Source: an uncultured Erysipelotrichaceae bacterium (GTDB lineage Bacteria > Bacillota_I > Bacilli_A > Erysipelotrichales > Erysipelotrichaceae). From it: 32,891 nucleotides of DNA. The translations under genes were made by a program, and so were the position numbers. Each line of letters begins with the position of its first letter. Position 1 is the first letter of the stretch. The stretch covers positions 1-32,891 of the forward strand of contig CAMVGT010000030.1 of NCBI GenBank assembly GCA_947167125.1, read 5' to 3'. Below are positions 1-32,891 of the stretch, piece by piece. The notes beneath the pieces are model-generated. The model had not been told where the DNA came from. It saw only the letters and a program-made list of their open reading frames with translations, and made no database searches.

Positions 1-24
1 CGTTTAAGACAAATAGGGTTAAAA

Positions 25-79
25 GTTCGGATTTATTAAAGGTTCGGATAAATGAAAAAATCCGAACGTTCGGATTTTT
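25..79. repeat. GTTCGGAT repeats and 24-bp perfect palindrome
   Basis: The octamer GTTCGGAT occurs at 25-32, 42-49 and 68-75. The last copy forms the right half of a perfect 24-bp palindrome at 56-79, with an A-run on the left and a T-run on the right. Folded as RNA it gives a hairpin with A/U-rich flanks on both strands, so a bidirectional terminator for whatever lies before the window is the simplest reading. The two extra direct copies are not needed for a terminator and could mark a protein-binding site. Confidence 0.5.
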
Positions 80-84
80 CTGTT

Positions 85-111
85 AAAAAGCTGCCGGTTT
101 TTACGGCAGCT
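85..111 (-). terminator. Intrinsic terminator of the murQ'-'murP fusion gene
   Basis: An 8-bp stem (89-96 with 104-111, AGCTGCCG/CGGCAGCT) has a 7-nt loop. Read on the minus strand it is followed by five T. It lies about 30 nt past the stop codon of the minus-strand fusion gene. Confidence 0.8.
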
Positions 112-143
112 GTGCTAATTCAGTCGTTTTCTGCTGAAGTGCC

Positions 144-731
144 TTATGCATTCAGCACCTGCTCATCTGTTACCAGAAGATCTGTGATGATATAGGCGGC
201 AGCGATTGAAATGATCAGTCCCATCAGGTAAAAGAGAATGCTTTTGATTCCTCTGTTCGGTCCGGCTGTCATGACAAAACACCCCAGGATTCCGGACGGT
301 CCCCATGTTGTCGCGGCCACCTGCATTGCCATGATGAAGGCTCCGCCAAAACCGGCCCCAAGACCTGCAGTGATAAACGGTCTGCCCATCGGCAGTGTGA
401 CGCCGTAGATCAAAGGCTCTCCGACACCGAGAATGCCGGCAGGCACCGCGCCAGAGATAACAGAAGTAAGACGGTCATTTTGAAGTCTTTTGGCTTTGCG
501 TCTGATCGCAAGCGCTGCTCCCATATAAATGATTCTTCCGCCATTACGGACGCATTCACCTGCCCATTGCGCAATCAGAGCAACCGTTTTCAGATGGGGT
601 CTGACCGCCTGTGCAATGTGTGAATCTTCTTCATTCATCACGGTCACAATTTCAAGCGGAGACATCTGATCGAGATTCATTGTGTTTTGATTTCTGGCTT
701 CGGTAGCCAGGGATTCCAAATTGATTTTCAT
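144..731 (-). CDS. MurQ N-terminus fused in frame to MurP-type PTS EIIC C-terminus (deletion chimera)
   Basis: This 195-residue open frame joins two unrelated proteins. Residues 1-72 match the start of N-acetylmuramic acid 6-phosphate etherase MurQ: the LESLATEARN, LDQMSPLEIV and GGRIIYMGA segments are typical. The frame then switches, near base 515-523, to the last ~120 residues of a glucose/sucrose-type PTS EIIC permease, with the GVGEPLIYGVTLP and GPSG segments of MurP-like transporters and hydrophobic helices. In many bacteria murQ lies directly upstream of murP, so one in-frame deletion of about 2 kb would make this product. It lacks the etherase catalytic region and the EIIB domain and first EIIC helices, so neither activity is expected. 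Start: ATG at 731 with AGGAA upstream. The intact promoter and terminator suggest it is still expressed or recently decayed. An assembly error is the alternative. Confidence 0.8.
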   Translation of the reverse strand: MKINLESLATEARNQNTMNLDQMSPLEIVTVMNEEDSHIAQAVRPHLKTVALIAQWAGECVRNGGRIIYMGAALAIRRKAKRLQNDRLTSVISGAVPAGILGVGEPLIYGVTLPMGRPFITAGLGAGFGGAFIMAMQVAATTWGPSGILGCFVMTAGPNRGIKSILFYLMGLIISIAAAYIITDLLVTDEQVLNA

Positions 732-753
732 AGTGGAACTTCCTGTCAGAATT

Positions 754-783
754 ATCGTAGCAGAACATCTGAGAATGATTCAA
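754..783 (-). promoter_or_regulatory. Promoter of the murQ'-'murP fusion gene
   Basis: On the minus strand a TTGAAT -35 (778-783) and an extended -10 TGCTACGAT (754-762) are separated by 18 bp. They lie about 25 nt before the start codon at 731. Confidence 0.45.
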
Positions 784-810
784 TATGACTGGCAGAGAGA
801 GAATCATTCT
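772..810. promoter_or_regulatory. Inverted repeat in divergent promoter region (possible operator)
   Basis: The 10-bp arms AGAATGATTC (772-781) and GAATCATTCT (801-810) are perfectly inverted with a 19-bp spacer. The left arm overlaps the -35 of the murQ'-'murP promoter. The position between divergent genes fits a repressor site. MurR/RpiR-family control is usual for murQP, but no such gene is in the window, so the regulator is unknown. Confidence 0.4.
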
Positions 811-853
811 GATCTGGTTGACCGATGTTCACAAAACCTTTAAGGTAAAACCG

Positions 854-1159
854 ATGGCAAATATAACTGCAGCCCAGTATGAATGGAAACTGGCAAAAGA
901 TGAACTTGTATATGAAATCCGGAAACTCGGTTTTCCGGAAGAATTTGCGCTTGTGATCGCAAAGAATCTCAGCAGCCCCAAGGCAATCCGCAGAATGAGC
1001 AGCTACCTCCGGCAGGTAAAACCGAAGAAACCGGAACTGATCGCGGATGAGATGCTGGCAATCATGAGTGAAATTGACGCATGGAAAAGAAAGAAGGAAG
1101 CAGAAGCGTCCAACGCCGCATATAATGACCTGCTGCTTCATGGTCTGGATGATGAATAA
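854..1159 (+). CDS. Small helical protein of unknown function
   Basis: This gene encodes 101 residues and I do not recognise the family. I chose ATG 854 because AAGGT lies 7 nt upstream; an in-frame ATG at 785 has no ribosome site and falls inside the divergent promoter repeat. The sequence looks fully helical and charged, with a Lys/Arg/Glu-rich segment near residues 80-87 and no cysteine, signal peptide or membrane segment. The next gene, for a putative metalloprotein, begins 13 nt after the stop, and its ribosome site directly follows this stop codon, so the two are almost certainly co-transcribed. A partner or regulator role is only suggested by this pairing. Confidence 0.7.
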   Translation: MANITAAQYEWKLAKDELVYEIRKLGFPEEFALVIAKNLSSPKAIRRMSSYLRQVKPKKPELIADEMLAIMSEIDAWKRKKEAEASNAAYNDLLLHGLDDE

Positions 1160-1172
1160 AGGAAGAACCGTA

Positions 1173-2033
1173 ATGGAAAAACTGGCAGAGATCTGGCCGC
1201 AGCTGTATCTGAATCCGGATCATGCAGATCAGCAGCAGTTCAGAAAGACTGTTCTGAGCGGGGAAGAACCGGATATCAAAGATCTTTCCCATTTTGAGTG
1301 TGATCCCCTCGACAGTGAAGAAATGCAGGAAACACCGGTCGGACTCATCCGTGTTGTGACCCTGCATAACCGGAAGGATTATGAAACATTTATCCGCTGT
1401 ATGATGGCTGCCAAAGAAGGCATGGATATGAAGATTCTCAAAACACAGGGAGCTTCCATGTTAAATGTATTCAACTGGCAGAAGATTCATCATCATATGG
1501 ATCAATATGCTCAGGAAGAACTGGCAAAAGGCAATACATATCCGGATACAGCTGAAGAATTCAGAAGATTCACATCCATCAAGGAAAATTATATTGAACA
1601 GCTCGCTGTTTTATCATGTGGTCCCTACAGCAATATCCCAGCTGAAAAAATGGGATGTACGGAAGACGAATGGCTTGTTCTTTCCGATACCATCCGCAGA
1701 TATCATGAACTGACGCATGTGATCTGCCGCAGACTCTATCCGGATAAAACAGAACCCATCAGGGATGAACTGATCGCAGACGCGGTCGGCCTGTATGCCG
1801 CATACGGATCTTTTGATATAGAAAAAGAAAAGATTTTTCTCGGTATTGAGAATCGTTCCTACACCGGCGGCAGGCTGGAAAACTATACAGACCAGCCTGA
1901 ACATCTGATCGAACCGGTCTGTGATCTGCTGGAAGAGATCAGCAGAATCATAAAGGAACATCAGGGAACAGAACCTTTCGGAATGGTTGGGTATCTGGAA
2001 GAACAGCTTGATGATCTTCCTGTTTTATCCTGA
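1173..2033 (+). CDS. Putative zincin-like metalloprotein (HELTH motif), family unknown
   Basis: This gene encodes 286 residues from ATG 1173, with GGAAG 8 nt upstream. Upstream in-frame ATGs overlap the previous gene and lack ribosome sites. The outstanding feature is H178-E-L-T-H182 followed after 16 residues by E199-L-I-A-D203. HExxH plus downstream ExxxD is the zinc ligand and support pattern of gluzincin metallopeptidases. Around it there is no signal peptide or membrane helix, so a cytoplasmic protein is expected. The N-terminal 150 residues match nothing I recognise. There is a His-rich stretch at 106-108 and a helical C-terminus. The family could be a peptidase or a zincin-fold regulator; the spacing of 16 is a little shorter than in M1 enzymes. 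It is probably in one operon with the preceding small gene and perhaps the following ROK kinase. Confidence 0.7.
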   Translation: MEKLAEIWPQLYLNPDHADQQQFRKTVLSGEEPDIKDLSHFECDPLDSEEMQETPVGLIRVVTLHNRKDYETFIRCMMAAKEGMDMKILKTQGASMLNVFNWQKIHHHMDQYAQEELAKGNTYPDTAEEFRRFTSIKENYIEQLAVLSCGPYSNIPAEKMGCTEDEWLVLSDTIRRYHELTHVICRRLYPDKTEPIRDELIADAVGLYAAYGSFDIEKEKIFLGIENRSYTGGRLENYTDQPEHLIEPVCDLLEEISRIIKEHQGTEPFGMVGYLEEQLDDLPVLS

Positions 2034-2116
2034 ATCCGCTTCTGTCATACCTCATGAACAGAAAATCATTTAAGATGGAATCAGAAGCAGTATTTCAAAA
2101 AATGTGCGGAGGACTT

Positions 2117-3031
2117 ATGAGCGAATATCTGGTATTTGACTGGGGCGGAACGGATCTGAAATATGCAATCATGAATGATCTTTCCGAAATCCTGGAACAG
2201 GGAAAAGTACCGTCTCCTTCCCGTGAGGCGTCACAGGAAGAATTTCTTGAAACAATTGATCAGATCGTTCTTCCTGTAAAGGAACGGGTTGAAGGCATCG
2301 CAATTTCTTCACCCGGAATCATTGACTCCAAAAACGGAATTATCCGTCTTGTCAGTGTGTTTCCTTATCTCAACGGCTGCTGTATTCCCGAATTATTCAA
2401 AGAGCGTTATGGGTTTCCATGCGCCATTGAAAATGACGGAAAAAGCGCGGCACTTGCGGAACTGTGGAAAGGGAATCTGCAGGGGATTGATGACGGAGCT
2501 GTTCTGTTAATCGGAACCGGTGTCGGCGGCGGTTTAATCTTTGATGGAAAACTGAGAAGAGGAAAAGATTTCATGTGCGGAGAGTTTTCTCTTGTCTGCA
2601 CCAATCTCAGCAAAAAAGAAGAAAAGGAAAGCTATTGGGCGGAACTTGGATATAAAGGACTGTTCAGAAGACTGGAAAAAGTAAATGGTGAAGATGTGAC
2701 AGATCTTAACGGCTATCAATTCTTTGAACGTGCGCAGCAGGGTGATACCGATGTATTGAAGGCACTTGAAATGTATACCGATGATCTTGCGATGACACTG
2801 TTCAGCCTCAACAATCTTCTGAATCTTGAGCGCATCTGCATCGGCGGAGGCATCTCAGCAGCACCGCTTCTGATGGAATATCTCCGCAAGAGCATTCAGA
2901 AAATTCCGGAATACAATCCTGATATGCTGGCAGGTCTGGATCTGCCGCTTCCGGATGTATGTCCGTGCCGTTTCTCCAATGATGCCAATCTCATCGGTGC
3001 ACTGTATCATTTCCTTTACGAACAGAATTGA
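2117..3031 (+). CDS. ROK-family sugar kinase
   Basis: This gene encodes 304 residues from ATG 2117, with GGAGG 4 nt upstream. The start places the phosphate-binding motif DWGGTDLKYA at residue 8, as usual for ROK proteins. IENDGKSAALAE carries the likely catalytic Asp and IGTGVGGGLIFDGK is the second nucleotide-binding loop. The family phosphorylates glucose, N-acetyl sugars, fructose and similar on the 6-hydroxyl, using ATP in the cytoplasm. The canonical cysteine-rich zinc motif (CxCGxxGCxE) is absent; the region after EFSLVC has only one Cys. It lies between the HELTH gene and a GH31 glycosidase, which suggests phosphorylation of a sugar released from an alpha-glycoside. The substrate cannot be told from sequence. 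Confidence 0.85.
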   Translation: MSEYLVFDWGGTDLKYAIMNDLSEILEQGKVPSPSREASQEEFLETIDQIVLPVKERVEGIAISSPGIIDSKNGIIRLVSVFPYLNGCCIPELFKERYGFPCAIENDGKSAALAELWKGNLQGIDDGAVLLIGTGVGGGLIFDGKLRRGKDFMCGEFSLVCTNLSKKEEKESYWAELGYKGLFRRLEKVNGEDVTDLNGYQFFERAQQGDTDVLKALEMYTDDLAMTLFSLNNLLNLERICIGGGISAAPLLMEYLRKSIQKIPEYNPDMLAGLDLPLPDVCPCRFSNDANLIGALYHFLYEQN

Positions 3032-3050
3032 ATATCACTGACTGATTCAG

Positions 3051-3079
3051 GCCTGCAGAAAGCTGCAGGTCTGCTTTTT
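3051..3079 (+). terminator. Intrinsic terminator after the ROK kinase
   Basis: Stem CCTGCAG/CTGCAGG (3052-3058 with 3063-3069) has an AAAG loop and is followed by CTGCTTTTTA. Confidence 0.8.
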
Positions 3080-3099
3080 ATATTAGAAACAATGAACGA

Positions 3100-3125
3100 T
3101 GATATGATATTGATACAAACAGGAG
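3100..3125 (+). promoter_or_regulatory. Extended -10 promoter and ribosome site of the GH31 gene
   Basis: TGATATGAT (3100-3108) is an extended -10 element without a clear -35. AGGAG (3121-3125) lies 6 nt before ATG 3132, so the leader is very short. Confidence 0.5.
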
Positions 3126-3131
3126 CGAAGT

Positions 3132-5111
3132 ATGTTTATAAAAAATCACAATTGTCTGATCGTCAAGCATCAGGGAGAAACATTGCGGATTGACGCATGG
3201 GGAGAAGATTCCCTGCGCATCCGTTCCACCCGCTATCCTTCTTTTACCGACCATGACTGGGCTTTGACGGAAAGCCCTGCTGAAACAGAAGCACAGATTG
3301 AAATTGAAGAAAAAACCGCATGCATTACTAATGGCAGACTGAAAGCCCAAGTCAATCCGCAGGGCGTTATTGCTTTCTATAAAGATGATGAGCTGATCCT
3401 GCGTGAATACTTCCGCAATTATGAAGGTACATTGTGCAATGAAAGCAGATGCCTGAAATATATCAACCGTGAATACAGACCGTATATCGGCGGCGACTAC
3501 CGGATTGTGCAGAAGTTTGACAGCGATCCGGATGAAAAGATCTTCGGCATGGGCCAGTACCAGCAGGCAAATACCAATCTCAAAGGCTGTATTCTTGATC
3601 TTGAGCAGAGAAACAGCCAGGTATCCGTTCCTTTCTATATTTCTTCCAAAGGATATGGATTCTTATGGAACAATCCGGCTGTAGGCAGAGCATCCTTCGG
3701 AACCAATATCACTGAGTTTACAGCCGAAGCAGTCAAGCAGCTGGATGAATGGATCACTGTGGCAGATACACCGAAGGAACTGTTAAAAAACTATACGGCA
3801 GTCACCGGCAGAGCTCCGGAATTCCCGGAGGATCTGATGGGTTTATGGCAGTGCAAACTGCGCTACCGTACACAGAAGGAAGTTCTTGAAGTTGCCCATG
3901 CGTGCAGAGACCATGGCGTGCCGATCAATGCGATTGTCATTGACTTCTTCCACTGGCCGTATCAGGGAGACTGGAGATTTGATGAAACATACTGGCCGGA
4001 TCCCAAAGCCATGATTGATGAGCTTCATGAAATGGGAATCAAAGTCTGTGTCTCCGTCTGGCCTTCTGTAGACAAAAAGAGTGAAAACTATGAAGAAATG
4101 GCAGAAATCGGACTTCTGATCCGGACTGAAAGAGGCGGCGCACAGACCTATGACTATCAGGGAGACTGCACCGAAATCGACGCGACCAATCCTGAGACAA
4201 GAGAATATCTCTATGAAAAGGTAAAGAAGAATTATCTGGATCTCGGCATTGATATGATCTGGCTGGACAATGCTGAACCGGACTATGTGAAATATGATTT
4301 TGACCAGTACCGATACTGGCTTGGGACAGCTCTTTCCTGTTCCAATATCTGGCCGCAGTATTACAGCCGCGCCATCTATGACAACATGATCAAAGACGGC
4401 AGGAAGAATCCTGTCAACCTGTTAAGAAGCGGATGGGCAGGATCGCAGAAATACGGAAATGTGATCTGGTCAGGCGATGTGCCGAGCACCTTTGAATCCT
4501 TCCGCGATCAGCTGCAGTGCGGTCTCAATATGGGCCTTGCCGGCATTCCATGGTGGACAACCGATATCGGCGGATTCATGACGGATGATGTCAATGATCC
4601 TTCCTTCCGTCAGCTGCTGATCCGCTGGTATGAATTCGCGGTCTATACAGCTGTGCTGCGCATGCATGGCGACAGAGGCCCGTATGATATTCCGCCTCTT
4701 GATAACCGTGACTATGGCGGAGGGTATCTCAAAACAGGACAGCCCAATGAACTCTGGTCCTATGGCGAAGAAAACTTTGCCATTATGAAGAAGTTCCTCA
4801 ATGTCCGTCTTTCCATGCATGATTACATCGCTTCTCTTTATAAAGAAGCTGAAGAAAACGGATCACCGTTAATGCGGACCATGTTCTATGAATTCCCGGA
4901 TGATTCAAAATGCTGGGAAATCTACGACCAGTATATGTTCGGAAGTGAATACCTTGTGGCACCGATCTTATATGAAGATACATTTGAGCGCGATGTCTAT
5001 CTGCCTGAAGGAAAATGGAAAGATATCCGCACAGATGAAATCCTGGAAGGAAACAGAACAATCCATACATCTGTTCCGCTTGATGAGATTGCGGTTTATC
5101 AGAAACAGTAA
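3132..5111 (+). CDS. GH31 alpha-glycosidase (alpha-xylosidase / alpha-glucosidase type)
   Basis: This gene encodes 659 residues. Glycoside hydrolase family 31 retaining enzymes cleave terminal alpha-linked glucose, xylose or related residues. An N-terminal beta-sandwich (about 1-225, with KIFGMGQYQQ) precedes the TIM barrel starting near MGLWQCKLRYRTQKEV. The catalytic nucleophile is most likely D379 in WLDNAEPD, and the acid/base D449 in WSGDVPSTF. Downstream GIPWWTTDIGGF and RMHGDRGP are also family hallmarks. No signal peptide is visible, so it acts in the cytoplasm on imported oligosaccharides. It has its own promoter and follows a ROK kinase, a sensible partner for phosphorylating the released sugar. 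Alpha-xylosidase versus alpha-glucosidase cannot be decided by eye. Confidence 0.92.
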   Translation: MFIKNHNCLIVKHQGETLRIDAWGEDSLRIRSTRYPSFTDHDWALTESPAETEAQIEIEEKTACITNGRLKAQVNPQGVIAFYKDDELILREYFRNYEGTLCNESRCLKYINREYRPYIGGDYRIVQKFDSDPDEKIFGMGQYQQANTNLKGCILDLEQRNSQVSVPFYISSKGYGFLWNNPAVGRASFGTNITEFTAEAVKQLDEWITVADTPKELLKNYTAVTGRAPEFPEDLMGLWQCKLRYRTQKEVLEVAHACRDHGVPINAIVIDFFHWPYQGDWRFDETYWPDPKAMIDELHEMGIKVCVSVWPSVDKKSENYEEMAEIGLLIRTERGGAQTYDYQGDCTEIDATNPETREYLYEKVKKNYLDLGIDMIWLDNAEPDYVKYDFDQYRYWLGTALSCSNIWPQYYSRAIYDNMIKDGRKNPVNLLRSGWAGSQKYGNVIWSGDVPSTFESFRDQLQCGLNMGLAGIPWWTTDIGGFMTDDVNDPSFRQLLIRWYEFAVYTAVLRMHGDRGPYDIPPLDNRDYGGGYLKTGQPNELWSYGEENFAIMKKFLNVRLSMHDYIASLYKEAEENGSPLMRTMFYEFPDDSKCWEIYDQYMFGSEYLVAPILYEDTFERDVYLPEGKWKDIRTDEILEGNRTIHTSVPLDEIAVYQKQ

Positions 5112-5142
5112 GGAAGGTGACGTCTTCGGACGTCTTCTTTCT
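5112..5142 (+). terminator. Terminator-like hairpin with TTCG loop after GH31 gene
   Basis: GACGTC (5119-5124) and GACGTC (5129-5134) pair around a TTCG tetraloop. Imperfect outer pairing continues, followed by a pyrimidine run TTCTTTCTCT. It begins right after the stop codon. Confidence 0.65.
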
Positions 5143-5184
5143 CTGTCAGTTGAAAATGCATACAGTCACAGCGGATGATTCAGC

Positions 5185-5213
5185 TATAATGAAAGAACCG
5201 ATATATAAAGGAG
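5185..5213 (+). promoter_or_regulatory. -10 element and ribosome site of the redox operon
   Basis: TATAAT lies at 5185-5190; no convincing -35 is visible at the usual distance. AAGGAG (5208-5213) lies 5 nt before ATG 5219 and only 2 nt before the alternative ATG 5216, which favours 5219. Confidence 0.5.
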
Positions 5214-5218
5214 TTATG

Positions 5219-6799
5219 ATGACTCAGACAATCAAGTATTTTAAAGATCGCTATGATGCGATCGTCATCGGCGGCGCGCTTGCCGGACTGGCTTCCGCGC
5301 TGACGCTTGCAAAAAAGGGAAAGGATGTGCTTGTCCTTGAACAGCATAATCTGCCCGGAGGAGTCGCCACATCATTTGTCAGAGGCGGTGTGGAGATCGA
5401 AGGCACACTGCATGAAATGATGTCCATCGGTCCTAAGGACAGCCCTTTGAAAATCAGGAAATTCTTTGAAGAATGCGGTGTTGAAATCAACTGGCTGCGC
5501 GTACCGGACGCATACAGGTTTGTGGATGGGAAAACTGGAATGAACGTTCTTGTGCATCCGGGAACCCACGGGAATTTTGAAACACCCGCATTTGAGATTG
5601 CCAGGGCATGCGGAGATGAAGACGGTTCTCTTTTCAAAAAGATCCTGAGCCTTCTGCAGCTGTGCAGCCGTGTCTATGATTCCGTCAATATTCTTTCCGT
5701 CACGCATATGTCAAAAGTGCGGATGTTAATGGAACATCCGGATTTTGTAAAGACTGCCGGCTACAGCGCGAAGGAAGTCATTGATACATTTGATCTGCCG
5801 AAGAGTGCAGTTGATATTCTTTCAGCCTACTGGATTTATGTGGGAGATATATTAGAGAATCTTCCGTTTACCGTATGGGCAGTCCTGATGGCGGATTATC
5901 TTGGCTACGGTTCCTATGTTCCGGCTCATTTCTCACATGAAATGTCACTCAAAATGGCTGAAAGGGCAATGGACCTTGGCTGCCAGGTGGAATTCGGAAT
6001 CCGTGCAGATAAAATCCTGGTGAAAGACGGCCATGTGTACGGTGTCCGCTTAAAGGACGGAACGGAAATCTTCAGCGATTATGTTGTATGTTCGGCTTAT
6101 CCGGATAAAGCATATACATCGATGATTGAACCGTTAAGCGAAGTGCCGGAAGGAGCTTTGAAATTTGTGAATTCCAAGACGGTCGGTGTTTCCTGCTTCT
6201 CGGTTGTGATGCTGCTGGATGACAGCCCGGAAAACCTTGGAATTCATGATTATTCCACATTCTATGCACCGGAAGGTATGGATCTGAATCAGATCTTTGA
6301 TGAATATGCAGGGGAAGGACCGTATAACTACATCACTTCCATCTGTACCAATCTTGCCAACCCCAATGCTTCGCCGAAAGGGACATGTATCTATTCCATT
6401 ACAGCGCTTCCCCGTGCAGAAGCCTGGTTCAATGTAACCGAAGAGAATTATGCGGAAATGAAGAAAAAGAATGCGGAATATTTTATCCGCATGGAATCAG
6501 AACGTCTCGGTGTGGATCTGAAAGAACATATTCTTGAAATCGTCATTGAAACACCGGTGACCATCGCCCACTACACCGGTGCCTACAGAGGATCGGTATA
6601 TGGCTATATGCATACGATGGACGATCATATTGTCGCAAGACTGCAGATGTCAGAGAATGAAAACTTCATCAAAGGCCTGGCCTTTGCCGGAGCACACCAG
6701 ATTTCCGGCGACGGTATGGGACCGGCAGTCACCAACGGCAGAAAAGCCGCGAAGATCATTCTGGATCAGATGGAAGAAGACAGGGAGGCAGGACGATGA
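5219..6799 (+). CDS. FAD-dependent oxidoreductase, phytoene desaturase / retinol saturase-like
   Basis: This gene encodes 526 residues. A Rossmann FAD site opens the protein: DAIVIGGALAGLASA, then VLVLEQ and the GG of NLPGGVATSF, the arrangement of the CrtI / CrtISO / RetSat superfamily (COG1233-like). The first dinucleotide glycine motif is GGALAG. A C-terminal FAD segment (HQISGDGMGPAVTNGRKAA) closes the fold. Members desaturate, isomerise or saturate polyenes; the RetSat branch reduces a C=C bond. The stop overlaps the next gene by 4 nt (ATGA). That gene is an NAD(P)H:ferredoxin reductase-type protein, so electrons probably flow from NAD(P)H through its flavin and 2Fe-2S centre to this enzyme. 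No carotenoid synthesis genes are near. The substrate is unknown. Confidence 0.82.
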   Translation: MTQTIKYFKDRYDAIVIGGALAGLASALTLAKKGKDVLVLEQHNLPGGVATSFVRGGVEIEGTLHEMMSIGPKDSPLKIRKFFEECGVEINWLRVPDAYRFVDGKTGMNVLVHPGTHGNFETPAFEIARACGDEDGSLFKKILSLLQLCSRVYDSVNILSVTHMSKVRMLMEHPDFVKTAGYSAKEVIDTFDLPKSAVDILSAYWIYVGDILENLPFTVWAVLMADYLGYGSYVPAHFSHEMSLKMAERAMDLGCQVEFGIRADKILVKDGHVYGVRLKDGTEIFSDYVVCSAYPDKAYTSMIEPLSEVPEGALKFVNSKTVGVSCFSVVMLLDDSPENLGIHDYSTFYAPEGMDLNQIFDEYAGEGPYNYITSICTNLANPNASPKGTCIYSITALPRAEAWFNVTEENYAEMKKKNAEYFIRMESERLGVDLKEHILEIVIETPVTIAHYTGAYRGSVYGYMHTMDDHIVARLQMSENENFIKGLAFAGAHQISGDGMGPAVTNGRKAAKIILDQMEEDREAGR

Positions 6800-7983
6800 A
6801 AATCAGAAATTTGATAGAAGATGTCGGCGGAGCTTCCCGTGTAACCAAAAGAAGACAGGAACTGTTTGACAATGCGGAAGGGACATCAAAATACTATGAT
6901 CCGATTTCCGAAACAGCGAAAAAGCTCCATCCCGGAATGATCCGTCTGACGGTTTCAGAGATACGTCCTGCAGGAAAAACCGCAAAGACAATCCGCTTTG
7001 AAGCACCTGCTCTGCCGTATTTTCAGGCAGGACAGTTCCTTACATTGAAAATGAAGATCGGCAATTCCATTGTGACAAGACCGTATTCCATTTCCAGCGC
7101 TCCATTTGAAACACGCGGTGAACATCCGTTTGTGGAAATCACAGTCAGAAAACCGAAGGAAAACGGCTTTGCGGCAGATGAACTGCTGGAACATACAAAA
7201 CCGGGCGATGTGTTTGAAGGAGAAGTTGGACTTGGAGAATTTCATTATGATTCCATCCGCGACGCAAAGCATGTCGTCGCCCTTGCCGGAGGCAGCGGCA
7301 TCACACCGTTTGTCTCCATGGCAAAGGAAATCCGCTTCGGAAAACTCGATCTGAATCTGACAGTCCTGTACGGATCCGTCAATGCGGATGACATCATCCT
7401 GAAAGAAGAACTGGAACAGTGCGCATGCGATCGTGTGAAAATAGTCCATGTTCTTTCCGGTGACAATCCGGACTGGACCGGTGAAAAAGGATTCCTTTCC
7501 CGTGAACTGATTCAGAAATATTCAGACGGCGATACATCTTATTTCATCTGCGGACCGCAGGCAATGTATGAATATGTGAAGCAGGAACTGGAAGCTCTGC
7601 AGATTCCTAAGCGCAGAATCCGCTTTGAAGTTTTCGGACAGAGCGCTGATATTTCCCAATCCGAAGATTATCCTTCTGAACTCAAAGACAGAACCTTCCG
7701 GCTGAAAGTGAAGCAGGGAATTCATGAAACCGTCATTGACGCAAAAGCTTCCGAAAGCATCGCTGTCGCATTGGAACGTGTGGCTATGCCGGTTCATACC
7801 AGATGCCGCAGCGGTGCCTGCGGTGTGTGCAGAATCAAGGTTATGGATGGCAAATATTATGTAAGACCCGTCAATGACGGCAGAAGAGCGGAAGATAAAG
7901 AATTCAATTATGTCCATGCATGTTCCTGCTATCCGCTGAGCGATATGACAGTCAGAATCAATATTCCGGTTCTGGATGAATAA
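6796..7983 (+). CDS. Ferredoxin-NAD(P)H reductase fused to C-terminal 2Fe-2S ferredoxin
   Basis: This gene encodes 395 residues. An unusual N-terminal extension of about 45 residues comes first. An FNR-type module follows: flavin-binding RPYSIS at 95-100, NAD(P)-binding GGSGITP at 165-171 and CGPQAMY at 252-258. A plant-type 2Fe-2S ferredoxin domain lies at about 300-395, with C337, C342 and C345 (CRSGACGVC) and a fourth ligand at C376 or C378. Such proteins pass electrons from NAD(P)H via FAD or FMN to the iron-sulphur centre and on to a partner oxidoreductase in the cytoplasm. The 4-nt ATGA overlap with the preceding flavoprotein gene implies translational coupling and a shared complex. The N-terminal extension could be the docking part. 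Confidence 0.88.
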   Translation: MKIRNLIEDVGGASRVTKRRQELFDNAEGTSKYYDPISETAKKLHPGMIRLTVSEIRPAGKTAKTIRFEAPALPYFQAGQFLTLKMKIGNSIVTRPYSISSAPFETRGEHPFVEITVRKPKENGFAADELLEHTKPGDVFEGEVGLGEFHYDSIRDAKHVVALAGGSGITPFVSMAKEIRFGKLDLNLTVLYGSVNADDIILKEELEQCACDRVKIVHVLSGDNPDWTGEKGFLSRELIQKYSDGDTSYFICGPQAMYEYVKQELEALQIPKRRIRFEVFGQSADISQSEDYPSELKDRTFRLKVKQGIHETVIDAKASESIAVALERVAMPVHTRCRSGACGVCRIKVMDGKYYVRPVNDGRRAEDKEFNYVHACSCYPLSDMTVRINIPVLDE

Positions 7984-7996
7984 AGATTCTTAAGAT

Positions 7997-8038
7997 TGGC
8001 ATGACTGCTTCTGAAACAAAAATAACAGCAGTCAGCCA
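7997..8038. repeat. Imperfect inverted repeat before the double-glycine leader gene
   Basis: TGGC-a-TGACTGCT (7997-8009) and AGCAGTCA-GCCA (8027-8038) are inverted with one bulged base. No T-tract follows, so it is a poor intrinsic terminator. Its right arm reaches the -35 zone of the next promoter, which makes an operator possible. Confidence 0.4.
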
Positions 8039-8040
8039 TA

Positions 8041-8067
8041 TGCTATAATTTGCGATGAACGAAGGAG
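8041..8067 (+). promoter_or_regulatory. Extended -10 promoter and ribosome site of the 8078 gene
   Basis: TGCTATAAT (8041-8049) is a full extended -10. AAGGAG (8062-8067) lies 10 nt before ATG 8078. Confidence 0.65.
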
Positions 8068-8077
8068 AAATAAAATC

Positions 8078-8422
8078 ATGAAAACTGTAGGAATGAAAGA
8101 ATTTGCGGAAGCCATCGCTGCTGCAGGTTTAAAGGATAAGGCTGCTGAAGCTGCTTCAAAAGGAAAAGAAGCACTGATCGCATTCGCGGCTGAAAACGGA
8201 TTAGATCTGAAGATCGATGAAGCAGCAGGCACGCAGGCACTTGCGGATGATGCCCTGGACGCAGTCAACGGCGGCGTCGGTGAAGTGATCATGTCGCAGG
8301 AATGGTTCAAGTGGCTGATGTCCCTGCTCGGCCTTGAACAGGATGCCTTCAATCATGTGAAGAAGAAGGATACAGCTGCGAAGAAAAGCAGCGAGGATTT
8401 AAACGGAAAAATCGCTGGCTGA
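8078..8422 (+). CDS. Small protein with double-glycine leader motif (putative RiPP-type precursor)
   Basis: This gene encodes 114 residues. The N-terminal half is Ala/Lys/Glu-rich and helical. It ends in ALADDALDAVNGG (54-66), which resembles the LsxxELdxVaGG cleavage motif of Nif11-type and other double-glycine leaders. Cleavage after G66 would leave a 48-residue product starting VGEVIMSQEW. That product has no cysteine, few Ser/Thr, an amphipathic tryptophan-containing stretch (EWFKWLMSLLG) and a Lys-rich tail. No modification enzyme or peptidase-containing ABC exporter is in the window, so an unmodified bacteriocin-like or signalling peptide, or a cytoplasmic protein with a chance motif, are all open. 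It has its own promoter and terminator, so it is a monocistronic unit. Confidence 0.75.
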   Translation: MKTVGMKEFAEAIAAAGLKDKAAEAASKGKEALIAFAAENGLDLKIDEAAGTQALADDALDAVNGGVGEVIMSQEWFKWLMSLLGLEQDAFNHVKKKDTAAKKSSEDLNGKIAG

Positions 8423-8443
8423 TTCATTGCGGCAAATCATAGG

Positions 8444-8469
8444 AAATCCGGTGGAAGCCGGATTTTTTT
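8444..8469 (+). terminator. Intrinsic terminator of the 8078 gene
   Basis: Stem AAATCCGG/CCGGATTT (8444-8451 with 8458-8465) has loop TGGAAG and is followed by more T. Confidence 0.85.
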
Positions 8470-8509
8470 GTGTGCCTGACAGGCATGAAATCTGTACAGC
8501 GGTTTCAGT

Positions 8510-8532
8510 TATGATACAGACGCAAAGAGGAG
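8510..8532 (+). promoter_or_regulatory. -10 element and ribosome site of the HIRAN gene
   Basis: TATGAT lies at 8510-8515; the -35 is unclear. GAGGAG (8527-8532) lies 9 nt before ATG 8542. Confidence 0.4.
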
Positions 8533-8541
8533 AAAAAGAAG

Positions 8542-8877
8542 ATGGAAAAAGCTTATTTTACAATTACAGGAACACATTATTATTTCGGAAATGATTTCCT
8601 GGAACCGGGTATGACAGTGCGTCTGGTCAAAGAACCGGACAACAAATATGATCATGAAGCGATCAAGGCGGAAATGGACGGACTGGGAAAAATCGGCTAT
8701 GTCGCAAACAGTGTTTCAACCGTGATCGGTGAAAGCTTCAGCGCCGGCAGGCTTTATGACAAAATCGGCGATGTTTCTTACGGGAAAGTTCTGTATGTGA
8801 TGGACAGGGGCGTGCTGTGCATTGCGGATGTAAACAGAGAGCCTCTGATCAGCGAAACAGAAGAACCAGCCTTCTGA
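8542..8877 (+). CDS. Stand-alone HIRAN-domain protein
   Basis: This gene encodes 111 residues. The HIRAN signature is clear: ITGTHYYFGNDFLEPG, then VRLVKEPDNKYDHEAIKAE, then GKIGYVANSVSTV. In larger proteins (for example HLTF) this OB-like domain recognises DNA ends and is attached to helicase or nuclease domains. Here it makes up nearly the whole protein, with a short acidic C-terminal tail. The family often occurs alone in Bacillota with no assigned role. It has its own promoter and terminator between the double-glycine leader gene and the STAS group, and no helicase or nuclease is adjacent. A nucleic-acid-binding role is inferred from the domain only. Confidence 0.85.
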   Translation: MEKAYFTITGTHYYFGNDFLEPGMTVRLVKEPDNKYDHEAIKAEMDGLGKIGYVANSVSTVIGESFSAGRLYDKIGDVSYGKVLYVMDRGVLCIADVNREPLISETEEPAF

Positions 8878-8903
8878 AAATACACAACTGAACGTACTGA
8901 CAA

Positions 8904-8928
8904 AGGAACTGCTGCGGCAGTTCTTTTT
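8904..8928 (+). terminator. Intrinsic terminator of the HIRAN gene
   Basis: Stem GAACTGC/GCAGTTC (8906-8912 with 8917-8923) has loop TGCG and is followed by TTTTT. Confidence 0.85.
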
Positions 8929-8944
8929 CATCGGTGAATGAATT

Positions 8945-8956
8945 ATTAATATTAAT
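8945..8956. repeat. AT-only 12-bp palindrome
   Basis: ATTAATATTAAT is perfectly palindromic and lies about 35 bp before the -35 of the STAS promoter. It may be a binding site or chance in an AT-rich spacer. Confidence 0.3.
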
Positions 8957-8989
8957 GATGCTTAACATATGTTTTTTCTGAGTTACGTA

Positions 8990-9018
8990 TTGGAATTAAC
9001 CTCATTAGAAAATAAAAT
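8990..9018 (+). promoter_or_regulatory. Promoter of the first STAS gene
   Basis: TTGGAA (8990-8995) and TAAAAT (9013-9018) are separated by exactly 17 bp, a good housekeeping promoter. It gives a leader of roughly 65 nt. Confidence 0.6.
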
Positions 9019-9036
9019 AGAAGTAGCGTAGTTTTA

Positions 9037-9060
9037 TCTGATGCGGCATCAGACTGCCGC
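9037..9060 (+). promoter_or_regulatory. Leader palindrome with two competing hairpins
   Basis: TCTGATGC-G-GCATCAGA (9037-9053) is a perfect 17-bp palindrome in the presumed 5' leader. The overlapping GCGGCA (9043-9048) can instead pair with TGCCGC (9055-9060). The two folds exclude each other and lie about 15 nt before the AGGAGG ribosome site (9076-9081). It could be a DNA operator or a small RNA switch. Confidence 0.4.
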
Positions 9061-9089
9061 AGACAATGAAAATCACAGGAGGTTTCATT

Positions 9090-9389
9090 ATGCTCAATAT
9101 TGTTAAAACAGCTGAGGAAGGCAAAGTAACATATTCCCTGGAAGGAAGGCTCGACACCAATACATCCGAAGAGCTTGAAACAGATCTGACTGAAACCATT
9201 CAGGAAGCGGAAGAACTGATCATGGACTTTGAAAAGCTTGATTATATTTCTTCTGCCGGCCTCCGCATTCTGCTTGCGGCATACAAAGCAATGGTGAAAA
9301 AAGGCGGAATGAAAGTAGTCCATGTGAACAGCACAATCATGGAGATTTTTGACGTCACAGGATTCTCGGATATCCTGACGATTGAATAA
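9090..9389 (+). CDS. STAS-domain anti-sigma factor antagonist (first copy)
   Basis: This gene encodes 99 residues from ATG 9090, with AGGAGG 8 nt upstream. It is a single STAS domain of the SpoIIAA/RsbV type: the GRLDTNTSEEL start, the central FEKLDYISSAGLRILL with the phosphorylatable serine region S54/S55, and the HVNSTIMEIFDVTGF end. Such proteins bind an RsbW-like kinase when unphosphorylated and so release its target. The next gene, 134 nt downstream, encodes a fusion that contains both a STAS and an RsbW-like ATPase, an obvious partner. A second copy with a nearly identical C-terminal third lies inverted at 13475-13771. Confidence 0.92.
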   Translation: MLNIVKTAEEGKVTYSLEGRLDTNTSEELETDLTETIQEAEELIMDFEKLDYISSAGLRILLAAYKAMVKKGGMKVVHVNSTIMEIFDVTGFSDILTIE

Positions 9390-9523
9390 GAACGGCTGAT
9401 GCCTTATAAAAGAACAGATAAACGCTGAACAGGACAGACTTTTTCATGCGGCAGTGCCGTATATGCAATCTTACAGAGTACTGCCCAGAATGCCTTTGAT
9501 TTGGCAATGAAAGGACCGAAAAC
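9390..9523 (+). other. 134-bp spacer between STAS genes
   Basis: There is no clear terminator. It contains ATGCGGCA-G-TGCCGTAT-type dyad symmetry around 9446-9462, sharing ATGCGGCA with the leader of the first STAS gene. I see no strong promoter, so the downstream genes may be partly read from the upstream promoter. Confidence 0.35.
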
Positions 9524-11092
9524 ATGAGCGATGATATATTTACAATTGAGCTGAAAGGCAGAATCGATTCAGGGAATTCCCATGAAGTCGAAGAAAGTAT
9601 AATGAATCAGCTTTCCGGATATACCGGGAAGTCTGTCATTCTGGATGCGGAAGATCTGGAATATATTTCTTCTGCCGGTCTGCGGGTCCTTCTGCGGATT
9701 AAAAAAACATACCCGGATCTTCAGATTGTCAATGTCAGATCCGAAGTATATGAGATTCTTGAGATGACCGGCTTTACGGAAATCATGACTGTAAAGAAGG
9801 CATACCGTGTTGTGTCTGTCGAGGGATGCGAAGTCATCGGCCAGGGTGCCAACGGAACAATCTACAGAATCGACAAGGACAATGTTGTAAAGGTTTATAA
9901 CAATGCCGATGCGCTCGAAGACATCCAGCATGAACGTGAAGTCGCAAGACTCGCGCTGGTTCTCGGCATTCCTACCGCGATCTCCTATGATGTGGTAAGA
10001 GTCGGGGACAGCTATGGATCTGTCTTTGAACTTCTGAATGCGAGATCCTTTACCAAGATCCTGGTGAATGAACCGGAAAAGATGGACTGGTGCGTTGAGG
10101 AGTATGTAAAAATGCTCCGGAAGATTCACGATACCGTCGTTCCGGAAGGAAAGCTTCCTGACATGCGGCAGACAGTCATCGGCTGGGCTGAATTCATGAA
10201 GGATTATCTTGAACCGGCGGATGGGGAAAAGCTGCTTTCACTTGTAAAGGCAATTCCGCATGACAATCATATGATCCACGGTGATTACCATACAAAGAAT
10301 CTGGAACTGCAGAATGATGAAGTTCTTCTGATTGATATGGACACACTGGCTGTCGGCCATCCGATCTTTGAACTGGCGTCTATTTACAACGCATATATCG
10401 GCTTCTCGGAATACGATCATGAAGTGATCAAAAAATTCCAGGGCTTTGACTTTGAGACCGGAAAGAAATTCTGGCACAAAGTCCTTTCGGCATATCTCGA
10501 CACAAAGAGCGAGACAAAGATCAAGGAAGTCGAAGACAAGGCACGCATTGTCGGCTATACCCGGATCATCCGCAGATCCATCCGCAGAGGCGGCCTGGAA
10601 AATGAAAAGAGCAGAGCGGAGATTGAACTCTGGAAGAAGAATCTCGTCGAGCTTCTGCATAAGACCGATACATTGAATTTTGAACTGAACGAACTGGAAA
10701 TAGAAGCGGATATCGATAAGCTGCAGGAAGTTCTTTCCTTTATTGAAGAACATCTTTCCAAAACAGACTGCTCGCCCAAAGCAGAGATGCAGATCAGTCT
10801 TGCGGCAGAAGAAATCTTTGTGAATATTGCCAGCTATGCATACAATCCGAATAAGGGAAAGGCATGGCTCAGAATTGAAGTCTCAGATGAGCCGGTTACT
10901 GTAACGCTCACATTCACCGATCAGGGAATGCAGTATGATCCGCTCGCAAGACAGGATCCGGATGTAACGCTGCCGGCTGAAGCACGTGAGATCGGCGGTC
11001 TCGGCATCTTCCTTGCAAAACAGACCATGGATGATGTGATCTATGAATACAAGGACGGCAAAAACATACTTCAGCTGAAAAAGAATCTTTAA
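9524..11092 (+). CDS. Three-domain fusion: STAS - APH-like kinase - RsbW-like ATPase
   Basis: This gene encodes 522 residues. Residues 1-90 form a STAS domain with YISSAGLRVLL (S49/S50). Residues 100-380 form an aminoglycoside/choline phosphotransferase-fold kinase: glycine-rich GQGANG at 106-111, K123 in VVKVYN, catalytic HGDYHTKN at 252-259 and metal-binding LLIDMDT with D271. It resembles the TIGR02172 group. Residues 395-522 form an RsbW/SpoIIAB-type GHKL ATPase: N-box E429/E430 with N434, DQGMQYDP at 466-473 and GGLGIFLAK at 491-499. So the antagonist, an extra small-molecule-kinase-like domain and the anti-sigma/protein-kinase module share one chain. The kinase motifs look intact. Nothing marks it as an antibiotic resistance enzyme. 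A PHP gene follows after 19 nt and the EIIB-ROK fusion after that. Confidence 0.88.
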   Translation: MSDDIFTIELKGRIDSGNSHEVEESIMNQLSGYTGKSVILDAEDLEYISSAGLRVLLRIKKTYPDLQIVNVRSEVYEILEMTGFTEIMTVKKAYRVVSVEGCEVIGQGANGTIYRIDKDNVVKVYNNADALEDIQHEREVARLALVLGIPTAISYDVVRVGDSYGSVFELLNARSFTKILVNEPEKMDWCVEEYVKMLRKIHDTVVPEGKLPDMRQTVIGWAEFMKDYLEPADGEKLLSLVKAIPHDNHMIHGDYHTKNLELQNDEVLLIDMDTLAVGHPIFELASIYNAYIGFSEYDHEVIKKFQGFDFETGKKFWHKVLSAYLDTKSETKIKEVEDKARIVGYTRIIRRSIRRGGLENEKSRAEIELWKKNLVELLHKTDTLNFELNELEIEADIDKLQEVLSFIEEHLSKTDCSPKAEMQISLAAEEIFVNIASYAYNPNKGKAWLRIEVSDEPVTVTLTFTDQGMQYDPLARQDPDVTLPAEAREIGGLGIFLAKQTMDDVIYEYKDGKNILQLKKNL

Positions 11093-11111
11093 GGAATCCA
11101 AGGGTACATAT

Positions 11112-11975
11112 ATGAAACTGAACGGAAAAATAGACTTGCATATGCACACGACTGTTTCGGACGGAACAGACTCGCCGCAGGAAATTATCGCAAAAGTGAA
11201 AGACGCGGGTATCGTTTTCTTTTCAGTGACTGATCATGACGCCATCAAAGGAGGAAAAATCATTCCTCCTCTTCTTCAGGAAGGAGATCCGCTGTTTATC
11301 ACAGGCGTGGAATTCTCCTGCAAGGATGAAGAAGGCCAGTACCATATTCTCGGCTATAACTACGATCCGGATTCCCCTTCCATTCAGGAGGTTGTGGATC
11401 TCGGACACCGTTACAGAATGCAGAAGCTGCAGGAAAGACTGGATTTTCTGCAGAATGAATTCGGCTTTGTTTTTCCAAAAGAGGAACTGGAACAGCTGTT
11501 TTCAATGGACAATCCCGGAAAGCCGCATATCGGCAACATGATGGTCCGCTGCGGCTATGCGGAAACCAAAGAAAAAGCAATCAAAGAGTTTATCAACAAA
11601 AAACGTTTCCTTGATGAATATGTCAGACCCGAAGAAGCGATTGAAGGAATCCTCAAGGCAGGAGGCGTTCCGGTTCTTGCCCATCCGGCATACGGAAGCG
11701 GCGATCAGCTGATTCTGGGTGAGGTAATGGATCACCGTCTGAGAAAACTGATCGGATTCGGACTGGAAGGCATTGAAGCTTTCTATTCCGGTTTCTCAGA
11801 GAAGATTCACGCCAGCATGATGAAATTTGCGGAAACATATAATCTGTATGTCACAGCAGGAAGCGATTACCATGGCCGCAACAAGATTATCAGCCTTGCG
11901 GATAACGGGATGGATGAGAATGAAGAATATCCCGAAGGAATGGTCCGCTTCATGAAGCGTGTCGGTATCATCTGA
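11112..11975 (+). CDS. PHP-domain phosphoesterase (RNase AM / YciV-like)
   Basis: This gene encodes 287 residues. It carries the metal-binding motifs of the polymerase-and-histidinol-phosphatase fold: DLHMHTTVSDG near residue 8, VTDHDAIKG, the Glu of GVEFS, LAHPAYG and the C-terminal SDYHG. Length and the insert between the central motifs match the YciV/TrpH group. That group hydrolyses 3',5'-nucleotide bisphosphates such as pAp and acts as a 5'-3' exonuclease on RNA ends. It is cytoplasmic and uses two or three divalent metals. It sits 19 nt after the STAS-kinase-ATPase fusion and 36 nt before the EIIB-ROK gene, inside one operon. A dedicated link to the signalling proteins is inferred only from position. 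Confidence 0.87.
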   Translation: MKLNGKIDLHMHTTVSDGTDSPQEIIAKVKDAGIVFFSVTDHDAIKGGKIIPPLLQEGDPLFITGVEFSCKDEEGQYHILGYNYDPDSPSIQEVVDLGHRYRMQKLQERLDFLQNEFGFVFPKEELEQLFSMDNPGKPHIGNMMVRCGYAETKEKAIKEFINKKRFLDEYVRPEEAIEGILKAGGVPVLAHPAYGSGDQLILGEVMDHRLRKLIGFGLEGIEAFYSGFSEKIHASMMKFAETYNLYVTAGSDYHGRNKIISLADNGMDENEEYPEGMVRFMKRVGII

Positions 11976-12011
11976 AATACATCAATAAAGCAGAAATGAA
12001 GGAGGTACAGC

Positions 12012-13421
12012 ATGGACGCAGAAAAAAAGACGGACGCTCAGCTGATTGAATGGATCAGAAGCAGAAATCACGGCGGATATGAAGTTGAAGAAACGTCCGA
12101 AGAAAACCGGAAAGTTCTGACATTGCATACTTCCTATGCGACAGGAACCGTCAGGATCAATTATCTCGATTATGTGATTGCGGAATACATCATCGAAAAC
12201 CAGGAAGGTGAGAATGTATTTTATCTTCATTTTGAGCTGGATGATATTGAACATGCGAAGGATCTGTTTTCAGAGATGGAGGAATGCCTGCTGAAACAGA
12301 AAACCCGCCGCAAAAGAAATGTCCTGCTCTGCTGCACATGCGGACTGACAACTTCGTTTTTCGCGATGCGTCTGAACGAAGTGGCGAAGCTTCTGAATGC
12401 GGAAATGGAATTCACGGCAGTGCCGTATGAAAAAGTATTTGAATCCGCGGAAAGCCAGGACGCGATTCTGGTCGCACCGCAGATCGGCTATAAATGGAAA
12501 AGCATTCAGGAAATCATTACCGATAAAATCGTGATGAAGATTCCTGCGGCTGTCTTCTCCGCCTATGACGCCGGAGCGATGGTGCAGATGCTTGTAAAGG
12601 CTTTTGAAGAAGCCGAAGCCTCAAAAGAAGAAGTTTCAAAAGAAACAGAAAAAGAACATCTTGCGGCGGATGAAGGATCTGTACTGATTCTTTCCGTTAT
12701 TTATATGGAAGGCAGAAACCAGATTGCCTACCGTCTCTATGACCATAATGAACTGGTCAGGGAAAACCAGATCACAAAGGAAACCTATCAGCTCAGCGAC
12801 ATTACAGACGCATTGAGAACTGTCACAAGACTGAATCCGGAACTGCGTCAGATCTGCATCGTGACACCGGGCATGATCCAGAACGGCAAACTGACCTATG
12901 AGAATGTAGGAATCGCGGATTATGATCTTGTTTCAAAAGTAAAAGAATTCTTTGAGGGAGAAGTTTTCCTGTATAACGATGCGGATATGATCGCCCTGGG
13001 CTATGCCCATCAGCACTGCCCGGACGGCAGCTGCGCATTCTACTTTGTGCCGACCGGAAACTATGCCGGCAATATCGGCATTTCCGTCAACGGAACTCTG
13101 ATCCGCGGCAGGGGAAATATGGGCGGCAGACAGCTGGAAGCTGTAACGGATATCACAACCTTCCCGATGAATCCGTTTGCCCTGCAGAGAACACCGGAAG
13201 GCAACGTCGAACTTGCCGCAAGATATCTGACAGGATTGTTCTCCTATACCGGAATTGATCATATTGCCTTCTACAGCAAGATGATCCCCAATGCGGATGT
13301 ACTGATTGAAAAGATGAAAACCTTCATTCCGGAACAGTATATGCCGGAAATTGTCAGAGCGGAAAGCGTCAGGGATTATCTCTACGCCGGCGCACTGGCA
13401 AGCATTCACACACATCAGTAA
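12012..13421 (+). CDS. Fusion of PTS EIIB (lactose/cellobiose type) with degenerate ROK domain
   Basis: This gene encodes 469 residues, with AAGGAGG 7 nt before ATG 12012. Residues 1-100 are an unknown alpha/beta segment ending in a basic linker. Residues 102-200 resemble lactose/cellobiose EIIB: VLLCCTCGLTTS places C108 where the phosphorylated cysteine sits, followed by ILVAPQIGYKWKSI. After an acidic, Lys-rich linker (200-222) comes a ROK-like actin-fold domain. There the DxGGT motif is lost (LILSVIYMEGRNQ), but YNDADMIALG and a weak second phosphate loop (PTGNYAGNIGISVNGT) remain. It lacks the zinc Cys motif. I infer a PTS-state sensor or regulator rather than a working kinase or permease, since no EIIA or EIIC is present. 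It is the last gene of the STAS operon. Confidence 0.82.
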   Translation: MDAEKKTDAQLIEWIRSRNHGGYEVEETSEENRKVLTLHTSYATGTVRINYLDYVIAEYIIENQEGENVFYLHFELDDIEHAKDLFSEMEECLLKQKTRRKRNVLLCCTCGLTTSFFAMRLNEVAKLLNAEMEFTAVPYEKVFESAESQDAILVAPQIGYKWKSIQEIITDKIVMKIPAAVFSAYDAGAMVQMLVKAFEEAEASKEEVSKETEKEHLAADEGSVLILSVIYMEGRNQIAYRLYDHNELVRENQITKETYQLSDITDALRTVTRLNPELRQICIVTPGMIQNGKLTYENVGIADYDLVSKVKEFFEGEVFLYNDADMIALGYAHQHCPDGSCAFYFVPTGNYAGNIGISVNGTLIRGRGNMGGRQLEAVTDITTFPMNPFALQRTPEGNVELAARYLTGLFSYTGIDHIAFYSKMIPNADVLIEKMKTFIPEQYMPEIVRAESVRDYLYAGALASIHTHQ

Positions 13422-13443
13422 AGACTGATTAAGAGACAAAATG

Positions 13444-13467
13444 AAAACCGGAGCGATCCGGTTTTTA
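13444..13467. terminator. Bidirectional terminator between EIIB-ROK and inverted STAS gene
   Basis: Stem AAAACCGG/CCGGTTTT (13444-13451 with 13458-13465) has loop AGCGAT and is followed by T on the plus strand and TTTT-rich sequence on the minus strand. The genes converge here. Confidence 0.85.
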
Positions 13468-13474
13468 TCATGGC

Positions 13475-13771
13475 TTATTCAATTGTCAGAATGTCAGTGA
13501 AGCCTGTAATCTCGAAGACTTCCATGATCGTGCTGTTGACGTGAATGATTTTCATGGAGCCCTGATTCCGCATAACCTTCTGTGCGGAAAGAAGCACTCT
13601 GAGACCAGCGGAAGAAATATATTCCAGTTTCTCAAAATCAAAGATCAGACTTTCAATGCCATTCAGCACATTCTTGAGATATTTTTCAAGCTCGGGGGAA
13701 GTCGTTGTGTCAAGACGTCCTTCCAGCAGCATTGTCAGTTCCGTATTGTTTAATATATGGTCAATCTTCAT
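13475..13771 (-). CDS. STAS-domain anti-sigma factor antagonist (second, inverted copy)
   Basis: This gene encodes 98 residues. ATG 13771 is preferred because AAAGGAG lies 11 nt upstream; the in-frame ATG at 13804 has none. It is one STAS domain with FEKLEYISSAGLRVLL. It is strongly similar to the copy at 9090-9389: GRLDT, the serine region and HVNSTIMEVFEITGFTDILTIE match with only conservative changes. The two therefore arose by duplication and bracket the fusion-protein operon head to tail. It has its own promoter and can supply a second antagonist for the RsbW-like module under separate control. Confidence 0.9.
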   Translation of the reverse strand: MKIDHILNNTELTMLLEGRLDTTTSPELEKYLKNVLNGIESLIFDFEKLEYISSAGLRVLLSAQKVMRNQGSMKIIHVNSTIMEVFEITGFTDILTIE

Positions 13772-13802
13772 GATGTATGAATCTCCTTTGTACGCACCAT
13801 TC

Positions 13803-13830
13803 ATTTTATGCGATTGGCGCGCAAGTGCAA
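13803..13830 (-). promoter_or_regulatory. Promoter of the inverted STAS gene
   Basis: Read on the minus strand, TTGCAC (13825-13830) and TAAAAT (13803-13808) are separated by 16 bp, about 30 nt before ATG 13771. Confidence 0.5.
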
Positions 13831-13920
13831 TGACAGTTTTTAATATGTACTTTAATCTGTTGCATTTCAGCCATCAGCCTGAGGGGATTTGCCAATGCCG
13901 CAGGGACAGTACGAGGCCTG

Positions 13921-13948
13921 TCAGAATGATGCCGGGACAGCATTCTGA
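13921..13948. repeat. Inverted repeat in the divergent STAS / reductase spacer
   Basis: TCAGAATG (13921-13928) and CATTCTGA (13941-13948) form 8-bp arms. GGGACAG occurs twice nearby (13903-13909 and 13934-13940). It lies upstream of the reductase promoter, so operator function is more likely than an RNA element. Confidence 0.35.
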
Positions 13949-14000
13949 GAATCATTTCCAAGGGTGTCAACTTCCTTCATGCAATAAATCTGATGCATTG

Positions 14001-14029
14001 TTGCGGGAATGAAATTCGTTTGGTATATT
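14001..14029 (+). promoter_or_regulatory. Promoter of the flavinylated reductase gene
   Basis: TTGCGG (14001-14006) and the extended -10 TGGTATATT (14021-14029) have a 17-bp spacer. GGAGG at 14065-14069 lies 5 nt before ATG 14075. Confidence 0.6.
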
Positions 14030-14074
14030 ATCGCTGTTGGGAATTTCAACTGTAGAAAAATCATGGAGGAAGAA

Positions 14075-15850
14075 ATGAAAAGATTCACCAAACTCACGCT
14101 GGCAGCTCTGATGTCCATTTCAGTTATGGCATGCGGAACAGCTGATCAGCAGACATCGGGAAGCGCTGTTTTTAAAGCGGGAACTTATGAAGCACAGGCG
14201 GACGGATTCGGAGGCTCTTCTGCACCGATTCATCTTACCGTAACTGTTTCAGATGAAAAAATCGAATCAATTGATTACACTGCTGACGGTGAAACACCGA
14301 CAGTCGGCGGTGCTGCTTTACCGAAACTTGTGGAAAATGTCATCGCGGCGCAGTCTCCGAATATTGACGGCGTTTCCGGTGCCACAATCACATCAACAGG
14401 TTTCTTCACGGCTCTTAATGACGCATTGACACAGGCTGGCGCTGATCCTTCCAAACTGGAACCGAAAGATACAGGCGCAGCTGCTGCGGAAGATGTTGAA
14501 AAGACAGCGGATGTCGTCATCGCCGGCGCAGGCGGTGCAGGCATGACTGCAGCGATCACAGCCGCTCAGAACGGCAAATCCGTCATCATTCTGGAAAAGG
14601 GCGCTGTTTCCGGCGGCAACTCCAGCTATGCGACAGGCGGTATGAACGCGGCTGATACACATTATCAGGCAGAACAGGGAATCGAAGACTCCGCTGATCT
14701 CTATTACGCAGACACAATGAAGGGCGGACATGATCTGAACAATCCGGATCTTGTCAGAACACTGGCGCAGAATTCTTCAGCCGCAATTGACTGGCTGGAT
14801 TCCATCGGCGCTCCGTTAAGCAATGTCGGTCAGGCAGGCGGCGCATCCGCTATGCGTCAGCACCGTCCGGTCAATGACGAAGGAAAGATCCTTTCTGTCG
14901 GAACATATCTGGTTGAACATCTGACCGCAAAGTGCGAAGAACTCGGCATTGAAATCATGTACGGCGCAAAGGTTGACCGTATTCTGGTTAACGAAGGAAA
15001 AGCAGTCGGTCTGCACGCAACCGGCACAGAAGGCGGCAACTCCATTACAGTCATGGCAAACGATGTCATTATCGCAACCGGCGGCTTCGGCTCCAATCCG
15101 GAACTGATCACAAAATACCGTCCGGACCTCGAAGGCTATGTTTCCACAAATGCTCCGACAATCACAGGCGATGCAATCGCACTGCTCGAAGAAATCGGTG
15201 CGGACTTTGTGGATCTTGAACAGATTCAGGTTCATCCGACTGTTGTACAGAAAGACGGCGCACTGATTTCCGAATCCCTGCGCGGTGACGGCGCAATCCT
15301 GCTGAACAAGGAAGGAAAGCGTTTCTGCGATGAAATGAATACAAGAGACGTTGTCTCCGGTCATATTTCCGAACAGGATGGAAGCTATGCATGGCTGATC
15401 GCGGACCAGAAGATGGCAGATGAATCCACAGTCGTTGAAAAGTATCACAGCAAGGGTTATATGGTTCAGTGCGATACTGTCGCAGATCTTGCAAAGCTGA
15501 TCGGATGCGATGAAGCAGTTCTTGAAGAAACACTGACTAAGTGGCAGGCTGCAGTCGCTGCCCAGCAGGATGATGAATTCCAGCATGAAGCGATCACTTC
15601 TGTTGTCACAGACCTTTCCCACGCTCCTTTCTATGCAGTACAGATTGCCCCGGGCATCCACCACTGCATGGGCGGCGTCAAGATCAATACAGAAGCGGAA
15701 GTCATCGATGTCGACGGAATCGCTATCCCGAACCTCTACGCGGCCGGTGAAGTTACAGGCGGCGTACACGGCGGAAACAGACTTGGCGGCAACGCTGTAG
15801 CTGACTTCGTTGTCTTCGGCAGAATCGCCGGTGAAAACGCATCGAAATAA
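14075..15850 (+). CDS. Secreted flavinylated FAD reductase lipoprotein (FMN-binding + fumarate reductase-like domains)
   Basis: This gene encodes 591 residues. A lipoprotein signal opens it: a Lys/Arg start, hydrophobic TLAALMSISV and lipobox VMAC. An FMN_bind domain spans about 30-125. Its D98-G-V-S-G-A-T104 is the motif whose Thr receives covalent FMN from ApbE. From about 145 onward comes a flavocytochrome c / fumarate reductase flavoprotein: VVIAGAGGAGMTAAI, LEKGAVSGGNSSYATGG, QVHPTV, SLRGDGAILLN, HHCMGGV and GGNRLGGNAVADFVVFGR. These residues correspond to the His/Arg pairs that bind dicarboxylates or related enoates. Proteins of this build reduce fumarate, urocanate or cinnamate-like acceptors outside the membrane. 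No ApbE, cytochrome or quinone-linked donor is in the window. The acceptor is unknown. Confidence 0.92.
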   Translation: MKRFTKLTLAALMSISVMACGTADQQTSGSAVFKAGTYEAQADGFGGSSAPIHLTVTVSDEKIESIDYTADGETPTVGGAALPKLVENVIAAQSPNIDGVSGATITSTGFFTALNDALTQAGADPSKLEPKDTGAAAAEDVEKTADVVIAGAGGAGMTAAITAAQNGKSVIILEKGAVSGGNSSYATGGMNAADTHYQAEQGIEDSADLYYADTMKGGHDLNNPDLVRTLAQNSSAAIDWLDSIGAPLSNVGQAGGASAMRQHRPVNDEGKILSVGTYLVEHLTAKCEELGIEIMYGAKVDRILVNEGKAVGLHATGTEGGNSITVMANDVIIATGGFGSNPELITKYRPDLEGYVSTNAPTITGDAIALLEEIGADFVDLEQIQVHPTVVQKDGALISESLRGDGAILLNKEGKRFCDEMNTRDVVSGHISEQDGSYAWLIADQKMADESTVVEKYHSKGYMVQCDTVADLAKLIGCDEAVLEETLTKWQAAVAAQQDDEFQHEAITSVVTDLSHAPFYAVQIAPGIHHCMGGVKINTEAEVIDVDGIAIPNLYAAGEVTGGVHGGNRLGGNAVADFVVFGRIAGENASK

Positions 15851-15870
15851 TCGATCAGTAAATGTTTATG

Positions 15871-15896
15871 AAAACGCCTGGATTTCCGGGCGTTTT
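15871..15896. terminator. Bidirectional terminator after the reductase gene
   Basis: AAAACGCCTGG (15871-15881) pairs with CCGGGCGTTTT (15886-15896 region) around an ATTT loop, with one G-U pair, followed by T. The gene at 15923 converges from the other side. Confidence 0.85.
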
Positions 15897-15922
15897 TCAT
15901 TTTGGCCTCAGTCACGTTTTTC

Positions 15923-16120
15923 TCAGTCATCAATCATGGCAAGCAATCCGAAAAAATCGAGATCCTTTTTCCTTCGTGTACATTTTTCACAGAGCAGTTT
16001 TCCATCCATATAGGAAAAGTTTTCTCCCTGATGAATTTTCCTGCCGCATTTTGAACATCTGGAACCGGCAGAAAGAATAACTTTGTTTTTCTTTGATTTT
16101 GAATTGGTGAAGATTCCCAT
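15923..16120 (-). CDS. Small double-CxxC zinc-finger protein
   Basis: This gene encodes 65 residues. ATG 16120 is chosen because GGAGGAAG lies just upstream; longer in-frame starts overlap that site. After a basic N-terminus, CSKCGRKI and LCEKC form two CxxC knuckles about 20 residues apart, with FSYMDGKLL between, as in LIM-like or ribbon zinc-binding domains. The end is hydrophobic and acidic (DLDFFGLLAMIDD). No function is known to me. It converges on the reductase gene and follows the HIT terminator, so it is a separate unit. Confidence 0.72.
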   Translation of the reverse strand: MGIFTNSKSKKNKVILSAGSRCSKCGRKIHQGENFSYMDGKLLCEKCTRRKKDLDFFGLLAMIDD

Positions 16121-16182
16121 AGCTGCTTCCTCCATCCTTATCAAAGCGGATTGAATGAACAGAAAAGATGCCTTGGGGTAAG

Positions 16183-16208
16183 AAAAACCGGCACATTTCT
16201 GTACCGGT
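16183..16208 (-). terminator. Intrinsic terminator of the HIT gene
   Basis: On the minus strand ACCGGTAC and GTGCCGGT pair (16201-16208 with 16187-16194, one G-U) around a 6-nt loop and are followed by TTTTT. Confidence 0.85.
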
Positions 16209-16238
16209 GCTTCTGTTTCATGAAATTGTAATGATCAA

Positions 16239-16634
16239 TCAGCCTTTGACAAGCTTCAGAACTTCATCGAGATCCTGCTTTTCGGATTCATTGAACTTGA
16301 GGACGATCGCGTCGTTTTCATCATATCTCGGGATGATATGGAAATGCAGATGATCAACGGACTGGCCTGCAGCTTCACCGCAGTTTGTCAGAACGTTGAC
16401 ACCGGCAGCACCGGTATTTTTGACAATCTGGGCAGCGAGCTTTTTGGCTGTACTGACACACTGAAGAACTGTTTCTTCATCTGCTTCAATGATATTTCTG
16501 AAATGCTTTTTCGGCATGACAAGTGTATGGCCCTTGGTGACCTGTGAAATATCAAGAATAGCTAAGACGTTTTCATCTTCATATACAACGGATGACGGAA
16601 TTTTACGGTCGATAATATCGCAGAAAATGCACAT
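16239..16634 (-). CDS. HIT-family nucleotide hydrolase (HinT-like)
   Basis: This gene encodes 131 residues. The N-terminal CIFCDIIDRKIPSSVVYED and C-terminal QSVDHLHFHIIPRY with the HxHxH triad are hallmarks of bacterial HIT (HinT/Hit) proteins. These hydrolyse nucleoside 5'-phosphoramidates and related adenylates in the cytoplasm; the middle His of the triad is the nucleophile. CxxC at residues 2-5 suggests the zinc-binding subtype common in Bacillota. GGAGG lies close before ATG 16634. It is transcribed alone, divergently from feoAB. Confidence 0.93.
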   Translation of the reverse strand: MCIFCDIIDRKIPSSVVYEDENVLAILDISQVTKGHTLVMPKKHFRNIIEADEETVLQCVSTAKKLAAQIVKNTGAAGVNVLTNCGEAAGQSVDHLHFHIIPRYDENDAIVLKFNESEKQDLDEVLKLVKG

Positions 16635-16657
16635 AATGGAAAAACCTCCTGAGCAAA

Positions 16658-16666
16658 ATTATAGCA
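16658..16666 (-). promoter_or_regulatory. Extended -10 promoter of the HIT gene
   Basis: TGCTATAAT reads on the minus strand, 23 nt before the start codon. No -35 match is seen at the expected distance, as expected for an extended -10 promoter. Confidence 0.6.
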
Positions 16667-16759
16667 CTGTTTATGATTTTCTTTCTTCCGTGAAAGCCAA
16701 TGGAAGGAAAAGGGAGTATGAAAACCGTTTTCCTACTGTCAGTACAGAGAAAAAAAGCA

Positions 16760-16765
16760 TATAAT
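16760..16765 (+). promoter_or_regulatory. -10 element of feoAB
   Basis: TATAAT lies about 50 nt before ATG 16817. The -35 is weak. No Fur-box-like inverted repeat could be recognised in 16635-16816. Confidence 0.45.
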
Positions 16766-16816
16766 GTCAATCAGTTATGACTAACATTGTTTGAGATGTC
16801 AGTCAAAGAGGTACTT

Positions 16817-19162
16817 ATGAATCTGAAAGAACTGAAGCCGTCCGAAAATGCGAGAATCCTGCGTGTCGGGGGAGAAGGTGCCCTCCGCCAGCATTTCCTC
16901 GATATGGGCGTGATACCGGGTGCCGATGTGACATGCGTCAAGCTTGCGCCGATGGGTGACCCGATGGAATTGAGAATCCATGGATATGAACTGACACTGC
17001 GTCTGGATGACGCGGCGCAGATTGAAATTGAAAAGATCACCGAAGCGGAAATACATAAGGAAGAACAAAGACGCAGACATGAAGCGATTCACCCCGGCAT
17101 CGGTGAAAGGAAAAAGAATGAACCGGAAGAAAAACGGAATCTTCCATCAGAAGGGGAAAAGCTTGTCTTTGCGCTTGCAGGAAACCAGAACTGCGGCAAG
17201 ACAACCCTGTTCAATCAGCTGACCGGTGCCAACCAGCATGTCGGCAATTTCCCGGGTGTTACGGTTGACCGCAAGAGCGGTGAAATCCGCGGCTATCCCA
17301 ATACAGAAGTTATCGACCTTCCGGGTATCTATTCTCTTTCTCCTTATTCCAGTGAAGAGATTATATCGAGAAAATTCATCCTTGAAGAAAAGCCGACCGC
17401 AATAATCAATATTGTTGACGCGACAAATATTGAACGCAATCTGTATCTGACAATGCAGTTGATGGAACTCGGCATTCCGATGGTTGTCGCATTGAACATG
17501 ATGGATGAAATGGAAGGAAACGGCGGCCATATACGCATCAATGAAATGGAGGAAATCCTCCAGGTTCCGGTTGTGCCGATTTCCGCAATCCGCAATCAGG
17601 GTGTTCATGAACTGGTTTCCCATGCAATCCATGTCGCAAGATATCATGAAGTTCCGGGAAGAAATGATTTCTGTGAAAAGAGAGACCACGGCGGCGCTGT
17701 TCACCGCTGCATTCACAGTGTCATGTATATGATTGAAGACCATGCGGAAGCGGCAGGCATTCCGCTTCGCTTTGCGGCAAACAAGCTGATTGAAAACGAT
17801 CCGCTTGTACAGGAAAGCCTGAAGCTTGATGCCAATGAAATGGAAGCGATCGAAAAGACCATTGTCCAGATGGAATCAGAAAGAGGTCTTGACCGCGCTG
17901 CCGCAATGGCAGACATGCGTTTCCTCTTTATTCAGAGACTCTGCGATGAGACGGTTGTTCATCCTCATGAAAGCAAGGAACATCTTCGCAGCAGCCGCAT
18001 TGACAGTTTCCTGACCGGAAAATTCACTGCGATTCCGGCCTTTATCGCGATCATGGCTCTGATCAGTTTTATGACATTCAACTGGATTGGCGCTTTCTTT
18101 CAGGGATTGGTTGAATCAGGTGTTGAATATCTGACCGGTATTATGGATGGGATCCTGACAGCAGCCAATGTCAGCGCGCCGCTGCATTCTCTTGTGATTG
18201 AAGGTATTTTCACCGGCGTCGGCTCGGTATTGAGTTTTGTGCCGGTCATCGTCATTCTGTTCTTCTTCCTTTCCATGCTGGAAGACAGCGGCTATATGGC
18301 ACGAATCGCATTTGTCATGGACAAGCTTCTGCGAAGAATCGGTTTATCCGGCCGCAGCATTGTCCCGATGTTAATCGGATTCGGATGCACGGTTCCGGCA
18401 GTTATGGCAACCCGTACACTGCCTTCTGAGCGCGACCGCAAGATGACGATCATGTTAACGCCGTTTATGAGCTGTTCCGCAAAATCGCCGATCTATGTAT
18501 TCTTTATCGCATCCTTCTTCCCGAAAAAAGGAGCGCTGGTGATGGTAAGCATGTATCTGACCGGCATTGTTGTCGGAATTCTCTGTGCTCTTTTTGCGAA
18601 GAATCTGTTTAAAGGCGAACCGGTTCCGTTTGTCATGGAACTGCCGAATTACCGCATGCCTGCTTTGAAGAATGTTCTTCAGCTGATGTGGGATAAGGCA
18701 AAAGACTTCCTGCAGAGAGCCTTCACCGTGATTTTTCTGGGTACCATCATCATCTGGTTCCTGCGTACATTTGACTTCGGTCTCAACATGGTGAGCGATC
18801 CCGAACAGTCAATGCTGGCATATGCGGCAGGCCTCTTAGTGCCTCTCTTCAAGCCGCTGGGACTTGGCGACTGGAGAATCACTACCGCATTGATTTCCGG
18901 CTTCCTTGCCAAGGAAAGCGTTGTCTCGACTCTGACAGTTCTTTACGGCTCCCAGGCAGGCCTTGCGGCCGCAATGAGCGGTTTAACAGCAGTCACACTT
19001 CTTGTATTCTGCCTTCTCTATACGCCCTGTATCGCGGCAATCGCGGCAGTGCGCAGAGAATCCGGCGCAAAGTGGGCAGCCGGCATGGTCATTCTGCAGT
19101 GCGCTGTGGCATGGGTATGTGCCCTCATTGTAAGAATCATCGGAACACTTCTAGGATTCTGA
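16817..19162 (+). CDS. feoB: Ferrous iron transporter, FeoA-FeoB fusion
   Basis: This gene encodes 781 residues from ATG 16817, with AGAGGT close upstream; an in-frame TTG at 16787 lacks a ribosome site. Residues 1-75 are a FeoA SH3-like domain (NLKELKPSENARI ... LRQHFLDMGVIPGADV). A charged linker follows, then the FeoB G domain: G1 GNQNCGKTT at 122-130, VTVD, G3 DLPGIYSL, G4 NMMD and G5 SAIR. Next are the GDI-like helical region and a polytopic membrane domain with two Gate repeats (LEDSGYMARIAFVMDKLL, MLIGFGCTVPAVMATRTL, SCSAKSPIYVFF). It imports Fe(II) across the cytoplasmic membrane using GTP. Fusion of FeoA and FeoB is common in Bacillota. It is transcribed alone. Confidence 0.96.
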   Translation: MNLKELKPSENARILRVGGEGALRQHFLDMGVIPGADVTCVKLAPMGDPMELRIHGYELTLRLDDAAQIEIEKITEAEIHKEEQRRRHEAIHPGIGERKKNEPEEKRNLPSEGEKLVFALAGNQNCGKTTLFNQLTGANQHVGNFPGVTVDRKSGEIRGYPNTEVIDLPGIYSLSPYSSEEIISRKFILEEKPTAIINIVDATNIERNLYLTMQLMELGIPMVVALNMMDEMEGNGGHIRINEMEEILQVPVVPISAIRNQGVHELVSHAIHVARYHEVPGRNDFCEKRDHGGAVHRCIHSVMYMIEDHAEAAGIPLRFAANKLIENDPLVQESLKLDANEMEAIEKTIVQMESERGLDRAAAMADMRFLFIQRLCDETVVHPHESKEHLRSSRIDSFLTGKFTAIPAFIAIMALISFMTFNWIGAFFQGLVESGVEYLTGIMDGILTAANVSAPLHSLVIEGIFTGVGSVLSFVPVIVILFFFLSMLEDSGYMARIAFVMDKLLRRIGLSGRSIVPMLIGFGCTVPAVMATRTLPSERDRKMTIMLTPFMSCSAKSPIYVFFIASFFPKKGALVMVSMYLTGIVVGILCALFAKNLFKGEPVPFVMELPNYRMPALKNVLQLMWDKAKDFLQRAFTVIFLGTIIIWFLRTFDFGLNMVSDPEQSMLAYAAGLLVPLFKPLGLGDWRITTALISGFLAKESVVSTLTVLYGSQAGLAAAMSGLTAVTLLVFCLLYTPCIAAIAAVRRESGAKWAAGMVILQCAVAWVCALIVRIIGTLLGF

Positions 19163-19167
19163 TTAAG

Positions 19168-19195
19168 TGCAGTTCATCACAGAACTGCATTTTTA
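19168..19195 (+). terminator. Intrinsic terminator of feoAB
   Basis: TGCAGTTC/GAACTGCA (19168-19175 with 19182-19189) has loop ATCACA and is followed by TTTTT. Confidence 0.88.
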
Positions 19196-19295
19196 ATTCA
19201 TGAAACGTGCATCGTGTGTTCAGCTTTTGTTCAGAATTGTCAATTACGATAATCGTGCAGACAGGCAAAGGACCTGTACGAAAGGAGTAAACCAC

Positions 19296-20612
19296 ATGAC
19301 AGCTCTTATGAAAAAAGCAAGTGCCGCGTTCTTAGCAGGAATACTGATGACAGCAGCAGGATGCAGCACAAAGACAGCAGATACAGATACACAGGAAACA
19401 GCAGCAGTTACAGAGACTGCCGAAGAAAGCACGGAAGAAACACAGCAGGAAACAGCTGCGGAAACAGTCACTCCGGTTATGTCACAGAACACAGTGACCG
19501 CGGAAGCCGCAGTTACTTCAAACGGACTGCTTGATGCGGCGGATTTCTTCACTGACCGCGATCTGGCTCAGACAGCAGACCTCAGTGATGCGCAATACAT
19601 CAGTCTCACAAGCAATCAGGATGTATCGATCACATCGGAAGGCGTTTATGTATTAAGCGGAAGCGCGGAAAATGTCACAGTCAGAATTGAAACAGATGAT
19701 ACGGCAAAAGTTCAGATCGTTCTGAACGGTGTCACAATCACCAATTCCGATTCACCGGCAATCTATGTTGTATCAGCCGACAAGGTATTTGTGACAACAG
19801 CAGAAAACACATCCAATAAACTGACAGTCAGCGGAACATTCACTGCAGACGGTACAACCAATACAGACGCAGTGATTTTCTCAAAGGATGACATTACACT
19901 GAACGGTCTTGGAACTCTTGTGATCAATTCATCGGATAACGGCATTTCCGGCAAGGATGATGTCAAGATCACAGGCGGTACATATGAGATCTACAGCACA
20001 GCAGACGGCATTGAAGCAAATGATTCCCTGAGAATCAGCGGCGGAAAGATCACAATCCAGTCGGGCAATGACGCAATTCAGGTTGAAAACGAAGAAGACA
20101 GCACAACCGGATATGTATATATCTGCGGCGGCGACATCGCAATCAATGCGGCTGATGATGGTATCCACGGAACCCTGGCAGTCCAGATTGACGGCGGTTC
20201 CATCCAGATCAATGCGGCAGAAGGTATTGAAGGAACCTATGTCCAGATCAACGGCGGCGATATTGATGTGAATGCGACAGATGACGGCATCAATGCGGCG
20301 TTCAAGACAAATGTCTACACACCGACTATTGAGATCACCGGCGGAAGTCTGAGTGTCAATATGGGCCAGGGTGATACAGACGCACTTGATTCCAACGGCT
20401 ATCTCTACATCAGCGGCGGAACAGTCGATATTTCAGCACAGTCCGCATTCGATTTTGATTACGGCGGAGAAATGACAGGCGGAACAGTGACTGTCAACGG
20501 CCAGCAGGTCACATCCATCACCAACTCCATGATGGGAGGAGGAATGATGGGCGGCATGCAGGGAGGCATGCAAGGCGGTCCCGGCATGGGCGGCTTCGGC
20601 GGACATCACTGA
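19296..20612 (+). CDS. Surface lipoprotein of the Cthe_2159-like beta-helix type (carbohydrate-binding domain) with Met/Gly tail
   Basis: This gene encodes 438 residues from ATG 19296, with AAAGGAG upstream. A lipoprotein signal ends in LMTAAGC. A Thr/Glu/Ala-rich linker (about 25-75) would span the wall. From about 90 to 410 there are repeating short beta strands with GG turns (ITGGTYEIYSTADGIEA, ISGGKITIQSGNDAIQV, and so on), the parallel beta-helix pattern of the Cthe_2159 / DUF4353 family, some of which bind polygalacturonate. The C-terminus is low-complexity: MMGGG/GGMQGG repeats ending in GGHH. Met and His clusters could bind metal or act as a flexible end. It follows feoAB but behind a terminator. 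Confidence 0.82.
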   Translation: MTALMKKASAAFLAGILMTAAGCSTKTADTDTQETAAVTETAEESTEETQQETAAETVTPVMSQNTVTAEAAVTSNGLLDAADFFTDRDLAQTADLSDAQYISLTSNQDVSITSEGVYVLSGSAENVTVRIETDDTAKVQIVLNGVTITNSDSPAIYVVSADKVFVTTAENTSNKLTVSGTFTADGTTNTDAVIFSKDDITLNGLGTLVINSSDNGISGKDDVKITGGTYEIYSTADGIEANDSLRISGGKITIQSGNDAIQVENEEDSTTGYVYICGGDIAINAADDGIHGTLAVQIDGGSIQINAAEGIEGTYVQINGGDIDVNATDDGINAAFKTNVYTPTIEITGGSLSVNMGQGDTDALDSNGYLYISGGTVDISAQSAFDFDYGGEMTGGTVTVNGQQVTSITNSMMGGGMMGGMQGGMQGGPGMGGFGGHH

Positions 20613-20630
20613 TCGGTCTGAGGAACTATA

Positions 20631-20660
20631 AAAGCAGTCTCGAAATGAGGCTGCTTTTTT
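20631..20660. terminator. Bidirectional terminator between the beta-helix lipoprotein and Suv3-like helicase
   Basis: AAAGCAGTCTC pairs with GAGGCTGCTTT around GAAAT (20631-20657) with one G-U pair, followed by T. A-rich sequence on the other side makes it usable from the minus strand too. Confidence 0.85.
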
Positions 20661-20669
20661 GGTGGACGG

Positions 20670-23111
20670 TCAGTACCAGCCGTCATTGTATCCGGAATAA
20701 TGCTTTCTGTAGCATTCTTCGCACATGGGATAGCCGAATGACCAGGGAAGCGGCTTTCCGCAGTATCTGCATTTTTTCTGTAAATAATTCCGGCTGGATA
20801 AAAGATGAATGATCTGTTCTGAAATACGGTTCTTTGCCTGAATGCATTCTGTGATGCTCTGCGGTTCATACCGGAGGGCAAAGCCGTAAATCAGATCCAG
20901 CGTTTTGTAATCGGATTCCAGTTCATCCATGTTTTTGGTTTCAATGTCAGAAGACATGGCATTGATTTCTGTCTGCAGATCAAGAGGACTGTGTGCAATA
21001 ACTTTTTCACTCAGCGTTTGCCACAGCATGTACCGGGTGATGTCATCGACATCCACAGTGATACCGGACAGCTCATAAACAAGATGCCTGTCATCTGTAA
21101 ATTCCTCCGCATACTGACACAGCATGATTCTTGAGCGCAGATTCGTTTTCATGAAGCCCTCAGGCACTTTCAGTCTGCTCCAGCTCTCCATGATTTCGGA
21201 AAGCGGAGCGTCTTCTTCAATTTCAAGAAGGGATTCCGGAAACGGCAGAGTGACAGTATTGATGGAAGGAATCTTTGATGTCAGATGACGCATGGTGATT
21301 TTAGCGGCAGACCGTTCACTTGTCACATACCCCTTGTCATATTTGCCGAATCTTCCGGCCCTTCCCGCAATCTGCTGGATTTCCTGAAACATTAAAGAAC
21401 GTACGGAGGAGCCGTCATATTTCGATGTTTCAAGAAACACAACTCTCCTGATCGGAAGATTCATTCCCATCCCGATCGCATCTGTCGCAACCAATGCGTC
21501 TGTTTCTCCCGCTGCGAATTTTTCTGCTTCACGATGGCGGACATCATAGGGCAGAGCGCCGTAAATCAGACTGCAGCTGATGCCTTTCTGTTTCAGTTCC
21601 GCTGCGGCTGCGTGAACTTTTTTTCTGGAAAAGACAATCAGGGCATCGCCTGGCTGAACATCATCCGGAAAGCGGAAGCGTTTGTTTTCACAGAGCAGAG
21701 GCGTCTTTCTTGTATGCCGTTTCATCTCATACGTATCCCCGCACATTTCAATCAGTCTGATGACAATGCCTTCCGCTTCCGGTGCCATGCACACATGGAT
21801 TTCCGGACAGAATGTCCCAAGGATTGCCTTGGACCATTGACATCCTCTGTTTTCATCGGCCAGCATCTGCGCTTCATCAATCACACAGCATCTGTATTCG
21901 CTGCGCACATTTAACATTTCAATGGTGGAACTCTGGAATTTTGCATGTTCATCAAGAATCTGTTCCTCACCTGTAATCAGGCTGCAGCCAAACGGTTTCA
22001 GCTTTTCATACTGTTCAAAGGCAAGAAGTCGCAGCGGCGCAAGATAAATCCCGTTTTCACATTCCGAAAGTCTCTGAATGGCTGCGTGTGTTTTCCCTGA
22101 ATTGGTCGGACCGACATGCAGGATGAAATGCCTTCTGATTGATCTTGCATAAGGGTAGGAGGCTGCGATATCTTCCGGTGTCGCTTCTGATGCCAGTGAG
22201 CGGATGGAACGGCTGACCGCCTGGTGCCTTTCCCAGTCGGCAAATGCGTCTGTGTAGCGGCTGTTTGCACGAAGAAGGCTTTCCAGATATTCCCATGTGT
22301 AGCGGGAACAGAGATCGGAATAGAGGTTTTTAAAATCTGTGATGCTTTTCAGCTTTCCCTCAATCATTTTCCTGAAAGACGGAATATGTACAGATCCCTT
22401 TGCAAAAGCGCCTTGAGTATCCTCAGTATTTTTGACTGCGGCTTTGATTTTTCTGCTGTGCTTCATCATGTAATCCGCAAACTCTGCTGCGATGCCGGAT
22501 TTTCCGGATTTTCCGGATTTCAGAAGAGATAAGCAGAATCCGGCATTGAACAGTTTTGACTGCGTATTGTTTTCATACGCATCCGTAAGTCGCATCAATG
22601 ATGTTCTGGCATAATGATTCAGCAGCTCCTTCCCGATTCCCCGCAGGTCATAGAACGGATCCTCTTTCGGTCTGCAGCGCAGGATCCGTTCGGAGACTGC
22701 CTGATCCGCTTTTTTGAACAGCATGTTTTCAAAAGCCGGAAGAAGGAGTCTGTATTCTTCTTCAATATTCACCTGGCTGAGCAGCTGATTCTTCTGATTC
22801 AGCACCTCTGTGTAATGAATCCGGTCCTTTTCAGTCTGAACATAGTCCCTGTATTCTTCTTCAAGCTGTTTTCTGTTTTCCGGATCTTCCAGCCAGGCAC
22901 CGCTGATGATATTTCTGTATTCCTCAAAAGTTTCAAGAACGCTGCTGATCATTTCTTTTCCTTCTTTGGAATTCAGAAAAGCTTCTTTTTCTTTTCTGCG
23001 GATTCCTGACAGACGTTTCTGTACAATCTTCCTTGCCTTTTTCCGCAGATTTTTAATTTTACGTTTTTCCGCATGTATGCGGTAATCTTCTTCTGAAAGA
23101 ATCTGTTTCAT
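20670..23111 (-). CDS. Suv3-like SF2 RNA helicase with C-terminal zinc ribbon
   Basis: This gene encodes 813 residues from ATG 23111, with AAAGGAGG 5 nt upstream. Residues 1-320 are a long helical, charged region of unknown fold. The helicase core starts with GPTNSGKTH (motif I, 334-342) and continues with APLRLLAFEQYEKL, GCSLITGEE and VIDEAQM (motif II DEAQ). Then come ALIVFSRKKV, LIYGALP, VATDAIGMGMNLPIRRVVF and QIAGRAGRFG (motif VI). These blocks are the signature of SUPV3L1/Suv3, the mitochondrial degradosome helicase. The end carries C781, C784, C797 and C800, a zinc ribbon (CRYCGKP ... MCEEC). RNA unwinding during decay is the likely job. It is a single-gene unit with no nuclease beside it. 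Confidence 0.9.
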   Translation of the reverse strand: MKQILSEEDYRIHAEKRKIKNLRKKARKIVQKRLSGIRRKEKEAFLNSKEGKEMISSVLETFEEYRNIISGAWLEDPENRKQLEEEYRDYVQTEKDRIHYTEVLNQKNQLLSQVNIEEEYRLLLPAFENMLFKKADQAVSERILRCRPKEDPFYDLRGIGKELLNHYARTSLMRLTDAYENNTQSKLFNAGFCLSLLKSGKSGKSGIAAEFADYMMKHSRKIKAAVKNTEDTQGAFAKGSVHIPSFRKMIEGKLKSITDFKNLYSDLCSRYTWEYLESLLRANSRYTDAFADWERHQAVSRSIRSLASEATPEDIAASYPYARSIRRHFILHVGPTNSGKTHAAIQRLSECENGIYLAPLRLLAFEQYEKLKPFGCSLITGEEQILDEHAKFQSSTIEMLNVRSEYRCCVIDEAQMLADENRGCQWSKAILGTFCPEIHVCMAPEAEGIVIRLIEMCGDTYEMKRHTRKTPLLCENKRFRFPDDVQPGDALIVFSRKKVHAAAAELKQKGISCSLIYGALPYDVRHREAEKFAAGETDALVATDAIGMGMNLPIRRVVFLETSKYDGSSVRSLMFQEIQQIAGRAGRFGKYDKGYVTSERSAAKITMRHLTSKIPSINTVTLPFPESLLEIEEDAPLSEIMESWSRLKVPEGFMKTNLRSRIMLCQYAEEFTDDRHLVYELSGITVDVDDITRYMLWQTLSEKVIAHSPLDLQTEINAMSSDIETKNMDELESDYKTLDLIYGFALRYEPQSITECIQAKNRISEQIIHLLSSRNYLQKKCRYCGKPLPWSFGYPMCEECYRKHYSGYNDGWY
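22494..22520. repeat. 9-bp tandem repeat inside the helicase gene
   Basis: CCGGATTTT-type units repeat about three times, encoding K-S-G three times (residues about 198-206). Because the unit is 9 bp, slippage changes length without frameshift. Confidence 0.7.
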
Positions 23112-23218
23112 AATGCCTCCTTTACCCGGCACTCCTGCCCCATGGGCACAGCTGCCTGACAGTATTATTCCGATGGAACATCAAATATCTGCGCTTTGAA
23201 CCGGAGATTTGGAATGTA

Positions 23219-23227
23219 TGCTATGAT
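23219..23227 (+). promoter_or_regulatory. Extended -10 promoter of the MscS gene
   Basis: TGCTATGAT lies 28 nt before ATG 23255. GGGAGGG sits just before the start. Confidence 0.5.
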
Positions 23228-23254
23228 TTTTAACGGATGACCGGGAGGGCTTTT

Positions 23255-24046
23255 ATGGAAAATGTAATGAAAACAGTGACAGATTACTGTACGGATGCGG
23301 CGTTCCGTCTGCTGCTGGCATTGATTGTATGGCTGGTCGGAAAGGCATTGATCAAAGCTGCAGGAAAAGCAATGAAGAAGGCAAGGCTGTTTACAAAACT
23401 GGACCAGACTGCCGGATCCTTTGCGCGCAATGTGATGATTACGGTTCTGTATATTGTTCTGATTATTTCGGTTGTCAGTATCCTCGGTGTTCCGATGGCT
23501 TCCACGATCACCGTTCTTGCCTCAGGCGCAATGGCGGTCTCTCTGGCATTGCAGGGATCGCTTGGAAATGTGGCGGCCGGATTTATGCTGCTGCTGTTCC
23601 GACCCTTCAATGTCGGCGATTATGCATGCCTGGATGGCAATGAAGGAACGGTCAAGGAAATCGGAATCTTCTATACGGTTATTACAACGCCGCAGAATAC
23701 AGAGATCTCTGTGCCAAACGGCAATCTCATGAATACAACAATTATCAATTACACAGCCAATCAGCTCCGCAGAATTGATTACAAATTTACAGTTTCAAAA
23801 AATACAGATCTGGAAACAGCAATCCGTGTCACGAACGGTGTCATTGAAAGAAATGAAATGACATTAAAAGAACCGGCTCCGGTTGTTTCGGTTTCAGATA
23901 CAACGGATACCGGCATGGTTGTGCAGGCAAGGGTCTGGGTGAAAAAGGAAAACTACCTTGTATGCAAAGAGAATCTGATCAAGGAAACTGCACAGGCTTA
24001 TCAGGAAAAAGGAATCACACAGCCATCCATTCATGTAATCAGCTGA
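23255..24046 (+). CDS. Small-conductance mechanosensitive channel (MscS family)
   Basis: This gene encodes 263 residues from ATG 23255, with GGGAGGG upstream; ATG 23237 precedes that site. Three hydrophobic segments are followed by the pore helix TM3, with the Gly/Ala-rich GAMAVSLALQGSLGNVAAGF and the conserved LLLFRPFNVGDY entry to the beta domain. GTVKEIGIFYTVITTPQN and VPNGNLMNTTIINYT continue the family pattern to the C-terminal alpha/beta domain. The channel opens under membrane tension and releases solutes during osmotic down-shock. The length is close to the short E. coli MscS. It is transcribed alone and ends in a terminator. Confidence 0.94.
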   Translation: MENVMKTVTDYCTDAAFRLLLALIVWLVGKALIKAAGKAMKKARLFTKLDQTAGSFARNVMITVLYIVLIISVVSILGVPMASTITVLASGAMAVSLALQGSLGNVAAGFMLLLFRPFNVGDYACLDGNEGTVKEIGIFYTVITTPQNTEISVPNGNLMNTTIINYTANQLRRIDYKFTVSKNTDLETAIRVTNGVIERNEMTLKEPAPVVSVSDTTDTGMVVQARVWVKKENYLVCKENLIKETAQAYQEKGITQPSIHVIS

Positions 24047-24056
24047 ATCATACAGA

Positions 24057-24083
24057 ACGCATCCGGAAACGGATGTGTTTTTT
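24057..24083 (+). terminator. Intrinsic terminator of the MscS gene
   Basis: ACGCATCCG pairs with CGGATGTGT (24057-24065 with 24070-24078, one G-U) around a GAAA tetraloop, followed by T6. Confidence 0.88.
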
Positions 24084-24104
24084 ATGAGATGAAAATCATT
24101 TGAA

Positions 24105-24113
24105 TGTTATAAT
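24105..24113 (+). promoter_or_regulatory. Extended -10 promoter giving a probable leaderless MATE mRNA
   Basis: TGTTATAAT ends 7 nt before ATG 24121, so transcription should begin at or within a base of the start codon. No Shine-Dalgarno sequence is present. Confidence 0.55.
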
Positions 24114-24120
24114 GGTAGCC

Positions 24121-25539
24121 ATGTCGCTGAATCTCTCAGAAAAAATGCTGAATCAGGAAAACTTCACACTCGGGGAGAAAACTTCGATTGTCGCAAAGCT
24201 TTCCATGCCGGGAATCCTGGCTCAGATTTCAGATATTATCATGCAGTATATAGACGCGGCCATGGTCGGTGCTTTGGGAGCGGCTGCTTCCGCTTCCATC
24301 GGACTTGTCGCATCGAGCACCTGGCTGATGGGAGGACTTCTCGGAGCGTGTGCTTCCGGTTTCTCCGTTCAGGTTGCCCATGCCTCAGGGGCAGGGAATA
24401 AAAACAGGGCATCCTCTGTATTCCGCCAGTCCATTGCGGCATCGTTATTATTCTCTTTCATCATCATGGCAATCGGACTCGTTCTTTCCGGATATCTTCC
24501 CCGCGCACTTGGAGCGGATCAGAGTCTCTGGAAAGATGCGACAGCCTATATGGCTTGTTTCTGTCTGTTCATACCGGTCAGGCAGATCAACCGCTTAAGC
24601 GCGAATATGCTGCAGTGCAGCGGTGATATGAAAACACCGTCAATTCTGATGACACTCATGTGTCTGCTTGATGTTGTATTCAACTACTTCCTGATTTTCC
24701 CATCCCGTTCAGTTTCCATCGGTTCATTTGAACTGTGGATGCCGGGAGCCGGTTTAGGCGTTCTTGGGGCACAGCTCGGCACTTCGCTTTCCGTTCTTGT
24801 CTGTGCAGTGCTGCAGATGTATGCGGCAGCGTACCGTTCGGAAATGATCCGCTTTGCCAACAGTCATGACGGATGGATTGTAAAAAAGGATGTATTGAAA
24901 AAAGCATGTTCCATCGGTATTCCGATGGCACTGGAAAGTTCTGCATTATCCATGGCACAGATTGTTTCAACACGGATTATCGCGCCGCTTGGCACAGCCG
25001 CAATCGCTGCCCATTCATTTGCGATTACTGCTGAATCGATCTGTTATATGCCGGGGTATGGAATCGGAAGCGCAGCGACAACGCTTGTCGGTCAGGCAAT
25101 CGGCGCAGAAAGAAAAGATCTTGCCCGCTCATTCGGCTGGCTGAGTGTAGTGGCAGGCATGGCGGTTATGACACTGACCGGTGCTGCGATGTATGTGTTC
25201 TGCCCATATGTCTTTGCATTCCTGACGCCTTCTTTTGAGGTGCAGCAGTTAGGCGCAAGGGTGCTGCGCTATGAATTATTGGCGGAACCGCTGTTTGCGG
25301 CATCAATTGTCGCAACCGGCGCGTTAAGAGGAGCAGGGGACACCCTGATCCCTGGTATACTGAATCTGGTTTCAATGTGGGGCATCCGCCTGACACTGGC
25401 ATGGTTCCTGTCCAGATCAATGGGACTGGATGGTGTATGGATTGCAATGGCAATTGAACTCAGCTGCAGGGGTATATTGTTCCTGATCAGATTGAAACGT
25501 GAAAAATGGCTGAATACGAAAGGAAGAGTTGAAAAATGA
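24121..25539 (+). CDS. MATE-family multidrug/metabolite exporter
   Basis: This gene encodes 472 residues from ATG 24121. In-frame TTG 24100 and ATG 24112 overlap the -10 element and are rejected. About twelve hydrophobic helices form two similar halves. Typical MATE segments are LSMPGILAQISDIIMQYIDAAMVG near the start and PMALESSALSMAQIVSTRIIAPLGTAAIAAHS in the second half, plus GYGIGSAATTLVGQAIGA. MATE proteins export cationic drugs or metabolites using Na+ or H+. The substrate is unknown. The stop overlaps the MTA/SAH nucleosidase start by 4 nt, so both are co-translated, perhaps only for expression economy. Confidence 0.92.
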   Translation: MSLNLSEKMLNQENFTLGEKTSIVAKLSMPGILAQISDIIMQYIDAAMVGALGAAASASIGLVASSTWLMGGLLGACASGFSVQVAHASGAGNKNRASSVFRQSIAASLLFSFIIMAIGLVLSGYLPRALGADQSLWKDATAYMACFCLFIPVRQINRLSANMLQCSGDMKTPSILMTLMCLLDVVFNYFLIFPSRSVSIGSFELWMPGAGLGVLGAQLGTSLSVLVCAVLQMYAAAYRSEMIRFANSHDGWIVKKDVLKKACSIGIPMALESSALSMAQIVSTRIIAPLGTAAIAAHSFAITAESICYMPGYGIGSAATTLVGQAIGAERKDLARSFGWLSVVAGMAVMTLTGAAMYVFCPYVFAFLTPSFEVQQLGARVLRYELLAEPLFAASIVATGALRGAGDTLIPGILNLVSMWGIRLTLAWFLSRSMGLDGVWIAMAIELSCRGILFLIRLKREKWLNTKGRVEK

Positions 25540-26243
25540 AAACGGAAAAAACAATCGGAATTATAGGCGCTATGGAAGATGAAGTTGCCGCATTGAAAAA
25601 AGCGATGGCGGATGCGGAAACCATTCATGAAGCAGGCATGGAATTTGTCTGCGGCACAATCGGCAATGTCAAAGCGATCGCGGTGCAGTGCGGCATGGGA
25701 AAAGTCAATGCCGGCGTCTGTGCCCAGCTTCTGATCAGTCTGTTTCATGCGGGCGCAGTGATCAATACCGGTGTTGCCGGATCATTGAACAATGATCTTG
25801 ATATCGGGGATATTGTGATTTCAAAAGACGCGGTCCAGCATGACTTTGATGTTTCCGCAATCGGCTTTGCCAAAGGAGAGATTCCTTATACAGGACTCTA
25901 TGCATTTGAAGCGGATTCAGATCTGCAGGCTCTTGCCAAAGATGCAGTCACAGCTGTCTGCTCAGATATCAAAGCAGTCAGCGGAAGAATCTGTTCCGGC
26001 GATCAGTTCATCGCTTCAAAGATACAGAAACAGAAGATCGTTGATGAATTCCATGGAGACTGTGCTGAAATGGAAGGTGCAGCGATCGCACAGGTCTGCT
26101 ATCTGAACAGAATTCCCTTTGTTATCATCCGTGCCATTTCCGATAAGGCGGATGATTCTGAAGAAGTTTCATTTGAACTCTTCGCAAAGCAGGCGGCTGC
26201 CAATTCATCTTCGGCAGTGCTCTATATGCTTGAAAATCTGTAA
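25536..26243 (+). CDS. mtnN: 5'-methylthioadenosine / S-adenosylhomocysteine nucleosidase
   Basis: This gene encodes 235 residues. The N-terminal IGIIGAMEDEV holds the general-base Glu (E14). Further marks are QCGMGKVNAGVCAQLLI, NTGVAGSLN, SGDQFIAS, the ribose-binding EMEGAAIAQV and the catalytic Asp in RAISDKADD. These are the defining segments of MTA/SAH nucleosidase (Pfs/MtnN). It cleaves adenine from methylthioadenosine, S-adenosylhomocysteine and 5'-deoxyadenosine, which relieves inhibition of SAM enzymes and feeds methionine salvage or LuxS. The length is normal. Start ATG 25536 overlaps the MATE stop (ATGA) and has GGAAGAG upstream within that gene. LuxS is not in the window. Confidence 0.96.
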   Translation: MKTEKTIGIIGAMEDEVAALKKAMADAETIHEAGMEFVCGTIGNVKAIAVQCGMGKVNAGVCAQLLISLFHAGAVINTGVAGSLNNDLDIGDIVISKDAVQHDFDVSAIGFAKGEIPYTGLYAFEADSDLQALAKDAVTAVCSDIKAVSGRICSGDQFIASKIQKQKIVDEFHGDCAEMEGAAIAQVCYLNRIPFVIIRAISDKADDSEEVSFELFAKQAAANSSSAVLYMLENL

Positions 26244-26248
26244 GCATA

Positions 26249-26283
26249 AAAAATGGCAATCCGGTTCCGGACTGCCATTTTCA
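26249..26283. terminator. Bidirectional terminator between mtnN and fucO
   Basis: AAAATGGC (26249-26256) pairs with GCCATTTT (26273-26280). A small internal mismatch leads to a TCCGG/CCGGA inner stem. A- and T-runs flank it on both strands between convergent genes. Confidence 0.85.
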
Positions 26284-26302
26284 TTACCTTTTGAATATTT
26301 GA

Positions 26303-27454
26303 TTATTTCATCAGGCTGAGGAACATTTCCTTGATGTCCTCAACAGTGACAGGCTTCGGGTTGCCCGGTGTGCAGGCATCCTTCAGAGCGTCAGCGGACA
26401 GAGCGTCAACGTCTTCCATCGGAACGACATTCTTGAGGCTCATTTCGATACCTACATCTTCGCCCAGCTTCTTTACAGCAGCGACTGCAGCAGCACGTGC
26501 TTCTTCAAGCGGCATTGTGTAAGCACCTTCAACGCCGAATGCGTCAGCGATGTCTCTGTACTTTTCGCCTGTGTATTCCGCATTGTAAGCCATAACTGTC
26601 GGCAGCAGAGTAGCGCATGCCTTTCCATGAGGCATTCCATAGTAAGCGGAAAGTGTGTGAGCCATGGAGTGGTCAACACCGAGACCTACGTTGGAGAATC
26701 CCATACCTGCAATGTACTGTGCAAGAGCCATGTCTTCTCTTCCCTTAGGATCGTTTTCAACAGCAGCTCTGAGGCTTCTTGCGATGATCTGGATTGCCTT
26801 GATGTGGAACATGTCGGACAGTTCCCATGCGCCGGCTGTGATATAGCCTTCGATTGCATGTGTCAGAGCATCCATACCAGTAGCAGCTGTCAGGCCTCTC
26901 GGCATGGAGTTCATCATATCCGGGTCAACAAACGCGATGACCGGAATGTCATGAGCGTCGACACAGACGAACTTTCTCTTGTTTTCAGGATCTGTGATGA
27001 CATAGTTGATTGTAACTTCAGCAGCTGTTCCTGCTGTTGTCGGAACTGCGAAGATCGGTGTGCAGGGGTTCTTTGTCGGAGCAACGCCTTCGAGGGATCT
27101 GACATCCGCAAACTCAGGGTTTGTGTTGATGATGCCGATTGCCTTGGAAGTGTCCATGGAGGAACCGCCGCCGATTGCGATGATCATGTCAGCGCCAGCT
27201 TCTGCGAATGCCTTGACACCTGTCTGAACGTTTTCGATTGTCGGGTTCGGCTGAATGTTGGAATACAGTTCATAAGCGATTCCGGCTGCGTCGAGCAGAT
27301 CTGTGACCTTGGCTGTAACGCCGAATTTTACCAGATCAGGGTCGGAAGCGACGAATGCTTTCTTGTAGCCGCGGGCATTGAATTCTGTGACGATCTCCTT
27401 GATCGCGCCTGCGCCATGGTAGGATGTTTCATTTAAGATGAATCTGTTAGCCAT
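26303..27454 (-). CDS. fucO: Lactaldehyde reductase / L-1,2-propanediol oxidoreductase (iron-dependent alcohol dehydrogenase)
   Basis: This gene encodes 383 residues, the same length as E. coli FucO and very like it throughout (MANRFILNET, NPTIENV, NPEFADVRSLEG, PTTAGTAAEVTINYVITD, MGFSNVGLG). NAD is bound at GGGSSMD (95-101). Fe(II) ligands are D195, H199, H262 and H276. It reduces L-lactaldehyde to 1,2-propanediol with NADH and can act on other short aldehydes. No fucose or rhamnose pathway genes are near. So a general role in NADH disposal during fermentation is plausible, and the Rex-type operator in its leader supports that. AGGAGG lies 8 nt before ATG 27454. A TetR-type gene lies upstream in the same direction. 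Confidence 0.94.
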   Translation of the reverse strand: MANRFILNETSYHGAGAIKEIVTEFNARGYKKAFVASDPDLVKFGVTAKVTDLLDAAGIAYELYSNIQPNPTIENVQTGVKAFAEAGADMIIAIGGGSSMDTSKAIGIINTNPEFADVRSLEGVAPTKNPCTPIFAVPTTAGTAAEVTINYVITDPENKRKFVCVDAHDIPVIAFVDPDMMNSMPRGLTAATGMDALTHAIEGYITAGAWELSDMFHIKAIQIIARSLRAAVENDPKGREDMALAQYIAGMGFSNVGLGVDHSMAHTLSAYYGMPHGKACATLLPTVMAYNAEYTGEKYRDIADAFGVEGAYTMPLEEARAAAVAAVKKLGEDVGIEMSLKNVVPMEDVDALSADALKDACTPGNPKPVTVEDIKEMFLSLMK

Positions 27455-27465
27455 TTTTTATCCTC

Positions 27466-27483
27466 CTGTTAATTTTTTAACAA
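27466..27483. promoter_or_regulatory. Rex operator-like site in the fucO leader
   Basis: On the minus strand TTGTTAAAAAATTAACAG matches the clostridial/Bacillota Rex consensus TTGTTAANNNNTTAACAA at every fixed base but the last. It lies between the likely -10 and the fucO ribosome site. Rex is a repressor that leaves DNA when NADH/NAD+ is high and classically controls alcohol dehydrogenases. The rex gene itself is not in this window. Confidence 0.7.
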
Positions 27484-27491
27484 TTTCATTT

Positions 27492-27497
27492 TAGCTG
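27492..27497 (-). promoter_or_regulatory. Possible -10 of fucO
   Basis: On the minus strand GCTAAAAT holds a TAAAAT-like hexamer (near 27488-27493) in an AT-rich stretch between two palindromes. The -35 is not distinct. The exact position is uncertain by a few bases. Confidence 0.3.
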
Positions 27498-27511
27498 AAT
27501 CCAAAAAGAAA

Positions 27512-27545
27512 AATACGTTACATATTGCGAAATGTGTAACGTATT
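27512..27545. promoter_or_regulatory. 11-bp inverted repeat between tetR-type gene and fucO (operator and/or terminator)
   Basis: AATACGTTACA (27512-27522) and TGTAACGTATT (27535-27545) are perfect arms with a 12-bp, partly symmetric centre. It starts 1 nt past the TetR-type stop. On the minus strand it is followed by a T-rich run, as for a terminator. The dyad also sits where the fucO -35 should be, as for a TetR-family operator. Both roles are possible. Confidence 0.6.
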
Positions 27546-27546
27546 G

Positions 27547-28113
27547 TCATACAATTTCAAGCTGTGTGAACAGACTGCGGATTTTTGCGGGCATTGCGTC
27601 AATCATCAGCTTTGCCAGATCCTTTTCGCTTGCCTGCATGCCGGAAAGAACCCACTTGACTGTCATGTATACAGAAGACTGGCAATACATTTCCAGCAGG
27701 GCTTCCGTTTCCGGGTCTGGCCAGGAGCCTGTTTTTTCTCTGATCAGATTGCGGTAGAAATCATAGATCATCCGGAAATCATGATCCTTGAGATTGTTCT
27801 GTGTATCCGTACGGAAAGCGGCGGAAAAGAAGAGATGTTCTTTATGGATGTATTCGAACTTGCGGATTAATCCGTCAAATACGGTTTCGCCGCTGCCGAG
27901 CTGGCGGAAGGATTCATCAAGGATGATATTGAAATACCAGTTGATTAAATCATCGCGGTCGCGGAAATTGCGGTAGAAGGTCTGCCTTGTTGTGCCGCAG
28001 ACAGCCGCAATCTGCTTGACGGTAATCTCTTCGACCGGTGTTGTTTTCATGCATTCCTTGACCGCTTCGGCAAGCCGGTATTTTGTTGTGTCGCTTCTGC
28101 TTTTCTTTTCCAT
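27547..28113 (-). CDS. TetR/AcrR-family transcriptional regulator (DhaS-like)
   Basis: This gene encodes 188 residues from ATG 28113. Longer in-frame starts lie inside or before the -10 element at 28130-28138 and are rejected. The N-terminal domain has the TetR helix-turn-helix: VEEITVKQIAAVCGTTRQTFYRNFRDRDDLINWYF. The C-terminal ligand domain (about 65-188) with FSAAFRTDTQNNLKDHDF resembles the DhaS-like branch, whose founder activates dihydroxyacetone use, but the ligand here cannot be predicted. It lies directly upstream of fucO in the same direction, separated by a 34-bp dyad that is a likely binding site. Control of fucO, itself, or both is inferred. Confidence 0.88.
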   Translation of the reverse strand: MEKKSRSDTTKYRLAEAVKECMKTTPVEEITVKQIAAVCGTTRQTFYRNFRDRDDLINWYFNIILDESFRQLGSGETVFDGLIRKFEYIHKEHLFFSAAFRTDTQNNLKDHDFRMIYDFYRNLIREKTGSWPDPETEALLEMYCQSSVYMTVKWVLSGMQASEKDLAKLMIDAMPAKIRSLFTQLEIV

Positions 28114-28129
28114 GGTCTTTTCTGCGGTC

Positions 28130-28138
28130 ATTATATCA
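28130..28138 (-). promoter_or_regulatory. Extended -10 promoter of the TetR-type gene
   Basis: On the minus strand TGATATAAT is a full extended -10. It is 16 nt before ATG 28113, so the leader is only about 10 nt with a weak GAAAAG in place of a normal ribosome site. Confidence 0.55.
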
Positions 28139-28200
28139 GAAACAGAAGTTTTGTTTGGGATACAGGATACTGTTTTCTCTGATATAGGCGCATGAATTCT

Positions 28201-28260
28201 TTGAATTTGGAATTGTGTGAGATAAAATGGAAACATAGAGAAATCATTCATGTAAGGAGG
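28201..28260 (+). promoter_or_regulatory. Promoter and ribosome site of second ROK kinase
   Basis: TTGAAT (28201-28206) and TAAAAT (28223-28228) have a 16-bp spacer. AAGGAGG (28254-28260) lies 12 nt before ATG 28273, longer than usual. Confidence 0.5.
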
Positions 28261-28272
28261 ATCATTATCAAT

Positions 28273-29172
28273 ATGAAGTGCTATCTCGGTATTGACCTTG
28301 GCGGAACCAATGTCCGTGTCGCAAAAATCACAGAAGACGGACAGATTCTGGCGCAGGTAAAAGGCCCGTCCTATGGACAGGAAGGCCCTGCAAAAGTCAT
28401 GGCAAACATCAAGTCCATGGTTCGCGAAATCCCTAACTGGAAAGAATGCTCCGGTATCGGTATCGGCGTTCCGGGTCCGGTTGACACAAAGGCCGGCTGC
28501 ATGGTTCTTTCCACAAACCTTCCCGGTTTTGCCGGCTATCCGTTTGCGGATGAAATGAGCAAGGAATTCGGCATGCCTGCTTATCTGGACAACGATGCCA
28601 ACGTTGCCGCTCTTGCGGAAGCTCTGGTAGGCGCAGGCAAGGGACTCAACTATGTGTTCTACACAACAATCTCAACCGGAATCGGCGGATGCCTCGTCGT
28701 TGACGGCAAGACAGTTTCCGGCAAGCACGGATTCGGCGGCGAAGTCGCAAACATCATCATTGACCGCAACCGCGAAAAGATCAACTACCTCAATGTCGGC
28801 GCAATTGAAAACGAAGCTTCCGGCACAGGTCTCAAGAGAAAGTACGAAAAGGCTTCCGGCAAGACAGTCAAGCACACCGGCGTCGTATTTGATCTGGCAG
28901 AAGAGGGCGATGAAGCCGCAAAGGCAGCTGTCGCTGAATTCGAAAGGGATCTCGGTCAGTATTTCGCAACCATCGCATGCGTATGCGATCCGGATATCTT
29001 CGTTCTGGGCGGCGGCATGATGAAGTCCGCAGACAAGTTCCTGCCGGGCGTCATTGAGCAGTACAAGTCCATGTCCCACACAGCAGTTCATGACACACCG
29101 TTCGTTCTGGCCGCTCTTGAAGAGCCGGGCATCGTCGGTGCGGCAATGCTGCCGAAGAGCCAGGGACAGTAA
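28273..29172 (+). CDS. ROK-family kinase (glucokinase-like)
   Basis: This gene encodes 299 residues. ATG 28273 places DLGGTNVRVA at residue 8; the ORF is open further upstream but only over the promoter. Other marks are GIGVPGPVDTKAG, LDNDANVAALAEA with the catalytic Asp, TISTGIGGCLVVDGK, and FVLGGGMM near the end. It phosphorylates a hexose, most often glucose, with ATP. The zinc motif CxCGxxGCxE of classical ROK kinases is missing; the matching region reads GGEVANIIIDRNREKINYLNVG. It thus differs from the common GlcK group, as does the ROK gene at 2117. It stands alone between divergent tetR and a terminator. Glucokinase is the default name but not proven. Confidence 0.88.
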   Translation: MKCYLGIDLGGTNVRVAKITEDGQILAQVKGPSYGQEGPAKVMANIKSMVREIPNWKECSGIGIGVPGPVDTKAGCMVLSTNLPGFAGYPFADEMSKEFGMPAYLDNDANVAALAEALVGAGKGLNYVFYTTISTGIGGCLVVDGKTVSGKHGFGGEVANIIIDRNREKINYLNVGAIENEASGTGLKRKYEKASGKTVKHTGVVFDLAEEGDEAAKAAVAEFERDLGQYFATIACVCDPDIFVLGGGMMKSADKFLPGVIEQYKSMSHTAVHDTPFVLAALEEPGIVGAAMLPKSQGQ

Positions 29173-29190
29173 TTCATCCTGTATCTGAAA

Positions 29191-29218
29191 AGTCAGGCTG
29201 ACTGCCTGGCTTTTTTTT
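29191..29218 (+). terminator. Intrinsic terminator of second ROK kinase
   Basis: AGTCAGGC pairs with GCCTGGCT (29191-29198 with 29204-29211, one G-U) around TGACT and is followed by T7. Confidence 0.88.
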
Positions 29219-29299
29219 GTATGCATGCAAAGATTCAGCCGGTATTCACATGATCTTCAGATGAAACAGACAGAATGAATCTGAAAAGAGGTGTACAAA

Positions 29300-29968
29300 A
29301 TGTATTGTCCAGACTGCGGAGCAGAAATTCAAAGCGGCATCAACTTCTGTCCTTACTGCGGAACAGCACTCAATACAGCCATTCCGGCTGTATATGAAAC
29401 AAAGTCCGCAAAGGAATACCAGATTATTCTTGTCTTAAAAGGCACATGTGAAAAGTCTGTATTGCGGGATATTCTTTCCGATGTATTCGGCTATTCAGAT
29501 GCTGAGACTTCTTCTTTGGTAAGCAATATTCCGGTTCAGATTGCGCAGAACCTGAGCGATGAGGAAGCTGCGGTGATTGCCCAGATGTTTGCAGAATACG
29601 GCGCTGAGGTGACGGTTCTTGACGAAAACCAGGTATATGTGGATCTGACGGACAGATCTTCATCCTCCATCTTCAATGCGGACGGCAGCCTGCTTGCCAA
29701 AGCAGCCGCAGTCATCGGCGCTTTGACGATTGTCAACCGTGTGACATCTTACCGGACGGTCAGGAAGCCGTCTCTTCTTGAGCGGATTTTCCGTCCTCTG
29801 TTTACACCGAAGACTCCCGGACGCTATGTTCCGATGAGGCCGAAAAGACAGCCGGTTATGACAAAACCCATTTACCGCAATACGATGGAACACCGCCAGA
29901 AACCTGTGACAGGACATTTCGACGGACCGAACGGACGGATGAAAAGGCCCGGCAGACATACAAGATAA
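29300..29968 (+). CDS. Zinc-ribbon protein with ribosomal L7/L12 C-terminal-like domain
   Basis: This gene encodes 222 residues from ATG 29300, with GAGGTG upstream; an in-frame GTG at 29291 is part of that site. C3, C6, C18 and C21 (YCPDCGAEI, FCPYCGTAL) form a short zinc ribbon. Residues about 38-110 follow the pattern of the L7/L12 C-terminal domain: an IILVLKG strand, a helix with VLRDILSDVFGYS, a helix with SSLVSNIPVQI, SDEEAAVIAQMFAEYGAEV, then a strand. This ClpS-like fold binds protein helices in the ribosome stalk. After a hydrophobic stretch (AKAAAVIGALTIV) the C-terminal 75 residues are Pro/Arg-rich and basic, likely disordered and perhaps RNA-binding. I know no function for this combination. 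Confidence 0.8.
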   Translation: MYCPDCGAEIQSGINFCPYCGTALNTAIPAVYETKSAKEYQIILVLKGTCEKSVLRDILSDVFGYSDAETSSLVSNIPVQIAQNLSDEEAAVIAQMFAEYGAEVTVLDENQVYVDLTDRSSSSIFNADGSLLAKAAAVIGALTIVNRVTSYRTVRKPSLLERIFRPLFTPKTPGRYVPMRPKRQPVMTKPIYRNTMEHRQKPVTGHFDGPNGRMKRPGRHTR

Positions 29969-30044
29969 AGGAAGAATTGAGGCAGCTGAGCAGATCAGCT
30001 GTCTTTTAAGATTCCGTTCCATGCAGTGTAACAATCATGTTTCG

Positions 30045-30053
30045 TGATAGAAT
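30045..30053 (+). promoter_or_regulatory. Extended -10 promoter giving a probable leaderless phosphoesterase mRNA
   Basis: TGATAGAAT ends 6 nt before ATG 30060, so the transcript probably starts at the A of the ATG. There is no ribosome site. Confidence 0.5.
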
Positions 30054-30059
30054 GGCCTC

Positions 30060-30851
30060 ATGTTAGTGTATGCGTTCATATTCCTTCTGATTCTTGTGCT
30101 TCTTGGAATTCCATACCGCATTGATGTCAGAAAGGATGAAATCAGATCTGATAAAATACACAGACCGGTTAAGATCTGTGTACTTTCCGATCTGCATTGC
30201 CGGCCGTTTGGGGAAAAGCATTCCTGGATCATGAAATCCATCATTCAGCAGAATCCGGATTTCATCGTGATTCCGGGCGACCTGTTTGACACCGGACGCG
30301 ATTTTGAAGTGAGCTTTGATCTGATCCGTGCATTGCAGGGAAGAAGGGTTTACTTTACTTCCGGAAATCATGATAACTATCTTCCTGAAATGGAAGAGTT
30401 CAGAAACCGGATGAGAGAGATGGGCGTGCATGTTCTTGAAGATGCGGGTGAAGCTTTCAATGAAGATATCTTTATTGCAGGGTTAAGCGATGCCGGAAGA
30501 GAACCGGTGCTGAATGCGGATGAAGTCAATGCACTTGCGGAAAAAGGATATTACCGGATTCTGATTTCCCACAGGCCCAACCATCTCAGTCTTTACAGGG
30601 AATGCGATTATGACCTGATCATCTGCGGCCATGCCCATGGCGGCCAATGGCGCATTCCTTTCACAAAGCAGGGAATCATCGGACCGCAGCAGGGACTCTT
30701 TCCGAAATATACAGACGGCATACATGACATGAACGGAAGTCTCGTGTATATCTCAAGAGGACTTGCCTCAGGAGACAGCCGAATTCCCCGTATGTTCAAC
30801 AATCCGGAAGTCGGATTCATCACGTTAATGCCAAAGGAGAAACAGTCATGA
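30060..30851 (+). CDS. Membrane-anchored metallophosphoesterase (YaeI-like)
   Basis: This gene encodes 263 residues. A hydrophobic N-terminal helix (LVYAFIFLLILVLLGI) anchors it in the membrane. The five calcineurin-type motifs follow in order: SDLHCRPFG, IPGDLFD, SGNHDN, ISHRPNH and CGHAHGGQW, which bind two metals. The set resembles the YaeI/YkuE branch of phosphodiesterases that act on lipid or cell-envelope phosphoesters. The side of the membrane on which it acts cannot be read from the sequence. Its stop overlaps the start of the next small gene by 4 nt (ATGA), so the two are translated together. Confidence 0.9.
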   Translation: MLVYAFIFLLILVLLGIPYRIDVRKDEIRSDKIHRPVKICVLSDLHCRPFGEKHSWIMKSIIQQNPDFIVIPGDLFDTGRDFEVSFDLIRALQGRRVYFTSGNHDNYLPEMEEFRNRMREMGVHVLEDAGEAFNEDIFIAGLSDAGREPVLNADEVNALAEKGYYRILISHRPNHLSLYRECDYDLIICGHAHGGQWRIPFTKQGIIGPQQGLFPKYTDGIHDMNGSLVYISRGLASGDSRIPRMFNNPEVGFITLMPKEKQS

Positions 30852-31276
30852 AGTTACCGCCGAAAGAAAAAATACTTGAAGCCTATTCCGCAATCGCGGA
30901 CGGCAGAATTGAAATGCATGAAAACAGCGCTGAAGTCTTTTCCAGCGACAGATCGAAAACATATCTCGTGGAATGGAACGGAAATCAGTTCGCTTCAAGC
31001 GATCCTGCCACCTATTGGCAGTCCTATCCCGGCTATCCGGTTATTGCGGTATTGCTGAAAATGGGAAAGCTTCCGTTTGAAGAAGAAAAAGTTTCTTCAA
31101 TGGCGGGAATTCCATGGAAGAAACTCAATGATGCACATAAACGCGATTATGCGGCAGCTGCCGCAGAGGCAATGCAGGATATTCCTGAAAAAGAAGAAAT
31201 TCTTGCGATGGCTGAGCGGGGAAATGAAGAACTCGCAAAGCTGGATCTGATCCTGAAAAGAAAACTGAAGAAATAA
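30848..31276 (+). CDS. Small protein of unknown function, coupled to the phosphoesterase
   Basis: This gene encodes 142 residues from ATG 30848, with AAAGGAG upstream within the phosphoesterase gene. I do not recognise the family. The N-terminal half is alpha/beta and contains a compact aromatic block (YLVEWNGNQF, ATYWQSYPGYPVIAVLLKMGKLPF). The C-terminal half is helical and charged with a Lys-rich end. No cysteine, signal peptide or membrane helix is visible. The ATGA overlap with the metallophosphoesterase implies equal expression and perhaps a direct partner role. It ends at a strong terminator. Confidence 0.8.
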   Translation: MKLPPKEKILEAYSAIADGRIEMHENSAEVFSSDRSKTYLVEWNGNQFASSDPATYWQSYPGYPVIAVLLKMGKLPFEEEKVSSMAGIPWKKLNDAHKRDYAAAAAEAMQDIPEKEEILAMAERGNEELAKLDLILKRKLKK

Positions 31277-31278
31277 TG

Positions 31279-31310
31279 ACAGCCGGCCATAAGCAGCCGG
31301 CTGTTGTTTT
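31279..31310. terminator. Intrinsic terminator between the small gene and alr
   Basis: ACAGCCGG (31279-31286) pairs with CCGGCTGT (31297-31304) around a 10-nt loop and is followed by TGTTTT. It is convergent with alr and may serve both, though the minus-strand T-run is weak. Confidence 0.8.
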
Positions 31311-31315
31311 GAAGA

Positions 31316-32428
31316 TTAAACTGTAATGACTGCTGATTTAAGGAGACGGGCATTTTCTTCCGTTTCCTCTTCGGAATGCCAGATATAGGTTCTGGTCACT
31401 CTTCCGGAAATCAGACAGATGATTTCATAAGGAATGGTATTGAGATCGGAAGCCATATCTTCGAGATGAATGTGCGGTCCGAAAATTTCAACCGGTGTGT
31501 TGAGCGGAACTGCATGTTCAAGACGGATCATAACCTGGTCCATGCATACATTTCCGACAACTTCGCACATCATGCCGTCGCACCATACGCTTCTGCCTTT
31601 GTTGGCACGGATGAATCCGTCCGCATAGCCGATCGGAAGAGTCGCAATGATCTCTTCTTTTCTTGCGGTATAGGTAGATCCGTATCCGATCTTTTCGCCC
31701 GGTTTGACCTTTTTGACCATCGTGACTGTTGTATGCAGGGAAACAGGATGACGCAGATCATCGCAGTAGGTGTTGATTCCGTAAATCGAAATACCGATGC
31801 GGCATGCATTGGAAATGGGATCTTTGAACCAGACAGTCGCGTCACTGTTGTCGCAGTGAATCCATTTAAACGGATAGTCCAGAAGTTCAACCGCGTCGCG
31901 GAAGCGGTCGAACTGAAGATTGGTAAAGATTTCATCAAAGTCAGCACAGCAGAAGTGGGTGAAGATGCCTTCCATCAGACATCCTGCTTCTTTCAGTCTG
32001 TCAAATGCCATCTTCAATTCTTCCTGATTCTTGAATCCGATCCGGTTCATGCCGGTATCCACTTTCATATGAACCTTCAGGCCTGCAGGATTGTGCTTCA
32101 GAACTTTTTCTGCCCATTCCGGACAGTATGCAGGAACTGAAATATTATTCTCAATCATGATCTTTGTGTCTTCGGGATCGGTTGCGCCAAGGATCAGCAG
32201 CTCGCCGTCATAGCCTTCATTTCTGAGCATGAGCGCTTCATCAAGGCTGGATACTGCCAGCATATCCGCGCCTGCCGCAAGAACAGCCTTGGCGACATGG
32301 CTGTCACCGCATCCGTAGGCATCCGCCTTCAGAACTGCAATGATCTTCTTTCCGCAGATCTCTTTGAGTCTGCGTACGTTATACTCGACAGCGTCGAGAT
32401 TTACTTCCATCCAGGTATTCCTGTACAT
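31316..32428 (-). CDS. alr: Alanine racemase
   Basis: This gene encodes 370 residues, the usual length. The N-terminal TIM barrel has the PLP-binding lysine in IAVLKADAYGCG near residue 34. VDTGMNRIGF and HCDNSDATVWF continue the barrel. The C-terminal beta domain has the second catalytic base Tyr in KIGYGSTY, then LPIGYADGF and VVGNVCMDQVMI. It interconverts L- and D-alanine for peptidoglycan in the cytoplasm. Start ATG 32428 has AGGAGG 5 nt upstream, which overlaps the stop of the preceding membrane protein gene (9-nt gap), so translation is coupled. Confidence 0.97.
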   Translation of the reverse strand: MYRNTWMEVNLDAVEYNVRRLKEICGKKIIAVLKADAYGCGDSHVAKAVLAAGADMLAVSSLDEALMLRNEGYDGELLILGATDPEDTKIMIENNISVPAYCPEWAEKVLKHNPAGLKVHMKVDTGMNRIGFKNQEELKMAFDRLKEAGCLMEGIFTHFCCADFDEIFTNLQFDRFRDAVELLDYPFKWIHCDNSDATVWFKDPISNACRIGISIYGINTYCDDLRHPVSLHTTVTMVKKVKPGEKIGYGSTYTARKEEIIATLPIGYADGFIRANKGRSVWCDGMMCEVVGNVCMDQVMIRLEHAVPLNTPVEIFGPHIHLEDMASDLNTIPYEIICLISGRVTRTYIWHSEEETEENARLLKSAVITV

Positions 32429-32437
32429 GATTTCCTC

Positions 32438-32875
32438 CTAGAAAATAACGGACTGCTGATAGCCGACATAAATACCGATTCCTTTCAGCATCAATCCCAG
32501 CAGTGCGTTGATATTTGTAGATAAATTCATTGCCATCCAGCTGTGCAGCACTGTGCTCCAGAGCGAAGGGCGTACAATCCATGCAAAAATTGCAGGGAAG
32601 CCGACAATCGCGGTGAAGTCACCGATGATGATCGCAAGCAGTGTCATGATTGCGCCGACCCAGGCAAAGCGTTTATGAACGCCGCGCCCGTATTTGCGCA
32701 CAGCCTGTCCGACTCCGTATCCGATTCCGATATAGAGAACAGACATCATGATATGAAAAAGACTGTATATGATTCCATACGCAAGACCGAGTACAATAGC
32801 GGCAATCAGTCCTGCTATGATCGCAGCGATAAAACGCTGGTTGTTATCAAGTGAACGTGCGTTCCAGATTTCCAT
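32438..32875 (-). CDS. Small multi-pass membrane protein of unknown function
   Basis: This gene encodes 145 residues from ATG 32875, with GGAGG 10 nt upstream. Three to four hydrophobic segments are visible: IAAIIAGLIAAIVLGLAYGI, then MMSVLYIGIGYGVGQAV, then VGAIMTLLAIIIGDFTAIVG, and a weaker one near the end. A basic loop KYGRGVHKRF lies between the second and third, likely cytoplasmic. I do not recognise a named family; the GYGVGQAVRK-type loop recurs in uncharacterised Bacillota membrane proteins. It sits 9 nt before alr in one operon. Upstream sequence is cut off by the window end, so more genes may precede it. Confidence 0.8.
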   Translation of the reverse strand: MEIWNARSLDNNQRFIAAIIAGLIAAIVLGLAYGIIYSLFHIMMSVLYIGIGYGVGQAVRKYGRGVHKRFAWVGAIMTLLAIIIGDFTAIVGFPAIFAWIVRPSLWSTVLHSWMAMNLSTNINALLGLMLKGIGIYVGYQQSVIF

Positions 32876-32891
32876 CAGCAGAAAACCTCCA

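Follow-up and report, generated by a model that had tools for sequence, protein, structure and literature searches.

Partner switching is familiar chiefly as a pathway that acts on sigma factors. In Pseudomonas aeruginosa, the phosphorylation state of SiaC depends on the PP2C SiaA and the kinase SiaB, and this SiaABCD partner switch, which responds to carbon availability, operates together with the diguanylate cyclase SiaD (excerpted text of PMC7647112). SypA/SypE of Vibrio fischeri pairs a STAS-domain protein with a serine kinase (excerpted text of PMC10120452), and the SigB cluster of Bacillus cereus includes Bc1009, an HPr-like, PTS-like phosphocarrier reported to act downstream of SigB (excerpted text of PMC9912610).

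The window analyzed in this study, a 32,891-nucleotide stretch from an uncultured Erysipelotrichaceae bacterium, carries a five-gene cluster of such parts within 4.7 kb. From its sequence, and at somewhat short of an even chance, we favor the reading that the cluster encodes a sigma-B-independent partner-switching hub, in which dispersed PP2Cs and a PTS-responsive pseudokinase would control an APH/PHP enzyme pair.

Layout of the cluster and its fusion protein

The original prediction of five genes and their domains was borne out, with each open reading frame lying at the position given for it and every claimed domain scoring above its Pfam cut-off. The first gene (9090-9389, + strand) encodes a free STAS protein of 99 aa, STAS1 (PF01740, E = 3.1e-15), which was also above the TIGR00377 cut-off. 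After a gap of 134 bp (9390-9523), the same strand encodes a 522-aa fusion of STAS, APH, and HATPase_c_2 domains (9524-11092; PF01740, 2.4e-15; PF01636, 3e-13; PF13581, 1.7e-21), a 287-aa PHP-domain metallophosphoesterase (11112-11975; PF02811, 29.2 bits against a cut-off of 26.4), and a 469-aa protein joining an EIIB domain of the lactose/cellobiose type to a ROK domain (12012-13421; PF02302, 5.8e-7; PF00480, 3.6e-7). Convergent with this operon is a second free STAS gene, STAS2 (13475-13771, - strand; 98 aa; PF01740, 2e-13). The two free STAS proteins were 64% identical over 88 aa, in agreement with the predicted pair of paralogues of which one is inverted.

The separate promoters proposed for the STAS genes gained no support from the sequence, as 12 promoter-like sites were counted and shuffled sequence gave 9.8 ± 3.6; STAS2 needs a promoter of its own only because of its opposite orientation. 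Between EIIB-ROK and STAS2 lies a near-symmetrical hairpin (13444-13465) with terminator features, which the terminator scan listed on the - strand only. The region around it (13436-13474) had z values of -4.9 on the + strand and -3.4 on the - strand.

STAS1 is RsbV/SpoIIAA-like, with an acceptor-type loop of Ser-Ser-Ala-Gly-Leu (S54-S55). The pattern S-S-(A/S)-G-(L/M) was found in 80/81 free STAS proteins compared, a set that included both STAS1 and STAS2. Three STAS matches were obtained in the window genome, all at the cluster, and no further match was found elsewhere in the assembly, which is 94% complete and comprises 130 contigs.

Within the fusion, the STAS domain spans approximately residues 3 to 92, the APH-fold kinase approximately 103 to 293, and HATPase_c_2 393 to 520, with motifs intact in all three. 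When the window protein was aligned with 69 relatives (70 rows), invariant residues were S49, S50, and G52 in the STAS domain; G106, G108, K123, H252, G253, D254, H256, N259, and D271 in the APH domain; and E429, E430, N434, G491, G492, L493, and G494 in the HATPase domain. The HGDxHxxN...D pattern, which we take to be the APH phosphotransferase motif, was kept in all 70 fusions, and PF01636 was above its cut-off. The E...N box of the HATPase was present in 103/103 domains examined and a GGxG-type box in 74/75 fusions; the one exception is truncated where its contig stops. By profile search, this domain matched the structures of RsbW and SpoIIAB. A quick tree of the fusion placed the window sequence, with weak support, among records whose titles name Clostridia, which is only a suggestion of lineage transfer.

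APH and protein kinases share one fold, and the APH-fold domain could act on proteins as a kinase or serve as a regulatory pseudo-enzyme, the fusion then being a two-kinase scaffold that acts on proteins such as transporters. Apart from the common fold, this reading draws on a MatE-HATPase gene found within 6 kb of 15 of the 96 loci with an APH gene. All 15 of these proteins keep the E...N box and lack GG(L/M/Y/F)G, which is consistent with a STAS-binding acceptor. However, no such gene is present at the window locus, and the closest profiles were APH and TIGR02172, the latter aligning over most of the model at 97 bits (cut-off, 228). The closest solved kinase by profile was the hygromycin-B 4-O-kinase, and we regard action on proteins as unlikely.

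Gene neighborhoods, phosphatases, and sigma factors

The fusion module recurs in rumen and gut Bacillota. Among 72 complete fusion genes of relatives, found by similarity, the gene directly upstream was a PP2C in 41, a STAS gene in 22, and another gene in 9, while the gene directly downstream was PHP in 41 and another in 31. In many relatives, including locus L044, a SpoIIE-type sensor PP2C lies between STAS and the fusion. At the 96 loci where an APH gene was present, a PP2C lay within 6 kb in 62 cases and a PHP gene in 52. The HATPase domain was located on the fusion, on the PP2C (five loci), or alone (four loci), as expected for parts of one pathway. The check on neighborhood conservation set by the original prediction thus did not refute it, and its interpretation is supported in part: STAS, fusion, and PHP genes often occur together and the EIIB-ROK clade is specifically linked to partner-switching genes, but none of the relatives' loci examined had exactly the order STAS-fusion-PHP-EIIB-ROK. 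The nearest orders were PP2C-fusion-PHP-EIIB-ROK (L041) and STAS-PP2C-fusion-PHP-DUF218-EIIB-ROK (L044).

At thresholds picked after the listings had been inspected, and with the co-occurrence partly built in because PP2C and HATPase form one gene in some genomes, a strong SpoIIE match (E ≤ 1e-40) was present in 57 of 149 genomes, a strong match to the fusion query (E ≤ 1e-20) in 56, and both in 56. Within the genus, 51 genomes had both and 19 had neither; one genome, G082, had a strong SpoIIE match without a fusion-query match. Where the fusion query matched strongly (56 genomes), the median number of SpoIIE-family matches per genome was 4.

The absence of a PP2C noted in the original prediction is true of the 4.7 kb but was rejected as a property of the system, since four PP2Cs are encoded at other loci of the window genome. 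These four have hydrophobic segments and keep all six near-invariant Asp columns, and they are putative partners of the distant fusion because the assembly yielded no STAS match outside the cluster. In relatives, no STAS, APH, or HATPase gene was found in the 6 to 11 kb surrounding the long PP2Cs of 16 genomes. One of the four window-genome PP2Cs (L146) has an HPr/2-hydroxyacid-dehydrogenase fusion gene upstream; this was rejected as an additional PTS link, as none of the long PP2Cs picked from the 16 relatives has such a gene in these 6 to 11 kb. A SpoIIE-family match on contig C1 was judged not to be a pathway PP2C, with two of six Asp columns kept, four unaligned, and an Fe-hydrogenase-like protein adjoining it.

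Seven HATPase_c_2 matches were obtained in the window genome, the fusion scoring best at 80.7 bits, followed by 44.8 and 38.7. Contig C75 encodes a HATPase_c protein and also an intact stand-alone HATPase_c_2 protein (142 aa) that lies amid Fe-S protein genes, above the Pfam cut-off and with weak similarity to SpoIIAB (41.9 bits vs 135). A match on C35 was interrupted by stops, and those on C113, C64, and C12 were histidine kinases. The HATPase of C75 or C35 could in principle act on the window STAS proteins, a possibility that counts slightly against the hub reading.

With a PP2C so often directly upstream of the fusion in relatives and none there in the window, the locus might be taken for a decayed remnant that lost its phosphatase and whose switch no longer works. 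Against decay speak the intactness of the five genes and their motifs, the four PP2Cs still encoded elsewhere in the genome, and the finding that a STAS gene directly upstream is itself common in relatives. We consider such a remnant very improbable.

Ten sigma region-2 matches were obtained in the window genome, two RpoD-like (with region 3) and eight ECF-like. The eight all passed the sigma70-ECF cut-off, and the RpoD-like pair scored 127 and 126.5 bits with the SigBFG model (cut-off, 234). Hence, no SigB/F/G-type factor was found by sigma model searches of this 94%-complete assembly. The searches covered the window genome, and a sigma gene may exist near the module in relatives, where many flanking ORFs are unlabelled. 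A classical SigB reading was therefore set aside as the first choice, and the output of the switch is probably not a sigma-B/F factor. A related alternative is that the HATPase sequesters an ECF or the second RpoD-like sigma factor, with STAS as the anti-anti-sigma factor and APH and PHP as passengers. The RsbV/RsbW-like character of STAS and HATPase would fit, as would the supply of eight ECF-like factors and a second RpoD-like protein. Against it stand the lack of a SigB/F/G-type factor and the invariance of the APH catalytic residues across the 70 fusions, unexpected for a passenger, and we consider an anti-sigma role rather unlikely.

The PHP and EIIB-ROK proteins

In the PHP protein, residues H10, H12, D17, H42, E67, H78, H191, D252, and H254, all of metal-ligand type, were invariant in the window protein and 34 operon homologues. 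The closest solved chains were 3e0f, 9etk, 2yb1, and 7ug9. Scores against the 3',5'-nucleoside bisphosphate phosphatase and RNase Rnm equivalogs were 109 and 104 bits, with cut-offs of 400 and 375. The protein described in the original prediction as a PHP nucleotide phosphoesterase is thus a PHP-family esterase with intact metal-ligand-type residues, for which a nucleotide substrate is only putative.

The EIIB-ROK protein consists of approximately 95 unlabelled N-terminal residues, an EIIB domain at approximately 100 to 200, and a ROK-like part at approximately 234 to 469. Only EIIB structures, of the cellobiose/chitobiose type, were matched by structure profile. The predicted active-site residue C108 proved real, Cys occupying this position in all rows of a 36-row alignment made up of 19 clade members including the window and 17 paralogues (two rows being the same G055 gene). 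ROK sugar kinases carry a DxGxT phosphate motif and a glycine-rich second loop. Here, DxGx(T/S) was absent from the expected columns in all 36 rows, and the Gly-loop pattern was found in 0/19 clade rows, the window included, compared with 10/17 paralogue rows. Retention of Cys108 together with loss of the DxGxT motif suggests a PTS sensor, a pseudokinase able to carry a phosphoryl group on Cys108. EIIA and EIIC had been noted as missing from the locus; the genome encodes a lactose-type EIIA, and also HPr, elsewhere.

EIIB-ROK could nevertheless be a mere sugar-PTS regulator standing beside the switch, without crosstalk. The protein belongs to a large paralogous family with many members away from STAS genes, and some neighbors at clade loci are sugar-related (MupG by Pfam; GH1-like by N-terminus only). 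Furthermore, only 5/96 fusion/STAS-APH loci have EIIB-ROK within 6 kb, with 32/96 near a contig end, and the remaining 91 lack it; it is therefore an accessory of some Erysipelotrichia versions rather than a core part. The window clade (FastTree support, 1.000) speaks against a bystander: in 17/18 relatives the closest partner-switching gene was no more than 3.3 kb away, in several gene orders, and in 11/18 a STAS gene lay within 60 bp. Partner-switching genes were present within 1.5 kb at 16/19 clade loci and 0/11 paralogue loci. Many clade relatives share the order EIIB-ROK > STAS > (PP2C-)HATPase > STAS-APH. We hold the bystander role to be doubtful, though a serious contender, and infer from gene linkage that PTS phosphorylation may control the switch.

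Proposed mechanism and comparison with known systems

In the favored hub model, the HATPase of the fusion would phosphorylate the free STAS proteins on their conserved Ser, and possibly the STAS domain of its own chain as well. The sensor PP2Cs, whose genes are distant here but adjoin the fusion in many relatives, would dephosphorylate STAS upon their signal, and unphosphorylated STAS would bind the fusion, altering the state of the APH-fold kinase in the same chain. The APH domain is predicted to phosphorylate a small-molecule or nucleotide-like substrate, the PHP enzyme would remove a phosphate in the same pathway, and EIIB-ROK, charged on Cys108, may pass sugar-import status into the switch. 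Phosphorylation, binding, catalysis, substrates, and direction of control are all features that we infer in this model from the encoded proteins. A bolder proposal, which we think quite unlikely, is that partner switching drives the enzyme pair and not transcription, with STAS/HATPase gating an APH kinase whose phosphorylated, perhaps nucleotide-like messenger PHP destroys, and with several PP2C sensors and a PTS-charged EIIB-ROK pseudokinase converging on the single hub.

Searches of open-licence PubMed Central, covering titles and the starts of abstracts, found no description of a STAS-APH-HATPase fusion or of a link between EIIB-ROK and partner switching. Known partner-switching parts are here joined to a kinase-like enzyme in genomes with several PP2Cs, and the fusion is one concrete candidate target for these phosphatases. 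If EIIB-ROK truly feeds in, fermenters of the rumen and gut would have a direct coupling between the state of their sugar PTS and a switch based on Ser phosphorylation.

To our knowledge, SypA/SypE of V. fischeri has no APH or PTS parts. In SiaABCD, the enzyme partner is a cyclase rather than an APH kinase/PHP pair, and the excerpted text describes the system without a STAS-kinase fusion (PMC7647112). The B. cereus SigB cluster likewise has a PTS-like part among partner-switching genes, but that part is HPr-like, with no EIIB-ROK in the excerpted account (PMC9912610). Compared with TIGR02172, an APH-like Fibrobacter paralogue family, the window fusion has STAS and HATPase domains added. The RsbU/RsbV/RsbW (sigma-B) and SpoIIE/SpoIIAA/SpoIIAB (sigma-F) systems of Bacillus have in common with the present one a STAS protein with an acceptor-type Ser, an RsbW-like HATPase, and, as a putative component here, a SpoIIE-type PP2C. 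Here, in contrast, no SigB/F/G factor was found, the PP2Cs are dispersed, the HATPase shares one chain with STAS and APH kinase domains, and the partners are PHP and EIIB-ROK.

Layout, conservation and spread of the fusion

The cluster at 9090-13771 consisted of five genes, with STAS1 (9090-9389), the STAS-APH-HATPase fusion (9524-11092), PHP (11112-11975), and EIIB-ROK (12012-13421) on the plus strand and STAS2 (13475-13771) on the minus strand. The plus-strand genes were separated by 134 (STAS1/fusion), 19 (fusion/PHP), and 36 (PHP/EIIB-ROK) bases, and a stable hairpin lay between the convergent EIIB-ROK and STAS2. STAS1 and STAS2 were 64% identical over 88 residues. The original prediction of separate promoters for these paralogues was without support, as a promoter scan of the locus did not rise above chance. 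The 114-residue protein at 8078-8422, with a Gly-Gly motif and weak similarity to Nif11-like leaders (E = 0.027, below the cut-off), is possibly a RiPP precursor.

Judged by its recurrence and conservation, the fusion is no chance read-through. The fusion query matched 62 of 149 relatives' genomes at E ≤ 0.001 (own genome included); from the match listing, the whole query was covered by a single stop-free match in 10 genomes plus its own, while STAS-APH and HATPase were separate matches in many others. Fusion relatives were encoded in 96 stretches of the contig collection (genome_contigs), the best 80 of which were retained. Most of the named loci came from MAGs of the rumen or gut, with titles such as Oscillospiraceae, Ruminococcaceae, Lachnospiraceae, and Clostridia. 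A draw spread evenly over the phylum gave matches at E ≤ 1e-30 in 12 of 392 genomes, counting the own one, with full-length cover in the own match only. Across an alignment of the window fusion with 69 of 76 listed complete fusions, a Ser pair in the STAS part, HGDxHxxN and a later Asp in the APH part, and the E...N and GGLG boxes of the HATPase part were invariant. A quick tree was compatible, with weak support, with transfer between lineages.

Gene order and the associated phosphatases

Gene order was examined at 100 loci (the 80 best contig-collection stretches and 20 hand-picked from the 149-genome matches), labeled with profiles grown from proteins of the window and its relatives. After four duplicates were dropped, 72 complete fusion genes were counted; as the loci were picked by fusion similarity, these counts are not population frequencies. 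Directly upstream were PP2C (41), STAS (22), unlabeled genes (8), and an opposite-strand gene (1), and directly downstream were PHP (41), unlabeled genes (13), opposite-strand genes (5), STAS (4), DUF218 (3), MatE-HATPase (3), MatE (1), a distant gene (1), and a contig end (1). Examples of PP2C (one with dCache), PP2C-HATPase, MatE-HATPase, and DUF218 were confirmed with Pfam. The HATPase was found on the kinase fusion, on the phosphatase, or as a free gene. MatE transporters with a C-terminal HATPase occurred in or near the module at L102 (9591-11354), L117 (10795-12567), and 13 further loci; the E...N box was retained and GG(L/M/Y/F)G was absent (15/15), and these are perhaps STAS-responsive transporters. 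Locus L117 also carried two ABC transporters (3067-7460), one of them of the C39-peptidase kind, between its STAS-HATPase genes and the fusion.

STAS1 was followed by the fusion with no PP2C in between, but the absence first proposed applies to the locus only. The own genome (2.87 Mb, 130 contigs, 94% complete; window on contig C30) gave five SpoIIE-family matches, four of which, PP2Cs at other loci (contigs C4, C27, C59, and C119), retained all six near-invariant Asp columns. All four had hydrophobic segments; the C4 protein had propeller repeats, the C27 protein a 5TMR-LYT domain, and the remaining two nothing labeled outside the PP2C domain. The fifth match (contig C1, locus L150), which adjoins an Fe-hydrogenase-like gene, was not counted as a pathway PP2C. 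Upstream of one own PP2C, an HPr domain was fused to a D-2-hydroxyacid dehydrogenase (L146, 1838-3136), an arrangement not found beside similar PP2Cs in 16 relatives.

The three STAS matches of the own genome all fell inside the window, and the fusion scored best of seven HATPase_c_2 matches. The other six were three histidine kinases, one HATPase_c protein, one stop-interrupted gene, and one intact stand-alone protein of 142 residues, which scored above the cut-off with weak SpoIIAB similarity, is encoded amid Fe-S protein genes, and is a possible competing kinase for the window STAS proteins. Its cluster (L151, 3123-6317) also held a small PHP-domain gene.

Among the 149 genomes, SpoIIE was matched at E ≤ 1e-40 in 57, the fusion query at E ≤ 1e-20 in 56, and both in 56, with G082 the exception; within the genus, 51 genomes had both and 19 neither, at thresholds set after the listings were seen and with part of the co-occurrence inevitable wherever a single gene encodes both PP2C and HATPase. 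Around 16 hand-picked long PP2Cs of relatives (1060-1164 residues), no STAS, APH, or HATPase gene was found in the 6-11 kb fetched, consistent with phosphatases whose hub is encoded elsewhere. A propeller was present in 3/3 long PP2Cs scanned.

EIIB-ROK and the proposed PTS link

At E ≤ 0.001, at least 101 of the 149 genomes contained an EIIB-ROK match. The window protein and those of 18 relatives formed a clade (FastTree support 1.000) with 44-63% identity to the window protein, against ≤39% for the others among the matches listed. The predicted connection between the PTS and partner switching gained genomic support here: 17 of these 18 relatives carried a partner-switching gene no more than 3.3 kb away on the EIIB-ROK contig, as STAS within 60 bp (11), abutting STAS-APH or PP2C-HATPase (2), or a fusion at 0.5-3.3 kb (4). 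In G063, STAS was the sole partner-switching gene on the EIIB-ROK contig before the contig end, and G004 had no partner-switching gene nearby. With equal 1.5-kb flanks, a partner-switching domain occurred at 16/19 clade loci versus 0/11 paralogue loci, and six wider paralogue neighborhoods (one around a gene already among the 11) had none. An effect of EIIB-ROK on the switch is inferred from this linkage only, and of the 96 loci with a fusion or a STAS-APH gene, 91 had no EIIB-ROK within 6 kb.

Cys108 was present in 36/36 EIIB-ROK rows and DxGx(T/S) in 0/36 (two rows being the same G055 gene). Of the ROK motifs scored, DxGx(T/S) and the Gly loop, the latter pattern occurred in 0/19 clade rows versus 10/17 paralogue rows. 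The own genome also encodes HPr and a lactose-type EIIA, and the natural reading of EIIB-ROK would be a PTS-charged pseudokinase sensor. In several relatives (L206, L207, and L209), its neighbors were MupG, asparaginase, and an SDF symporter (by Pfam for L206), with a GH1-like gene judged by its N terminus only. A Xan_ur_permease-family gene followed STAS-APH at L200 (7482-8858), and similar N termini occupied the equivalent place in several other relatives.

Possible outputs and known systems

The own genome, to which the sigma search was confined, contained ten region-2 matches. Two (L186 and L187; 574 and 402 residues) also matched region 3 and were RpoD-like, with SigBFG scores of 126.5-127 bits against a cut-off of 234, while the remaining eight passed the ECF superfamily cut-off. 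This set makes a SigB-like target unlikely; an ECF or RpoD-like factor may be the target. An enzymatic output is suggested by the invariant APH residues. The neighboring PHP, in which nine metal-ligand-type residues were invariant (window plus 34 aligned of 54 listed homologues), may be another enzyme in the same pathway; its NCBIfam matches were far below the cut-off.

In the literature searched, no description of the STAS-APH-HATPase fusion was found. A survey of STAS-only proteins names a STAS-glycosyltransferase protein and gave no text match for "fusion" or "aminoglycoside" (PMC8256260). Selection of STAS substrates by SpoIIE and RsbU has been tested (PMC11418112). PMC9540692 includes dCache serine phosphatases in its list of AI-2 receptor candidates from rumen bacteria, which is relevant to the dCache-PP2C of locus L086. 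The system is a real, recurrent partner-switching variant, undescribed within reach of this search. Among known partner switches that are tied to an enzyme and respond to carbon, the nearest is SiaABCD (PMC7647112).
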